The notes below the pieces were generated by a model. The model was not told the origin of the DNA, ran no database searches, and saw only the letters and a list, made by a program, of their open reading frames with translations. A program made the position numbers and the translations under genes. A DNA stretch of 64,000 nt from Helicostylum pulchrum (lineage: Eukaryota; Mucoromycota; Mucoromycetes; Mucorales; Mucoraceae), in assembly GCA_025677825.1 (NCBI GenBank), contig JAIXMO010000007.1, positions 372,001 to 436,000 of the forward strand. The letters run 5' to 3'. Of this stretch, positions 1 through 64,000 are shown one piece after another (within the stretch, counting starts at the first letter, position 1; every line of letters starts with the position of its first letter).

Positions 1-963
1 TTTTTTGGAGCTCAAAGAAGTTTTATATATTTTTTTGGTACATGATTGTAAACACTTTTTGTTTATTTCGCATGATTTATTTACATGTTTCATTTTATCC
101 GCATAAAAAAGGAGACTGGCGCGAACCAAGTTACGACAACAACAAGTACACATTTGTAGAATAGCAACGATTAACTAAACGTATACAAGTATTATGAAGC
201 TAGTAGCAGTAGTATAATTACGCCGTGATGACTACGTAAAAGTGACTCCTCCCTATTTTGCCTTTTTCTTTACTTTTTTGTCTTCTTTTTATGTCAATAC
301 AAACTGATTCGGTTCTTCTTGGAGCAATGGAAAGATCCTTTCTATCTAGGGTTGAAATAGAAACACTTATCACCAACAGTACAAAGCGGGAATCATTTCA
401 TCAGGTCCCACGGTAAGCTATTTTCTCTTTTGGGCGAGATGCAAGTAATCTAAACTGCTCTGAATGTCTAAATATGAAACTTTAATTGGCGGTGGTATTT
501 CGAGGTGATGACCGTTTTATGAAACTATCGAGCTTCCTATAACCCCTGATAGATACTATCAAAAACGTTTAATGTACTCTATTGTATGGTTATGCTTTTT
601 ATTTCTGCGTACGCTTGTTTACTTGTTCCTTTATTTGGTCTGTTTGAACTTTAAATAAACAAAAGCTCAAATGCAATTAATTGTAAATCCTCTTTATTGT
701 TTAAAATCCGATACTAGTCATTTGTGAATGAGTATGTTTTTTTATGGTAAAAAAACAAGGTTTTTATTTGTGTATAATAATTAATAGTTATTTCAGGGAT
801 CGAGGTATAATTGTTTATGATTAGTGTAATTGTTACAGATGAACAGCATAAAAAAAGGTTGTATAATAGCAAAGTGTGCTACAAGAAAAAAAAAGGGAAC
901 TTTGTTTGTTGTTGATGAGGGGAAGTGTGTATAGTGTTACATGAGTGGGGGTGTACAAGAAAA

Positions 964-1000
<37 letters not shown>

Positions 1001-1020
1001 ATTCAAAAGAAGCAGTGTTT
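1..1020. other. intergenic region, no gene seen
   Basis: No convincing coding frame or tRNA is visible. The stretch is AT-rich and lies 3' of the minus-strand RGS gene, so its right part should hold that gene's 3' UTR. A perfect (GA)n microsatellite occupies about 966-999, just downstream of the RGS stop codon. Confidence 0.6.
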
Positions 1021-1855
1021 CTATAGTAGATAGTTACGATTGTTTTCTAAAGAAATCCTTTGGTCTGATAATGCGGTAATGACATGAACGATTTCATCTT
1101 GGTCGCTGTCTTCATCATCTTCATCATATCCATCTTCACCGACGACATCTTGTAATTCTTGCAGCTGTTGCTGTTGTCTCATCATGAGATCTTTGTACAC
1201 GGTAGTTTTTACAAATTTGGGTAAGGAATCTTCTGCCATCATGCCGAATAAGTGTTCATTCACTCTGGCAAACATGTGCAACAGTCTAGACAGACATTTA
1301 TCGATTGTGGTTCCTCGGACGGTTACAATACGTTGCTTGGCACTATTTGTTTGTGGGGGCATTAATAGTAATCTGGCGGATGACTTTGCGGGTTTATTAT
1401 GGTTCTTGGAAGGCATGTTTGGAGAGAGCATAAAGTAAGGTATTTCCTTGGGCGGTAATTGACTAACAATAATAAAAACACCTGAAACGTATTTTATTAT
1501 TTCTTGACATAATGTGTAGTCAATATTAACATCGGCGGCGGGTCCCAGGTACGTTTCATAGATGGAGTAGCATTCGGATATCTGATCAAGAACTGTCTTT
1601 TTACCAATGTTCTTCAAGAGTTGGTGGTAGTCTACCCAAAAGTTGATATTTTCAACACAGTAATTGGATCGTAAAAAGTCTCGAAAGTAGAGGCGTAAAA
1701 GTGGGTTCTCGAGAATTTGATTTAGTCTGGTGTACTGAGAGTTATCAGGACAACTTGTTGAGCTTGTACTCGCGTGTGACGCACTAGAGTTAGTTAAGGC
1801 CATACTAGACGGTCTCAAGGGAACAAGTGTTTTATTCTCGACAAACGACTCTGGC

Positions 1856-1889
<34 letters not shown>

Positions 1890-2910
1890 CTTCCGCAAAC
1901 AAAATATCTGATGAATCTTGCTGTGACATTTCCGCTGAAGATACACTTTCAGGATTAGATAAATAAAAATCATACTTTGCATTTTCTAGAGTCATTTTAT
2001 TTGATTTTTCAGTATTGGTGACTACTTTTCTCATGCTGATCTTTTTAAAACTATCTGAATCTGATTCTTCTGCTACAGCGATATCGATATTTTCCGCAAC
2101 AGCAGCATGAGCCTTTTGTTTCAAGTTTTTCCAGCCAATGATGCTGCACCCACGGTCAGTTACATAATAAATAGCCTTTTTGGAAGTTTTAAAGGTCATG
2201 GCATCATCATTGGTACTAAGCTCTTTATCTGATTTATCAAGTACTAGAGCGATCCAGCCAAACAAGATAAATTCTTCAGCGACCATTTTTGCTTCGTCTT
2301 TTGAAGTTACAGCTAATCGATCCCAGAGCCAATCGATACAATGCAAGCCAACAAATGTATGCTGAAACGTCAGGATATCTTTTTTATCGATGCCGTTAAT
2401 TTCATCTACTAAGAGCGCGTCTTGAGGTAAACTAAGCATCATGGCTTTAAAGGTAGATGTCATGTTGGGGCGAGAAAACGTTATTTGATCATCGTTATCT
2501 GTTAATCTGTCTAAATGAATTAAGCGGGATCCTGTGCTTCCAGACAATGTGGGTTGCATGTAAGGTGCATTGAGTGCAGCAATTAAGTTTTCTGTCATTT
2601 CGACTTGAGTGTAATCGGTGAATTCTTCCAAAACGTATTTGCCTTTGAGGGTTGGACACCAAACACCACGGTCACGGACGATTAAATTTTGCGGGTCTGT
2701 AGCACTTGTAATTAATCGAGCGAATAAAAAATGTTGAATAAGGTTCTTTGCAGTTTCATAATCCATACTGAACGTAGTGGTCGTACGCGTAGCGATTTGT
2801 CGTGAAGGTTCTAACGGATCTGGGTGACGGTGTATGTGTATAAATACTAGCGAAGACATTACTTTGGCAGCTTCATCGGTTGTAAATGTATACGGGTAAG
2901 ATCGAAACAT
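1021..2910 (-). CDS. SST2: regulator of G-protein signalling with DEP domains (Sst2/FlbA type)
   Basis: A single uninterrupted 629-aa frame. The family accelerates GTP hydrolysis on G-alpha subunits and desensitises pheromone or growth signalling at the plasma membrane. The N-terminal half carries two DEP-like winged-helix units, roughly residues 15-85 and 180-275; the second includes FVGLHCIDWLWDRL and ends near YYVTDRGCSIIGW. A polyglutamine run encoded by CAG/CAA repeats sits near residue 350 within a low-complexity linker. The RGS box starts near residue 395 (RLNQILENPLLRLYFRDFL, then NINFWVDYHQLL). As in Sst2/FlbA proteins, the RGS helices are separated by a long basic insert before the final helical part. 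The C-terminus is very acidic. The architecture matches fungal Sst2/FlbA, so the family call is firm; the exact orthologue name is inferred. The first ATG of the frame is used. Confidence 0.92.
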
Positions 2911-3830
2911 GACTCGATGATCGGTTAAAGTGACTTGTAGTAATACAGCAGAAAATATATCGTAAAGATCCTATTGTTTGTTTGTGTATAAGTGTGAATT
3001 AAGTGTGGATTAGCAGATGAAGATTAATTTCTTTTTTTTAAGAAAAAAAAAGATCCAACATACTTTTGTATAAGGTCTCCCAGTTTTTGTTACTCTCATC
3101 ATGGTAGTATATGTTGAAAAAGCTTTATCTGCGGTAGTTTTTGGCATAATTGTTTTTTAAAGAAAGAAAAAAGAGAAGTTAGAAATAAAAAATTAACCTT
3201 TTCTATTTATTTAAGGGGAAAGAGAGAGAGAAGGTAATTACCTTTTCCGTAAAAAATAACATCTTGTTTGTTTATTATTTTTTCATTTATCAGCTCACCT
3301 TCCGTAAACAGATAATTAACAGATCAAAATGGTGTGCTTTATAGTCATACAAAAAAAAAAAAAAGGCTTTGAAATAACAGGTATTTTACTCTTAATAATT
3401 AACCCTGTTAAATTAAATCGTACGATGGCAGGATGTTTCTTGTGGAAAGTAAGAGTAGAACTGTACTAAAATCACAACTGGTGTGTTCTACTATTTATGT
3501 CCTGTTTATAGTATACGTTAAAGTACACTGAAAAATAAAGAGAATCTCCCTAATAAAATTTTTTGACATGTGGCACAAAAGCAATCTTGATTTACTGGTT
3601 AATTGCATTACCCAGATACAGTTACTGTTTATATTGACGTTAAATACTATCTACATACAAAAAAGTACTGCTATCATAACGTATCATCTCTTGCCGCAAA
3701 CACTTTTCGATATTTTTTCAAGTTCCGTTTTCTTAAGCGGGGAAAAAAAAAGTTTAGGCTACCCCCCGGGATTTTCTTTTGACAAGCTCATTTTTTTTTC
3801 TTTTTCATTAGGAAAACTTATATTAAAAGA
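2911..3830. other. divergent intergenic/promoter region
   Basis: This lies between the starts of the minus-strand RGS gene and the plus-strand mL45 gene, so it should contain both promoters. It has A/T runs, a short GA tract near 3220-3235 and a pyrimidine-rich stretch just upstream of 3831. A 102-codon frame at 3568-3876 runs into the next gene in another frame and has no family features. Confidence 0.5.
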
Positions 3831-4905
3831 ATGGCTTCTAGATTATCCATGCTTCGTCCTCAAGTTGGACTTTTAAACAGAGCACCTCATTTAGCCACTA
3901 GAATTGTATTCAACCAATTACCTAAAGCTGCTGTCACTTTAGGCATTCGTGGTTATGCTTCTGCTCAAGGCAAACAAATTTTATTACGTGACCATGGTGT
4001 CTTTGGTGAGTGAACCAACAATATATTTTTCTTCATGTTATTAACTTATTATCGAATAAAGCCAACTATGTTCCACCTGATCAATCACCTTCCATTACCG
4101 ATTTCAGTAACTGGCGCTTAACTAAATGGCGTAACTTGAAGAACACCGTTCAGAATTTATTAAGGTAAAACAAGCGATATAGAACAAGAGAGAGATATAT
4201 AGAATTTATGTGCTAAAAAAAAGGGTATAATTAGTATGGGTTTGATCAAGCACAAGTCTCAATTTGATAAGTGGAACTCTGGTAAATTCCTTTCTGAAGC
4301 TGAAGAGATTTATAAAGATATGAACGACGCATTTGCCAGGTAAAATATATATACGTCAAAGAGAGAGAATACAATTGTTAAAGAATGTTTATAGAGGTGA
4401 TCGTCCCATCTTGGAAGAAGTTTGTTTGGATTCCATGTATTCTGTAAGTAGTTGCAGATTTTGAAAGTAATATAGCATGAATCGAATTCTTATACACATG
4501 TATATATTAGAGCTTGAAAAATCAATTAAAGACTCGTAATAATGTACGTTGGGAATGGAAATATCATGGTGAAGTAGAGCAACCCAAGATTGTGTGTGTT
4601 CGTTGTGTCGGTACCACCGGTTTAAGTAAGCACGGTTTTGCCGTTGCTCAAGTTACGGTCAAGATGTTTACCAAGCAGGTTAGTCACAAAAAGATTATAT
4701 GTATGTAGCTTAAACTAAACTTTCTCTTTAAAAAAAGTCTATGGCAGTATTCGATAAGAAGAACAGAGTAATTGGCGGAGATCCCAACAAAATTCACAAC
4801 GTTTTAGAATACGTTGTTTTCCAAAAGACCATTTCTGACCCTGAGGATATTTGGAGAATTTATGGAAAGATTGCTTCACCCGAAAAGTTACTTGCCAAGA
4901 ATTAG
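3831..4905 (+). CDS. MRPL45: mitochondrial ribosomal protein mL45 / Mba1-like (Tim44-like domain)
   Basis: Six exons by splice signal and phase: 3831-4005, 4062-4164, 4235-4339, 4395-4443, 4511-4678, 4738-4905, giving 255 aa. The N-terminus is an arginine-rich, acid-free presequence (MASRLSMLRPQVGLLNR, then RGYAS), typical of matrix import. The C-terminal half (from RNNVRWEWKYHGEVEQPKIV to the end) has the pattern of the Tim44-like/NTF2-like fold shared by mL45 and yeast Mba1. These proteins bind the mitoribosome at the exit tunnel and link it to the inner membrane for co-translational insertion. All five introns are 49-70 nt with GT-AG ends. Whether it is better called mL45 or Mba1 cannot be decided by eye; the family is the same. 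Confidence 0.8.
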
Positions 4906-5722
4906 AAAATAATAAAACAAAAAAAAAGAAGAAAAAAAGCTTTCATGTAAAATAATTGTCTTTATGGTATCATAGCAACAAGATGTATACTTTTTTTCAG
5001 GTACACTAATTTCTTGGCTTTTTTTTATTATTGGGCTTAAAAAAAAAGAAGCTTTTTTTGCATTGCACTGCTACAAAACTAAACTCGAACAATAACGTGA
5101 ATATATATAAATAACAATCAGGTTTTTCTCTCGACTATCTATCCATCCAAAAAGATAAATCATGACCACATATTTTTTTTCTGTCTCATGATCAATATAT
5201 ACGCAGATGTAAAAAAAGTTTACCTATACAAGGGAAGAACATAACAAAATATTACGTAATATGGGTGTTGATCAGTATAAAAATAAGGCTGAAAAAAAAA
5301 TTGCGTAGATCTTGCAATAGGCAAGTTGTGTAATAAATGCTGGTGTAACAAGTCTACGAAAAGATATAATCCGTTAATCATCAACGCGAATATGGAACTC
5401 AGAATACCTTTTATTTTATTTTATCTTTTTGGTTATAAAGATAAAATACATGGTCATTTTTTGGTTTTTTATATTGCAGTTAATAGTTTTCCTATATATC
5501 TTGCACTCAAAAAAAAAAAAAAGAATATATATTTTTTAGCACTGTTATTATTTACTTGTTTTTTTTTCTAAGCCCAGTTTTACTCTAATTCGCTAAAAGT
5601 GTTGCTAAAAATACTTTTTTTTTCATGTTTAAAAAACAAGTTTAATCTGCCAAGGATTTTTCTTCTTTCTTTTCTTCTCTCTTTTTATTTAAAAAAAACC
5701 AAAAAACCATAATACTTTAATA
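4906..5722. other. intergenic region
   Basis: AT-rich sequence with many A/T runs and no supported gene. The small frame at 5326-5571 is low-complexity and Phe/Lys-rich with no recognisable domain. A pyrimidine-rich tract at about 5650-5690 precedes the start of the next gene. Confidence 0.5.
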
Positions 5723-6790
5723 ATGACCAAGACAGAGTATGATGATTTCTATGACAAACCTACTGCTGCTATGGCAACGGATAACACACACCCAGAAGCA
5801 TCGGCACCACCTTTGCCTCGTCACTTGGAGACGAGTAGAGACTCTAACGATCAATACGCCATGAAAGAAATCCCAGTGAACTCACCTTCGCCTTACCCAG
5901 TATACAACGCACCGAACGTACCACCTCAATACAACGATCCACACCACGATCTTCAAAGAACATCCATGTCAGATATGAAATTTATTGATCATTACGACTC
6001 TGATGATGATTTAGAAAAGATTATCCCGCGCGAGAAAAAGCGCCGTTCATGTATAGATAAAACTTGTTGCGGATGCTGTACTTGCTGTCCTAAATGGATG
6101 CGTTGGTGCAGTTGTATATTTTTAATCATCATTTTGATCCTCGTTATTGTGGTCGGTATATTAGCGGCTTTATTCAAAGTACCAAAAATTGAATATACCG
6201 GGCTTAAGCAAGATCCTGTCGTCACAAGTGAAAATAGTGTCCTTAGTATGGTATTTGATGTTGGCATCACTGTAGATAATCCAAACTTTGAGGGACTTAC
6301 TTTTGAAATTATTAAAGCAGATGTAAGTAGTAATAAATTAAAATATTTTTAAAGGTAATTAATTTAATTATTTTTTAGGCATATTATCCTTCTCCTTACA
6401 ATGTATATATTGGTGGAGGAAATATTACAAACCTTGAAATCAAGTCAAATGCAATCACTGACATTACTTTTCCCTTTGCTGTTCGCATTAACTCCACAGA
6501 TCCCGCTCAACAAGGTGTAGTAATGGACTTGGTGACACGTTGTGGTTTAGACGGAAGTGCAACACAGAACCTTGATTTCGATTATTATGTTTATCCAACT
6601 GTTCGTATCATTGGTATTCCAATCACACCGAAAATCAAGCAATCTTTGAGTATTCCATGTCCATTAAAGGTAAAGTTTTTTTTTGTTTTTTTTTGTTTTA
6701 ACTATGTAAACACATACTAATTTTTTTTTTTTTTTTTTTTGGTAATAGGCTGCTGACTTGTCATCCTTTATAAACTCTTTCTTACCGTAA
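5723..6790 (+). CDS. single-pass membrane protein with LEA-2 (WHy-type) domain
   Basis: Three exons (5723-6322, 6379-6669, 6749-6790) give 310 aa. Residues 1-105 are a hydrophilic Pro/Asp-rich cytosolic tail. A cysteine-rich stretch follows (CCGCCTCCPKWMRWCSC), a likely palmitoylation cluster, and then one transmembrane segment at about residues 130-153. The remaining roughly 155 residues look like a LEA-2 beta-sandwich: ITVDNPNFEGLTFEIIKAD, then NITNLEIKSNAITDITFPF. Similar proteins are found in early-diverging fungi and plants, where the WHy/LEA-2 domain is linked to desiccation or stress tolerance. The function here is inferred from fold only. The intron-2 acceptor is preceded by a long poly-T tract. 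Confidence 0.72.
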
Positions 6791-7206
6791 TAATTTGTCT
6801 GAACCACTAAAAATTGATCGGCTTACTTTTTTGACAGTTGATTGAAAATTTGATATGATAAATATCTTTGTAAACAAAAAAATATGTAATAAACAAATAA
6901 AGCATCACTTTTATATATATTATCAGAAAATAAGAGCTGCCTTATATCTTATATCTTTGACTGCTCTCTCTGCAATGAACAGTTATACGTTATCGTTTTG
7001 GAGTTCATTTGTTCATTGTCTTGCTCTTACAAAGATCATACCAGTGACACTGTACTGTGCCTAAATAAAACATTATTCTATTGTATGGCTCTCTTGTTAC
7101 CAACGCAATGAGCGCATTGTTCATTATATATATACATATATATATATTTCATATAAAAAAGCGTTACTTTTTTCTTCTTTATTACGTATAAAAAATATAT
7201 TTAAAT
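6791..7206. other. intergenic; promoter duplicated with the J-protein copy
   Basis: No gene is seen. The last 50 or so bases upstream of 7207 resemble the sequence just upstream of the intact J-protein start near 19730, read on the other strand. Both have a T-rich tract, a TTACxTATAAAAA-like box and TTTAAATATGGG at the start codon. The duplication therefore included the proximal promoter. An (AT)n tract occupies about 7125-7150. Confidence 0.55.
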
Positions 7207-7838
7207 ATGGGCAAAGACTATTACGCTATCCTTGGTATCTCTAGCAACGCAGACAAAGATACAGTTAAAAAGGCTTATCGTAAACTAGGTAAAAAAGAAA
7301 AAGCACATACTGTTATATTATTGACACTAACTATTTAAAATAGCATTAGAATATCATCCCGATAAAAACAAAGATAAATCAGGTGTAGCAAAGTTTCAAG
7401 AAATTGGTGAAGCTTATGAAGTTCTTAAAAATAAGCGAACCATATTTGAAGAAGATCTCAAAGGACGTGGTCCAGCACCAGATAAAGGACGTGATCCAAC
7501 TCTATTTAAAGGGCATGTTCCAGCACCAGATAAAAAACGTCGTCCAGATAAAGCTGGTGGAGCTGTTGGTTTCCCAAGAAATATCCCAGGTAGTATACCA
7601 GACGATTTCCGAGACTGTATCCCAGGCAGTTTCCCAGACAGCTTCCTAGGCAGTTTCCCAGGCGATGAAGACGAAATTTTTTACCTCGCTTCAGGCGGTG
7701 GTGGTGAGTTCCGGTGCTGGTGATATATTTAAACTTTTCTTTGTTTGTTGGATCCGAGCAAGAGTCTCGCGCGTTGCCAACGAAGGTATGTCTATCTCCA
7801 AAACCGGAAGAAAAAGGGCAATTTAATTATTTCATACA
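7207..7838 (+). pseudogene. truncated duplicate of the Sis1-type J-protein gene at 18560-19729
   Basis: Two exons (7207-7288 and from 7344) match the intact minus-strand J-protein gene at 18.6-19.7 kb, including the same exon-1 length (82 nt), intron position and intron phase. It is therefore a DNA-level duplicate, not a retrocopy. The open frame (153 codons, ending at 7723) keeps the J domain with HPD at residues 32-34. It carries several in-frame deletions and an in-frame expansion of a 24-base unit (KGRGPAPD-like). Near 7705 a deletion shifts the frame and TGA follows at 7721-7723. Past the stop, similarity continues, then skips the glycine-rich region and most of the C-terminal domain, and resumes at about 7755-7838 (matching SRVANEGM...SKTGRKG). 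It is non-functional as a full chaperone. A short J-domain protein could still be made. Confidence 0.85.
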
Positions 7839-8220
7839 GTATTTTCAAAAGCAAAAATAATGACTGAAAAATAGTCAAAAAATCTGAAAGTCATTAACTT
7901 AATGTCATGTAAGAAATCAGTGTTTTTTAAAAGGTTTTCAGATAATAATATTAATACTCTGAAAAAGTAATTAAAAATCCATCATTATCATGTTATTGTC
8001 CTGGAAATATTCGTAATCTGCTATGATCTTTTCATATTGGGCCAGAAAAAATAAAATAAAAATAAATGTTTTTTAAACCTTCATGGGAATGTTAGAATAA
8101 GGAAATGCCTTTGCGTACAACTGGACCTGCTCTTGGATTCACTGTTTGCACACACCGCTAACGCTAGCATATAATAGATACCAGGATTTTTTTTCTTCAA
8201 AAGTATTTTACTAAAATAAC
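7839..8220. other. intergenic region
   Basis: No gene is seen. AT-rich sequence with a run of TCAGA/CTGAAAA-like words between the J-protein duplicate and the degraded coding stretch beginning at 8221. Confidence 0.5.
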
Positions 8221-8962
8221 ATGCCATCTAAAACTAACAATTTCGAAAAAGATACGATCCGACCTTTTTTACAAAGAGTCTGGGAGAAACTTGAATATGC
8301 AGATGTAACAATGGAAGAGCTGCGTTTTCTAATCGAGCAGACGCTTCCAGCACTAATTTTCCTGTTATTCCCGTATCAAGAATAATCGAAAATAGTGTTT
8401 CCTTGAAAAAAAAAAGAGTCGCTAAGACGAATATAGCTGAAGCAATAACTACCCTAAGCACTGGTAACGCTATCGATTCTCTGAGTGGTACAAAAACATC
8501 GGGAGCAGTGTGTACTTCAGGGCAAGCCATTCTATTAACGTCACATTCAAACAGAAACCACCTGCTTGGCCAAATTTTCCAGTAAGTATATCGCCACATT
8601 ATTGAACCAGCAGGCTCTTGAGATGGGAATGGATCTTTCCCGTTGCAAAAAATAATTGGGTATCATTGTATTTGATCAAGTGCGCTTATCAAAACAAAAA
8701 CAAAAAAAAGTACGAAAAAAAAAAAGGATAGCGCTGTTGACAGATCAAACGATGATGAAGCACTCGAACAAAACCTTCTTACAGAAGAACTAGCTATTGA
8801 TAAAAATAGCTCTAAATCCAACGTACTTACAACTATTTTTATATACTTAAAACTGAAATTAACGCTATACGTTATTAGAAAAACAAAAAGAGCAAGAATC
8901 GTGATAAATAATTTGATTCTAAGTGGATAAAAAAATCACAAGAAAGCAAAGAAGCGAAAGGT
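8221..8962 (+). pseudogene. degraded multi-exon gene remnant, family unknown
   Basis: Protein-like sequence is scattered over all three plus frames. 8221-8385 starts with ATG and reads MPSKTNNFEKDTIRPFLQ, then VWEKLEYADVTMEELR. A second frame covers about 8298-8585 and includes LSGTKTSGAVCTSGQ. A third covers about 8560-8655 (KYIATLLNQQALEMGMDLSR). Further on, 8728-8820 reads as an acidic segment (DDEALEQNLLTEELAIDK), then a possible intron leads to a basic segment near 8880-8962 interrupted by TAA. Codon-like composition with frame changes and stops suggests a decayed gene or mobile-element fragment. I do not recognise the family. Confidence 0.4.
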
Positions 8963-9288
8963 AAATTATATTTATATTTAAGAGCCTTTGGCTAAATATT
9001 AAAAACAAATAGTTTTCTTCTCCATTTTTAAAAATGTCACTTTTAGCTTTAATAAAATAATCATCATTATTACTATCACTTTTTAAATAAAACGTAGTTA
9101 TTATCTACTATATATGTATTTCGTAAAGAGGGTATTAAGCCAATAAAGGGGAATGGTTTTTAAAACGATGGATCTGAATGACATTACATGCAGGGGATAA
9201 AAACGCTGAATTACATGAATATCGTATCTGAATTACATTAATTTTACTCTGAAAACTCTGAATTCAGTGTTTTTTAAATTTAGTGCTT

Positions 9289-9800
9289 TTAATTATATAG
9301 TGTAAGTTTAAATGGCTTATTACTTTTGAATCGTTTATTAAGTTTAAAAGATTTATGAACTTTAATGGTGGTATTGGATAGAAAATGGGGTAAGGTAATA
9401 TTTAGTGAGAGACCAAGTAAAGTCTTGTAGTGAAGAAGGAGACCAAATAAAGTATCGCAGTAAAGTAATAGAGCAGCCAAAAGTATTGTAGAAGTCAGTG
9501 GTCAAACAAGGAACTTTTCCAAAGCCCATGTAAAAAAAGAAAAAAAGGCAGTGCAATAGCGCAATGTCTCGGGAGACATATACTAAAACTCGTTCCAAAG
9601 CCCTAAGGCAATGTACTAGAGTCCCGTTCCAGCGTCTCGTTGTTCCAAAGCTATAAAAGCATTTTACTAGAGAGTGTACTAGAGCCATGTAATAAAGTTC
9701 AGTATAAAAAGTAAACCTAGGGAGACCCGCCAAATCCTTGAGTTTTGAATGCAGTAGATAGAATACGCCCAAGGTCTTGTAGAAAAATAAGCCAAATATA
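9289..9800. repeat. degenerate short repeats
   Basis: The stretch is built from diverged copies of short words such as ACCAAxTAAAGT, TTCCAAAGC and AATGTACTAGAG. The clearest run is about 9590-9690, where TTCCAAAGC and xTTTACTAGAG / TGTACTAGAG recur. A 136-codon minus-strand frame here is a by-product of the repeat composition and has no domain features. Confidence 0.4.
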
Positions 9801-11150
9801 TTAGTGCATTGGAGAGAATACGGGCCAGACCAAATAGATTGAGAAATAGGCAGAGGGTTTTGACAGTACTTTCTTCTTCTTGGCAGCTGTATTTGAAGGT
9901 TAAACCTACGTTATGTCTTGTTTCAGAAAGTGCACCATCATCTTGTAAATTGTATTTGAGGAGTCTTTAGTAAGAGAATAAAAAACAAATATTTAAAAAA
10001 ATTCCCCCGTTTTATAGTTTTTGAGAAAAATATTCTCATGGAATTCTTTTGACTGCTCTGGATTACTTAATGTTTCCATAAATATCTATAATTTCATAAT
10101 GAGGCTGTCAAGTAAACAAATATGCACAAAAAAAACTTCAGACACTTTCACTTGCTCTTTTGTTTTACACTTACTCTAATATTGCCATATCTTGTATCAA
10201 AATATGGATTTTACTGGTGTTTCTGAGAGGTAAAAAAAGGAATAAAAGTGAATATGTAAAGATAAGAATAGTAAAATAAAAAGGAAACGTAGTTTGTACT
10301 ACTTTCCATTTTTTGCATGATTTGTTTATTTTGTTAAAATAAAGAACAGCCTTTTTTTTTTTACTCTCTTCACCTTTATATAACTACTTATGCCGCTTGA
10401 TACATGCCTCTCATCAACATTAACACAATGAGAATACTCGAGTAAGCGTAGTTAAAAAAAAAAAGCAAGTGAAAAAGTATTTGTTCACAAGTAAAGGGAA
10501 AAAGGGAAATTATGTCTAATTTGTTTATTTCGTTCCCTAAACTATAATGATGTAAAATCTACTACAATGTATTTAGTTAATATTCGAAATTAATACTAGT
10601 TTCTAACACTTTTTTTTATTTACAAGCAATGCCGTATTTTCTTGTGTCATAATTGTCAAAAAAAAAGGCCATGGTCTAGCCTTTTTTTCTTTTATCCTAT
10701 TGACACTTCTCAATAGAAATATTACTTTTATCTGTAGTTATAGCTTACAAATACTAGTAAAAATACCAAAAGAAAGAAGTGCCATTTTACTTTTTACAAG
10801 TAAAAAAAAATCATGCTGAAAACCTCTCTCAGACCGAGCTCTCCTTTCATTGGCTCAATTTTTGTGAGGGCATTTTTTTTGTAAACACAAAACCCCCTCT
10901 TTTTTTCTTGTTTCCCTTTTTTTTTTTCCTTATCTTTAATAATCAAGCTACTTTGGTTTCTCATGGGAGGTTCCTTTTGGAGTGATTTGCTACCTCTTAC
11001 TTTGCTTCCATAATCAATTTAACATTGTTATGGTGGTTCTTCATCCTTTTCTGGTACCATTAGTTTTGGTCTGGAGCTGGCGCTCTTTTTTTTATTTTTA
11101 TTTTTTAATGACGAAAAAGCATCGTTTTCCCGTGGTGGGCATAATGTGGT
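9801..11150. other. gene-poor AT-rich region
   Basis: No coding frame with domain character, tRNA or rRNA signal was found on either strand. The sequence consists of A/T runs and pyrimidine-rich blocks (for example around 10880-10940). Confidence 0.5.
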
Positions 11151-11187
11151 AAAAAAGCGTGGTTTTCCCGTGTTAAGTGGGCGCGCT

Positions 11188-11250
11188 GGTGTATGTGTAT
11201 GTGTATGTGTATGTGTATGTGTCTGTGTCTGTGTGTTTGTGCGTGTGTCT
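11188..11250 (+). repeat. GTGTAT/GT microsatellite
   Basis: Tandem GTGTAT units grade into GTGTCT and plain GT repeats. Frames on both strands here (poly-Cys/Val or poly-His) are artefacts of the repeat. Confidence 0.9.
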
Positions 11251-11416
11251 TCTTCATGTCTTTTTTTTTTAATGAGTTTTTATCCTTCTGGGTGGCCACT
11301 CTCTTATTTTATAGGTAAGTACGCATATATTTATACATATAACATTTTATTAGATGCTAACCTTTTATCCTATTAGTGATTTTAAGAATGTTGTTTCTAG
11401 TGCGATCTTTTTTTTT

Positions 11417-11480
11417 GTGGTCTTTTATCCTTGTGGTCTTTTATCCTTGTTGTCTTTTATCCTTGTTGTCTTTTATCCTT
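11417..11480 (+). repeat. four-copy 16-bp tandem repeat
   Basis: Four consecutive 16-base units: GTGGTCTTTTATCCTT twice, then GTTGTCTTTTATCCTT twice. They fill 11417-11432, 11433-11448, 11449-11464 and 11465-11480. Related TTATCCTT words also occur near 11280 and 11370, so the array probably grew from local sequence. Confidence 0.9.
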
Positions 11481-11914
11481 GCAAGTTTTTTTTTCTGGTG
11501 GTGGAAGCTCTCTGGTGCATTTGTTACGATATATCTGTTGGTGCTTGGCTTACTTTTGGTAAGTATTTTATGTTAACTTCATTAATATATGCATTATTAA
11601 CTTTACAATAATTTCAAGGTACTTTGGCTCTTGTGTATTTTGTTCTGTTGTCTTGTTCTGGTGTGAGTTATATGATAGGTTTGTCAGTCGGCTCCTGTAA
11701 TGGCATTTAAGACATATATACAAGGTTCTTTGCCCAAGCCAAAGAATCGGGAGCATGGTCGACTTTAACAGTCGAGCTTATCCTTGTCTTTAAGGATGAT
11801 CTAGAAAGTAAGACCTCCTACGTGAAGGAAACTTCATAGATACCCAGACGTATAAGGAGGAATTCATTTGAGAACCACTTTGAGAAACCAGTTTGGAGTA
11901 GCTTGTAGTTTACT
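11481..11914. other. gene-poor region with small inverted repeats
   Basis: No gene is supported. Small inverted words occur near 11758-11775 (GTCGACTTTAACAGTCGA) and 11778-11800 (TATCCTTGTCTTTAAGGAT). The region could be the remains of a structured or mobile element, but there is no coding match. Confidence 0.4.
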
Positions 11915-11944
11915 TTATTTAAGAAACTTTCATTTCTTAAATAA
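11915..11944 (+). repeat. perfect 12-bp hairpin
   Basis: TTATTTAAGAAA at 11915-11926 is perfectly complementary to TTTCTTAAATAA at 11933-11944, with a 6-base loop. A second small stem (CCTCGGACAGAGG) follows at about 11970. No adjacent gene explains either. Confidence 0.7.
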
Positions 11945-13262
11945 GAATTTTTTGAACATTTACCTTTGTCCTCGGACAGAGGTATTACATATATTTAACT
12001 TGATGAAAATGAAAAACAAAACCTCAGTAAAACTCTGGCGGTTACTTGGATTGAAATATACTTAATCAATAAAGCCGTATTATTCTCTTCTCGCTATTTT
12101 CAAACTATTACGCGAAGGTGTGATATTATTTTAGTGAACACTACTTTGAGTTGTTTAGGTTTCATGCCCTTTTAACAATATGATTCCGTGCATTTTTTTT
12201 AAAACTTTCTCTTACGGGTTTTCAGAAGGTAGCTCGAACTATGGTACGTATTTCTTTTAAAAGAAAGCAAGCCTAGCGGGAGATTTAATTAATTAAATTA
12301 ATCCCCGGCCGGGCGTCCACCCTTCAATAGAATACCCTTAAATAGAGCCGCTATAGTAATCTTCATTATTTTATACACTATTTCCCTAAATTATTGGCGC
12401 ACTTTTTGAAAAAAAATTGCTTCAAAGTTCGAAAATAAATAGGTCCATTGACAAAAAAATAGATGGCCCGAAAATTATTTATAAATTGGCGCAAACCAAG
12501 GGTTGACCAAATGAATCAAATTGTTAGAATGATCATGATAGGATCTTGACTAAAAATATAGCTTATAATTGTTTGTCGTTCCTATTAAAATCTGAATTCT
12601 AATGAGACACCCTCTGGGAGCTGAAGATCCTGTAGTTGATGAATATGCAATACATGCTCTTTGAGTACTACGTTTAAACATAATTAAAAAGGTGGTGTAC
12701 TAGCAGGTCTGACACTTCTTAGGGTTTGTTGATCATATTGAGACCTTGCTCTTCTGTGTTGTTATCGAGGGGCTTCACCACGTCCAAACCTTGGCGGCAT
12801 ACGAAATGAACGAACAATGTGAAGCATGTTCAGACAAGCAGTCATATCACAATTTTATAGACGAGTAAAAAGTCTCTAATTGTTGCTATTCATGACTGGT
12901 AATCAGCAGGAGAATATCCAGTCAAAACAACAGGGAGAAGAGTTTTAAAAGAAAGATTGTAAACAGGGCCCTAATCTAATACGAAATTGTCTACTGGTAG
13001 TCTTGTAGCTATAAGCTGCTTGAATCATGTTGCTAGCTGGGTTATTTGTTAAATAGTTCGGCTTGTATCAACAATAGCGCTCACTTATTAATACATTTGT
13101 GCTACGCATATCAAGTCGAGGAAATACTATTATATTTATTAATGTAATCATACTACAGTACGACAGTGACTTTAACTGGTCTTTTTACAACGATGGGATC
13201 AAAAAATTAATCAGTCAAAAAGGCTTAAACAAAAAATACATCAGTCACTTGTAAAGGTTATA
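11945..13262. other. region upstream of the Fanzor gene
   Basis: No intact gene. A GC-rich 10-bp palindrome (CCCGGCCGGG, 12304-12313) stands out in AT-rich surroundings and follows an imperfect AT-rich inverted repeat at about 12277-12306. The word TTGGCGCA occurs twice, near 12395 and 12486. On the minus strand near 12680-12810 a proline/arginine-rich frame beginning MPPRFGRGEAPR is closed by a stop, suggesting another relic. The Fanzor frame is open without ATG back to about 13176. Confidence 0.45.
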
Positions 13263-15362
13263 ATGATGTCAAATCCCTCTTTTTCTTTTCATTATGGTTT
13301 TCTTATGATGGAACCGCCACAGAAATTAGTAGTGGTTAAAAGCTCAATTACTGGTATAGGTTGGAAGGATGCTTACAAGCAGCGTCTTATGGAACTGGTG
13401 AAGAATGTTAATATCATTGTGACACACACATACTTCTTTTTGAAATTTATATTTGTTAACGAGCTGGAGGATGATAATACCGATAATTTATTCAATTTAG
13501 AAGATCTCATCAATGAGGATTTTTTCAGAGAAGTCTTTATGTCGTTATTAAGTGCGTACAAGATGGAAAAGCGAAAGAAAACGGAGAAACTGGAAACATT
13601 CAAAACAATTATAAACAAGCATAGAGAAACTTTTCTTGAACGTACATCCTAAAAACCTATCGATCTAAAATACGGACAACAGATAGCGAACTACGAAGTA
13701 ACCAAAATCCGTACTGCTTATATCAACAATGTTACTTCTAATTTTGGAAACAAGTTGAGGAAGATGTTAAACTTAATAATGAAAAAGAAGGATAGGTTAC
13801 AGGAGGCTGACAAGTCCAAAGAAGATAGACGAAACGTTTACAGCCAAATGAACAAAGTCAAGTTAGCTGTATCTTCAAAAAAATTAGAGGATGCTACTTC
13901 AGAATTTTTAGGTCAAGATGGTATGAACACTATTAGAAGTTTTATTGGTTGTTTCTCTGAAGATTACAAGTTCGAGAAAGGCTCCATCTTTTATGATTGC
14001 AAGGCAAATTCTGTAAAGCATTTAAGGGCTTATTACCAAATCGCTAAAACGTGTGAAGCTTTGCAAGGTGGAAAATCTATAAACTGCTTTCCTATAAGAA
14101 CTGCGTTTATTCCCTGCTATATGACAATCGACACCTTAATTTTGAATACTCAAATTTTTAAAAACATGGTCTTGACGCATCTAGACAAGCAAGTAGTTTG
14201 GGGTGGAGCTATTAATCTCAATTCAAAAGGAATGGAACCACAAGGTCCTGATAAACAAATGACGTTCAGAGGAATGATATATACTGACGGTGTAGGCGTG
14301 TCTATTCTTAAACAAAACCATGACCCAAGGAAAAGAGGCGGTAAGAAGAGTAAAAAACAATTAGAAGACAAGGATTCCTTCAAATATATAGAAGATCTAA
14401 AAAAAGAAGACCTTCTTGCTGATGTTGGTAAATGCGTTTTGGTTGATCCAGGTCGAAGAGACCTACTATATTGTATGCATGAAAATAGCACTTCCCAAAC
14501 CAAAATGGTCTACAGATACACAAAGCTCCGTAACCGTTTTAAGCCTGATGAAGTGATTGCTGCTGAACTTTCTCTTTCTTACCATCATGCCACTTCTGTC
14601 AACAAGGAAAATTTTGTAAAATATCCAGAAGCTAGAGCAAATGTGTCTGAAGGCTTAAACAACTACTACGGCAATGAAGATATACCTCCAGGAGTCAGAG
14701 CTGCTGATCGTTTACCTTTTCGCAAAATGAAGCTTTCAAGTGTTATTAACATGAAGCAATCAGAACAGCGATTAGCTAAAAGGCTTAGACAGAAGTTCGG
14801 ACAAGACTCTGTAATTATCATAGGCAACTGGACCGTAGAAAATGTGAATTACCGCGAACCCACCAAAGGAGTCGGAATAAGAAACATGCTCAGAAAAGAA
14901 GGATTTAAGGTCTATTTGTTGAACGAGTTCGAAACTTCCTCATTATGTCCTTCTTGCAAAGATGGTACTACCTTAGAGAAATTTAAAGAAGTTAAAAACC
15001 CTAGACCGTTCAGACGAACTAGAAATCCTACTGTAATATGTCATGGTTTGCTAAGGTTAAACACAATATGTTAATATCTAAAATACTATGAAACTGACAA
15101 CCAGTTTGATACTTGTAGATGTACCAATGAAAACTGTCTACAAGATAGCAAGGAATTTCTAGTTCGTCGTCGTTTTTACAACAGAGATATGGCCGCAACA
15201 TTGAATTTTAGACATATTTTGTTTAGTTTGCGGGAAAACGGCATTAGGCCTGAAAGGTTCGTACGCAAGACAAACAGCCAATCACTTTCAACAACAAGAC
15301 CAAACCTCAAAAGAAAAGCATCAGCTTCTTCCTCCATCCCTGGCACTCAAAACAAAAAGTAA
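13263..15362 (+). CDS. Fanzor: TnpB-like RuvC RNA-guided nuclease, one in-frame stop
   Basis: Two exons, 13263-15055 and 15119-15362, encode about 678 codons in one frame. The frame is interrupted only by TAA at 13650-13652 (codon 130). The frame past the stop is clearly coding (QQIANYEVTKIRTAYINNV). Fanzors are eukaryotic homologues of transposon TnpB that cut DNA with a guide RNA. RuvC-I is LVDPGRRDLLY (Asp395). The canonical RuvC-II site reads IIIGNW with no glutamate at the expected place, and the glutamate lies in LLNEFETSSLC (Glu555), the rearranged Fanzor position. RuvC-III is YNRDMAATLNF (Asp621). The zinc knuckle is CPSC (562/565) with Cys593, Cys599 and Cys604; the 63-nt GT-AG intron falls between Cys593 and Cys599, and splicing restores CHGLLRCTNENC. 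Basic stretches (KRGGKKSKK; NLKRKASA near the C-terminus) could be nuclear localisation signals. The copy is either recently inactivated or carries a read-through or sequencing-error stop. Confidence 0.88.
15056..15118 (+). other. spliceosomal intron inside the Fanzor zinc knuckle
   Basis: GTTAAA donor, an ACTGAC branch-like word about 20 bases before the end, and a TTGTAG acceptor. Removing these 63 bases keeps the frame and rebuilds the cysteine pair of the zinc knuckle followed by RuvC-III. Unspliced, the frame ends in TTAATAT-type stops. The size matches neighbouring host introns. Confidence 0.85.
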
Positions 15363-15414
15363 CTTTCCCGTGCAGTTATCGCTGTAACCCATCAAGATAC
15401 AGAGTAAGTTTTAA

Positions 15415-15515
15415 CCAAATGCATAATGAACCTAAATTTTTTCACATCATGAACCTAATTTTTTTCATTTTGTGAGCCTATTTTTTTTCGATAAGTGAAC
15501 TAATAATTTCCGAAT
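15415..15515 (+). repeat. four degenerate ~23-bp repeats after the Fanzor gene
   Basis: Four diverged units follow each other: CATAATGAACCTAAATTTTTT, CACATCATGAACCTAATTTT, CATTTTGTGAGCCTATTTTT and CGATAAGTGAACTAATAATT. Each has a GTGARCCTAAT-like core followed by a T-run. They begin 50-60 bases after the stop, where TnpB-family guide RNA sequence is expected. Confidence 0.55.
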
Positions 15516-15901
15516 ATAGTGTAGACACCGTAAACTTGACACTTCATTAAAACGGAATTTGTATAATAATGCTTTAAATTACGTTAGAATGTAATTTTTT
15601 TTTATTTGATTATGCGTGGTACATGTGGTTTTTGATACAGGCAAAAAAACGTCTAAAAAGAAAATAGAAATTCGTTTTATACGCAATTATAACAGATCAC
15701 CTGAAAAAAAAATCACCCCATAACCCTTTTATCCAGTAAGACAATACATTTTGTTTATACTTTTAACAAGCAGTAGTTTTTTGGTGAAGGTACCTCTTGG
15801 GGGATGAGCTTTAATGAGTCAAAACAAGTCACTTTTTTTTTTATATCAAGGGATTATAATTTTTTTTCCAATTTCTTCTTCATACTTTATTTTTGATAAT
15901 A
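15516..15901. other. intergenic; GluRS promoter
   Basis: No gene is seen. AT-rich with T-runs; the right part should hold the promoter of the glutamyl-tRNA synthetase gene. Confidence 0.5.
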
Positions 15902-18301
15902 ATGAGTGGTTTAAAACTTGTTGTTGCTTCTAAGGCATCACCTTTCAGTTACGGTATGTACTCTTTAAAAAAGAAAAAGAAAGACGCGATAAAAAAAAAA
16001 CTAACGAGACACGTAAAAAAAAAAAGGCGTTCTCGCTGTTGCTGCTCAAGTGAATGCTGTCAAGAAGGGATCTGTAGAGATCGAACTTCGCGAGGGTAAG
16101 AACCTTGAGGGTGCTTCTAAGTCTGCTGCTTCTATTACATATAACGGGTAAGCTATTGTAATATATACAATATACTCGTCACTGTTTCTAAACGGCTCTT
16201 TTTTTTTTGGGTGAAGTGAAACTTACGAGTCCAACAACGCCATTGCTAGACTTATTGCCAGACTTAACCCTGAATCCGGTCTTTATAACCCCGAGGATCC
16301 TATTAGCTCTACCTTGATCGATCAATGGTTAGACTTTGCCGAATCCAAGTTATCTAGTACTGATTTCAAGGCACTTGATGCTACCTACAAGGAGCTTAAC
16401 AAGTACTTGACTCTTCGTTCATACATTGTTGGATACCAAGTTACCATTGCTGATTTTGTTATCTGGGGTACCTTGAGAGCTTCTCCTGTTTTCGCTCGTA
16501 TTGTCAAGACCAAGCCTGAAACTCTCGGTAATTATCTTGTTCGTTGGTTCGAATACATTACTTCTCTTTCTTCTTCAGAGTATGCTTTAACTGCTGTTCA
16601 AAAGGCTGAAAAGAACAACAAGGTAAATAAAAAAAAAAAAAAAAAAAGACGAGGGTGATAAATAATTGACGACATATATTTTATATGAATATATAGGGTT
16701 CTAAGGCTGCTGATCAAGGTAAATTCGAAATTGGTTTGACTGATGCTATGATGGGTAAGGTCTGTACTCGTTTCCCCCCTGAGCCTTCTGGTTATCTTCA
16801 CATTGGTCACGCCAAGGCTGCTCTTTTAAACCAATATTTTGCTGATACCTATAAGGGTAAATTGATTATTCGTTTCGACGATACCAACCCTAGTAAAGAG
16901 AAGTCCGAATACGAGGAATCTATCAAGGAGGATCTTGCCTTAATCGGTGTTAATTCCTCTGTTGTCTCTCACACATCTGATTTCTTTGACCAAATGTACG
17001 AACTTGCCCTCAAGTTAATTAAGGACGGTAAGGCATTCTGTGACGATACCGAACAAATGGCTATGCGTGAAGAGCGTACAGCTCGTATTCCTTCCAAGTG
17101 TCGTGATAACTCTATCGAGGAGAACTTGCGTCGTTTCGCTGAGATGGCCAAGGGCTCCGAAGAAGGATTAAAGAACTGTTTGCGTGCCAAGATCGATTAC
17201 AATAGTCCTAACGGCACCATGCGTGATCCTGTTATTTACCGTTGTAACTTGACTCCTCATCATTACACTGGTGATAAGTGGAAGGTTTACCCTACCTACG
17301 ATTTTGCTTGTCCTATTGTTGATTCTCTTGAAGGTGTGTCTCATGCTTTAAGAACCAACGAATACCGTGACCGTAACGTTCAATACGACTGGATGCTTGA
17401 ATCCCTTGGTATGCGTAAAGTTACCATTTGGGATTTCGGTAGAATTAACTTTGTATATACACTTCTTTCCAAGAGAAAGTTGCAATGGTTTGTTGATCAA
17501 GGTCTTGTTACCGGTTGGGATGATCCTCGTTTCCCTACTGTCCGTGGTATCCGTCGTCGTGGTATGACTATTGAAGCCTTAAAGCAATATATCTTGATGC
17601 AAGGTGCCTCTCAAAACACTTTACTTTTGGAGTGGGATAAACTCTGGGCATTAAACAGAAAGATCATTGATCCTGTTGCCCCTAGATACGTTGCTGTTCT
17701 TAAAGAAGGTGCTGTTGTCTGTAACGTTGCTGGTGCCACTGCTGAAATTAAGGAACACCCTGTTCACAAGAAGAACCTTGAACTTGGTAACAAGAAGACT
17801 CATTACGGTCCCAAGGTCTACTTGGATCAAGAAGATGCCAAGTCCCTTGAAGATGGCGAAGAAGTCACTTTAATGGATTGGGGAAATGTCTTTGTCCGTA
17901 AGATCGTTAAGGATGATAAGGGTGAAGTTACCAGTATTGATTTGGAACTTCATCTTGCTGGTGATTTCAAGAAGACCAAGAAGAAGTTGACTTGGTTGAC
18001 TGTTGATGAAGATGCCACCGATTGTCTCTTGCTTGATTATGATTACTTGATTACCAAGAAGAAGGTCGAGGAAGGTGATGAGGTTAAGGACCTTGTTACC
18101 CCCGAAAGTGAGTTCAGATATCCTGCTATTGCTGATGGTAACATTAGAGACTTGAAGAAGGGTGATATCTTCCAATTCGAGCGTAAGGGTTACTTTATTC
18201 TTGATGCTCCTGCTACTGCCACTGAGCCTGCTCACTTTATTCGTATTCCTGACGGTAAGGCTGCTACCATGGCTTCTAAGGCTGATGTATCCAAGAAATA
18301 A
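15902..18301 (+). CDS. GUS1: glutamyl-tRNA synthetase, cytosolic
   Basis: Four exons (15902-15953, 16027-16147, 16217-16622, 16697-18301) give 727 aa, close to yeast Gus1 (708 aa). It charges tRNA-Glu with glutamate in the cytosol. Residues 1-190 form a GST-like N-terminal domain (SYIVGYQVTIADFVIWG), used in fungi for docking to Arc1/MetRS. The class I catalytic core has HIGH as HIGH itself (228-231, in PPEPSGYLHIGHAKAA) and the KMSKS-type loop as LLSKRKL near 449-455. An archaeal/eukaryotic GlxRS beta-barrel anticodon-binding region follows, ending in a Lys-rich tail. Codon use is strongly biased (GCT, AAG, GGT), consistent with high expression, and differs from the Fanzor gene next to it. 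A short AAATAAAAT polyadenylation-like signal lies just after the stop. Confidence 0.97.
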
Positions 18302-18559
18302 GTTTTTTTTTAAATGTTACGAAATAAAATATTAGTATTATACATATTAAGGAAAATTAATTGTTGTGGTACCACAAACTTGAACTTTAAGATAAACAAT
18401 GATGTAATGTTTAACTAAAAAAATACTAATATGCGAAATAACACAGTAGAAAAAAATGTTTTTATTTATATATACATTGTAATAAAAAGAATAGGGATGA
18501 TGAGAATTAATACGAGAGGAATGATATCTAACAAAAGATTGTACTGTAATATATTTTCT

Positions 18560-19729
18560 TTAACCGAGTAATTTCTTGATACCTTCCTTTTGTTCGTCGG
18601 TTAAAGAAGTAGGGAATTTAACGTCATATGTAATAATTAAATCGCCTTTTCTTCCAGTTTTGGAGTTAGGCATACCTTCGTTGGCTACACGAGATTCTTG
18701 CCCAGAATGAATGACGGATTTAGTATTGTTCACACTTAGTGTACGATCATCAAGAGTTTTAATCGTTTTACGGAATCCAGTTAAAGCTTCTACCAAAGTA
18801 AGTTGAATTGTAATACGTAAATTATCGCCTTCACGTTTATATTGTGCATGAGGTTTTTCTTCGACAATAAATTCGATATCTTGGGTTTGACCATTTTCAA
18901 GTTCATCACCTTCACCTTCAAATTTAATCTTGGTACCGGCCTTCCAACCAGGTTTAACATTGATGGTTAAAATTTTATCAGCTGATACGGGACGACCAGT
19001 GGAACCATCACGTAATTTACGAGTCACCTTCAAACGCTTAACGACACCTTTATAGAGGTCTTCAAGCGAGATAGGTAAAGGACGTTTGATAGCAGGAGGC
19101 TTTTCCGGTGTAGCATATTGACGTTGTTGTTGACCAAAACCACCGCCACGACCGGCACGAGGCATTCCACCACCACCAAAAGAAGAGAAACCACCCATAC
19201 CATCGTCCATGCCGCCCATACCACCCATACCACCCATACCACCCATCCCGCCCATACCACCTCCACCTCCGCCAAACGAAGCAAAGAAGTGTTTAAAGAT
19301 ATCATCAGCATCGGAAGGATGGAATCCACCTGCTCCACCACCACCAGAAGTGAAGTGAAAAGTTCCGCCTCCACCGCCTGGGAAACCGCCTGGGAAACCA
19401 CCAGCAGCACCACCAGCTTCATCTGGGACGGGACCACGTCCTTTGAGACCTTCTTCACCATACTGATCAAAGATGGCTCGCTTATTTTTATCACTAAGAA
19501 CTTCATAAGCTTCACCAATTTCTTGAAACTTTGCGTTTGCTACATCTGATTTATCTTTATTTCTATCGGGATGCCATTTTAATGCTGTTTTAAATAGTTA
19601 GTGTCAATAATAATAATGTGCTTTTTTTTTCTTTATTCTTTTTTTACCTAATTTACGATAAGCCTTTTTAATCGTATCTTCATCTGCGTCTCTAGAGATA
19701 CCAAGGATAGCGTAATAGTCTTTACCCAT
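18560..19729 (-). CDS. SIS1: class II J-protein (Sis1/DNAJB type) Hsp40 co-chaperone
   Basis: Two exons (19648-19729 and 18560-19584) give 368 aa, near yeast Sis1 (352 aa). It stimulates Hsp70 ATPase and delivers unfolded substrates in cytosol and nucleus. The J domain spans residues 1-70 with HPD at 32-34 (WHPDRNKDK). A long Gly/Phe/Met-rich region follows, with FPGG repeats and an MGG repeat array encoded near 19205-19260. The C-terminal beta-sandwich substrate domains include [15 protein letters not shown] and [19 protein letters not shown], with no zinc finger, and a dimerisation end near [12 protein letters not shown] rearranged, truncated copy of this gene and its promoter lies at 7.2-7.8 kb on the opposite strand. 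Confidence 0.95.
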
Positions 19730-20076
19730 ATTTAAATAATTTTTTTATATGTAATACAATACAATAAAGAGAAAAAAAAAAGTAATTACAAGGGATTTTT
19801 TTTAATGCTTTTTTATATGCAAAAATAAAATAAAAAAATCACGCAAAGTTCCACCATATTCTATCCATTTTAACCAATTAAACCGTGTCAATTCCCTTGA
19901 ACAACTTTTTAGATTATTTAAAACTCAATAATGAATGTTACCAGAATCAACCAGAAACATCAAGCAAAAAGAACATGATTAAAAGAGAAGAGAGAAAAAG
20001 TTGTAGTTTTTTTTATTTACTTTCACATGAGAAGAAAGCGTAAAAGAATATATTTTTGAGTTAAAAAATAAACTAT
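19730..20076. other. intergenic region
   Basis: This contains the J-protein promoter (shared in part with the duplicate at 7.2 kb) and the 3' flank of the RPS23 gene. No further gene is seen. Confidence 0.5.
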
Positions 20077-20816
20077 TTATGATCTAGGCTTCTCCTTCTT
20101 TTCCTTATAAAGAGCAAGAAGAGAGACACCAGCGACCTTAACAATCTTGAAACGGACACCAGGAATATCACCAATAGCGCGACCCTTACGACCGAAACCG
20201 GCAATCAAGACTTCGTCATTCTCATCAACATAGTTTAAACAACCATCATTGGGAACGAAAGCAGTAACTTTCTTACCGTTCTTGATAAGTTGAACACGAA
20301 CACACTTACGAATAGCAGAGTTAGGTTGCTTGGCTTCGACACCAATCTTTTCGAGAACGATACCCTTGGCGTGAGAAGAACCACCGAAGGGAGAAGAACG
20401 GAAAGCAGTTCCGAGAGCTCTCTTCTTGTATTGCTTATCAGCCCAACGTTGATCACGACGATGAATACGGAGCTTACGAGCTGCGTTCAAACCTCTAGGT
20501 TGTCCCTTACCTATAAAAAAATAACACAGTTTAATTCAACTATTCTTTATTTTTATTTTTTCATCTTCCACGAGTACGTCAAGAGATGAGGTAGAGTTGT
20601 TGTTTTGCTGTCATACATTTCATTGATGTCATGATGTAATTCCACACATTGAATTTTTTTTTTTTAGAAAAAATCTTTCACTGCACAAAAAATATATCCA
20701 TCCATATACTGTCGTTACTAATCCAATCTACATCGTCAATCGTAATCATCTCATCTCTTTCTGTACTGCAATTCATGGTATTCGCTTTTAAAATTTTGGT
20801 ATATAATCTTACCCAT
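20077..20816 (-). CDS. RPS23: 40S ribosomal protein S23 (uS12)
   Basis: Exon 1 has only four coding bases (ATGG, 20813-20816). After a 302-base intron, exon 2 is 20077-20510. Together they give 145 aa, the universal length, starting [20 protein letters not shown]. uS12 sits at the decoding centre of the small subunit. The conserved [20 protein letters not shown] loop carries the proline that is hydroxylated in eukaryotes. The exon-1 assignment rests on the ATGG|GTAAGA donor and the TATAG|GTAAGG acceptor, which exactly rebuild the invariant MGKGQPRG start. The intron is several times longer than others in this window, as is common for ribosomal protein genes. I saw no clear C/D or H/ACA box set in it. 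Confidence 0.96.
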
Positions 20817-20981
20817 TATTGCTAGATATTTTTAGAAGAAGGTTGATATCAATGTCGCTGAGCGTTTTGACATATATCGACTCTACACAACGCACACACA
20901 CAAAAAAAAAAAAAAAAAAAAGTCCGTTCCGGATCGGACAACAGTCACTGCTGAATTATCCCAAAAAAAGATGGTTTTATT

Positions 20982-22123
<1,142 letters not shown>

Positions 22124-22644
22124 TTTTAAAAAAGATAAAAAGAGAAAAACACCTTTTTTGCCCCGGTATTTTCTTTAAGCCTGCTTTTTTTTTTAAAAAA
22201 AATTGAATATCTGAGCTTAAAGCCAGCAGGAAGAAGTCGGTATGTTTGAGTTTCTTAAGTAGAGATCGAATAAAAAAAATATGCCAGTGTAAATATATTA
22301 GCTTTGGTACATAGAAAATAAAAGTTAGTTAAAAGAGAGGCATGGTCTGATATTTACGCATCATTTTTTCTTTATTTACCGAAAAGGGTTCTTATAGCAT
22401 TTTAACAGCATCTAGTTAATCTATTTCTTTTTTATTTATATCACAAGAACATATAGCACATAGGTCATAGTTTCCAAAAAAAGAATACATAAAACTGTCA
22501 TTTACGTCTCAAGCTGTATCAGCATTACTAAAAAGGTTGAATAGTTTATTAATGATTTTTATAATAAATCTATTAAGCCTTTATCAGTTCATAGAAGTTA
22601 ACTAAATAAATAGCTATTATTAATTTTGTTTTTGGTTGTTGTTA
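22124..22644. other. intergenic region
   Basis: No gene is seen. It should hold the URA6 promoter and the 3' flank of the gene ending at 22645. Confidence 0.5.
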
Positions 22645-23403
22645 TTATTCGGTAGTAAGTTTGGTAGCAACAGCTTGTTCTTTTGCACGTTCTTTTGTAC
22701 TTTCTTTTGCCTGAATCATTGCTTGTTCAGGAGTTTGTTCTGGCTTTTTTTCAGCTTGTGTTTCTTTAACATCTGCAGTCTTAGCCTCACCATCTCCAAT
22801 CGCAGAAACAGGACAGTCAGAACGTGATTTATCTTGAGCCACCGTAGTTTTATCCTTTGAACTCATTTGACTCTCAGAGGCAGTATGAACTGCACTTTGA
22901 CCTTGTGCGGAGCCAGTATCATGTAGAACTTTTACAGAGACTTGTTCGGGTTCATCTTGTAACTCAGTTTGAGAATGTAATATTCTCCAAGAAGGAACAG
23001 TAGTATTACCATCAAAGGGGACAAATCCTTTAGCATAAACTTCTTCCCAAGGAAGAGGCAGACGTTCTTTATCTTTTTCAGCTTGAATTTGAGTTTGTGT
23101 AGGATCCCATCCAGCAGTAGCAGCAGCATTCCCTTCATCTTCCCCAGTTTGAGTTCCTTCGCTGGTGCCAACCCAAGCAGCATTTTTTAACGCGGGTTGT
23201 TCAATATCGTCAGGCTTCTTTACAATGGAATCGCAAGTGGCCACACCTGTCATATCAACAGGACTAGTGCTAGCGCTTCTCCAAGCGACGGTACGAACTT
23301 GTTCTTGTCTACCTGTCGTGAGTTCACTTTCATCACTTACTGAAGGTTTATAAAAGCACCCACAAAACCGACGTAATAGACTAGACATTTGTTTTTGATA
23401 CAC
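22645..23403 (-). CDS. unrecognised hydrophilic protein
   Basis: One open frame of 252 codons. The likely start is the internal ATG at 23388 (MSSLLRRFCGCFYKPS), because the first ATG lies only five codons upstream. The early CGC motif amid basic residues could be lipidated. The rest is low-complexity and acidic, rich in Glu, Gln, Thr and Ala. It has a repeated Trp motif (TVAWRSAS, NAAWVGTSEG, TAGWDPTQ) spaced about 30 residues apart, a central PLPWEEVYAKGFVPFDG block, and a Lys/Glu/Ala-rich predicted helix at the end. I do not recognise the family. The W-centred motif and conserved-looking PWEEVYAKGF block argue it is a real gene. Confidence 0.6.
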   Translation of the reverse strand: MYQKQMSSLLRRFCGCFYKPSVSDESELTTGRQEQVRTVAWRSASTSPVDMTGVATCDSIVKKPDDIEQPALKNAAWVGTSEGTQTGEDEGNAAATAGWDPTQTQIQAEKDKERLPLPWEEVYAKGFVPFDGNTTVPSWRILHSQTELQDEPEQVSVKVLHDTGSAQGQSAVHTASESQMSSKDKTTVAQDKSRSDCPVSAIGDGEAKTADVKETQAEKKPEQTPEQAMIQAKESTKERAKEQAVATKLTTE

Positions 23404-23564
23404 AAAAGAGAGATTAAAAAAAAAAGATGTAAAAAAAAACCAGCTTTATTTTTTATTTTCGTTTTTTTACGCCCTTTTATTTACTTAAAAAAGAAAAAAA
23501 CCAGCAATCAATCATGATATATAAGCAGCCTGACTTGTCCTCATTTGTCTTTATTCTTGTTTTT

Positions 23565-25322
23565 TTAAGAATCAGCAAGAGCAATTAATTCATGAAGCGT
23601 ATCATAACATTCGTTAAGTAAAGCAACACAAATAGCTTGGCCTTCCGGTATATTTCCTTCTTCATCGCAGAAAGTACCATTGACTCTCATATTATCAATA
23701 CTTGCCAATTTCATTTGATATGGATAAAGATCGCGCACTTAGAAAAATAAAATATGATTAAATATGTATGTTTGAAATCCCAATATAACTTTTTTGTAAG
23801 TACCAGAATCAGGTTTTCCCCATTTAGTAACTTCCATTAAACATCTTCTGACAGTACTCAGTTGGTTATGTACTGGCATGAGTGCTTCTGCTACAGGTAC
23901 ATTCTCACTCAACATTTTAGCCATGATACGATAACACCCACGCAATAAAAAGTTTACTACTGCTTGTCCTTCAGGGATTGTATCTGATTCAGGGTCTTTA
24001 AATTTACCATCTTGTCTTAACTTTTCAACTTCTTGCAGTTGCAACTAAAATAAAGTTAATATTTCTCCTTTTTTAAAATGCATGTGTACACACGTAAATA
24101 CTTACATGGTAAGTATATAAATCAGTTTCTCTTAGAGTCCATTTATGAGTTAAAGCTAACCGTTCAAGTTGACACTTGATTTGCTTTAATCTTTCGACAA
24201 TAGGTGCTAATGATTCAGATACACTATTAGTAGATGCTTTCAAATCATCTGCTTCTTCAAATAACTGCTCAAATAATCCTTCAATAAGTGCTTTTCCATT
24301 AGGGTTTGATTCAAATAATTTGTCTTTGTTAGTACTCAATTTACGAAGCTATTTCATTTATGGTATTAGTAATTTTTTTTATTAATCTGCGTGTGTGCGT
24401 GTTACCTTTTCTTGTAACTCAATAATGTCAGATGCAGTATATCCACTAGTTTTTTGAGCTAAAAGCGCCAACTGTCTTCTTATATTAATCAACTCGTCAT
24501 GCAATGGCTTTAACACAGGTGAAACATCTTGCGTAGTTAATAGCAAAGAAGTTAAAGTTTCCTCTATAAAAAATTATAATGTTAATTTTTTTTGCGTGTA
24601 CTCCCAAGAATTAACAATAAAAAAAAACTTACTGCATTTTTTTAACTTGTGCTTTAATACTTTAACAAAACAAGAGTCAGTTGTATCTGCATAAAGAATT
24701 TCTTCAATATCATCCAATCTCTCCTTATTTTCCAGTAATATTGTATCTGTATAAGTTCCCATATGTGCCAATTGGTCTAAATAACGCTGTGATCATAATT
24801 TTTGCATAAATACATTGTGCCCTAAATAAAAATACACACATTTTTTTTTTTACCTCCACAGTTACGAGTTGAACATAAACAGCAGGACCTAAAAAGAAGA
24901 GGAAAAAAAGTTGTTAAATAGAATCCTTTTTAAAACTGTTATACTTTTAACTTACTTTCTCTATTTCTGCCAATACTCATAAAGAACAAGGATAAAAGAG
25001 TCATGATATCATCCAACACATCGTTTAGTCTATTCCGAGAAGAAGTACTCCAAATGTCACCTGTACGAATATGGTCCAAGTTTTCAATTTGAGTTACAGT
25101 TTCTTCATAAAGAGAGATAATCAATTTAGCATCCACATAAGATTCTCTGTCCTTTTTTAAAGCTGAAAGTTTATGTCGAATAGTAATGAGCTGTTCCAAC
25201 ACCTTTGTTTCTATTGTAAGGTGTTATTTTTAAGAAGCTCTGTAGTCACATATAAAAAAAAGTACAAGCATACTTGGTTATCAGTTTATTTTATTTTTAC
25301 CTTGATTAGGTACACTCATCAT
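23565..25322 (-). CDS. DUF2408 / UPF0662 family protein
   Basis: Eight exons in consistent phase: 25301-25322, 24956-25210, 24854-24888, 24633-24786, 24406-24563, 24106-24348, 23804-24044, 23565-23737, giving 426 aa. The protein is helical and soluble, built from two related halves. It has recurring signatures such as LEQLITIRHKLSALKKDRE and KPLHDELINIRRQLLAL, and a late repeat FKDPESDTIPEGQAVVNFLL / FCDEEGNIPEGQAICVALL. This matches my memory of the fungal DUF2408/UPF0662 family (relatives include yeast YPL260W), whose molecular role is poorly defined. Seven introns of 44-85 nt make it one of the most intron-rich genes here. The family call is by pattern only. Confidence 0.72.
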
Positions 25323-25419
25323 TTAAAACCCTTTTAACTTTTTTTAGTAAAAGAAGAGAGAGAAAAAAAAAAAAAAATGAAAAAAGGTATATTTAGTAAA
25401 AATAACGGTGTTTTAATTT

Positions 25420-28400
25420 TTATTTTAATGAATCGTCAACGATCAACAATAACCGACTTAACCGTTCAGCTAATACTACATGAAACGGAATACAACTATG
25501 GTTGGAAGGTATAGGGTTAATAAAAGATAGCGCATAGAATCTTTTAATAATATCTTGTAAAGTAATATAAGCTGAATGTTGAGTGTGATTATATAACAGA
25601 TGAATCTATATAATAGATTTTTTTAGCGTGTTATATAATGGGATAAGCTTTTTTTTATATGTACCTCTGCTACAAATGGTTCATTATTGAATTGTTCTAT
25701 GCATGGATTCAAATTCTTATTCTGAACGGGATGATTAATAAGGTACCCTGTTGCTAAAGGTGACATCCATCTTTCTTTTTCTGTAATTGCTTCTGTTCTC
25801 AAGATACCCTTGTATGCACGTTCTCTTTTTTGAGAATAAGATATTCTATGATTTAACACCAGACTTTGCGCTTCATTGAGCACCACATCAACATGACTAT
25901 TATGCGTATTTTTCTCTTGTACATATCCTCGTATAGTTTGACTATCCAATAAAGTAGGTGTCGACTGATTTTCATCTCTACTGATACTTGTATCCATAGG
26001 GCTCGTATTAAAATGAAGGTTAAGTCCAGTTTCTAAATCGATACCAATAATCATAACCCAGTATTTATGTGAATTGGATATATATCTCAACCAGTGCAAG
26101 TATTCGTCGTTAAACATCAACCCTACTTTAGTAATCACAATAGTCCAAGGAAAATCTGTCCTCTTCGCTATCTTTAACGTACGTTCCCATGCCTCCCTAT
26201 AAGCTGTCTTTCTTGAAAATAACGCATACTCGAGTAATTCTCCTTGACTGTCTGTCCAAACTACTGCCATCCAAACGCGATCATAACTAAAGCAATACGC
26301 CATATGTAAATTAGCATCTTGATCTAATAAAACCGAAAACGGTCTGATATCATTTAATTTATATTGAATCTTTTTTGGAATAGGTTTAGAAAGGATAAAT
26401 GGTGGAGCATATAAATCTGTTGTAATTTCTGGATTTTTCTACACACACACAAAAAGTTATTCACCCCTGTTAATTTTTTATATGTATCTTTTTTTTTACC
26501 TTTCTCGAAACAACTTCAAAACATTTCGTATAAACTGAAAATGCAATATCTTTCATACCTAACAAGGTATATCCACTAAACGCTGAAGACCTTAGTATAT
26601 GATCAATCGGTATCAACTGTAACTGGATTCTACTTTGATCGTTTCGTTCAGATACTTGTACATAGGCTGATTTCAATTTATAAAAGCATCGGCACATATC
26701 TAAATAAGATGACATGTGCGGTCCAGGGTTGACCATATAAATAACCGTATAGGTTAAATTTTGATGTGGATGATCACCATCATACGTGGCTAAATTGCGA
26801 CCTAGCTCTTCACACGTTTCTTCATAACTCTTTAATCTTGATTTGACACTGGTTTCATTATTCTCCGTCGCTTTTATGTGTGTAAGTCTTTTTCGTTACA
26901 AAAATAAAATAAAAATAAAATAAAAATAAGATTACCTGGTAATGGAACAGGAACTAATCCATGACGATAGGGTCCTATATGACCAGGTATATGTTTACCA
27001 AGATGACATGTATCATACACTGTACTCAGATTTTTAAAGAACTGAGTTACCGAAGCTTCAATATCTCTATTTTCGGGATACACCGCTAAATACTTTAACT
27101 GTTTCTTTGGCGAACAAGGTTCTAATCCAAGTTTCTCCCAAAACGTCAACATCTTTGGTGACCCCTCTAAAAAATCCTCATGTCGAGAGACTACTATATC
27201 TGGTAGCTTTAATGAATTAAAATTAGGTTGGTCTGGTCTCTTCTTTTTAATTTGATATTTGCCGTACTTTGAATGCGCTTGATGATGAGTTTCTAAATAA
27301 TAAAAAAGTATGAGTAAACTATGCCTTTTTTTTTCTCTAAAAACAAAACCAGCAATAACACATATACCATTCAAACTATAATACTGTTGGATTGTCAATG
27401 GTCCCTTAACATCAATAGACCCTAGTACGGGATTAACAGCGTAAGCATTTGGACGCATCGAAATCTCTTCCTCCGCCAACGCTTGAATATTATCATTTTC
27501 AAAACTCCTATGTTTCAAAAACACATGCTTCAACGTATTCTTAAACCGTATAGTTAGCCTATTAGCATCCGTTTGAAGCGACGGCACATGAGTTACAACA
27601 CCGCGAGTCATTTGCATGATATTTGTTCTACGTGCCATTAGTACTTTGGAACTCTCGACTTCAAATTCTCCGCCATTTTCAGATACCTCCGCCAGTCCAC
27701 CAGTAAACGGGTACCCACCCCAAACAGCCTGCTGACATAAATACTCTATCGATTCTTCCATTGCTTTACTTTGTCTCCACTTGATAGGCTTGATATAACT
27801 ATCTGCCGCCAACACCGATGCAAAAGGCGTATCATAATCAATATTCTGAAACCGATCCGTAGGTAAAGAAGCAGGTGTTGCCTTTAACAAACTATATACT
27901 ACACTCTTTTGAAATTTTTTGAGCGATCGAATTCGTTTATCTACCAGCTGTTCAATCGTGACAGAATCATTACCAGAGACTTCTGTATTACTATCGTCAT
28001 CATCACTACTACTATTACTGCTTGAGCTTTCACTTGTACTACTGCTGCCACTACTATTACTCTCTTGTAGAACATCCGTCATTTCCACATCTATATTATT
28101 TTCCTGCACATTCTCCACTGATAACTTTGTCATTGCCTTTTTCTTCGTAACAGGTACATAATCCGGACTATACAATCCCCTTTTCAAAAGCTGCCCATTT
28201 TCTTTACTTACAGGATACATAAACTTACCACCTGGCTCATACTTTGCATCAATAGTCGCCGTATTAATAGGAACAGGTAAAAAATCGTGCGGGACAAAGC
28301 AGGTATTACTGTTATGCTCCGGTGTAAACTTTTGATAAGTTTTCTTTTGCGAAACTGATAAATCATTGGACTCCACTATAACAGGATCGTTACTACTTTC

Positions 28401-30492
28401 AACACTACCTCGTTCAGATCCTTCATGACTAACCACGAACGGTGTAAATAAACTATCATTATTGGGCGTATCCTTCATCACAATATCATCATTATCATCT
28501 ATAACGTTTTCAATAATAACCGGTGGATTTGTTGGTTCTTCTTGTATTGGCATAATATTAAGTATGTTATCTGCTGCAGGTGCAGGTGTTTTAAAGAAAT
28601 CGAAATCTGCTTCTGTAACATCTAAATCCAAATCTGCAAAATCTTCATCCCACGCATCTCTAGCTGCAATTCCATTATTATACATTAAATTAAAGTTCTC
28701 GATAGGTTGTTCCATCACTACCGTATCTTGTTGTTGCACATTTTCTGTAATGACAGTAGCTAGATTAGGTTGAGCCAACGAAGAAGCATCATCATCAGTT
28801 TTAGTTACCGCTACTTGATTAACATTATCTAAACTACTATTTTCCTGTACCATAACATTAGGATCATCTAACGGATTAAGACTATCCAAAATAGCTTCCA
28901 CTGGTTCATCATCAATTTGAAACTGATGTTTAGTAAACTCAACTAGATTCATACTTGAATTGACCGAAGCTCTAGGCGGAGTAGTATAAGTCTTATAACC
29001 AGATGGTATAGCATTCCCCAACAACGGTGTAGTATTGATCGGAATCACACTTTTCGACGTCATAATAGGACTAGACACTACGGGTTCAATCAGTGCTCTA
29101 TGCAGCAAAAGTTGATCCTGCTGATAATTTGTATCCATCATTGATAGCGAATCAATCATCACATTACTAGCGTAAATAATAGGATCACGATAGCTCCAAT
29201 AATCAATGCTTGAAACATTAGGCTGAATACTTTGATGATACGCTGATCGAGATACCTTAGACCCCAAGTCCTCAGTCAGCCCATGGTTTAATCCCATAAT
29301 ACCATTTAGACCAGCTACAGCGGATGGAGAAAGTTTTGTATCGGTCGGTACAAATACAAGCATAGAAGGGTACGTGATAATATCTCCAGAAGAAGATCGA
29401 ATTGTAATAAGAGAGGGTAAATGCTGATCGGGAGAAGGTATCAATTGAGAGTAAGATATTTGATAAAAACCTGCCCACTGTTCAAGTACTTGTTGCTGTA
29501 ATTCAGATGTAGGTAAGCTTTGAAAAGATACTAAAGTAGCATGTTCTCCAGTCGGGCATAATAATACTATGTATACAATTTAGTTTTATGGAAAAAAACC
29601 ATTAGTTATATATAAAAAAGACTGACCTTTTTTATTTTTGGTATAAATATCTTGAGCCGTAAGAGACCTAATTCTCATGCGTCTAGTATTTGGTTGAAAC
29701 ACCAGGTTGGAAGAAGTAAGGTAGACGTTATACATAAATGCAATCATGGTACTATTAATAGTCGAAGCCTTTGATTGATCTGCAACACTATCAATAATAT
29801 CATCGTCTTCAATATCAGGAAATATAAAAAATTCACCTAAAGTAAAAGCGCCCGATTTTGTCATTGCATTATGAATTAAATTTCGAATGGATTTAATAAA
29901 TAGCATGTATTCGCTATTAGGTATCAAAGAGATATGTTCGTTGACTGATCGATTCGGTTGAGGAGAGTCAGTTGGAGATAATCCATTTGACATCAATTGA
30001 TCCCAATTAAAAGATCCTACCTTTTCCTCTTTTTTTTTTGTATAAGTATATTAAGAAACCTTTTTTTTTTTTTGGTGGTGGTTACCTTTTAATTCTTTCA
30101 ATTGTGAATGATTATCAATTAACCCCGTATGCCTATCATCAAACCAAAATACCCATAATTCAAGCACAACCATTTCTTTTTCTTGACTTGGCGTTACTTG
30201 CCAAACACACGGAATATTTAAATCAATTAAGCACTGAAACGTACTAACAATCGAGTTCTCTTTTTTTATATATGATGGTTTTTTAATAAAGTCTTCATGT
30301 GTCAAGTAGGATAATAGAACTGATTTTTGATAACTTTCTGAATACACACGATATCGAATATTTAATATACCACACTATTTTTTTTTATATCAGCAGTTTT
30401 TTTTATTGTTTTTTGATTTGGTGATAACCTCAAAAAAAAGTCGTATATATTACCAGAGTTAATGTATTAGTAAGACTATTTAAGTTCAACAT
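25420..30492 (-). CDS. MED13: Mediator complex subunit 13 (Med13/Srb9)
   Basis: Eight exons: 30454-30492, 30086-30374, 29627-30016, 27368-29566, 26936-27292, 26500-26870, 25665-26438, 25420-25605, giving about 1534 aa. Med13 is the largest subunit of the CDK8 kinase module and links it to core Mediator in the nucleus. The N-terminal Med13 domain is visible (VWQVTPSQEKEMVVLELWVF, then MRIRSLTAQDIY). The middle is long, acidic and Ser-rich and probably disordered. The C-terminal PIWI-like Med13 domain includes NLTYTVIYMVNPGP, then YCFSYDRVWMAVVWTDSQGE and PWTIVITKVG. The first exon encodes only 13 residues. It is divergently arranged with RVS161. Homology is clear in the C-terminal third; the first exon is the least certain part. 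Confidence 0.88.
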
Positions 30493-31040
30493 GGTTTTAT
30501 TTATAAAAGAGAAAGAAAGTAACAAGAATGTGTACACATATTTGTAAAAAAAAGTCTTTGGGATATATATAGTTCGGACCGGACTCGATAATACGTTTAG
30601 TTAATATAATTGGATAGCAACGTTAGATGTAATACTGTTGAGAATTTATGTTTAATGAGTTATGGATAAGATGAATATGAAAGGTGAAAATATTGGTTCT
30701 TGCATGAATATTTGCTACCTAATCCCATTGAAAGCCAGATTTCATCAATGTTAACCCCCCCCCCCCTCTACTTTCTTTTTACAACAGCTACCTTTTTTTT
30801 TTCGTAGCTTCAGGTAGAATTTCAAAATATAATTGGATTTTACAAAGTTCCACATTTGTTATTCTCCTAAGAGCCCATGTCTATCACAAAAAAAGTGTGT
30901 TTTTTTATCAAACACGCTCCAAGACAATATTTTAATAGCCGCCAGTTTCCTTTATTTCAAGGGATTTACCTTTTTCCTTCTCTTTCCTCTTTCTTTCTTT
31001 TTTCTTTTTTTTTTGGCTTCTTTACATCCCTAATAAACAA
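30493..31040. promoter_or_regulatory. divergent promoter region between MED13 and RVS161
   Basis: The two start codons face away from each other across 548 bases. A run of 12 C residues (30755-30766) and several T-runs, including a long pyrimidine tract at about 30970-31015 just before RVS161, are the notable elements. No gene is seen inside. Confidence 0.5.
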
Positions 31041-32179
31041 ATGAGCTTTTTGTAAGTTAAACTAATGTTTTTTGATATGACAGTTTTTATTAATTTCCAT
31101 ACAATTTTTTTTAGATCAGGATTTAAAAAGAATTTAAACAGAGCTGGTCAAAGCGTAAGAAAAATACTTTTTTTTGTGATACATAAAATGACACCTTTTT
31201 TTTATAAAAGATTAAACAAAGAACTGGTGGTAGTGATAGAACCACAGACAGTGAATTTGAAGAAGAATATGATAGATTTAAAAGGTAATAACAACTAAAC
31301 GAAAATTCTATTTCAATTTGACATTGACACTACAAAAAAAAAAAAAAAGTCTTGAAAAAAAGTCTGAAAAATTAGCGAAAGAAGCAAAAGGGTATCTTGA
31401 TTCTATGAGAGGTAAAAAAAAAAAAAAAATAAGAAGAAAAAAGGAGTAAAAAAAAAATTACTAAAAAAAATTATAATTATAGCCATGACCTCATCACAAG
31501 TACGTATCGCTGTAACAATGGAAGGGTTTTATGACGAATCGACTCCAATGAGTTCTGCAGGAATAGAATATAAAAGAGCCATAGAAAAATTAGATGAAGA
31601 AGCAAGATCAAATTTGGTACATACATATAATCGACAACAACATAATTTTTACAATATATTAAAAAACCATAATAGGACGCTGCATATCGTGCAACTGTAA
31701 TTGAACCATTAGGAAGATATTGTTCGTACTTTCCTGAAGTAAACGAAGCTATCAAACGTCGCCAAAAAATGTCATCAGAGTATGACGCTGCCAGATCAAA
31801 AGTTAGAAAATTAGTTGATAAGCCAAGTGAAGATCCACAAAAATTACCTAGAGTAAGTTATACACTACCAAATATATACATAAAACTTCATACTAAAAAA
31901 AATTAGGCTGAACAAGAAGCAAATTTAGCAAGAGAAATGTATGAAAATATAAATTCAATTATTATTAATGATTTACCAAAGATTATTGAGTTACGCGTAC
32001 CTTATATCGATCCATCATTTGAAGCACTGGTTAAATCTCAATTAAGATTCAGTCAATCAAGTTATGAACAATTAGAAAATTTAAGGCACTATTTTCCTCC
32101 TAATAACGATACTGCAGATACTCGTGTAGATGATGTATTACAACAAATGCGCGAATTAACTATTTGCGGTAACTTTTAA
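31041..32179 (+). CDS. RVS161: BAR-domain protein Rvs161 (Hob3) type
   Basis: Seven exons: 31041-31051, 31115-31154, 31211-31284, 31350-31411, 31483-31616, 31676-31852, 31907-32179, giving 256 aa, close to yeast Rvs161 (265 aa). The first coding exon is 11 nt. The N-terminal amphipathic helix reads SGFKKNLNRAGQS and is followed by KLAKEAKGYLDSMRAMTSSQ, VRKLVDKPSEDPQKLPRAEQE and ELRVPYIDPSFEALVKSQLRF, all strongly conserved in this family. There is no SH3 domain, so it is the Rvs161 rather than the Rvs167 partner. It heterodimerises to bend membranes during endocytic scission and actin-patch function. Confidence 0.95.
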
Positions 32180-32870
32180 AAATAAATATATTTTTACAAA
32201 AAAAAGGGTCATTTAAAGTTATTGTAAAGTAAAATAGAAATAGCAGTAAGAGTAGTGAGCGCCAAACTGTTAATAGTCAACTGAATTAAGACTTATAGGT
32301 TATTTATTTATTTGTGAGAACTGGTGCTCAACAAGTAGTTTTTAATAAAGTATGAGTCAAGCGATGTATTATTAAAAAGGGACAAAATAAATTCACAAAG
32401 AATGAAATAAAATAAAGTTTATATACTAAAGGCAATGAAATATCAGCAATTAATCCAAGGTCGATTGTGCTCCAAAATATGCTATAAAACAAATGGGGAG
32501 AAATTAAAGAGGGAAAACTTATAAAAACCAAGTAAAATATTTTGTAAACTTATTTATTACCAAGAACTTTCGTTGCTGTTTGAATTAAAAAGAAAGGAGG
32601 TATTTATATAAAAATCCAAGGCATGTGTTATCTTGAATTTAAATGGGCGTAACGATATCGCTATTTTTCTGTTGTTTTCTCTTGGGCGTAAAAAATGTAT
32701 CAAGGGTCAACAACCGTTTCTCCTGAGTATTGCTGCGTCTTAGCATACTTAAAGCTTTGTTGTTCACTTGTCTACAATAACACGGAGCGATAATACTATT
32801 CAACTTAAAATGGTGTTTCTTAAACGAGAACAATAAATCCAGAGTTTACTTGAAGTCTTTCAAACAAGAG
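32180..32870. other. intergenic region
   Basis: No supported gene. AT-rich. A 64-codon minus frame at 32639-32833 has no recognisable domain and could be part of the relic to its right. Confidence 0.45.
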
Positions 32871-33404
32871 TGGGGGAAACAAGAAGCAATGTGATACGCA
32901 ATGTAAGCAGAATCAACTTTTTTCATTGCAGCCATGAACCCAGTATCGCCCAACCAGTCCATCCCAAGGTTATTAGACTGGAAACAATCTTTTCCTGCAG
33001 ATAACTATAGCAAACTAGACTATTTAGAGGATGGATACATCATTTTTATACCCCTCATCGATATTCATTGATTCGATATTTTGTAAGATTGCAGCGTTGT
33101 TGCGAGTATTTTTGACCTGTTGGGCCTCATCAAGTTTTTTTTCGTAACATTAGCCTTCTTCCACTTCGAAGAGCTTAATTCAACATTTGAGGCTTTCATT
33201 TAATTGCCGACGTTTGGTAGCTTCACTGCAGGTTTTCCCATCTTTCAACTCAAGTACGCTATCACGGAATAAGACCCTAAATATCATAGACACAGGTTTG
33301 TAAAAGCCAAGTTCACTTAATCCTTCTGTGGAGTTACATTCCTTTATCAAAAGACTCCTTTGCACTCTAATTTTTGACACCACATCTTTCAAAATATGTG
33401 TCAA
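32871..33404 (-). pseudogene. relic of a dispersed hypothetical gene family
   Basis: The minus strand keeps three protein-like pieces in different frames. 33404 to 33180 includes GLSELGFYKPVSMIFRVL, then ELKDGKTCSEATKRRQ, and ends in TGA. About 33155 to 33035 includes DEAQQVKNTRNNAAILQNIE. About 32995 to 32871 includes GMDWLGDTGFMAAMKKVD and ends in TAA. The order and spacing suggest one gene broken by stops and frameshifts. The segments resemble hypothetical proteins that are multicopy in Mucorales as I remember them, so this is probably mobile-element-associated debris. Confidence 0.5.
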
Positions 33405-33581
33405 ACTAAAAGAAAGAGTTGAGTCTACAACTTAAAACACAGTTTTAATGTAAATTTACATATATATATATATATTTGTGTTGTTGAGAATTTTAGCAAC
33501 CCGTTTATTCCTCAAAATCGCCAAACACAACACCAATGTTTTCCTAAATAGTCAAGACTGTGCTTGAAGTCTTGTCTACGT

Positions 33582-33844
33582 CACTCAGCTTTATGCAGTG
33601 CAGCTTCGTCTGAAATAGACTTTTAACTAACATAGGCCTTGATTCTTTTGATAATTCTGTTGCGTCTGTCATAGTATGATTTCTGGTCTTTTTTATACCA
33701 GTTTGGTTCCGATCGGTTCATCTCTATAATAGAGTAATTTCCTCCTAATCCATTGAACCATTCACACCAGAGAGTTGGTAACGTCGATGCTGAAAGAAAA
33801 TAATCTACTAAAAAAGATCATTCTTCTTCAGAAGATGTAACTGC
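33582..33844 (-). pseudogene. GCR1_C-like DNA-binding domain remnant
   Basis: One minus frame reads STLPTLWCEWFNGLGGNYSI, then EPNWYKKDQKSYYDRRNRII, ending at TAA at 33623-33625, with residual coding character to 33582. The W-E-W-x-x-G-L-x-G pattern with a later Trp and an RR pair is that of the Gcr1 C-terminal DNA-binding domain. That domain is also found in fungal Crypton-like tyrosine-recombinase elements. The same frame is closed upstream by TGA after an acidic TSSEEE stretch. It is probably the broken C-terminus of the 144-aa gene immediately upstream. Confidence 0.55.
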
Positions 33845-33878
33845 AACAAGCTCGCCCGGAAAAATTTAGGCTGTGGCC

Positions 33879-34424
33879 CTAAGAAGGCCGAACATTTTTG
33901 GTAATAGTAGGAGCTCTAGACGTATCAGTAGTAGCAGGACGAACATTAGTTGAAGAGCTTGAGCTTGACAAGTGATTCTGTAATAGTTCTCTCTCAAAGT
34001 TTAAGTTGGCGAACTTTGTTAAATAAAATACCCTCTTTTGCTCCTTCATTAACCAAAATGATTCGACGCGGTCAGTTTTGGTGAGCTAAAAATGGATTAG
34101 TTTCAATAATAAACATCCACGACAGTATACTTACTGGTAAACTGTAATTTAGCTGTTCACTTAACCAGTTTGTAGGGCCGTATACAGTAGAGCTATAGTT
34201 GTAAACAGAGTTTTCTATATCATTTTTTAACTTATTATCAGTTTGTTCTCTAGTGTAACCATCACAGAAGTTGGTGTAGTAAAAGGTGTAGTCAAAGTTT
34301 TTGTTTGTCCTTAACACGTAGTCAGTTGAGTCAGAGTAGGTTAAAGCTTGTGTCGCTAAAAGCAAATTTATGTTTAATAAACAGTTTAATGGGTTAAATA
34401 AAGTTGGTCTTCACTTACATTCCA
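33879..34424 (-). CDS. 144-aa unknown protein, probably N-terminal part of a broken GCR1_C gene
   Basis: Three exons in consistent phase: 34418-34424 (ATGGAAT), 34135-34355 and 33879-34085, with introns of 62 and 49 nt bearing GTAAGT donors. The protein starts MESTQALTYSDSTDYV, contains YGPTNWLSEQLNYSL and TDRVESFWLMKEQKRVFYLT, and ends in a Ser/Thr-rich tail at TAG. A GCR1_C-like remnant follows 35 bases later in another frame. I infer that the present stop is premature. The function is unknown; a transcription-factor-like or recombinase-element origin is possible. Confidence 0.5.
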
Positions 34425-34610
34425 TCTAAAAGATTGAGCAACAAAAGAAGATAAAGTGTTGACAGTTCAAATGATAGTGTTTTTTTTATCCAATTGGCGG
34501 ATTTTAAAATATCAATTGCATGTGCCGACAGTCGACTTTTATAAATTCAAAATGCCCTATTTTATCTCTTTTTCTTTTTTTCTATATTTTGGTTACAAAA
34601 AAAACTGACA

Positions 34611-37600
34611 ATGAGTCATTCAAAAGATGTTAATGTTGATTCAGAGAACAAAAAAACAAGCTTATGCAATTTACTTAATAACGAAGATAAACCATTAAAT
34701 GCATTTGTTATTACGTCAAAGACTCCACCCATAATAGTGAGCCACCACAGTGATAAGGATTCACCTTGTTCCTCTTCGTCGTCAAATAGTTTACATAATC
34801 AATATTTGGTAGATCAAAGTGACGGGTTATCTGTTCATGATAATGAGTCAAGTCAAAAACGTACAGTGTCTTTGCCAACGATAAAGTTAACAAGTTCAAA
34901 GCAGTTTATACAAAATAGTTCTTCCGTACTTGATCAATGGATGTTGAATACAAGGCGCAAAAAAACCAGGTAAATATATATTTACATTATAATGCATAAT
35001 TAAAAAAAAAAATTAATTTATGTGTGCAGTAAATCAAAAGAGAATACAAGATTATTAGATGCCATGCCAGTCTCTTTATCTTCTTCTGATAATGAAGAGG
35101 AGGATGAAAACTACACGTCTTTTAAACGTCGTCGTCAACTATATGAACAATGGTCTCAATTTAAAAAAGATCACTGTCATCTATCCTATAAACAAAAGAT
35201 GGTTTTAAAATGTAGTTTTGCATACACGTTAGGTTCATTGTTTACATTTATACCTAGGTTAAATGCGATATGTGGTACGCATATTGCTAGCCATATTGCA
35301 GCCGCAGTTACAATATTTTTTAACCCGGCGAATTCCGTAGGCGGCATTATTGAAGCAGCGGGGTTCGGGTGGTTGTATACGCTGGTAGCGTTAGCGCTTA
35401 GTCTAGCAAGCTTGTGCACAACCAGCTTTTTCTTGCAGCGAGAGATGCCGTTGATGGCGTCCTGTGTTTCTTTGTGCGTTTGGCTTGCAGGAAGTACATT
35501 TGTTATATCTTATCTTAAAGCAAAAATAGACAAACCGAGTATTCTGATTGGTAAAACTCTAAAACAAAAATTACATGTATACCACATATCCCGTATTATC
35601 TAAATTATGTTTATATGTAGCATCTGGATTGGCTTTTATCATTATATTTACAATAATGATAGGGCAAAGAGCAGGTTCCCAATACGAGCTTGCTTTTGAA
35701 ATTATCAAGGAAATGTTTTCGCTTGTTGCTATTGGGACAGCTATTTCGATTTTTGTATGCATCTTTGTTTGGCCCATGTCTGCGTCTAAAAAGCTACGAA
35801 CCAATATTGATTCCAGTCTGTCTTCGACACGTGTGTTGCTAAAGCTATTGACAAAGACTTTTTTATTGGATGCTGATCTTCCTGAATTCAAAGCAAATAA
35901 AACGCTAGAGACTGCATTAAAGTCGCATACAGCTTGCTTTACTTCTTTAAAACCGGCGTTGAAGGATGCGAAATTGGAATTTTATAATTTGGAGATGAGA
36001 CAGCATGCAGACGGCTATGATAAGATTGTAGAAAGTATTGAAAGGTTGGCGCAACATGTTGGTGGGTTGCGAAGTAGTTGTGGTTTGCAGGTTGAAGTAA
36101 TGCAAAAGACCAATCATAATGTAAAGAATTACGGGTCAGTTCCTCCGTCTTCGTTAAAAGAGCAGCAGGTCAATCAAACGTTTAATTTAAAGGCTGGACC
36201 TCAACGTAAAAGAATGGAACACGAGTTAAAACGCGAAAGGGAAATTGGTCAAGATACATCCTATTTTAATACCATCTGTAATAATAACGAAGTACCAATT
36301 ATTAATGCAGAGAAAAAAGAAGGTGTGTTGGTAGAGTTTATTAGAACGGTTAGGTCTCCAATGCAAGATTTAGCTTTTACCTGTAAACAAACTATTATTC
36401 ACTTGCAAGCGAGGTTCATGCGAAAGACCACACAAACTACACCTTCGTTTGGGTCGATGCGACAGAATTTAGCAAATGCTATTGAATTATTCGAGTCTTC
36501 GCAGCATCAGGCTTTAATAAGGTTTTATCAACAAAGGTTTAAGAAGGATATTCATAAGACGGAAAATATTCATTGTTTGGCGCCATCGGATGATATCTTT
36601 TTGGTCTACTTTTTCGTGTTTTGTTTGGTGGAATTTGCTAAAGAGTTGATGACGTTGGTGGAGGCTGTACAGGCTGTTTTTGAAGAGATGGAAGAGGCGG
36701 ATAAGTGTACAAGTGTGTTTGCCTGGACTAAATTCTTTATGAACAGAACAGGTATTTTGTATGAACTTATATACATATACATGGATGCTAATAGTTGCTT
36801 TTTTTTAAGTGAGCCAAACTACTACCACTAAAGACGAAACCGATAACCACGAAATATTTATACCAAACAATCACAACACTTTAAACACGTTACATACACC
36901 TGCACCTAAAACCAAACTAAGAAAGGTATTTCATCAATTATGGGGATTCTTTTCAAAATTTAAAAGCTATCAAGTTCGATTTGCGTTTAAATCAATGATT
37001 ACTGCTGTACTTATTTCGGTACTGGCATTTATTCCAGCTACACAAGCGTACTTCACTAAATTTAAAATGGAATGGACTTTAATTACAGTGATGGCAGTTA
37101 TGACACCTACAGTGGGTGGTACAAATTTAGGTGCTGTGCTTCGAATCTTTGCTAAAGTGTTGGGATGTATATTAGCAGCGGTTATTTATACACTGTTTCA
37201 TGATTACGTGGTGATGTTGTGTTTGTGTACTTGGCTTATATCGATACCAAGCTTTTGGTTGATCTTGCATCATAAGCATGGTAGATTTGGGTTGTTTACA
37301 TTATTGGCGTATAATTTGGTCGTGTTGTACAAGTATAGATATCGTGATGATGATTCAGTTGACGTGTTGGAGTTGACGTGGATGCGATGTGTTACTGTTT
37401 CTCTAGGTGTTTTGATTGGACTGTTTGTCACATCATATATTTGGCCCTATGAAGCTCGTACTGAAGTTAGAAAGGGACTCTCAGATTTACTGTTACGACT
37501 ATCCTGGCTTTATAAACAATTAGTTGCTGTGTACTCGGAAGAAGAAGAAGATACTTCAAAACCATCTGTTCCCGCAGTAGATCCGTTTATTTTAACGGAA

Positions 37601-38271
37601 CAAAATAAATCAAGAGCTATTGGACTTCAAAAGATTGAACTGTCTATTCAACTCGGTATATTTAACCTACAATCTTTGTTGGTGAATGCACCCAATGAAC
37701 CTCGTCTGAAAGGACCGTTTCCAACTGATACGTATACTGCCATGTTAACCTGCTGTCAAAATATTCTGGATAGTTTCTTATCATTACGAATCGTAATCTT
37801 GAAAGATGTTTGGGCTATTCATATTCGCCGTAATTTTTTGCTGCCTGCTTCACAAGAGTTTATGGAAATGGCTGGTAATGTGTTCTTGTATTTTTATCTC
37901 TTGGCTTCCGCTCTAAAGTTAAAGACACCATTGCCTCCTTATTTACCGCCAGCTGAAAAGACAAGAAGGTTATTGATGAGTAGGTTGCAGCAGTTGCAGG
38001 TTGCTATGGAAGGTTCGATCAACAGTGTAGAGTTGTCGGAAGAAAAGAGGGATGAGTGTTATATGGTTTATTATGCGTATGTTGTATTGATGGAAAATAT
38101 TATTCGTGAATTAGATTTGGTAAAGGTTTTTTTGTGTTTATTCGTTGTCATACTGATGAATTTTCTTTAAAATAGCTTGGAGGTCATATGAAAGACTTGT
38201 TTGGGTCGTTGGTTCCCGAAGATCAATGGGCTAGGTGTTTTGGACATGAAATAGATTTAGAGCGAAATTGA
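34611..38271 (+). CDS. FUSC / aromatic acid exporter-like membrane protein (ArAE_2_N, DUF2421)
   Basis: Five exons (34611-34969, 35030-35550, 35621-36751, 36810-38125, 38176-38271) give about 1140 aa. After a Ser-rich cytosolic N-terminus of about 190 residues, there are two hydrophobic blocks. The first spans exons 2 and 3 (GSLFTFIPRLNAICG, HIAAAVTIFFNPANSVGG, FVCIFVWPMSASKKLR). The second is in exon 4 (SMITAVLISVLAFIPATQAY, EWTLITVMAVMTPTVGG, TSYIWPYEARTEVRKGL). The duplicated organisation, with P-x-x-GG after a transmembrane helix and W-P before a charged helical domain, is that of fungal FUSC proteins with a DUF2421 C-terminus, related to plant ALMT and bacterial AaeB exporters. The substrate is unknown. 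The last exon encodes only the C-terminal tail. Confidence 0.82.
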
Positions 38272-38427
38272 TATAATACCAAGTAATAGGATAAGTACCC
38301 CCCCACTTTCACTTCTCATATACATTTAGACATTTCATTTGCATTAAATAAAAGCTTTATTATTTGATTATTATTTTTTTAATAGAAATATTGGAGTTAT
38401 ATATATTTATTTATACACATATGCGTT

Positions 38428-38826
38428 TTAATGGTTAATCTTGTTATCAACATTTACAATAATTGTATCATGGTCATTACTAGCAGGTGCTGGTGGTAGT
38501 GTAGGTGGGGCAACTGGTACAGGAGCAACAGCGGCAGCAGGGGGAGGAGGAGCAGGTACTGGATCGGAACCCTCCATTCCGATCTTAAGATTGGTATTTA
38601 AGTCTAAACCGAAATTTCCACAACATCCTTTACCGTATGTTCTTTTGTTAAGTCTTCCTCTTCTTCTTTTACCAGTTGTGTTTTTCAATTTTCTTGGGTT
38701 GAAAACAAATGACTTCGCGTCAAAGGGTTCTTCGGCATTTATCAACTCTCGCTTTTCGATGGCGGGAGCTGCTTTGACAGCAACGATAAGTGCGGTGGTA
38801 GCAATAAGTAGTTCAATAAAACGCAT
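38428..38826 (-). CDS. small secreted protein with Kex2-type processing sites
   Basis: A 132-aa single-exon frame. Residues 1-20 form a signal peptide (MRFIELLIATTALIVAVKAA). Dibasic sites follow: EKR|EL soon after the signal peptide, and RRRGRLNKR|TYGKGCCGNF near residue 62, preceded by a basic pro-segment. Cleavage at LNKR would release a roughly 70-residue C-terminal peptide starting TYGKGCCGNFGLDLN, followed by a Pro/Ala-rich spacer and a DHDTIIVNVDNKINH tail. It has only two cysteines, adjacent. The family is not recognised; a secreted effector-like, wall-associated or signalling peptide are all possible. Confidence 0.68.
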   Translation of the reverse strand: MRFIELLIATTALIVAVKAAPAIEKRELINAEEPFDAKSFVFNPRKLKNTTGKRRRGRLNKRTYGKGCCGNFGLDLNTNLKIGMEGSDPVPAPPPPAAAVAPVPVAPPTLPPAPASNDHDTIIVNVDNKINH

Positions 38827-39164
38827 TAAAAAAAGTTATTTAATAGAATAAAAAAAAGATAAAAATGAACTGGTTATTTTCTTTGTCTTTATATTATTTT
38901 TTATTATTTGTTGTCGAAATAGGATCAAAGTTGTCTACATTCCTTCTGTTGCTGTTTCACTTCGATACAGATAAATATTTCTGTTGTAAAATGGAAAACC
39001 AGACTGAAGCGGATAATTTTATATGGCTAAAAGGTTAAATAATATCTTAATTTCAACAACGAGTGCGTACATACCAAACAAATAAAAAAATATAATCGGG
39101 TAGGTCCCGTAATAGAAAATTGAAGAATTTTAGTAAAGGTGTGTGTGAGTTTCGGAGGAATATT
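38827..39164. other. intergenic region
   Basis: No gene is seen; AT-rich. It should hold the promoter of the small secreted protein and the 3' flank of the acyltransferase gene. Confidence 0.5.
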
Positions 39165-40367
39165 TTAAAATTGTTGAGCTATTCTTAAAAACACTTGTTG
39201 ACGAAGAATAGGACTTAAAAATAATCTTCCAGTGGTTGTAAAGAATAAAACTGTTAACATGTTACAAATTATATGGTTTATACCGGTCGGATCACTCTTG
39301 AATTTTCCTGTTCGATAGGTTGCTTCTAATGCGACGACCATACCGTGAATTAAGAAAAAGACTGTTAATTCAAATGTAATTGTACGTGTTGCCGCTGCAA
39401 TCATAAAATCATGAAATAGTCCACTAATGGCAAATATCAATAGTCCGGCCTTAATACGTGCAAATTTCGTTGGTTGCTTGGGTTTTTTCGTACTCATTTT
39501 TGTGAATATAAATTGGTGGAACATATGATTGACTAATCTATTCCATCTTTTACTACATGTACATGTATGTTATTATGTCGTGTACCCTTTTTTTTAATGT
39601 AAACAATTCATCTTACTTCCAAAAATCTTTAGGACTATCAAAAAAAAAAAATCGTGCAAATAAGGTTACAAGATATCAAGGGGGAAGTAAATCATTATAC
39701 AAACAAAAACTAACCTACTAGCTATAAATGGATTATCGAAAACATCTTTGAACCTAATAAGAGATAACGATTGAGCAATACCCATCACTATGTCGGTAAC
39801 ACCGAGCATACAATAAATTCGAACAGCCAGTATATAAGTTATAAATAACGCTTTGGGACTATAAAACGGTAAAGATAAAAGATCTGACAAGTCCTTTGGG
39901 AGTAAACCATCTAAAAAAATCTTCATAAATGCAAACTTTAATAATCCACGTGCTGCTTTTTTTAACCCGTCGATTCTTATTTCATTTGCGGTTTTGTTCG
40001 TTAGGCTATCGTCTTGAAATGTAACTGTTTTAAAAAACATGATTATCCAGTCTTTTACGGGTAGGTTTGCTTTGGCAAGAAATACAACTTGGGCTGCAGT
40101 TGACCATGGGTGAAGCATAAAACTAATATTACCAAAATCATATTTGGATGCAAATAGAGTAGGTAATAGAAAGTGGTAGATACCGATAGCGTATCGAAGT
40201 TTGGTTGGGCTGATAAATGATGATAGTTTGGTATCGTGTTTCATTAAAAAGTAGTCCAGAATGAAAGTAAGCGTGTATCCTATGGTTAAAGTTATAGGGG
40301 ATACTATAATGGCTGGTGGTAATATAATATCCACGACATATGATTTGTAAAGAGAGTTACTACTCAT
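39165..40367 (-). CDS. wax-synthase-like membrane-bound O-acyltransferase
   Basis: Three exons (39715-40367, 39617-39634, 39165-39546) give 350 aa; exon 2 is only 18 nt and encodes SPKDFW. The protein has about eight hydrophobic segments. The signature NPFIASSPKDFWKWNRLVNH resembles the family's SPxxFWxRRWN motif, and a later SGLFHDFMIAAATR supplies the histidine expected in the membrane active site. Wax-synthase-domain MBOATs transfer acyl chains to alcohols or other acceptors in the ER and occur in fungal secondary metabolism and lipid genes. The acceptor cannot be named. The second Arg of the usual motif is lost at the exon 2/3 junction, where KW stands. Confidence 0.75.
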
Positions 40368-40596
40368 AACTACAAGTGCAATATATACAGTTACAAAGAA
40401 AAAAAAAAAGAAGAAAAGGTAAATAAAATGAAGATCCTGGATTAAAAAATATTATAAAGTTTAAAGGCAGCCGAGATTATACACGTGTGGCTGGGACCCT
40501 CATGAGTGATATGTATATCATCAGTAAAAAAATATATTATGCTTTACTATAAAAAAAAAAGTGACAAGGGTATACAGAAAGTACTAACTAAAGCGT

Positions 40597-41622
40597 TCAT
40601 TCCAAGTCAAAATGATGTACAATATCCTTATATTCACCAGGAGCTGCTAAAGACACGTCTTCATTATGCCAATCCCGTTCAACAAATGTTACACGCTTAT
40701 TATGATCTATAAGTACCACTGTGCTTGTCTTTGTTGCATAAGCAGGTTGCTTAATCGTCTTTATAGGAAAATCAAATTTTGGTATGCAAATACGCTCTGA
40801 AAGGTCAGTAAGTACCTGAGGTAAATGGGTAGGATCACTCATAGGTTTACTTGTCCTGCAAAAAAAAAATAACATGTAAATTATTTAGATAGATTTCCTT
40901 TGTTACTTTTTCGTTTTTACTTTAATAAATCAAATAACGCTTCAATCATTGCTTCTTCATCCTCTCCATCGTATTTACGAAGAACCTCCTCAAATATATC
41001 TTGACCTTGCTTGACCTTTGGCCAAGGCATAGTCAAGACAGAATTAGAAAGACCTACAAGTTACACAGTGTTAAAGAAACGCAATCAGCACGTCATATCA
41101 CTTACCGTAAACTATGCCCGGTTCTAATTGGATTATTGGCTGATTTTCTCGATTCGTACAGTATTCCATTTCAGTGAGCTGTTTGGAAAAATCAAAGCAG
41201 ACCAGACTGAAGCCACCAAAAACAGATTCCTGGTCTTTCACACGTTGAACAGCTGTTTGAACAGATTCAGAGCTCCGAAGGAAATCCCTGACTAAGACTC
41301 CCCTTGAGACTTGACCTTGAAAGTTTGTCTCTCGAAAGTTTGTAAGTGCTGCAAATCTTCCTTGCTTCGTAATGCCTAACCATGTACCGAGAATGTTTTG
41401 TTCCAAGTCGATACCAGCCAAGATATTGTCGTGTGGTGCTTCCCAGAATTTTGCTCGTGAAGTAGGGCGTTGTAAGAATTCATCTCGATTAGCTGCAAAG
41501 ACACTTTTTTGTGAATGTCATTAGTATATAAAAGTTAACCAACATCCCTCCAAGTCTGATATATATATGACTTACAAGCGATATTTTGGGTGGTTATCAA
41601 CTGTCCAGAATAAAATACACAT
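40597..41622 (-). CDS. TANGO2: TANGO2 / NRDE-family protein
   Basis: Four exons (41576-41622, 41106-41503, 40921-41053, 40597-40855) give 278 aa. The protein begins MCILFWTVDNHPKYRFVF and continues directly into the family signature AANRDEFLQRPT. NILGTWLGITKQGRFAALTN and SRGVLVRDFL follow, as in TANGO2/DUF833 proteins. The N-terminal Cys-2 and NRDE motif relate it to Ntn-hydrolase-like folds. Human TANGO2 acts in lipid, acyl-CoA or haem handling and Golgi organisation; the role in fungi is not settled. The exon 1-2 junction was chosen at the AAAAAAG acceptor because the later TTTGCAG would create a stop. Confidence 0.92.
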
Positions 41623-43619
41623 ATTTTAAATATTTTATCGTATGGAAAGAGAAAGAGTTTTATTTTCATGTGTGGTTTAATAAAAGGCTCGGTGCATAGT
41701 AGTACAGGACTCTACAAGCCACAATATACCTAATTCAGAATAATGCCAATGCTTCAACTGAATTTTTGAAATATCGCCCACGTTTTTAAAACAAAGAAAT
41801 GTTCACTTGTATGAGAGACTAACTTGGTCAAATGCTTAAACGAATAAATAGTTTAAGCAACTTTTTGAATGTTTTTTTTTATGTCAGTGTACATAACAGT
41901 GGTTTAGCAGGTTTGCTCTGCTTATTCGGGCTAATTTCCGACTACTCACCAACGTGAGTGGATGCATTTCATAGAAGCTATATATACGTGAGCTGCACAT
42001 TTAGATAAAGATTGACGAGAGTAAGGTGTTCGGTAAATAGTGTAACGAATCTTTACTTTTCATGCACTCGTTTATCTTGGAAACTCTTGACGCATGAATG
42101 AAATAAGTAAGTACAGATATTTTATGTAAAAAAAAGTTGTTTTTTCATATATGAGCTTGTGCGAAAAAAAAAGTAGTATTACTTTTTCATTCGCTCACTC
42201 AGCTTAGTTTTATCGGCATAAAAAGGAATATTGCATGAAACAAGTATGATTCTAAATACGCCATGGTGAGAAAATATATCACATGAGAAGCGGGTCTCCT
42301 AATTTATCTATTTATTCTCAAAAAAGTCTTTTTTCCTTTTTCTTCAGTTCGTAATTTATTTTTGTTTTATGTTTTTGTTTTCGCGTTTCTGTTTTCTGTT
42401 TGTACAAACCGATAAGGTTCTCCTTAGAGTAACGGTCTTCCATAAAGGTAAGTGAAAATAATACGTAGCATTTTTTTAACCAACCGTGTAAATTGACCGT
42501 GTATCAAGATTTCCCTTAATACTTCCTTTAACTTGCATCTTCATGCCAAGCCGACAAATTATTGAAGGATTCGATTCCAGAATCATTTTTAGTAAAAAGC
42601 AGTGTATCAATCTCAAAATAAAAGGTACATTTTCTAATGCACCATCTCAAGATTGGTCAAAGCAGAAATATGCAAAAGTACTACTTATTATATACATGAC
42701 AAATTTATACTTTTGGTCCGCCCACTTTTATTTATTTTAAAAGAAAAGGATGGTAGGTGTATAATGTTACAGTCTCAAGCATGCTTCACTGTGGCCATAT
42801 ATACATATCGTAAATAGAAAAAGTATAATGTAAAAAATGTTCTCGAACAATAATAATTCTGAGATTTTAAGTTGAAAAAAATGAAAATATTTAAGTTAAC
42901 CGATTCTTACTTCGACAATAAGTAATGTAGATAAAAGTAGATAGCTTAGTTAATAATACTTACCAGATTATTTAGCAAATATTCAATAATACTACCAATA
43001 ATAATATTAATAAAGGTGTATTGATCTATACAAACACATTTACTACATTGATATCTGATACCATTTTGTTTTCAACATGTGAAGGAATATAGCTACAAGA
43101 TCAATAATTTTTCTCGACTAGATTTTCAGGTACAGCTAAATGTATACGGGATAACTAATAGTTTAAAATCGATGTCTTAAGTGGACAATAACTTTTTAAA
43201 AAAAAAGAAAAAAAAAAAGAGTTTCTTCGTTTAAGTTTTAAAATAGGGTTAATTACTATCGTTGCGCTGATAACAAAGAGACTAACTATACAATATTACA
43301 GTTATATTGAGAAAGGGACGTTGCAATATCGCTCATATTACTTGGTAGCAAATTAAGTAATATACTAACAGTAGATTACTAAGTTAATAAATGCCTATTA
43401 TGATAGTTAGCTGTTTAGCTATTGTAACTAAAGTATACCTAACAAGCGTGTAAGTTTAATGCTGCAAGCAGAAGAATTAAAAAAAGACCGCGTATATAAT
43501 TATCCGTATAATAAACTAAAATAAATCAACTAATAAACGAAGTTCAAACGACGGGCTGGTTTTTGGTTTTTCTTTTTCTTTTTCTTTATCTATTTATTAA
43601 ATATTTTATATTCGAAAAA
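41623..43619. other. 2-kb gene-free AT-rich region
   Basis: No frame on either strand has domain character, and no tRNA or rRNA signal is visible. Roughly 42770-43500 is especially AT-rich and made of short words such as AATAATACTA, ATTACTAAG and GATAGTTAGCT. The right end should contain the promoter of the fucose synthase gene, with a TTTTTCTTT tract at about 43565-43590. Confidence 0.5.
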
Positions 43620-44912
<1,293 letters not shown>

Positions 44913-45697
44913 ACTTAAATATTGTACCTTAAGAATAAAAAAAAATAAAAATTGCTTCGTTTACGTAAAAGAAAATGTTACGAGCCACCCCTGCTAGATG
45001 AGGTCAGCAAAAAAAAAAAAAAAAAAAAAAAAACTATATATATGTAGTAACAACCTCATGATGATAAACGGTTACCCAGAAGTACAATAATATTAAAAGG
45101 TGTGGGGATTGATCACGCGTAATAAAGGTTTAGATTTTCCCGATTAATTAAAAAAGTACTCAAAAGATCACAAGAGTGCACGGTCAAAATAGGTTTTCTT
45201 TATAATTCAATTGGAGAATAAGAAAGCTGGGTCCCGCATAGAGAGATGGAAAGGTCGTATAATATCATTAAAAAAGTATCGGATTTGATAGATAGAAGAT
45301 GATATGAAGGATAAGACTGAATCAGGTAATAATATATACTTAATAATAAAAATAAAAATAAAAACGTGATCGAAACCGAACGAAATAGAGGTGCAATAAA
45401 TATTTCCCATCATATGCTTTAATCGATAGACATATAAGGGTCAAAGGCACTATACATGTTTCGCAAGCTTACCGAAGCATCCGCCAAATCCACAATGCAA
45501 GTCACCTGTAAGATAATCTTTAAACAACCGCCTAGAATCTATTTTCTGGGTACAACCCGTGATAAATAGGTTTTTAACAAGTATAAATATTGCTATTTAA
45601 ATTTTCTCTAGTCTTCTTACTTTTCTTCTTTCTTATCTTTTTCTCTTTTTTTTTATTACTACTATCATTATTAAGTATATACTAGAAGAAGAAAAAA
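44913..45697. other. intergenic region
   Basis: No gene is seen. A long poly-A tract lies at about 45010-45032. The right end has pyrimidine-rich promoter sequence before the start at 45698. Confidence 0.5.
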
Positions 45698-48600
45698 ATG
45701 TTATCTAGTTCATCTCTTACAGCAGAAAAAGTGGCACACTATTTACCTCTATCGGGTCAATTGCCGGATATCCAGGGACGTATCATCAATGTAACACATC
45801 AAATTCCTTATAATATTTTACGCAAGCAAAATCATCAAATCAGTTCAACTGATGAAATACCAACTCCACCCAGATCACCTCTTCATTCAAGCAAGTCTGA
45901 TATGTCCCTTCATCCCTCTTTACCCGAACAAAATCCCACAACACCTGATCCCGTTGCAGCTGCTCCTATTTCTAAATTAGCCCGTCATCATAAACGAGGT
46001 GTTACCTTGCGTATGAAATTTCATGCTGCTGATTGGACCGTAGTAGAAAGAAGAGGTCATCAAGCTCTTTATGCTGGTATCCAAAGTCTTTCTAAAGAAT
46101 ATGAAACGATTCATATCGGTTGGACCGGCCCGATTCGTGAACAAGGTACTAGAAATAAAGTGGCTCCGAAGAACTTGGCAGTCGAAGATAAGATTAAATT
46201 ACAATCACTTTTATGGGAAACCGGTCATATTGTCCCTGTCTTTTTGGATAACAAATCTCACGGTCATTATGAAGGATATTGTAAACAAGGTAAATATTAT
46301 TAACTATTACTTTCGTATAAATCTTTATTTATTTATTATTTGGGAATAATAATAGTTTTATGGCCTGTGTTTCATTACTTGGTTCAAACTTCTTCTGGAG
46401 ATACTCGAGCTGAAAAACGTCATTGGGATGATTACGTTGCAGTAAATCGGCAGTTCGCTGATACTGTTATCGATCGATACCAACCTAATGATATTAGTAA
46501 GTTAAAAAAAGAAGGCTTTAGCGTAACAACAACAACTAATTATTATATAAAGTTTTTGTAAACGATTACCATTTATTATTGGTACCTGAAATGATCCGTG
46601 AGAAACTACCAGACGCAGTCATTGGTATTTTTATTCATGCAACATTTCCTAGTTCTGAAATCTTTAGATGTTTACAAAGTAAGAAACAAGTTTATATAAC
46701 AAAACAAAAAAAAAATTAAGCTTTTTATTTAATCCTCCAGCTCGGAATAAAATCTTACAAGGCATGTTGGGAGCTAATTTAATCGGGTTTCAGGTAAATA
46801 ATAATAATCAAATCTTTCAACCCAAAAATATTAAATATATATAAAAAAACAGACATACTCTTATGCAAGACATTTCATCTCTTCTTGTACACGTGTACTT
46901 GGTTGTGAAACAACACAAGTTGGCGTAAGTTATAATGGAACCACTATATCAGTTGGTGCTTTCCCTATTGGTGTTGATTGCAATCGAGTCGATCAATTCT
47001 GTAAACAACCTGGCGTACAGCCCAAAATGGATGCAATTCGGGATATGTACACTGGTAAAAAAATAATTGTGGGTCGTGATAAATTAGATAGCACAAAAGG
47101 TATCTTGCAAAAGTTACATGCGTTCGAGGCCTTTTTAAAGAATTACCCAGAATGGCAAAATAATGTTGTCTTGATTCAAGTCGCTACCCCAACTCATGGT
47201 GACCATTCCAAATTAGAAGCCAAAATCTCCGAAGCTGTTAGCCATATTAATGGTACTTATGGTTCGCTTGAATTTACTCCTGTACATTACTATCATCAAG
47301 AAATCGATCGTGATGAATATTATGCTCTTTTATCCGTAGCAGATCTCGCTTTAATCACTTGTAGTCGTGATGGTATGAACACTACTTCTTACGAGTATAT
47401 TCTTTGTCAGCACAATAAACCAGAACATGGTTCACTTATTCTTTCCGAGTTTGCTGGGACTGCTGGTTCCCTTAGCGCTGCTATTTTGGTAAACCCTTAC
47501 GATTATGCTGGTGTTGCGAGAAATATTAGTGAGGCATTAACTATGCCTATTGAAGAGAAGACTACGCGTCATGAGGTAATAATAAATATATACATATCAA
47601 CTTTTCTATTATTAACTTTTTTTTTATTTGTACAACTTGTCATATAGAAACTCTATAATCACGTCACTAGTCATACAGCTGAATTCTGGGCCCATTCCTT
47701 TATTAAACAACTTGTCAGCGTGAGCGAACAGCGAGACTTGCAATCCCATGCCACTCCAAAATTAGATGTTGATAGACTCGTTCAAGATTACAAATCTGCC
47801 AAAAAGAGAATCATGTTTTTCGATTATGATGTAAGTATATATTTGTTTATACCCTTTTTTTTTCTCACACACATAAATGTTAACCTTATATACAGGGAAC
47901 TTTAACTCCTATTGTTTCTGTACCATCCGATGCTAAACCTTCTGCAGATATGTTAAAGGCATTGCAAACTCTTTGTGATGATCCAAAGAATATTGTTTGG
48001 GTTGTATCTGGTAGAGACCAAACTGTTCTTGATGAATGGTTAGGAAACAACATTAAGAATATTGGTCTTAGTGCAGAACACGGGTGTTATATTAAAGCTG
48101 CAGGCTCAGAAGATTGGAAAAGTATTGTGGATGGAATAGATATGAGTTGGAAAGCAGATGTGGTTGAGATCTTTGACTATTACACAGAGAGAACTCAGGG
48201 AAGTTTTGTGGAACACAAAAAGTCTTCAATTACATGGCACTTCAGACTAGCTGACGCCGAGTATGGGTACGTATCCCCTTTTTATTTTTATTTTATTTTT
48301 TACTTGAAGAAAAATGTTTCTAAAAAATTATTGTCATTAGTGCTTTCCAAGCAAAAGAGTGTCAAAACCATTTAGAAAATGCTATTGTATCCAAATTCCC
48401 CGTAGAAATATTAGTTGGTAAAAAGAACCTTGAAATTAGACCAATGTCAGTTAATAAGGGAGAGATTGTCAAGCGAATTCTTGCTAGTAACCCGGATACA
48501 AACTTGGTACTTTGTGCAGGTGATGATAAGACAGACGAAGATATGTTTCGAGCTCTTAGTTCTGCTCACTATATCCAAAGACAACAATCAAGTCCTCCTG

Positions 48601-48779
48601 CTTCTATAAAGGGAGGAAAGACTGGTAATTCGCCTCCCCCTTCTATCATTTGGCCAGAAACTGACTCTAACCTGTACTCTATTACTGTTGGTCCTTCCGA
48701 AAAGAAAACTCATGCCAATTGGCATGTAAATACTCCTCAACAAATTATTCAAGTTTTAGAAACTTTAGCATCTTCATAA
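45698..48779 (+). CDS. TPS2: trehalose-6-phosphate synthase/phosphatase (Tps2 type)
   Basis: Eight exons (45698-46289, 46356-46496, 46553-46678, 46741-46793, 46853-47575, 47648-47830, 47896-48266, 48341-48779) give 875 aa; yeast Tps2 is 896. A Pro/Ser-rich N-terminus precedes a GT20 synthase-like domain (VLWPVFHYLVQ, VNDYHLLLVPEMIRE, IFIHATFPSSEIFR, GRDKLDSTKGILQK, SRDGMNTTSYEYI). The C-terminal HAD phosphatase has the nucleophile motif FDYDGTLTPI and the motif III GDDKTDEDMF, so the phosphatase is probably active: trehalose-6-phosphate to trehalose. The GT20 part may be regulatory, as in yeast, where Tps1, Tps2 and Tsl1 form a complex. Trehalose serves stress protection and spore dormancy. 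Confidence 0.94.
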
Positions 48780-48898
48780 AAAAAAAAATATCCCCCTTAC
48801 CTACACTTTCTATTATATAAAACAAAAGCGTGACAGTCTTAAATCGTTTTTTTTTGTACCTTTTTTTTTCCTTTATTCTTCTCAAAAATCGTTTATCC

Positions 48899-51348
48899 AT
48901 GCACTTTCAAAACGTACTCATATGTTTGATTATTTCAATACTAAGTGTTTTAGGTACCCATTTATATTTGTGTCATGTATTCTTTTTTGTAACCAATCTT
49001 TTTATACAAATATGTAGTAAAGACAGAAGATATCGCAACAACTATTTATCCTTATATATATACCAACCTTAATAACTGGCCATGTGTACGATTACTAAAC
49101 GCAACAGGAACCATTGGCTGTCACGGTAACTAGTTACGTTTCATCAACTTCCCCCCATTTCCATCTCTTTCGCTAAAAAAAAAGAATGCCAATTTATACA
49201 TAGCTTTAAAAAAGCAAACTGGCGTATTATACCAAACTAATACACAACTTGAACTAAACAACTTTATAAGTGATCAAGTAGTTAGGGATTTCGCACTTGT
49301 TATTCCCTATAGTTTATTAACGCGAAACAATCTCGAAACACTTTCGTCTACGGGGAAAGTGACAGGTCTGATTGTTTTATTAAATAACTCGACAACTATT
49401 GATCGTCTTTCATCGCCTGATTCATCTTGTCCTAATTGTCAATTTGGACTCTATGCTAAGGATACTGAACAGTATGTATGGAACCCTCAAGCTCAAAATT
49501 TAATTGAAGAGAGCTTTGAGTTTCCTATTTTTGCTATTTTACCAGAAGATGACTTATCTCGATCCGTATATGATACCGTGACTAAGGTTAGACTTGCAAA
49601 AAAAAAAAAAAAAAAAAAAAATCGAAGTGACAAATTTAATCAGTGTATTATAGAGTGTATTGTATAATGAAGAAAAAGGGTACAAAAACTTTCCTTTGAA
49701 AGCAATTGATTTCGATTTATTTATGTGGGCAGCTGTCAATTCTGAAACATGCCTTCGAAGAGGTTGGTGTCAAGTTGTTGGTGGTATGTCCGTATACTCT
49801 TCACCTTCCCTAAATATTGAACCAGAAGATAAAAAGCCAATTATTATTGTATCTTCCAGTATGGATAGTAGATCGTTATTTCATGACTTAACTGTAGGCT
49901 CTTCTAAAGATGTTTCTGGTTTAGTTACTGTATTAGCAATTGCGGATGCATTAAAAAAGGTTAGTTATTCTATTTTCTTACGCATTAAAGTCTAAATCTA
50001 ATATATGTATAAATAGGCTCCAAAACCTTTGGATTCATTACCAAAACATATTCTCTATACATTATTCACTGCAGAATCATGGGGATTTGCAGGTTCACAA
50101 AGATTTGTAGACGATATTTCTTCACCATTCCAATGTACCAATGCTACAAGAGCAGCACCGTGCCCATTTATCAACGCACCATGTACTTTTCCCTGTGTAC
50201 GAGATTTGAATTTTAAACGTATTAATTTTGACAGTATTGAATCCATATTTGAATTTCAATCTGTATCAGGTATCAATAACAATTATACCAATCAATTCTA
50301 CGCGCATGTAGATAATACGCAACAAAATCAACCTCTGTTAGCATCTCTTCAACCTTATCAAAATATAAAACAAGCGTCTATGGATGGTATTGATCGCAAG
50401 TTGCCGCCTAGTAGTGCGATGAGTTTTCTACAAAAGAAGAGAGATATCAACGCAGTTGTTATTACAGACTATCAAAGCAGTCTTGGAAAGTAAAATACTA
50501 TACGTAAAAGAAAATCATGTAATTATGTTAATTTTTATTTTATGTGTAGCTATTATAACAGTGATGTTGATATTAATTTTGATCTAGTATCAATGACCGA
50601 TTCAGTTTGTGAGTTAGTCAATTCAACTGCTAATGCTATCTATAACCATGCTTCCAATGAAAATGGAACTTTTATATCTGCTAATTGTACTTTGGTTTCT
50701 TCTTTATTGGATTGTTTAATTTCTAATTTTTCCTGCTCCTTTATGCAAGATTATTTTAACGGTAACATAATACAAAGAAAAATTATTTTTATTATTTTCT
50801 AATGTTCTCGTATACATATGTAGTTTCTGGTGTAGCAAGAGTAGGCCATTACTCATCTGTTTATTCTTTTGAAAATCCTCAAGCACAACTTTTACAACGA
50901 TTTGCGTTTAGTTTCCTAAGTGGAATAACGGGTTTAGAGAGATCGGGTCCAGATAACCAACCTGTTTCGTGTCAAACCATTAAGGATTGTACTAATGGAG
51001 AATATTGTATTAAGCAGAAATGCGTATCTACATTGACAACATATCATGAAGCTTATGGTACTGGATTACAGTATGATGAAAGTACGGGATTTGTTCAAGT
51101 AGTAGATCCTACAAAGGGTACCTGGACGGAGAGCACGTACGTATTATTATATTTTATTATTATGAAAGAATAGATTTTAATTATTTTATTATTATAGATG
51201 GGATCCGCCCGCTTTGCGTATATTTTTGGTCACTTCTAAAACACATCAAATAGTTGAGCTTGTGGTAGGATTATTATGGATGACTATTAGTTTTATGCTA
51301 GTTTTGTTTTTGAAGCGATATCTTACAAAGACGTTCAAGACAGAATAA
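48899..51348 (+). CDS. NCSTN: nicastrin, gamma-secretase subunit
   Basis: Eight exons (48899-48953, 49018-49125, 49204-49586, 49654-49959, 50017-50489, 50550-50761, 50824-51136, 51198-51348) give 666 aa; human nicastrin is 709. Exon 1 encodes the signal peptide (MHFQNVLICLIISILSVL). The lumenal domain starts with the nicastrin signature NNWPCVRLLNATGTIGCH. It continues with NCQFGLYAKD, WGFAGSQRFVDDI and many N-glycosylation sequons (NATG, NNST, NATR, NGTF). The aminopeptidase-like fold lacks obvious zinc ligands, as in other nicastrins. A single transmembrane helix near the C-terminus (VELVVGLLWMTISFMLVLFL) is followed by a short basic tail. Nicastrin gates substrate entry into the presenilin complex. 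No presenilin, APH-1 or PEN-2 gene is in the window. The start was placed by splicing through the cysteine-rich second exon. Confidence 0.93.
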
Positions 51349-51407
51349 AATCATATTCTAATAAATTATTTTTTTACGAACATCTTGATATATATCTGGT
51401 AACGAGT

Positions 51408-52886
51408 CTAATAATAAAAAGCCTTTTTAGTATTACTGTTTTTTTTTGTCTGCGAACACGAAATAATACCTTTGTGAGATGTAACATTACTATCTATTGA
51501 TTTCATTCTTTTTGAAGGCCTATCGTCTTCCTCAATAGTATCTTCCTCAACAGTATCTCCCACAATAACAGAAGTTCCATAAGACCATATAGAATAGATA
51601 GATTCAATAGACATGGAGTGGAATGGGATAGGTTCAGATTCATTTTGATGAATTTCTTCTGCTTCATTATTGAAAGAAGCATTTGGCATAGAAATAGACC
51701 ATCCTTCATCCGTATCAAAAAACTTTGAAAACGATGCACTGGCAGTTGGCATAGAAGTTATTTCTCTATTGTTATTGTCTGCATTTAAATCATTGGCGGA
51801 AGTTGAGATAGACATGGCTTCACCTTGACTATGACTTCTTACACTAAATGACGTATTCTCATGAACGGGAGTTGATATACTCATATAATCCGTACTATCT
51901 AACCTTGACAGCGGGCGTTTACTGGTTTCCATAGGGCTAGAAATAGACATATCTGATTTGCTATCGTGTTCGTTTACTTTTGGTACAAGCATCCATTTCG
52001 CTGAATCCGATTCTTTTAAAGACATGGATATAGAGGTTGGTACTAAACGAAATTGTGGACTTAATACAAGTAAATGTAGAATATGATCCTATGTATTTCT
52101 ATATGCATCAGTAACAGCTTTCTACATAAGCATAATCTTTAATTTTACCTTTTCAACAGGTTTTTTATATGTTTTCTTTACTTGCAATAATATTTCAGTT
52201 GTATTTAAATAAGGGTGATTATCAAATAATTTTACTACTGTATCTTCCAAATCAAGATCAAAGCCTTGATCTTCAATTTCATTTGGTGTACTAGCTTCAA
52301 CACACTCTTCATTAACAGTTGGTTTAATATAATTATCCGGTAAAATAAATACACATCTCGTATTGCATATTTCAATCAAGGCACCTGTCTTTAAAACACT
52401 AGGTTTATCACGAGGCTTTTTTGGTACTTGATTTAATTTGATACCGTTACGTCCATAAACATGTAACTCCCAACGATCACGACGCACACTATATCTAACT
52501 TCACAATGTTTTCGAGATATCGCTTTTGAACTACCAAAATCAATATCTACTTGTGGTATAGGTTGATTTTGACGCGTTACTCTAGGAGTTGTGCCTGAAC
52601 GACCTATAATGACTTTAGAATGACTCAAGTAACTCGTCCAGTTAGAACCTGCTAATCGTGGGTAAAGATGAGCTGTGTTTTCTGGAACTGAAGGTGTATT
52701 GACAATTATGGTGTCGGATGAATCGGTTAAAAGATGAAAACCGTTTGACAGCTCTGAGTCGTTAAACTATCAAACTATTTAGTCTCTTTTTTTTTAAAAA
52801 ACAACAACAACAAAGCAAATGCCTTTTATTTATTTACAACATTGTATACGAACCGATTGACTGTTTGATTGAGAGTTATTTAGCAT
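51408..52886 (-). CDS. FHA-domain protein, possibly Fhl1-like
   Basis: Exons 52149-52766 and 51408-52088 are well supported. A small first exon at 52854-52886 (MLNNSQSNSQS) is inferred because the main frame lacks an ATG upstream of the FHA domain; its GTTCGT donor is weak. The total is about 443 aa. The FHA domain (about residues 45-145) has IIGR, the phosphothreonine-binding SRKHCEV and the RNGIKLN loop. The region after it (HPYLNTTEILLQVKK, then DHILHLLVLSPQFRLVP) resembles a winged-helix arrangement as in Fhl1-type regulators, but I am unsure. The C-terminal half is Ser-rich, with many MSIS repeats, and carries a basic RPSKRMKS stretch. A nuclear phosphopeptide-dependent regulator is likely. 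Confidence 0.75.
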
Positions 52887-53853
52887 GTTTTTTTCTTTGC
52901 GAAAGAGAAGAAAAAAACAGTATCAATCAGACTGTCTCATGGCAATAAATTTTTATTGGTCGTAAATTTTATTTTACAAAAGATGGATACGAAGCCTAAA
53001 TGTATATGTGTTTGCAGTTCTCTAACTTGTAGTATTTCAGAGCACAATAATATACCCTCACAGTATTAAGTACTTGACGATATTTTTTTCAAAAATAATA
53101 CTCAATATTTGAGATCGAAGAAACAGATCAAAGATCAATGCAAGTAATACATTAGTGGGTTTCAGACTAAAGAAGCAGATTTTAATACTTAATTCTAGAA
53201 GCTATTTTAGCCAATTACAACGATAAAAATTTAAATTATTGGCTAAAAAGACTTTAGAATTAAGTATTAAAATTTGCTTCTTTGGTCTGAAACCCACTAT
53301 TATTGTCCGGATGTATGATTATCCTACAGACGCAAGCAGTACCATCAATTCAAGTGCCGCTGATCAGTTACCAGCGTGGGAACGACACGGTCTATTTTTT
53401 ATTTTATTTTTTCGCTGTCAAATCCAAAAAAATAAACAATTCCCATTTTACTTGAACCCTTATCGCTTTAATTACACAGATAAAAAGAAAATACTGTAAT
53501 TGGTATCATATAAACAATACGAAAAAAAGAAAACGTGTAAAATAAACTAAATTTTTTTCTGTACATGTATAATTAAGCTTTGTCATGACGGATAAACTTA
53601 TGTTTTCGTTTGTATTGTTCGTATCAGCGTTGCTTTTTTTATTACGGCTGTGTAAAGGCATTCATACGTTTAGAACGCGGAGAACCAATGTAAAGTGCAT
53701 TATTGATACGAATTGTGGAGAACAAGTCAAAGTCGGCACTATAAACATCCAGGCATGTGAATTTTTTTTCCACGTAAACCTTATAATTGACCTTTTTTTT
53801 TTCTTTTTTTTTTGTACTTCTTCTTTCTTTTCTTTCTGCACTTATAAAAAAAA
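52887..53853. other. intergenic region containing a fold-back MITE
   Basis: This separates the divergently transcribed FHA and ACADSB genes. Apart from the inverted repeat at 53153-53299 no element is seen. A 91-codon frame at 53585-53860 begins with a hydrophobic stretch but degenerates into Phe-rich low complexity and overlaps the ACADSB start; it is not considered a gene. Confidence 0.5.
53153..53299 (+). mobile_element. fold-back MITE with TA flanks
   Basis: Two arms of about 62 bases (about 53155-53216 and 53234-53297) are near-perfect inverted repeats separated by under 20 bases. They begin GTGGGTTTCAGACTAAAG and end with its complement. TA stands directly outside both ends (53153-53154 and 53298-53299), as expected for a Tc1/mariner-type target duplication. 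There is no coding capacity, so it would depend on a transposase elsewhere. Confidence 0.8.
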
Positions 53854-54472
53854 ATGTTGAGAACTAGTTCCCGTTCCATTAACTTGCTCGCTCGTTCTAT
53901 TCCCAAGAGGTATGTACTGGTATTTTTAAGCCCCTGATATAAAACTAATTATTTTAAAACAACTAGAACTTTCACTCAATCTGCCATTGCTCGCAATGCT
54001 GTCGGTCTTCCTACCTCTCTTCAAGCTTTCACCGAGGAAGAAATGATGCTTCGTGAAGTTGGTAAGTAAGAAAGGGAACTGACAACATTTTATACTTACG
54101 CCTTTTTTTTTAAAATTAAAAGTTCGCAAGTTCGCTCAAGAAGTTGTTAAGCCCAAGGTTTCAGAAATGGATGAAACCGAGAAACTCGATGCATCTATCT
54201 TAAAGTCTCTTTTTGATCAAGGGGTAAGTAACCTTATTACCTGTACAAGTACAAAGTTTTTAATTTTTTATTTTATTTTTTAGCTTATGGGTATTGAGAC
54301 TGATGCTGATTATGATGGTGCCAACTGTTCATTCACTTCTGCTATTATCACCATTGAAGGTAATTTATATAAAGTGTATAAGCTGTACAAAAAAAAATTA
54401 CTAAAATTGGGGATTAAATATAGAACTCGCCAAGGTCGATCCTTCTATCAGTGTTATCTGTGATGTTCAAGT

Positions 54473-54509
<37 letters not shown>

Positions 54510-55476
54510 TCTTTTTTCAGTTACTTACTTTTTTATGCATGTAGAATACTTTGGTCGGTACTCTTGTCCGTCAATATGGTACTGAATACATTAAAAAGAA
54601 GTTCCTTACAAAGTTGGCCACTGAATCCGTTGGCTGTTTCTGTTTATCTGAATCCGGTTCCGGTTCTGATGCTTTCGCTCTCCAAACTCGTGCTGTTGAA
54701 AAGGATGATCATTACGTTCTCTCTGGTTCCAAGATGTGGATTACTAACTCTGCTGAAGCCGATATCTTTTTAGTCTTTGCCAACGTGTAAGTTTTTTTTT
54801 TTCGAGAAAGAGAGTAGAGTTAGAATACTAAATTATATTATAAAGTGATCCTTCCAAGGGTTATAAGGGTATTACTTGTTTCATTGTTGAAAAGTCAATG
54901 GGTGTTGAAGTTGCCAAGAAGGAATCCAAGTTGGGTATTCGTGCCTCTTCTACTTGTGTCTTAAACTTTGACGAAATCCGTGTCCCCAAGGAAAACATTC
55001 TCGGTGAAGTAGGTAAAGGTTACAAGTACGCTATTGAGATTTTAAATGAAGGTCGTATTGGTATTGCCGCTCAAATGATTGGTACTGCTCAAGGTGCCTT
55101 TGATTTAGCTTTACCTTATCTTTTCCAAAGAAAGCAATTTGGTCAATATATCGGTGATTTCCAAGCTATGCAACATCAATATGCTCAAATTGCTACCGAG
55201 ATTGAAGCTGCTAGACTCTTGACTTATAATGCTGCTCGTTTGAAGGAAGAAGGCAGAAGTTTCGTCAAGGAAGCTGCTATGGCCAAATTATATTCTTCTC
55301 AAATTGCTGAACGTGCTGCCAGTAAGGCCATTGAATGGTGCGGTGGTGTCGGTTTCACTCGTGAATTAGGTGTTGAGAAGTTCTACAGAGATGCCAAGAT
55401 TGGTGCTATCTATGAAGGTACTAGCAACATTCAACTTCAAACTATTGCTAAATTGATTGCCAATCAATACAAATAA
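53854..55476 (+). CDS. ACADSB: short/branched-chain acyl-CoA dehydrogenase, mitochondrial
   Basis: Seven exons (53854-53909, 53967-54061, 54123-54223, 54284-54359, 54424-54470, 54545-54786, 54846-55476) give 415 aa. The presequence [20 protein letters not shown] targets the matrix. FAD-dependent dehydrogenation of 2-methylbutyryl-CoA and related substrates feeds isoleucine catabolism. Family blocks are [52 protein letters not shown] and [18 protein letters not shown]. The catalytic base is the Glu in [16 protein letters not shown]. Short versus short/branched specificity is by overall resemblance only. Codon bias is strong, as in the GluRS gene. Confidence 0.94.
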
Positions 55477-55588
55477 ATAAATAAAAAATACGCGTAGAAA
55501 ACCTCCATCCCTAATCGGCTGAACTATATACTTTTTTTTTTCAGTCACTTTTTTATTTTCTTTTTTTCTTTCCTTTTAATAAAATAAT

Positions 55589-57024
55589 ATGAATTTACCA
55601 CAAGAAGTACTATTATTTATACTCCAATCATTTATTCAAGATCAACCCATATTAAGCACGCATGATATATTTCATTGTCAACTTGTCTGTAAGAGATGGA
55701 AATCAACTGCTCAATGTACCAACTACACTCGTTTAACTTTACAAACCATTTTACTTTATGAAAATGATATTACTTTATTAAACAAGTTACACCAATTTCA
55801 TAAACTACAACAACTTGTTGTAAAACGACGCACAAATAGTATACAATCACTGGACAGTATCCTCGATCAATTGCCAAATCTAATCAAGTTAGATGTTGTT
55901 TTATACCACACAATCTCTTTTTCAACTGACAGCTTGATTGGTGATGATGATATTTCGCTAAACTCAACTTTAAAATTATTGGACGGTTTGTTTGTAGTAC
56001 ATGATTCAACTTACGTTACATTATGCATAAATTTTCTCAATTGCAAGAATTATACATTAACCATGCTAGACCAGAAGAAGAAGAAGGAGAGATAAAAGCT
56101 GTATTTATGACAACAGATATCACATTGTCTATGCTATCTTAATTTATAGATTATATTCTTTCGATACCCACTTGCGCTATATCCTTTCTGTTAGAGATAC
56201 CGCTGATTAAACAAGCATTAGATATCTATACAAGGCACATGTCTGCTGAAAGACTTGGTCCGTTGTCAATCACTTATACTCGCGATAGCAAACGACAAAG
56301 CACACAATGTACAGTATACCGTACATTTACAAAAACACAAAGCCATCAATTCTATATCGATTATCATTGTCTAACCAATGAACTATTACATTTAAAATTA
56401 ATTGAAACCATTGGACGCAACCTATCAGAAATAACTTATCGTACCAATATCGATAGCTTACTTAACGTAAACGGATACTTTTTAGATCATATACTACAGC
56501 ACTGCTGTACTTTAACAAAGCTTCGGTTAAGCTGTACAAAACTTATTCGATTTCTTGGTAAATCACTGCCGTCTTCTGCTCATCAGTCACTGACTCATTT
56601 AGTCTTGTTAAAATTGTTATTTGGGAAAAGGTGTGTTTAAAAGGTTATCGGACCGGTTAAAAGATTTAAAGGAATTAGTTATTATACGATTTGGGCTAGG
56701 AAGTAGCGGATTAGATACGAGGTACTATCATATTGATATGTATGATACTACCATCGATACATTACGATTAAATCAGAGCATAGTATCACCTACATTATAG
56801 TACGCGTAACTCAAGCAGCAAAAAAAGAAACCTTTTACAAGTTATGGTTTGAAGCATCCACACAAGATTATAAAACAGAACCTTCAACACAACAAGAATA
56901 TGAAATTATGCCTAAAGCAGACCAAAATTTACAAGTTTGGATTCAATGCAAGCGTATTCACAAAATTCAATTGTTTACAAATTTTAAAGGAAACCAAGTA
57001 GTTTTTGGGCAAGTTATAGTGTAA
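55589..57024 (+). pseudogene. F-box/LRR-type gene broken by frameshifts
   Basis: The sequence starts MNLPQEVLLFILQSF, with an F-box core HCQLVCKRWKSTAQ, and continues with leucine-rich-repeat-like segments. Coding similarity switches frame near 56030: the original frame ends in KKKKER*, while MHKFSQLQELYINHARPEE reads on in another frame to a stop near 56141. After a possible intron (acceptor near 56149) a third stretch runs to 56640 (GKRCV*). The frame switches again to VFKRLSDRLKDLKELVIIRF. A last stretch (VRVTQAAKKETFYKLWFEAS, then WIQCKRIHKIQLF) ends at 57024. At least three single-base shifts are needed, so it is most likely a decaying F-box gene. Such F-box/LRR genes are numerous in Mucorales. 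Assembly errors are the alternative. Confidence 0.7.
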
Positions 57025-57142
57025 AATTGTACTCTCGTTTTTTAATTACCGACAATAAAATACCTGAAAATGTGAAACATGCTCTCTGAGGTAGTATTTA
57101 CTTCAAAAATTTAAATATATTAACATTTTACTCAGTTTTATT

Positions 57143-57486
57143 ATGTTTGCCGAAGATTACTTGATGGGTGGTATATCTTTTTTTTTCTACTGACGAAGAT
57201 AACTCTGTGACTAATGTATTATATATATCTAGAATATTTGAAGCTAAAAAGTGTTGATAGTTTAAAACCTGATAATACAGTTGATTTAGAAAATATACTA
57301 GATACAATCCAAGGAGGCCTTGCTGGCAACACTCGAACTATATTTAAAACCGGTCAAGATAAACCTGTTATAATATCTGTAGTTTATGATGGAAGTTCAT
57401 CCTCTTTATATTTTATAGCAAAAGTAGTTGGCGATGAAGACAAGTTCAACATTCTAGGCGCACCAATGACTTTGAGTCGGTTCTAG
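57143..57486 (+). CDS. 93-aa protein of unknown function
   Basis: Two exons, 57143-57170 and 57233-57486, with a GTATAT donor, a textbook TGACTAATG branch region and an ATCTAG acceptor. Phases match exactly. The protein begins MFAEDYLMGEYLKLKSVD and contains TIQGGLAGNTRTIFKTGQD and SSSSLYFIAKVVGDEDK, ending near APMTLSRF. The last half looks like a small alternating-strand fold. No family is recognised. It is just downstream of the broken F-box gene and could be an independent small gene or another gene's remnant. Confidence 0.5.
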
Positions 57487-59103
57487 AAAAAAAAACCCCT
57501 CTTGCAGATGATCATATTATGTCTCCTTTGGTGTCTCTTTATATGTCGTAAACAAGAATACGGAAGGGCAGATAATAGTGATTTAAATAAGTAAATAATT
57601 ATTTAGACGGTCTATTGAAATGGCACAATTCATTAGCCTTAAAATAAAATAAATAAATAAGTAGATAGATATAGGTGATAAAAGAGGGGAAGTCACTTTA
57701 CTCATGTCGTATTTGTTTCGTACACATGAGTTAATCATTTTTATTTACATGTGTGTACTTTCTGCTCGCAAAATTCCTTTTTATGCGGATAAAACAAAGT
57801 GAGCGCATCAAAGAGTAAGTACTACATGGATAAAATCAAAAACCATGGAGGTTATTTGGATAAAAAATACGAACTTATGCTCTCATATTCGAGGGACTTT
57901 GTTAAGAATGCGACCTCGCATCCACCTCCAGTTTATACTTGGAATATTCTGTACTCCCCTTTTCCCCGTGGGTTTGACAAATCCAATCATGTACGTGCGG
58001 TAAGAGTACGTCACTGTCTTTTGTTGCAACGCCCTTTCATACCGAGCAGGTATAGACTGATTTGATTTAGCAAGTGACAGATAGCTTTTGTCGTATTAGA
58101 TAAACTTGCTTCTTCTAGGTAGCCTTCTGGTATTGTACTCTATAACATATTGTCTTAATTATACACAACTTGGGACCATGCATCTATAAAAAAAAAATGG
58201 TTTTTTTTTGTACCTGCCTGTACTACGATAGATGTGATTGGAAAAGACTAAAAATAATTATGCAGAATAAAAAGCTAAATTCATTTCAAGTCTTTTACGA
58301 AATATAAGCTCACAATTGGTATCTACTTTCCTCGTGAGATAAAAGAAAACCATTGGGGGTTTCGTCTTTGTAAGAGAGAGCTAATATCCCCAGTTTGTGG
58401 ATAAGCCGCTATGAGGGGTTCCAAGTATTCGAGCTGGTTACATTGTTTGAAAGGTAAGTACACTAATAAATAAGCCTAGTAGAGCTAACCGCTCTTTTGT
58501 TTCACATTTGCTTAAAGCAAGTACCTAAGCAAGTGTTATCTACTATTACCCGATATACGAGTATAGAAAAGTCGACGCATTTTTTTTTGGAGACTTTTTT
58601 AAGTTTATACTTCCAGAATTTAGTCAATTGGAAAAAAAGTATTCAGCAGAAAAAAAAGGATGTTGGTGTTACATTGAATTCTAAAAAGACAATAATACGA
58701 AGTTTTTTTAAGGAATTCCACTAAGCCCAATTCAACATTACAAAACGACATTTGTCTATTGTTAATTGTTTTAGATTCCCGATAACAGTTTTTTTTTCCC
58801 CTTGATCTCCCTTTTAAAAAGCAAAAAAAAAAAAAAAAAAAAAAAATGTTGAGTGGTATTAAGCAATTCTTCTTTTTAATACCCTGTATCCCCTTTTCAT
58901 TTACAAAAAATTGACAAGAAAAAAAAAAGAGAGTTAAATACTCCCCCTTTCATATCTTGTATTTTTTTTTTCTCTCTTATTTATAAATAAAAAAGTGTAG
59001 CACAAACCTTTTCTCTAAAAAGAAACCAAACATACTTTTTATATATATATTACTTTCTCTTTGTTCTTCTCTCTTATTTCTTTCTTCCAAGTATAACAAT
59101 AAA
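57487..59103. other. gene-poor region upstream of the kinase gene
   Basis: No supported gene. An 88-codon frame at 57799-58065 (contains GGYLDKKYELMLSYSRDFV) lacks an ATG and a recognisable domain and may be a fragment. A 75-codon frame at 58497-58724 is Lys/Phe-rich. A long A-run at about 58823-58846 and a pyrimidine-rich block at about 58960-59090 precede the kinase start. Confidence 0.45.
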
Positions 59104-61976
59104 ATGAGTTCACAAGTAAAAAATTCTAGCTCAGAAGTAACCCAAGGACATGGTAGACATTCTAGTTCCATCTCGATTAAACAAAATAAAGAAGGAACTC
59201 TAAGTCGCCGTCAGTCTGAACGTCATCAAGTCATGAAGATTCAAAATTATGTAATCTATAGAAAGACCATTGGAGCAGGTTCAATGGGTAAAGTTAAACT
59301 TGCAGAATGTTTAACTGATGTTCATAAACAGAAAGTAAGTACTCAAAAGAGAGAGAGAGAGACAAGCAAGACTTGGCATTAAATTTTTAATTTTTTTTTT
59401 AGTATGCAGTTAAGATTATGCCTAAAGTTGATCTTGTATCTGTACCCACCACTAAATCAACAAAAGCAAAAGATCCAAAAGATACACCCGAAGAACGCGA
59501 ACAAAGAACAATTCGAGAAATGGCCATTATGAGATTATTGAGACATCCTAATATCTGTCAATTAAAAGAGTATATTGCTGAAGGTGATAAGTATTACATG
59601 TTTCTTGAATATGTTGATGGTGGTCAATTGTTGGATTATATCATCAAGCATGGTAAACTTCGAGAAAAGCAAGCTAGGAAATTTGCTAGACAAATTGTCA
59701 GTGCATTAGGTACATTACACATTTGCAAACCACGTTCTACATTATATATTCTAACACACACATTTTTGATAGATTACTGTCATAGAAATTCAATTGTTCA
59801 CAGAGGTAATACAAACAAAAAAAAACTAATAATAGTAAATTATATATATTAATGCACATGTCAAAAAAAAAAAAATAGATTTAAAGATTGAAAATATTCT
59901 CATTACACAGTCTGAACAATTAAAGATTATTGATTTTGGATTATCCAATGTTTACTCACCAACCCAACAGTTGAATACGTTTTGTGGATCACTTTATTTT
60001 GCAGCGCCCGAATTATTAAAAGCAAAAGAGTATACGGGACCTGAAGTTGATGTTTGGAGTTTTGGCGTAGTTTTATATGTACTTGTGTGTGGTAGAGTAC
60101 CATTTGATGACACGAATTTACCTGCTTTACACGAAAAAATAAAAACAGGTCTAGTAGAAGAATATCCTGATCATTTAGGCAAAGGTAAAAAAAAAAAAAA
60201 AAAGCTAACTATTATTTATCATCATGTATATGTATATGCTCACAAAATATATATTATTAGATTGCTTGGATCTATTATCAAAGATCTTTGTGGTTAACCC
60301 AAAAGAACGTATCACACTTTCTGGTATTCAAGCTCACCCATGGATGAATAAAGGGCACGAAGAACCTATTCGAAATTATTTACCTCATCGACAACCGTTA
60401 GAAAGTATCGATATGGAAATTGTCAATGGCATGCATGGATTTGGGTTAGGTAGTCCTGAAGAAATTCACCAAAAGTTACAACGCATTGTATCTTCTTCTG
60501 CTTACCAAGTAGCTGCATTAAAAATTGATCAAAACTTTCAAAAAAAAGCCAACGATGATCAAACATTAGCAAGTCGACCCAAATGGAGACGTACTTTATC
60601 TACCAGAAGAAAGATCCAAATGCACGATGACTTTCAATCCTTACCTGCCATGTATGATCCGTTAGTTTCTATTTATTACTTGGTAAAAGAAAGAAAAGAA
60701 TCAGATGAACGAAAGAAGCAATTATTAAGCACTGAAAGTTCGCCTATTACTTTAAGTCGATCCACAAGTACTTTGGTAGCTAGCACTCATTTGGCTTCAG
60801 AACCTGGCACTTCACTGGTGAGAAGACGTACGTTTGATGCTTCAAAAAAGCTACCAGAGTTACCTGCGTTTCAACCAAAGTCTAAAAAGTATTCCAATAG
60901 TCAATTGTCTCCAGCTGATTTACCAACGCCAACTGCTTCCAAGAGTGAAAATATCCCCGTAAGAAAAACTACGTTACTAAGACAAAAGAGTTTACAGACA
61001 ATGAAAAAGTTTGGGTTCAAGTTGGCTTCTTCTCGCGCTAATGTAGAGGCTATTCCAAATGATGTCACTGCGTCATCTTCTTCTTCTGTTACCACCGCTA
61101 CCGATGATATGAGTAAGTTTGCTTGCGAAAAAAAGTGTTGGTGTATGTGTTTAACTTTTTTTGTTTGTTTGTTTGTTTGAATTAGGATCAAGTAAGAACA
61201 ATAGTCGTGTTATTGTTACGGAACCAAAACGACAATCTACACACTCTGCTACAAGTAATGTTACGACAACTTCTCGACCGGCTTGGAAGAAAATGTCTAT
61301 AAATCGTAAAAATACCCGACTGTCATTTGATAATTCTACTGGCAATTTACCTACACAAGTTGATCCCATGTTGACGCATACCATTAATAATCAAGCGAAT
61401 AAAAATGGTAAACACATATATATTTGGTTTTTCTTGTTTTAGTTTGTTTGTGTGTGCTAACATATTATAAAAAAAGATAAAAACTTGGTATTAAAGTCAA
61501 GTAAATCCGAAGTGGTTCCATCCAACAAGAAAAGGTCAGAACATCCAAAGAGCTTATTTCATTTTAATCGAGCTCAATTGTTTCGAATTACACCAGATAA
61601 ATTAATGACAGATTTACAAAAAGTGCTGCAACAATTACAAGTTGAAACAAAGGCAATTGAACAATTTACGTTACAATGCTCCTGTGTGCAATCGGTCTGG
61701 TCTAAATTTATCAAGCCTAGTCAATCATTAGAAGAAAACCAAACGGATGAATCTTTTATGGCAGATGACGATAGGTCTAGACACATTGTGTTGGAGTTTA
61801 CGGTGATGGTGTATGAAGCAAGATGGGCAGGTGGTAAAATTGGGTTCAAAGTAAAAGAAGAACAACATCAACATAACAATGTGTTAGTTGGACTTTATAC
61901 GAAACGTGTATTGAAAAGTATCAATAGCATTTTATTGAATGAAATTGGACACTTGTATCATGAAGTATCACCTTAA
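59104..61976 (+). CDS. KIN1: Kin1/Kin2-type (MARK/PAR-1 family) Ser/Thr kinase with KA1 domain
   Basis: Seven exons (59104-59334, 59403-59709, 59773-59805, 59879-60184, 60261-61112, 61186-61407, 61477-61976) give 816 aa. The kinase domain is complete: P-loop [13 protein letters not shown], the ATP lysine in YAVKIM, catalytic [15 protein letters not shown] in [10 protein letters not shown], and APE as AAPELL with activation loop [10 protein letters not shown] long Ser/basic linker ([22 protein letters not shown]) leads to a C-terminal KA1 domain (about residues 715-816, with [18 protein letters not shown] and [14 protein letters not shown]). KA1 binds acidic phospholipids, placing the kinase at the plasma membrane. 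Yeast Kin1/2 act in exocytosis and polarity and in ER-stress signalling. The insert with [14 protein letters not shown] after the ATP lysine is characteristic of Kin1/2. Exon 3 is just 33 nt. Confidence 0.93.
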
Positions 61977-62542
61977 TTTTTTCTTTTTTTTTTTTCTTTT
62001 TCTTTCTTTTATATATATATCTATTTAATATCTATTAATACCAAATTTCATACATGTACACTCTCGTACAAAAAATAAATAAATTTATCCACTTTTTTTT
62101 TTTTTTTCCACGGTGTAACAATTATGGAGGGGGTATTTTTTAACGTGTTAAATTGATAAACAGGTGATCTATTGAAAAGAGCAATACACGAGTTGTAAAT
62201 ATATACGCCAATTGACAGTTTTTATACTTACTCTCGAGGGGTTGGGGGAGATACTTATCAATCTAACTATGATAGTTACAATCCGAGATTAGTTACAATC
62301 GTGTATCTTTTACTGGTATGACACTCAATTAAAAAAACTATAATAAACTGTCAATTGATGGGCTGCAGAGAGATAAAAAGAAAAAAAAGGGGGAAAAGAT
62401 TTTTATTTATTTTTTGAATCTAGATCAAAATCATTTGACATGTTTATGTGTAAATAAAATAAAAAAAAAAAAGGTTCAGCTCTGAAACTTTTTAAAAATT
62501 GCGTTAAAAAGGGGGTTTGGTTCAAGTAAAAGTAAGAAAATG
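61977..62542. other. convergent intergenic region with a small inverted-repeat element
   Basis: This lies between the 3' ends of the kinase gene and the minus-strand acetyltransferase gene. No gene is seen. CAATTGACAGTTT (62209-62221) and its exact complement (62345-62357) bracket about 120 bases. Confidence 0.5.
62209..62357 (+). repeat. 13-bp inverted repeats bracketing ~120 bp
   Basis: CAATTGACAGTTT on the left is the perfect reverse complement of AAACTGTCAATTG on the right, and complementarity continues imperfectly inward. The interior contains a direct repeat of TAGTTACAATC. No convincing target duplication is visible, so it may be a degraded MITE. Confidence 0.5.
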
Positions 62543-63274
62543 CTATTCACTTGCCAGAACGTTTGGCCAATGACCACTCTTTTGATCAGGGAAACGAGCT
62601 TCTAAATATTTAAGAACAAATGGACAAGTAGGTATAACCGATATGCTTTTTTCTTGCACCCATTCAAATGCTTTGGATAGTAATAGGTCACCTAACCCTA
62701 GGTTTCTATAGGCAGAAGGTATTTCCTATATTATTATTATATATTTTTTTTTTTCGAATTTTTATATGTTTTTATATATGTTTACTACGATATATAAAAT
62801 TATATATTAAATATATTAAATAAATAAAAAATAACTCACAATATGATAAAATTCAATTATATTTTTGTATCTTGTTGGTAAATAGCATAATGCCGCTACA
62901 AAAAAAATAAAAATAAAAAAATAGAAGATTCAATACACGCTCTTTTTTCCTAGCGTATAATTTTTTTTTTTTACCACAGTTGCCTTTTGTGTCTAATATT
63001 GCTTTAAACATACAACGAGTAGGATCATGTATTATTTCTTGAATACTAGGTTTATTTGTTTTTGATGCTGGAGTTGTTGTAGAGTTGTGTGGTATTTTAA
63101 AAGTATTATGTTTAGACTTTGTACAAGATGTTGGCGATTGTGTCATTACTGTTGCTGTGGAAGTTGTTGTTGCTGTTGTTGTAAACGAAGTCTTTCTACG
63201 TTTACGTCTATCCAACCCGTCCAGCGAACCTCCAGATAAAACTAAATTTGTTGATGAAATAGCCAAAACGAATA

Positions 63275-63300
<26 letters not shown>
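62543..63300 (-). CDS. YjdJ-type GNAT N-acetyltransferase (5' end uncertain)
   Basis: Exons 62543-62725, 62840-62895 and one ending at 62975 are joined in phase. The conserved part runs CMFKAILDTKGNCAALCYLP, then EFYHIEIPSAYRNLGLGDLL, then EKSISVIPTCPFVLKYLEAR, ending WPNVLASE. The Y-x-x-x-G-(L/I)-G acetyl-CoA loop followed by VxPxCPFV is that of the small YjdJ/GNAT family (human GTLF3B-like). An N-terminal Ser/Thr/Lys-rich extension precedes it, starting at ATG 63146 or earlier. The open frame continues to about 63240 (LDRRKRRKTSF), but no ATG is present before a long poly-A tract. A further 5' exon with an acceptor at about 63245 is likely. The substrate is unknown. Confidence 0.72.
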
Positions 63301-63309
<9 letters not shown>

Positions 63310-64000
63310 AATATAAAAAAAAATAAAAAGGAAAGAAAGGAAGAAGTATGAAAACCTGGGATACAAAAAAGGAGTAAAAAAAAAAATGTAGCACAAAAAC
63401 TGCACGGGTTAAAACATTTTAAATCGGTTGTTGTTTTAATAAAAAGCAATTTTTTTTATTACGGGATGATAAAAAAAAACTACTTTATAAGTTGTAAAAT
63501 CGATCAACAGGAGTGTGTCCATCTTATCGCTGATAAGTAACGCTTGTAGGGTACATAGGGTCCAATACTTGCAAGAAAAAAAAAGAAAGAAAAAAAAAAA
63601 AAAAAAAAAGACCTTCTAATCATAGTCTGGACTAATCTTCTTTTTTTTTTAAATAGTGTGAAATCAACTGACATAACGACTGATCGTTTATTTGCTTTGT
63701 AAATAAATATCCGCCGTATATAATGTATAAATATCTCGTTGATAAATAGAACAATACCCTGTTTTTTTAAACTAGTTCGTGAATCAAAAACCCCTTTTAG
63801 AGTAAATCATCGAAACAACTACAGTACTAAATGAGTGATCTAGAACATTCTTCTTGTTTATCTGTGTATGTGTGTGTGTGATACACATTCCTCCTCTTTT
63901 TTTTTCTTTTTTTTTTTTTTTAATTAAAATAGATTGCCCGTATGTTTTATTATACAAATTTTTATTAATCTTATTTCCTTGGTAATCGCTCATCTTCGCT
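63301..64000. other. intergenic region at the window end
   Basis: No supported gene. Long T and A runs lie near 63277-63308, 63572-63609 and 63895-63921. The sequence may hold the missing 5' exon of the acetyltransferase gene. Short frames here are low-complexity. Confidence 0.4.

Follow-up and report, generated by a model that had tools for sequence, protein, structure and literature searches.

A stretch of 64,000 nucleotides of Helicostylum pulchrum DNA (the window) contains, at positions 13263 to 15362, a gene with the residues of a Fanzor nuclease, and the question raised by this locus is whether it is a working gene of the fungus. It is highly probable that the locus is instead a decayed Fanzor1 copy carried by a non-autonomous Tc1/mariner-type transposon, and the sequence indicates that the window copy most likely makes no active nuclease.

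Family and reading frame of the window gene

The motifs on which the first-pass annotation based its Fanzor assignment (LVDPGRRDLLY, LLNEFETSSLC, YNRDMAATLNF and CPSC) all read from the frame that starts at 13263, but this frame is not open: 13263..15362, described there as one reading frame, contains TAA at 13650 and again at 15072. The residue numbers given for the RuvC triad, D395, E555 and D621, hold once 15056-15118 is removed, and the zinc-knuckle sequence CHGLLRCTNENC likewise arises in the translation spliced in this way. A phmmer search of PDB sequences started with the 439-aa core identifies Fanzor1 of Parasitella parasitica (PpFz1) at 1e-101, of Spizellomyces (SpuFz1) at 3e-26 and of Guillardia (GtFz1) at 5e-5; given the first of these matches, the Fanzor-type motifs are not there by chance. 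A profile built from a 29-row alignment, the kind of check that had been proposed for this gene, recovers PpFz1 (1e-252), SpuFz1 (5e-97) and GtFz1 (2e-31), and the next two rows among the PDB sequences (E 0.19 and 1.3) are unrelated. In an alignment made via the sister protein P0002, the D-E-D triad of the window (D395/E555/D621) is in register with D383/E541/D606 of SpuFz1. In the 29-row alignment, 19 rows carry a residue at position 621, and it is D in 15 of them, which counts somewhat against the assignment. The gene also has VDPG at 394-397 (RuvC-I) and a TDG motif in which D342 and G343 are invariant; DPG at RuvC-I and TDG in the WED domain are named as Fanzor1 features in PMC10711439 (this and the other papers cited here by PMC number are drawn on in excerpt). 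The spliced product has a CCCC zinc finger formed by CPSC and a downstream C....C, with C562 and C565 present in 28 of the 29 rows and the second pair of cysteines in 15 and 14 of the 29, the other rows mostly having gaps. The predicted structure, modelled with both TAA codons read as Tyr and the intron kept in, gives a Fanzor1 fold with RuvC in a fold search, which speaks to the overall fold and not to distances within the triad. The profile, the catalytic-triad alignment and the fold search all support Fanzor1: the best hits are not to an unrelated family and the modelled fold is not one without RuvC. Membership of the window gene in Fanzor1 by descent is supported by these alignments and by the predicted model.

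A search of public protein databases returns at least 85 matching proteins, the top one being EDC94DRAFT_639311 of H. pulchrum itself (P0001 hereafter); the matches that carry an organism name presumably all belong to Mucorales or other early-diverging fungi. Within the window, no second Fanzor-like match is found among the 96 of 126 candidates that were scored, in agreement with the earlier description of this nuclease as the only one of its kind there.

The gene consists of the following parts:

13263..15055, + strand: Fanzor1 exon 1, interrupted (TAA at 13650-13652; 42-nt deletion at 14521/14522)
13650..13652, + strand: nonsense codon TAA, private to the window copy (TAC in 13/13 sisters)
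15056..15118, + strand: predicted GT-AG intron of 63 nt with an in-frame TAA inside
15119..15362, + strand: Fanzor1 exon 2, with the second zinc-cysteine pair, the RuvC-III NRD and the C-terminus

The first TAA is codon 130, after which reading resumes up to the second. Excision of 15056-15118 fuses CHGLLR with CTNENC and yields 679 codons including the stop, with a single internal stop, at codon 130. This segment is read as an intron because its in-frame TAA is common to all 14 aligned copies, one sister copy has an 18-nt deletion within it, and PpFz1 and SpuFz1 align without a break over the splice join of a sister protein. The other defect, the in-frame 42-nt deletion, removes 14 residues beside or after RuvC-I. 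The lost stretch, SNQKGVETKSRKFR (conserved as SNQKxxETKSRKFR), occurs in SpuFz1 and in 25 of 28 further rows of the alignment; the three rows that lack it include P0001, which is the public model of the window gene itself, and the same residues are missing from P0003, a public protein from another assembly. Among the 13 sisters, the deletion is common to the copy on C79, nine retain the stretch and three have larger deletions. Treatment of the 42-nt stretch as an intron was considered and rejected: the GT-AG excision amounts to 40 nt (counted by eye) and does not give the window sequence, and relatives as well as SpuFz1 encode the stretch as protein. Relative to the sisters, the 5' region has also lost about 260 bp, around 13122-13130. 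A short tandem duplication over the start-codon region (window 13234-13274) is seen in the copies L009, L012, L015, L019 and L021 and is absent from the window copy.

Thus, the set of RuvC residues that had been described as complete is present, but a nonsense codon and the loss of 14 residues break the copy that carries it and leave no intact coding frame, so the complete set does not make a working nuclease. The broken frame lowers the claim of activity and not that of descent, and, on the sequence, the window copy is very probably inactive.

The transposon and its relatives

Alignment with dispersed copies and a search for inverted arms delimit a larger unit around the gene, beyond which two further frames lie:

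12376..15521, + strand: Fanzor1-carrying non-autonomous mariner-type transposon of 3146 bp (homology to dispersed copies ends at both points)
12374..12375, no strand: left TA target-site duplication (from aligned copies with unrelated flanks)
12374..12448, + strand: 75-nt inverted arm at the left end, with the left TA counted in; complementarity to the arm on the right is 73%
12449..13262, + strand: 5' region, searched for long coding frames with none found, and carrying the ~260-bp deletion relative to sisters
15363..15523, + strand: right end past the gene, non-coding and with 22-23-nt repeats in varying number, the putative place of a guide-RNA scaffold by analogy with SpuFz1 (PMC10432273)
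15449..15523, + strand: right inverted arm including the right TA at 15522-15523 (from the inverted-arm search)
16314-16655: Arc1p-like frame, ~0.8 kb past the transposon end
16736-18301: class I (E/Q) tRNA synthetase frame, next after the Arc1p-like frame

The inverted arms were recovered independently of the homology boundaries, and the terminal ~31 bp of the left arm are ~90% identical to the terminal inverted repeats (TIRs) of Tc1/mariner-type elements of the same genome. A TA duplication together with ends common to mariner-type elements shows that the gene is carried by a canonical eukaryotic transposon. Judged from these boundaries, which the first-pass annotation missed, the window gene is cargo of a mariner-type transposon. 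The gene-poor, repeat-rich island between housekeeping genes in which it had been placed changes accordingly: the island is largely the transposon itself, and the tRNA synthetase frame lies downstream. The 22-23-nt repeats of the right end (GAACCTAATTTTTTTCA...) occupy 15422-15490 of the window and the same place in sisters, and their number differs among copies.

A genome search yields 98 matches that correspond to at least 59 Fanzor-like loci, 14 of them with at least 80% identity and 45 more distant; both 59 and 14 are lower bounds because 96 of 126 candidates were scored. The window gene therefore belongs to a family with 14 copies instead of standing by itself in an island. Only one of these, on C125, is uninterrupted when spliced (692 aa). 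Ten sisters have both ends measured, six of them spanning 3.43-3.51 kb and four being shorter. Pairwise divergence at codon positions 1/2/3 is 0.036/0.040/0.043 in ten of the 14 copies, with four shortened copies left out, and such near-equal values indicate that the copies are decaying after insertion under no visible constraint. Apart from the bases next to the left end, treated below, the flanks of 11 copies are unrelated, so these are separate insertions. No convincing TIRs were found in the divergent relatives C96 (5.0 kb) and C84 (4.5 kb). Another distant Fanzor-like locus, 42-49% identical, is located on the same contig ~18 kb past the window end (G000:C136:454118-455447), and a mariner transposase match at 452491-453123 lies close to it.

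In 11 copies read on both sides of the gene, there is no open stretch longer than ~120 codons besides pieces of the Fanzor frame, and a genome transposase search, with 117 of 261 candidates scored, gives no DDE transposase match inside the Fanzor1 copies. Transposase relatives account for at least 125 matches in the genome. A search with the left terminus identifies L022, a 1.45-kb element with 31-bp TIRs that are 88-90% identical to the left end of the Fanzor element and with a frame that matches DDE_3 (E 3e-27), and a second, truncated copy of this type, L025. In these two inspected transposase copies, the Asp of FIDES, which has a catalytic role in the transposase, is present in L025, whereas L022 reads FINES and so has N at the position expected to hold the first catalytic Asp. 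A transposase match lies within 2 kb of 10 of 29 non-Fanzor TIR ends vs none of 11 Fanzor left ends (26 of the 125 matches were compared by script and the remainder by eye). Given the shared ends and the transposases near the other TIR ends, the Fanzor element is most simply interpreted as a non-autonomous passenger of a mariner-type system with a putative helper transposase. The genome also contains a short element of 370 bp (L024; G000:C81:397300-399300, ~74-443) that has TIRs of this type as well as ~129 bp of the Fanzor right end, and in which neither a transposase nor a Fanzor frame was seen.

A competing interpretation is that of a working or domesticated host Fanzor gene whose splicing bypasses the stop, as assumed by P0001 (575 aa), which joins exons around the TAA and so hides the nonsense codon under a called intron. 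The RuvC triad is indeed kept, but this intron has to be rejected since it deletes residues found in relatives such as P0003; moreover, the conserved SNQKxxETKSRKFR stretch is gone, transposon ends lie on both sides and the codon positions diverge nearly equally, so that a functioning host gene is very improbable. Assignment to another TnpB or Cas12-like protein in place of Fanzor1, e.g., to Fanzor2, is hardly credible. General models do match weakly (Pfam Cas12f1-like_TNB, E 0.03; NCBIfam guided_TnpB, E 0.049), and, at E 0.01 or better, guided_TnpB is matched by two of the 29 alignment members and Cas12f2 by one, the window copy not being among them. These weak matches leave the family open, whereas the PDB sequence matches settle it as Fanzor1, and no Fanzor2 row appears among the matches of the PDB sequence, profile and fold searches. 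The decayed, transposon-borne Fanzor1 copy is accordingly the reading retained here.

Bases flanking the left ends

Two features lie just outside the element:

12370..12373, + strand: TTTA beside the left TA, a candidate footprint of a target-adjacent motif (from the left-end counts)
15524..15543, + strand: flank as putative guide sequence, its length taken from other Fanzors (PMC10432273, PMC10711439)

A search with a pattern that leaves a 10-base prefix free before the TIR returns 54 ends; sorting by hand assigned 11 of them to the left side of Fanzor elements and 14 to the right side, which leaves 29 other TIR ends. TTA stands immediately before TA in 10/11 Fanzor left ends, 2/14 right ends and 2/29 other TIR ends, and for TTTA the counts are 9/11, 0/14 and 0/29; Fisher values for the Fanzor left ends are 8e-7 against the other TIR ends and 2e-4 against the Fanzor right ends. 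Two left ends read after the count, TTTA-TA on C96 and TTTTA-CA on C118, also fit, for a total of 12/13, and in the L021 copy the left end is lost. The parallel with Spizellomyces punctatus, in which a conserved CA comes ahead of the inverted repeat on the left and biochemistry gives CATA as the motif (PMC10432273), makes (T)TTATA a candidate; by this analogy, it may well serve the Fanzor1 family of the window as target-adjacent motif.

Alternatively, the left TTTA could be part of the transposed unit or reflect a target preference of the transposase, possibly orientation-specific, which we consider somewhat doubtful but a serious competitor. Joined flanks of 11 copies were searched in the genome with no match across a junction, so no empty site was recovered, and the 29 control ends comprise mixed TIR variants that may be moved by transposases other than those of the Fanzor elements. 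Furthermore, one Fanzor copy, on C78, lacks the left-flank TTA, and the ghost-like L024 has the left flank ATG-TA, a single instance that speaks against such short elements requiring the motif. On the other side, the signature is rare both at the right ends of the same elements and at other mariner-type ends, and the left flank on C78, the only clearly repetitive one, consists of a repeat that is dispersed over at least 10 other places and stops at the junction, so it may be secondary; four probe strings did not detect the opposite end of this repeat in L016.

No Rfam family reaches the gathering score within the window. Folds of the right end at 40, 75 and 100 nt are AT-rich and inconsistent between copies, with no convincing guide-RNA structure; one stem is predicted at 40 nt in 11/14 copies, the window copy not included. 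On the reading favoured here, a mariner transposase would have moved the Fanzor element in trans, and intact relatives would have made a Fanzor1 protein that binds RNA from the right end and the adjoining host flank, reaching ~15 nt beyond the TA. The complex would cleave the corresponding empty site next to a (T)TTATA motif, and an occupied copy used as repair template might then re-establish the element or help it to spread. The RNA and cleavage parts of this scheme are modelled on PMC10432273, PMC10711439 and PMC11423790, whereas the repair step is our own addition. By this analogy, the working cycle of the intact relatives is likely that of other Fanzor1s. Our proposal, put forward tentatively, is that only insertions with a Fanzor-recognisable empty site, i.e., motif plus right-flank guide, were kept or spread, so that the Fanzor1 cargo would leave a selective footprint on the left, one that is missing from Fanzor-free mariner-type elements whose ends are similar.

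Known systems and significance

The H. pulchrum family presumably shares its placement in Mucoromycotina with Mucor circinelloides, Rhizopus oryzae and Phycomyces blakesleeanus. Table 1 of PMC3627910 gives 10, 4 and 3 Fanzor1 families for these three species, respectively, and Fanzor1 has been described before both from Mucorales and from mariner elements (PMC3627910, PMC11423790). Among the closest known systems, PpFz1 (PDB 9cf0-9cf3; PMC11423790), contains a ~100-residue cyclophilin-binding FRI insertion in RuvC that the window family lacks, with residues 986-1092 of the PpFz1 chain facing ~10 residues in two sister proteins; its reported motif is ATN, compared with the (T)TTATA proposed here, and, unlike PpFz1, the window copy is broken. 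The SPu-1/SpuFz1 system (PMC3627910, PMC10432273) resembles the present one in having a multi-copy Fanzor1 in inverted-repeat elements that have putative duplications of TA, conserved bases immediately beyond the left end and short Fanzor-less relatives, the "ghosts" of PMC10432273, of which L024 would be the H. pulchrum case. SpuFz1 is, however, ~24% identical over the structural alignment, and H. pulchrum has transposase-bearing elements with similar TIRs, whereas PMC10432273 found no transposase between Spu-1 repeats. PUl-4 (PMC3627910) is likewise a Fanzor1-only element with mariner-like TIRs and TA duplications. Relative to PUl-1, PUl-4 and PGv-1 of Bao and Jurka (PMC3627910), with which the comparison is by description, the host and family differ and the left-flank signature is measured in H. 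pulchrum. ROr-4, PBl-3 and MCi-4 (PMC3627910), also compared by description only, are MuDR-type with 9-bp duplications as opposed to the TA of the H. pulchrum element. In the open PMC literature, no paper on Helicostylum with Fanzor, or on Fanzor with Mucoromycota, was found; papers on Fanzor and target sites or adjacent motifs do not name Helicostylum in the title or the start of the abstract, and the excerpts contain no earlier account of a left-flank contrast between similar ends with and without Fanzor.

With this locus, Fanzor1 gains a family from a further genus, and the public gene model P0001 may need correcting. The useful part is that elements with Fanzor can be compared, inside a single genome, with similar-ended elements that bear a transposase; it also offers an uninterrupted family member, the copy on C125, and a testable predicted motif, (T)TTATA. 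If the proposed selective footprint is real, it would be natural evidence that a eukaryotic Fanzor helps to maintain a cut-and-paste transposon or takes part in its homing, and the mariner-type elements would serve as the internal control; a flank signature tied to Fanzor cargo makes the role of Fanzor in its host transposon testable.
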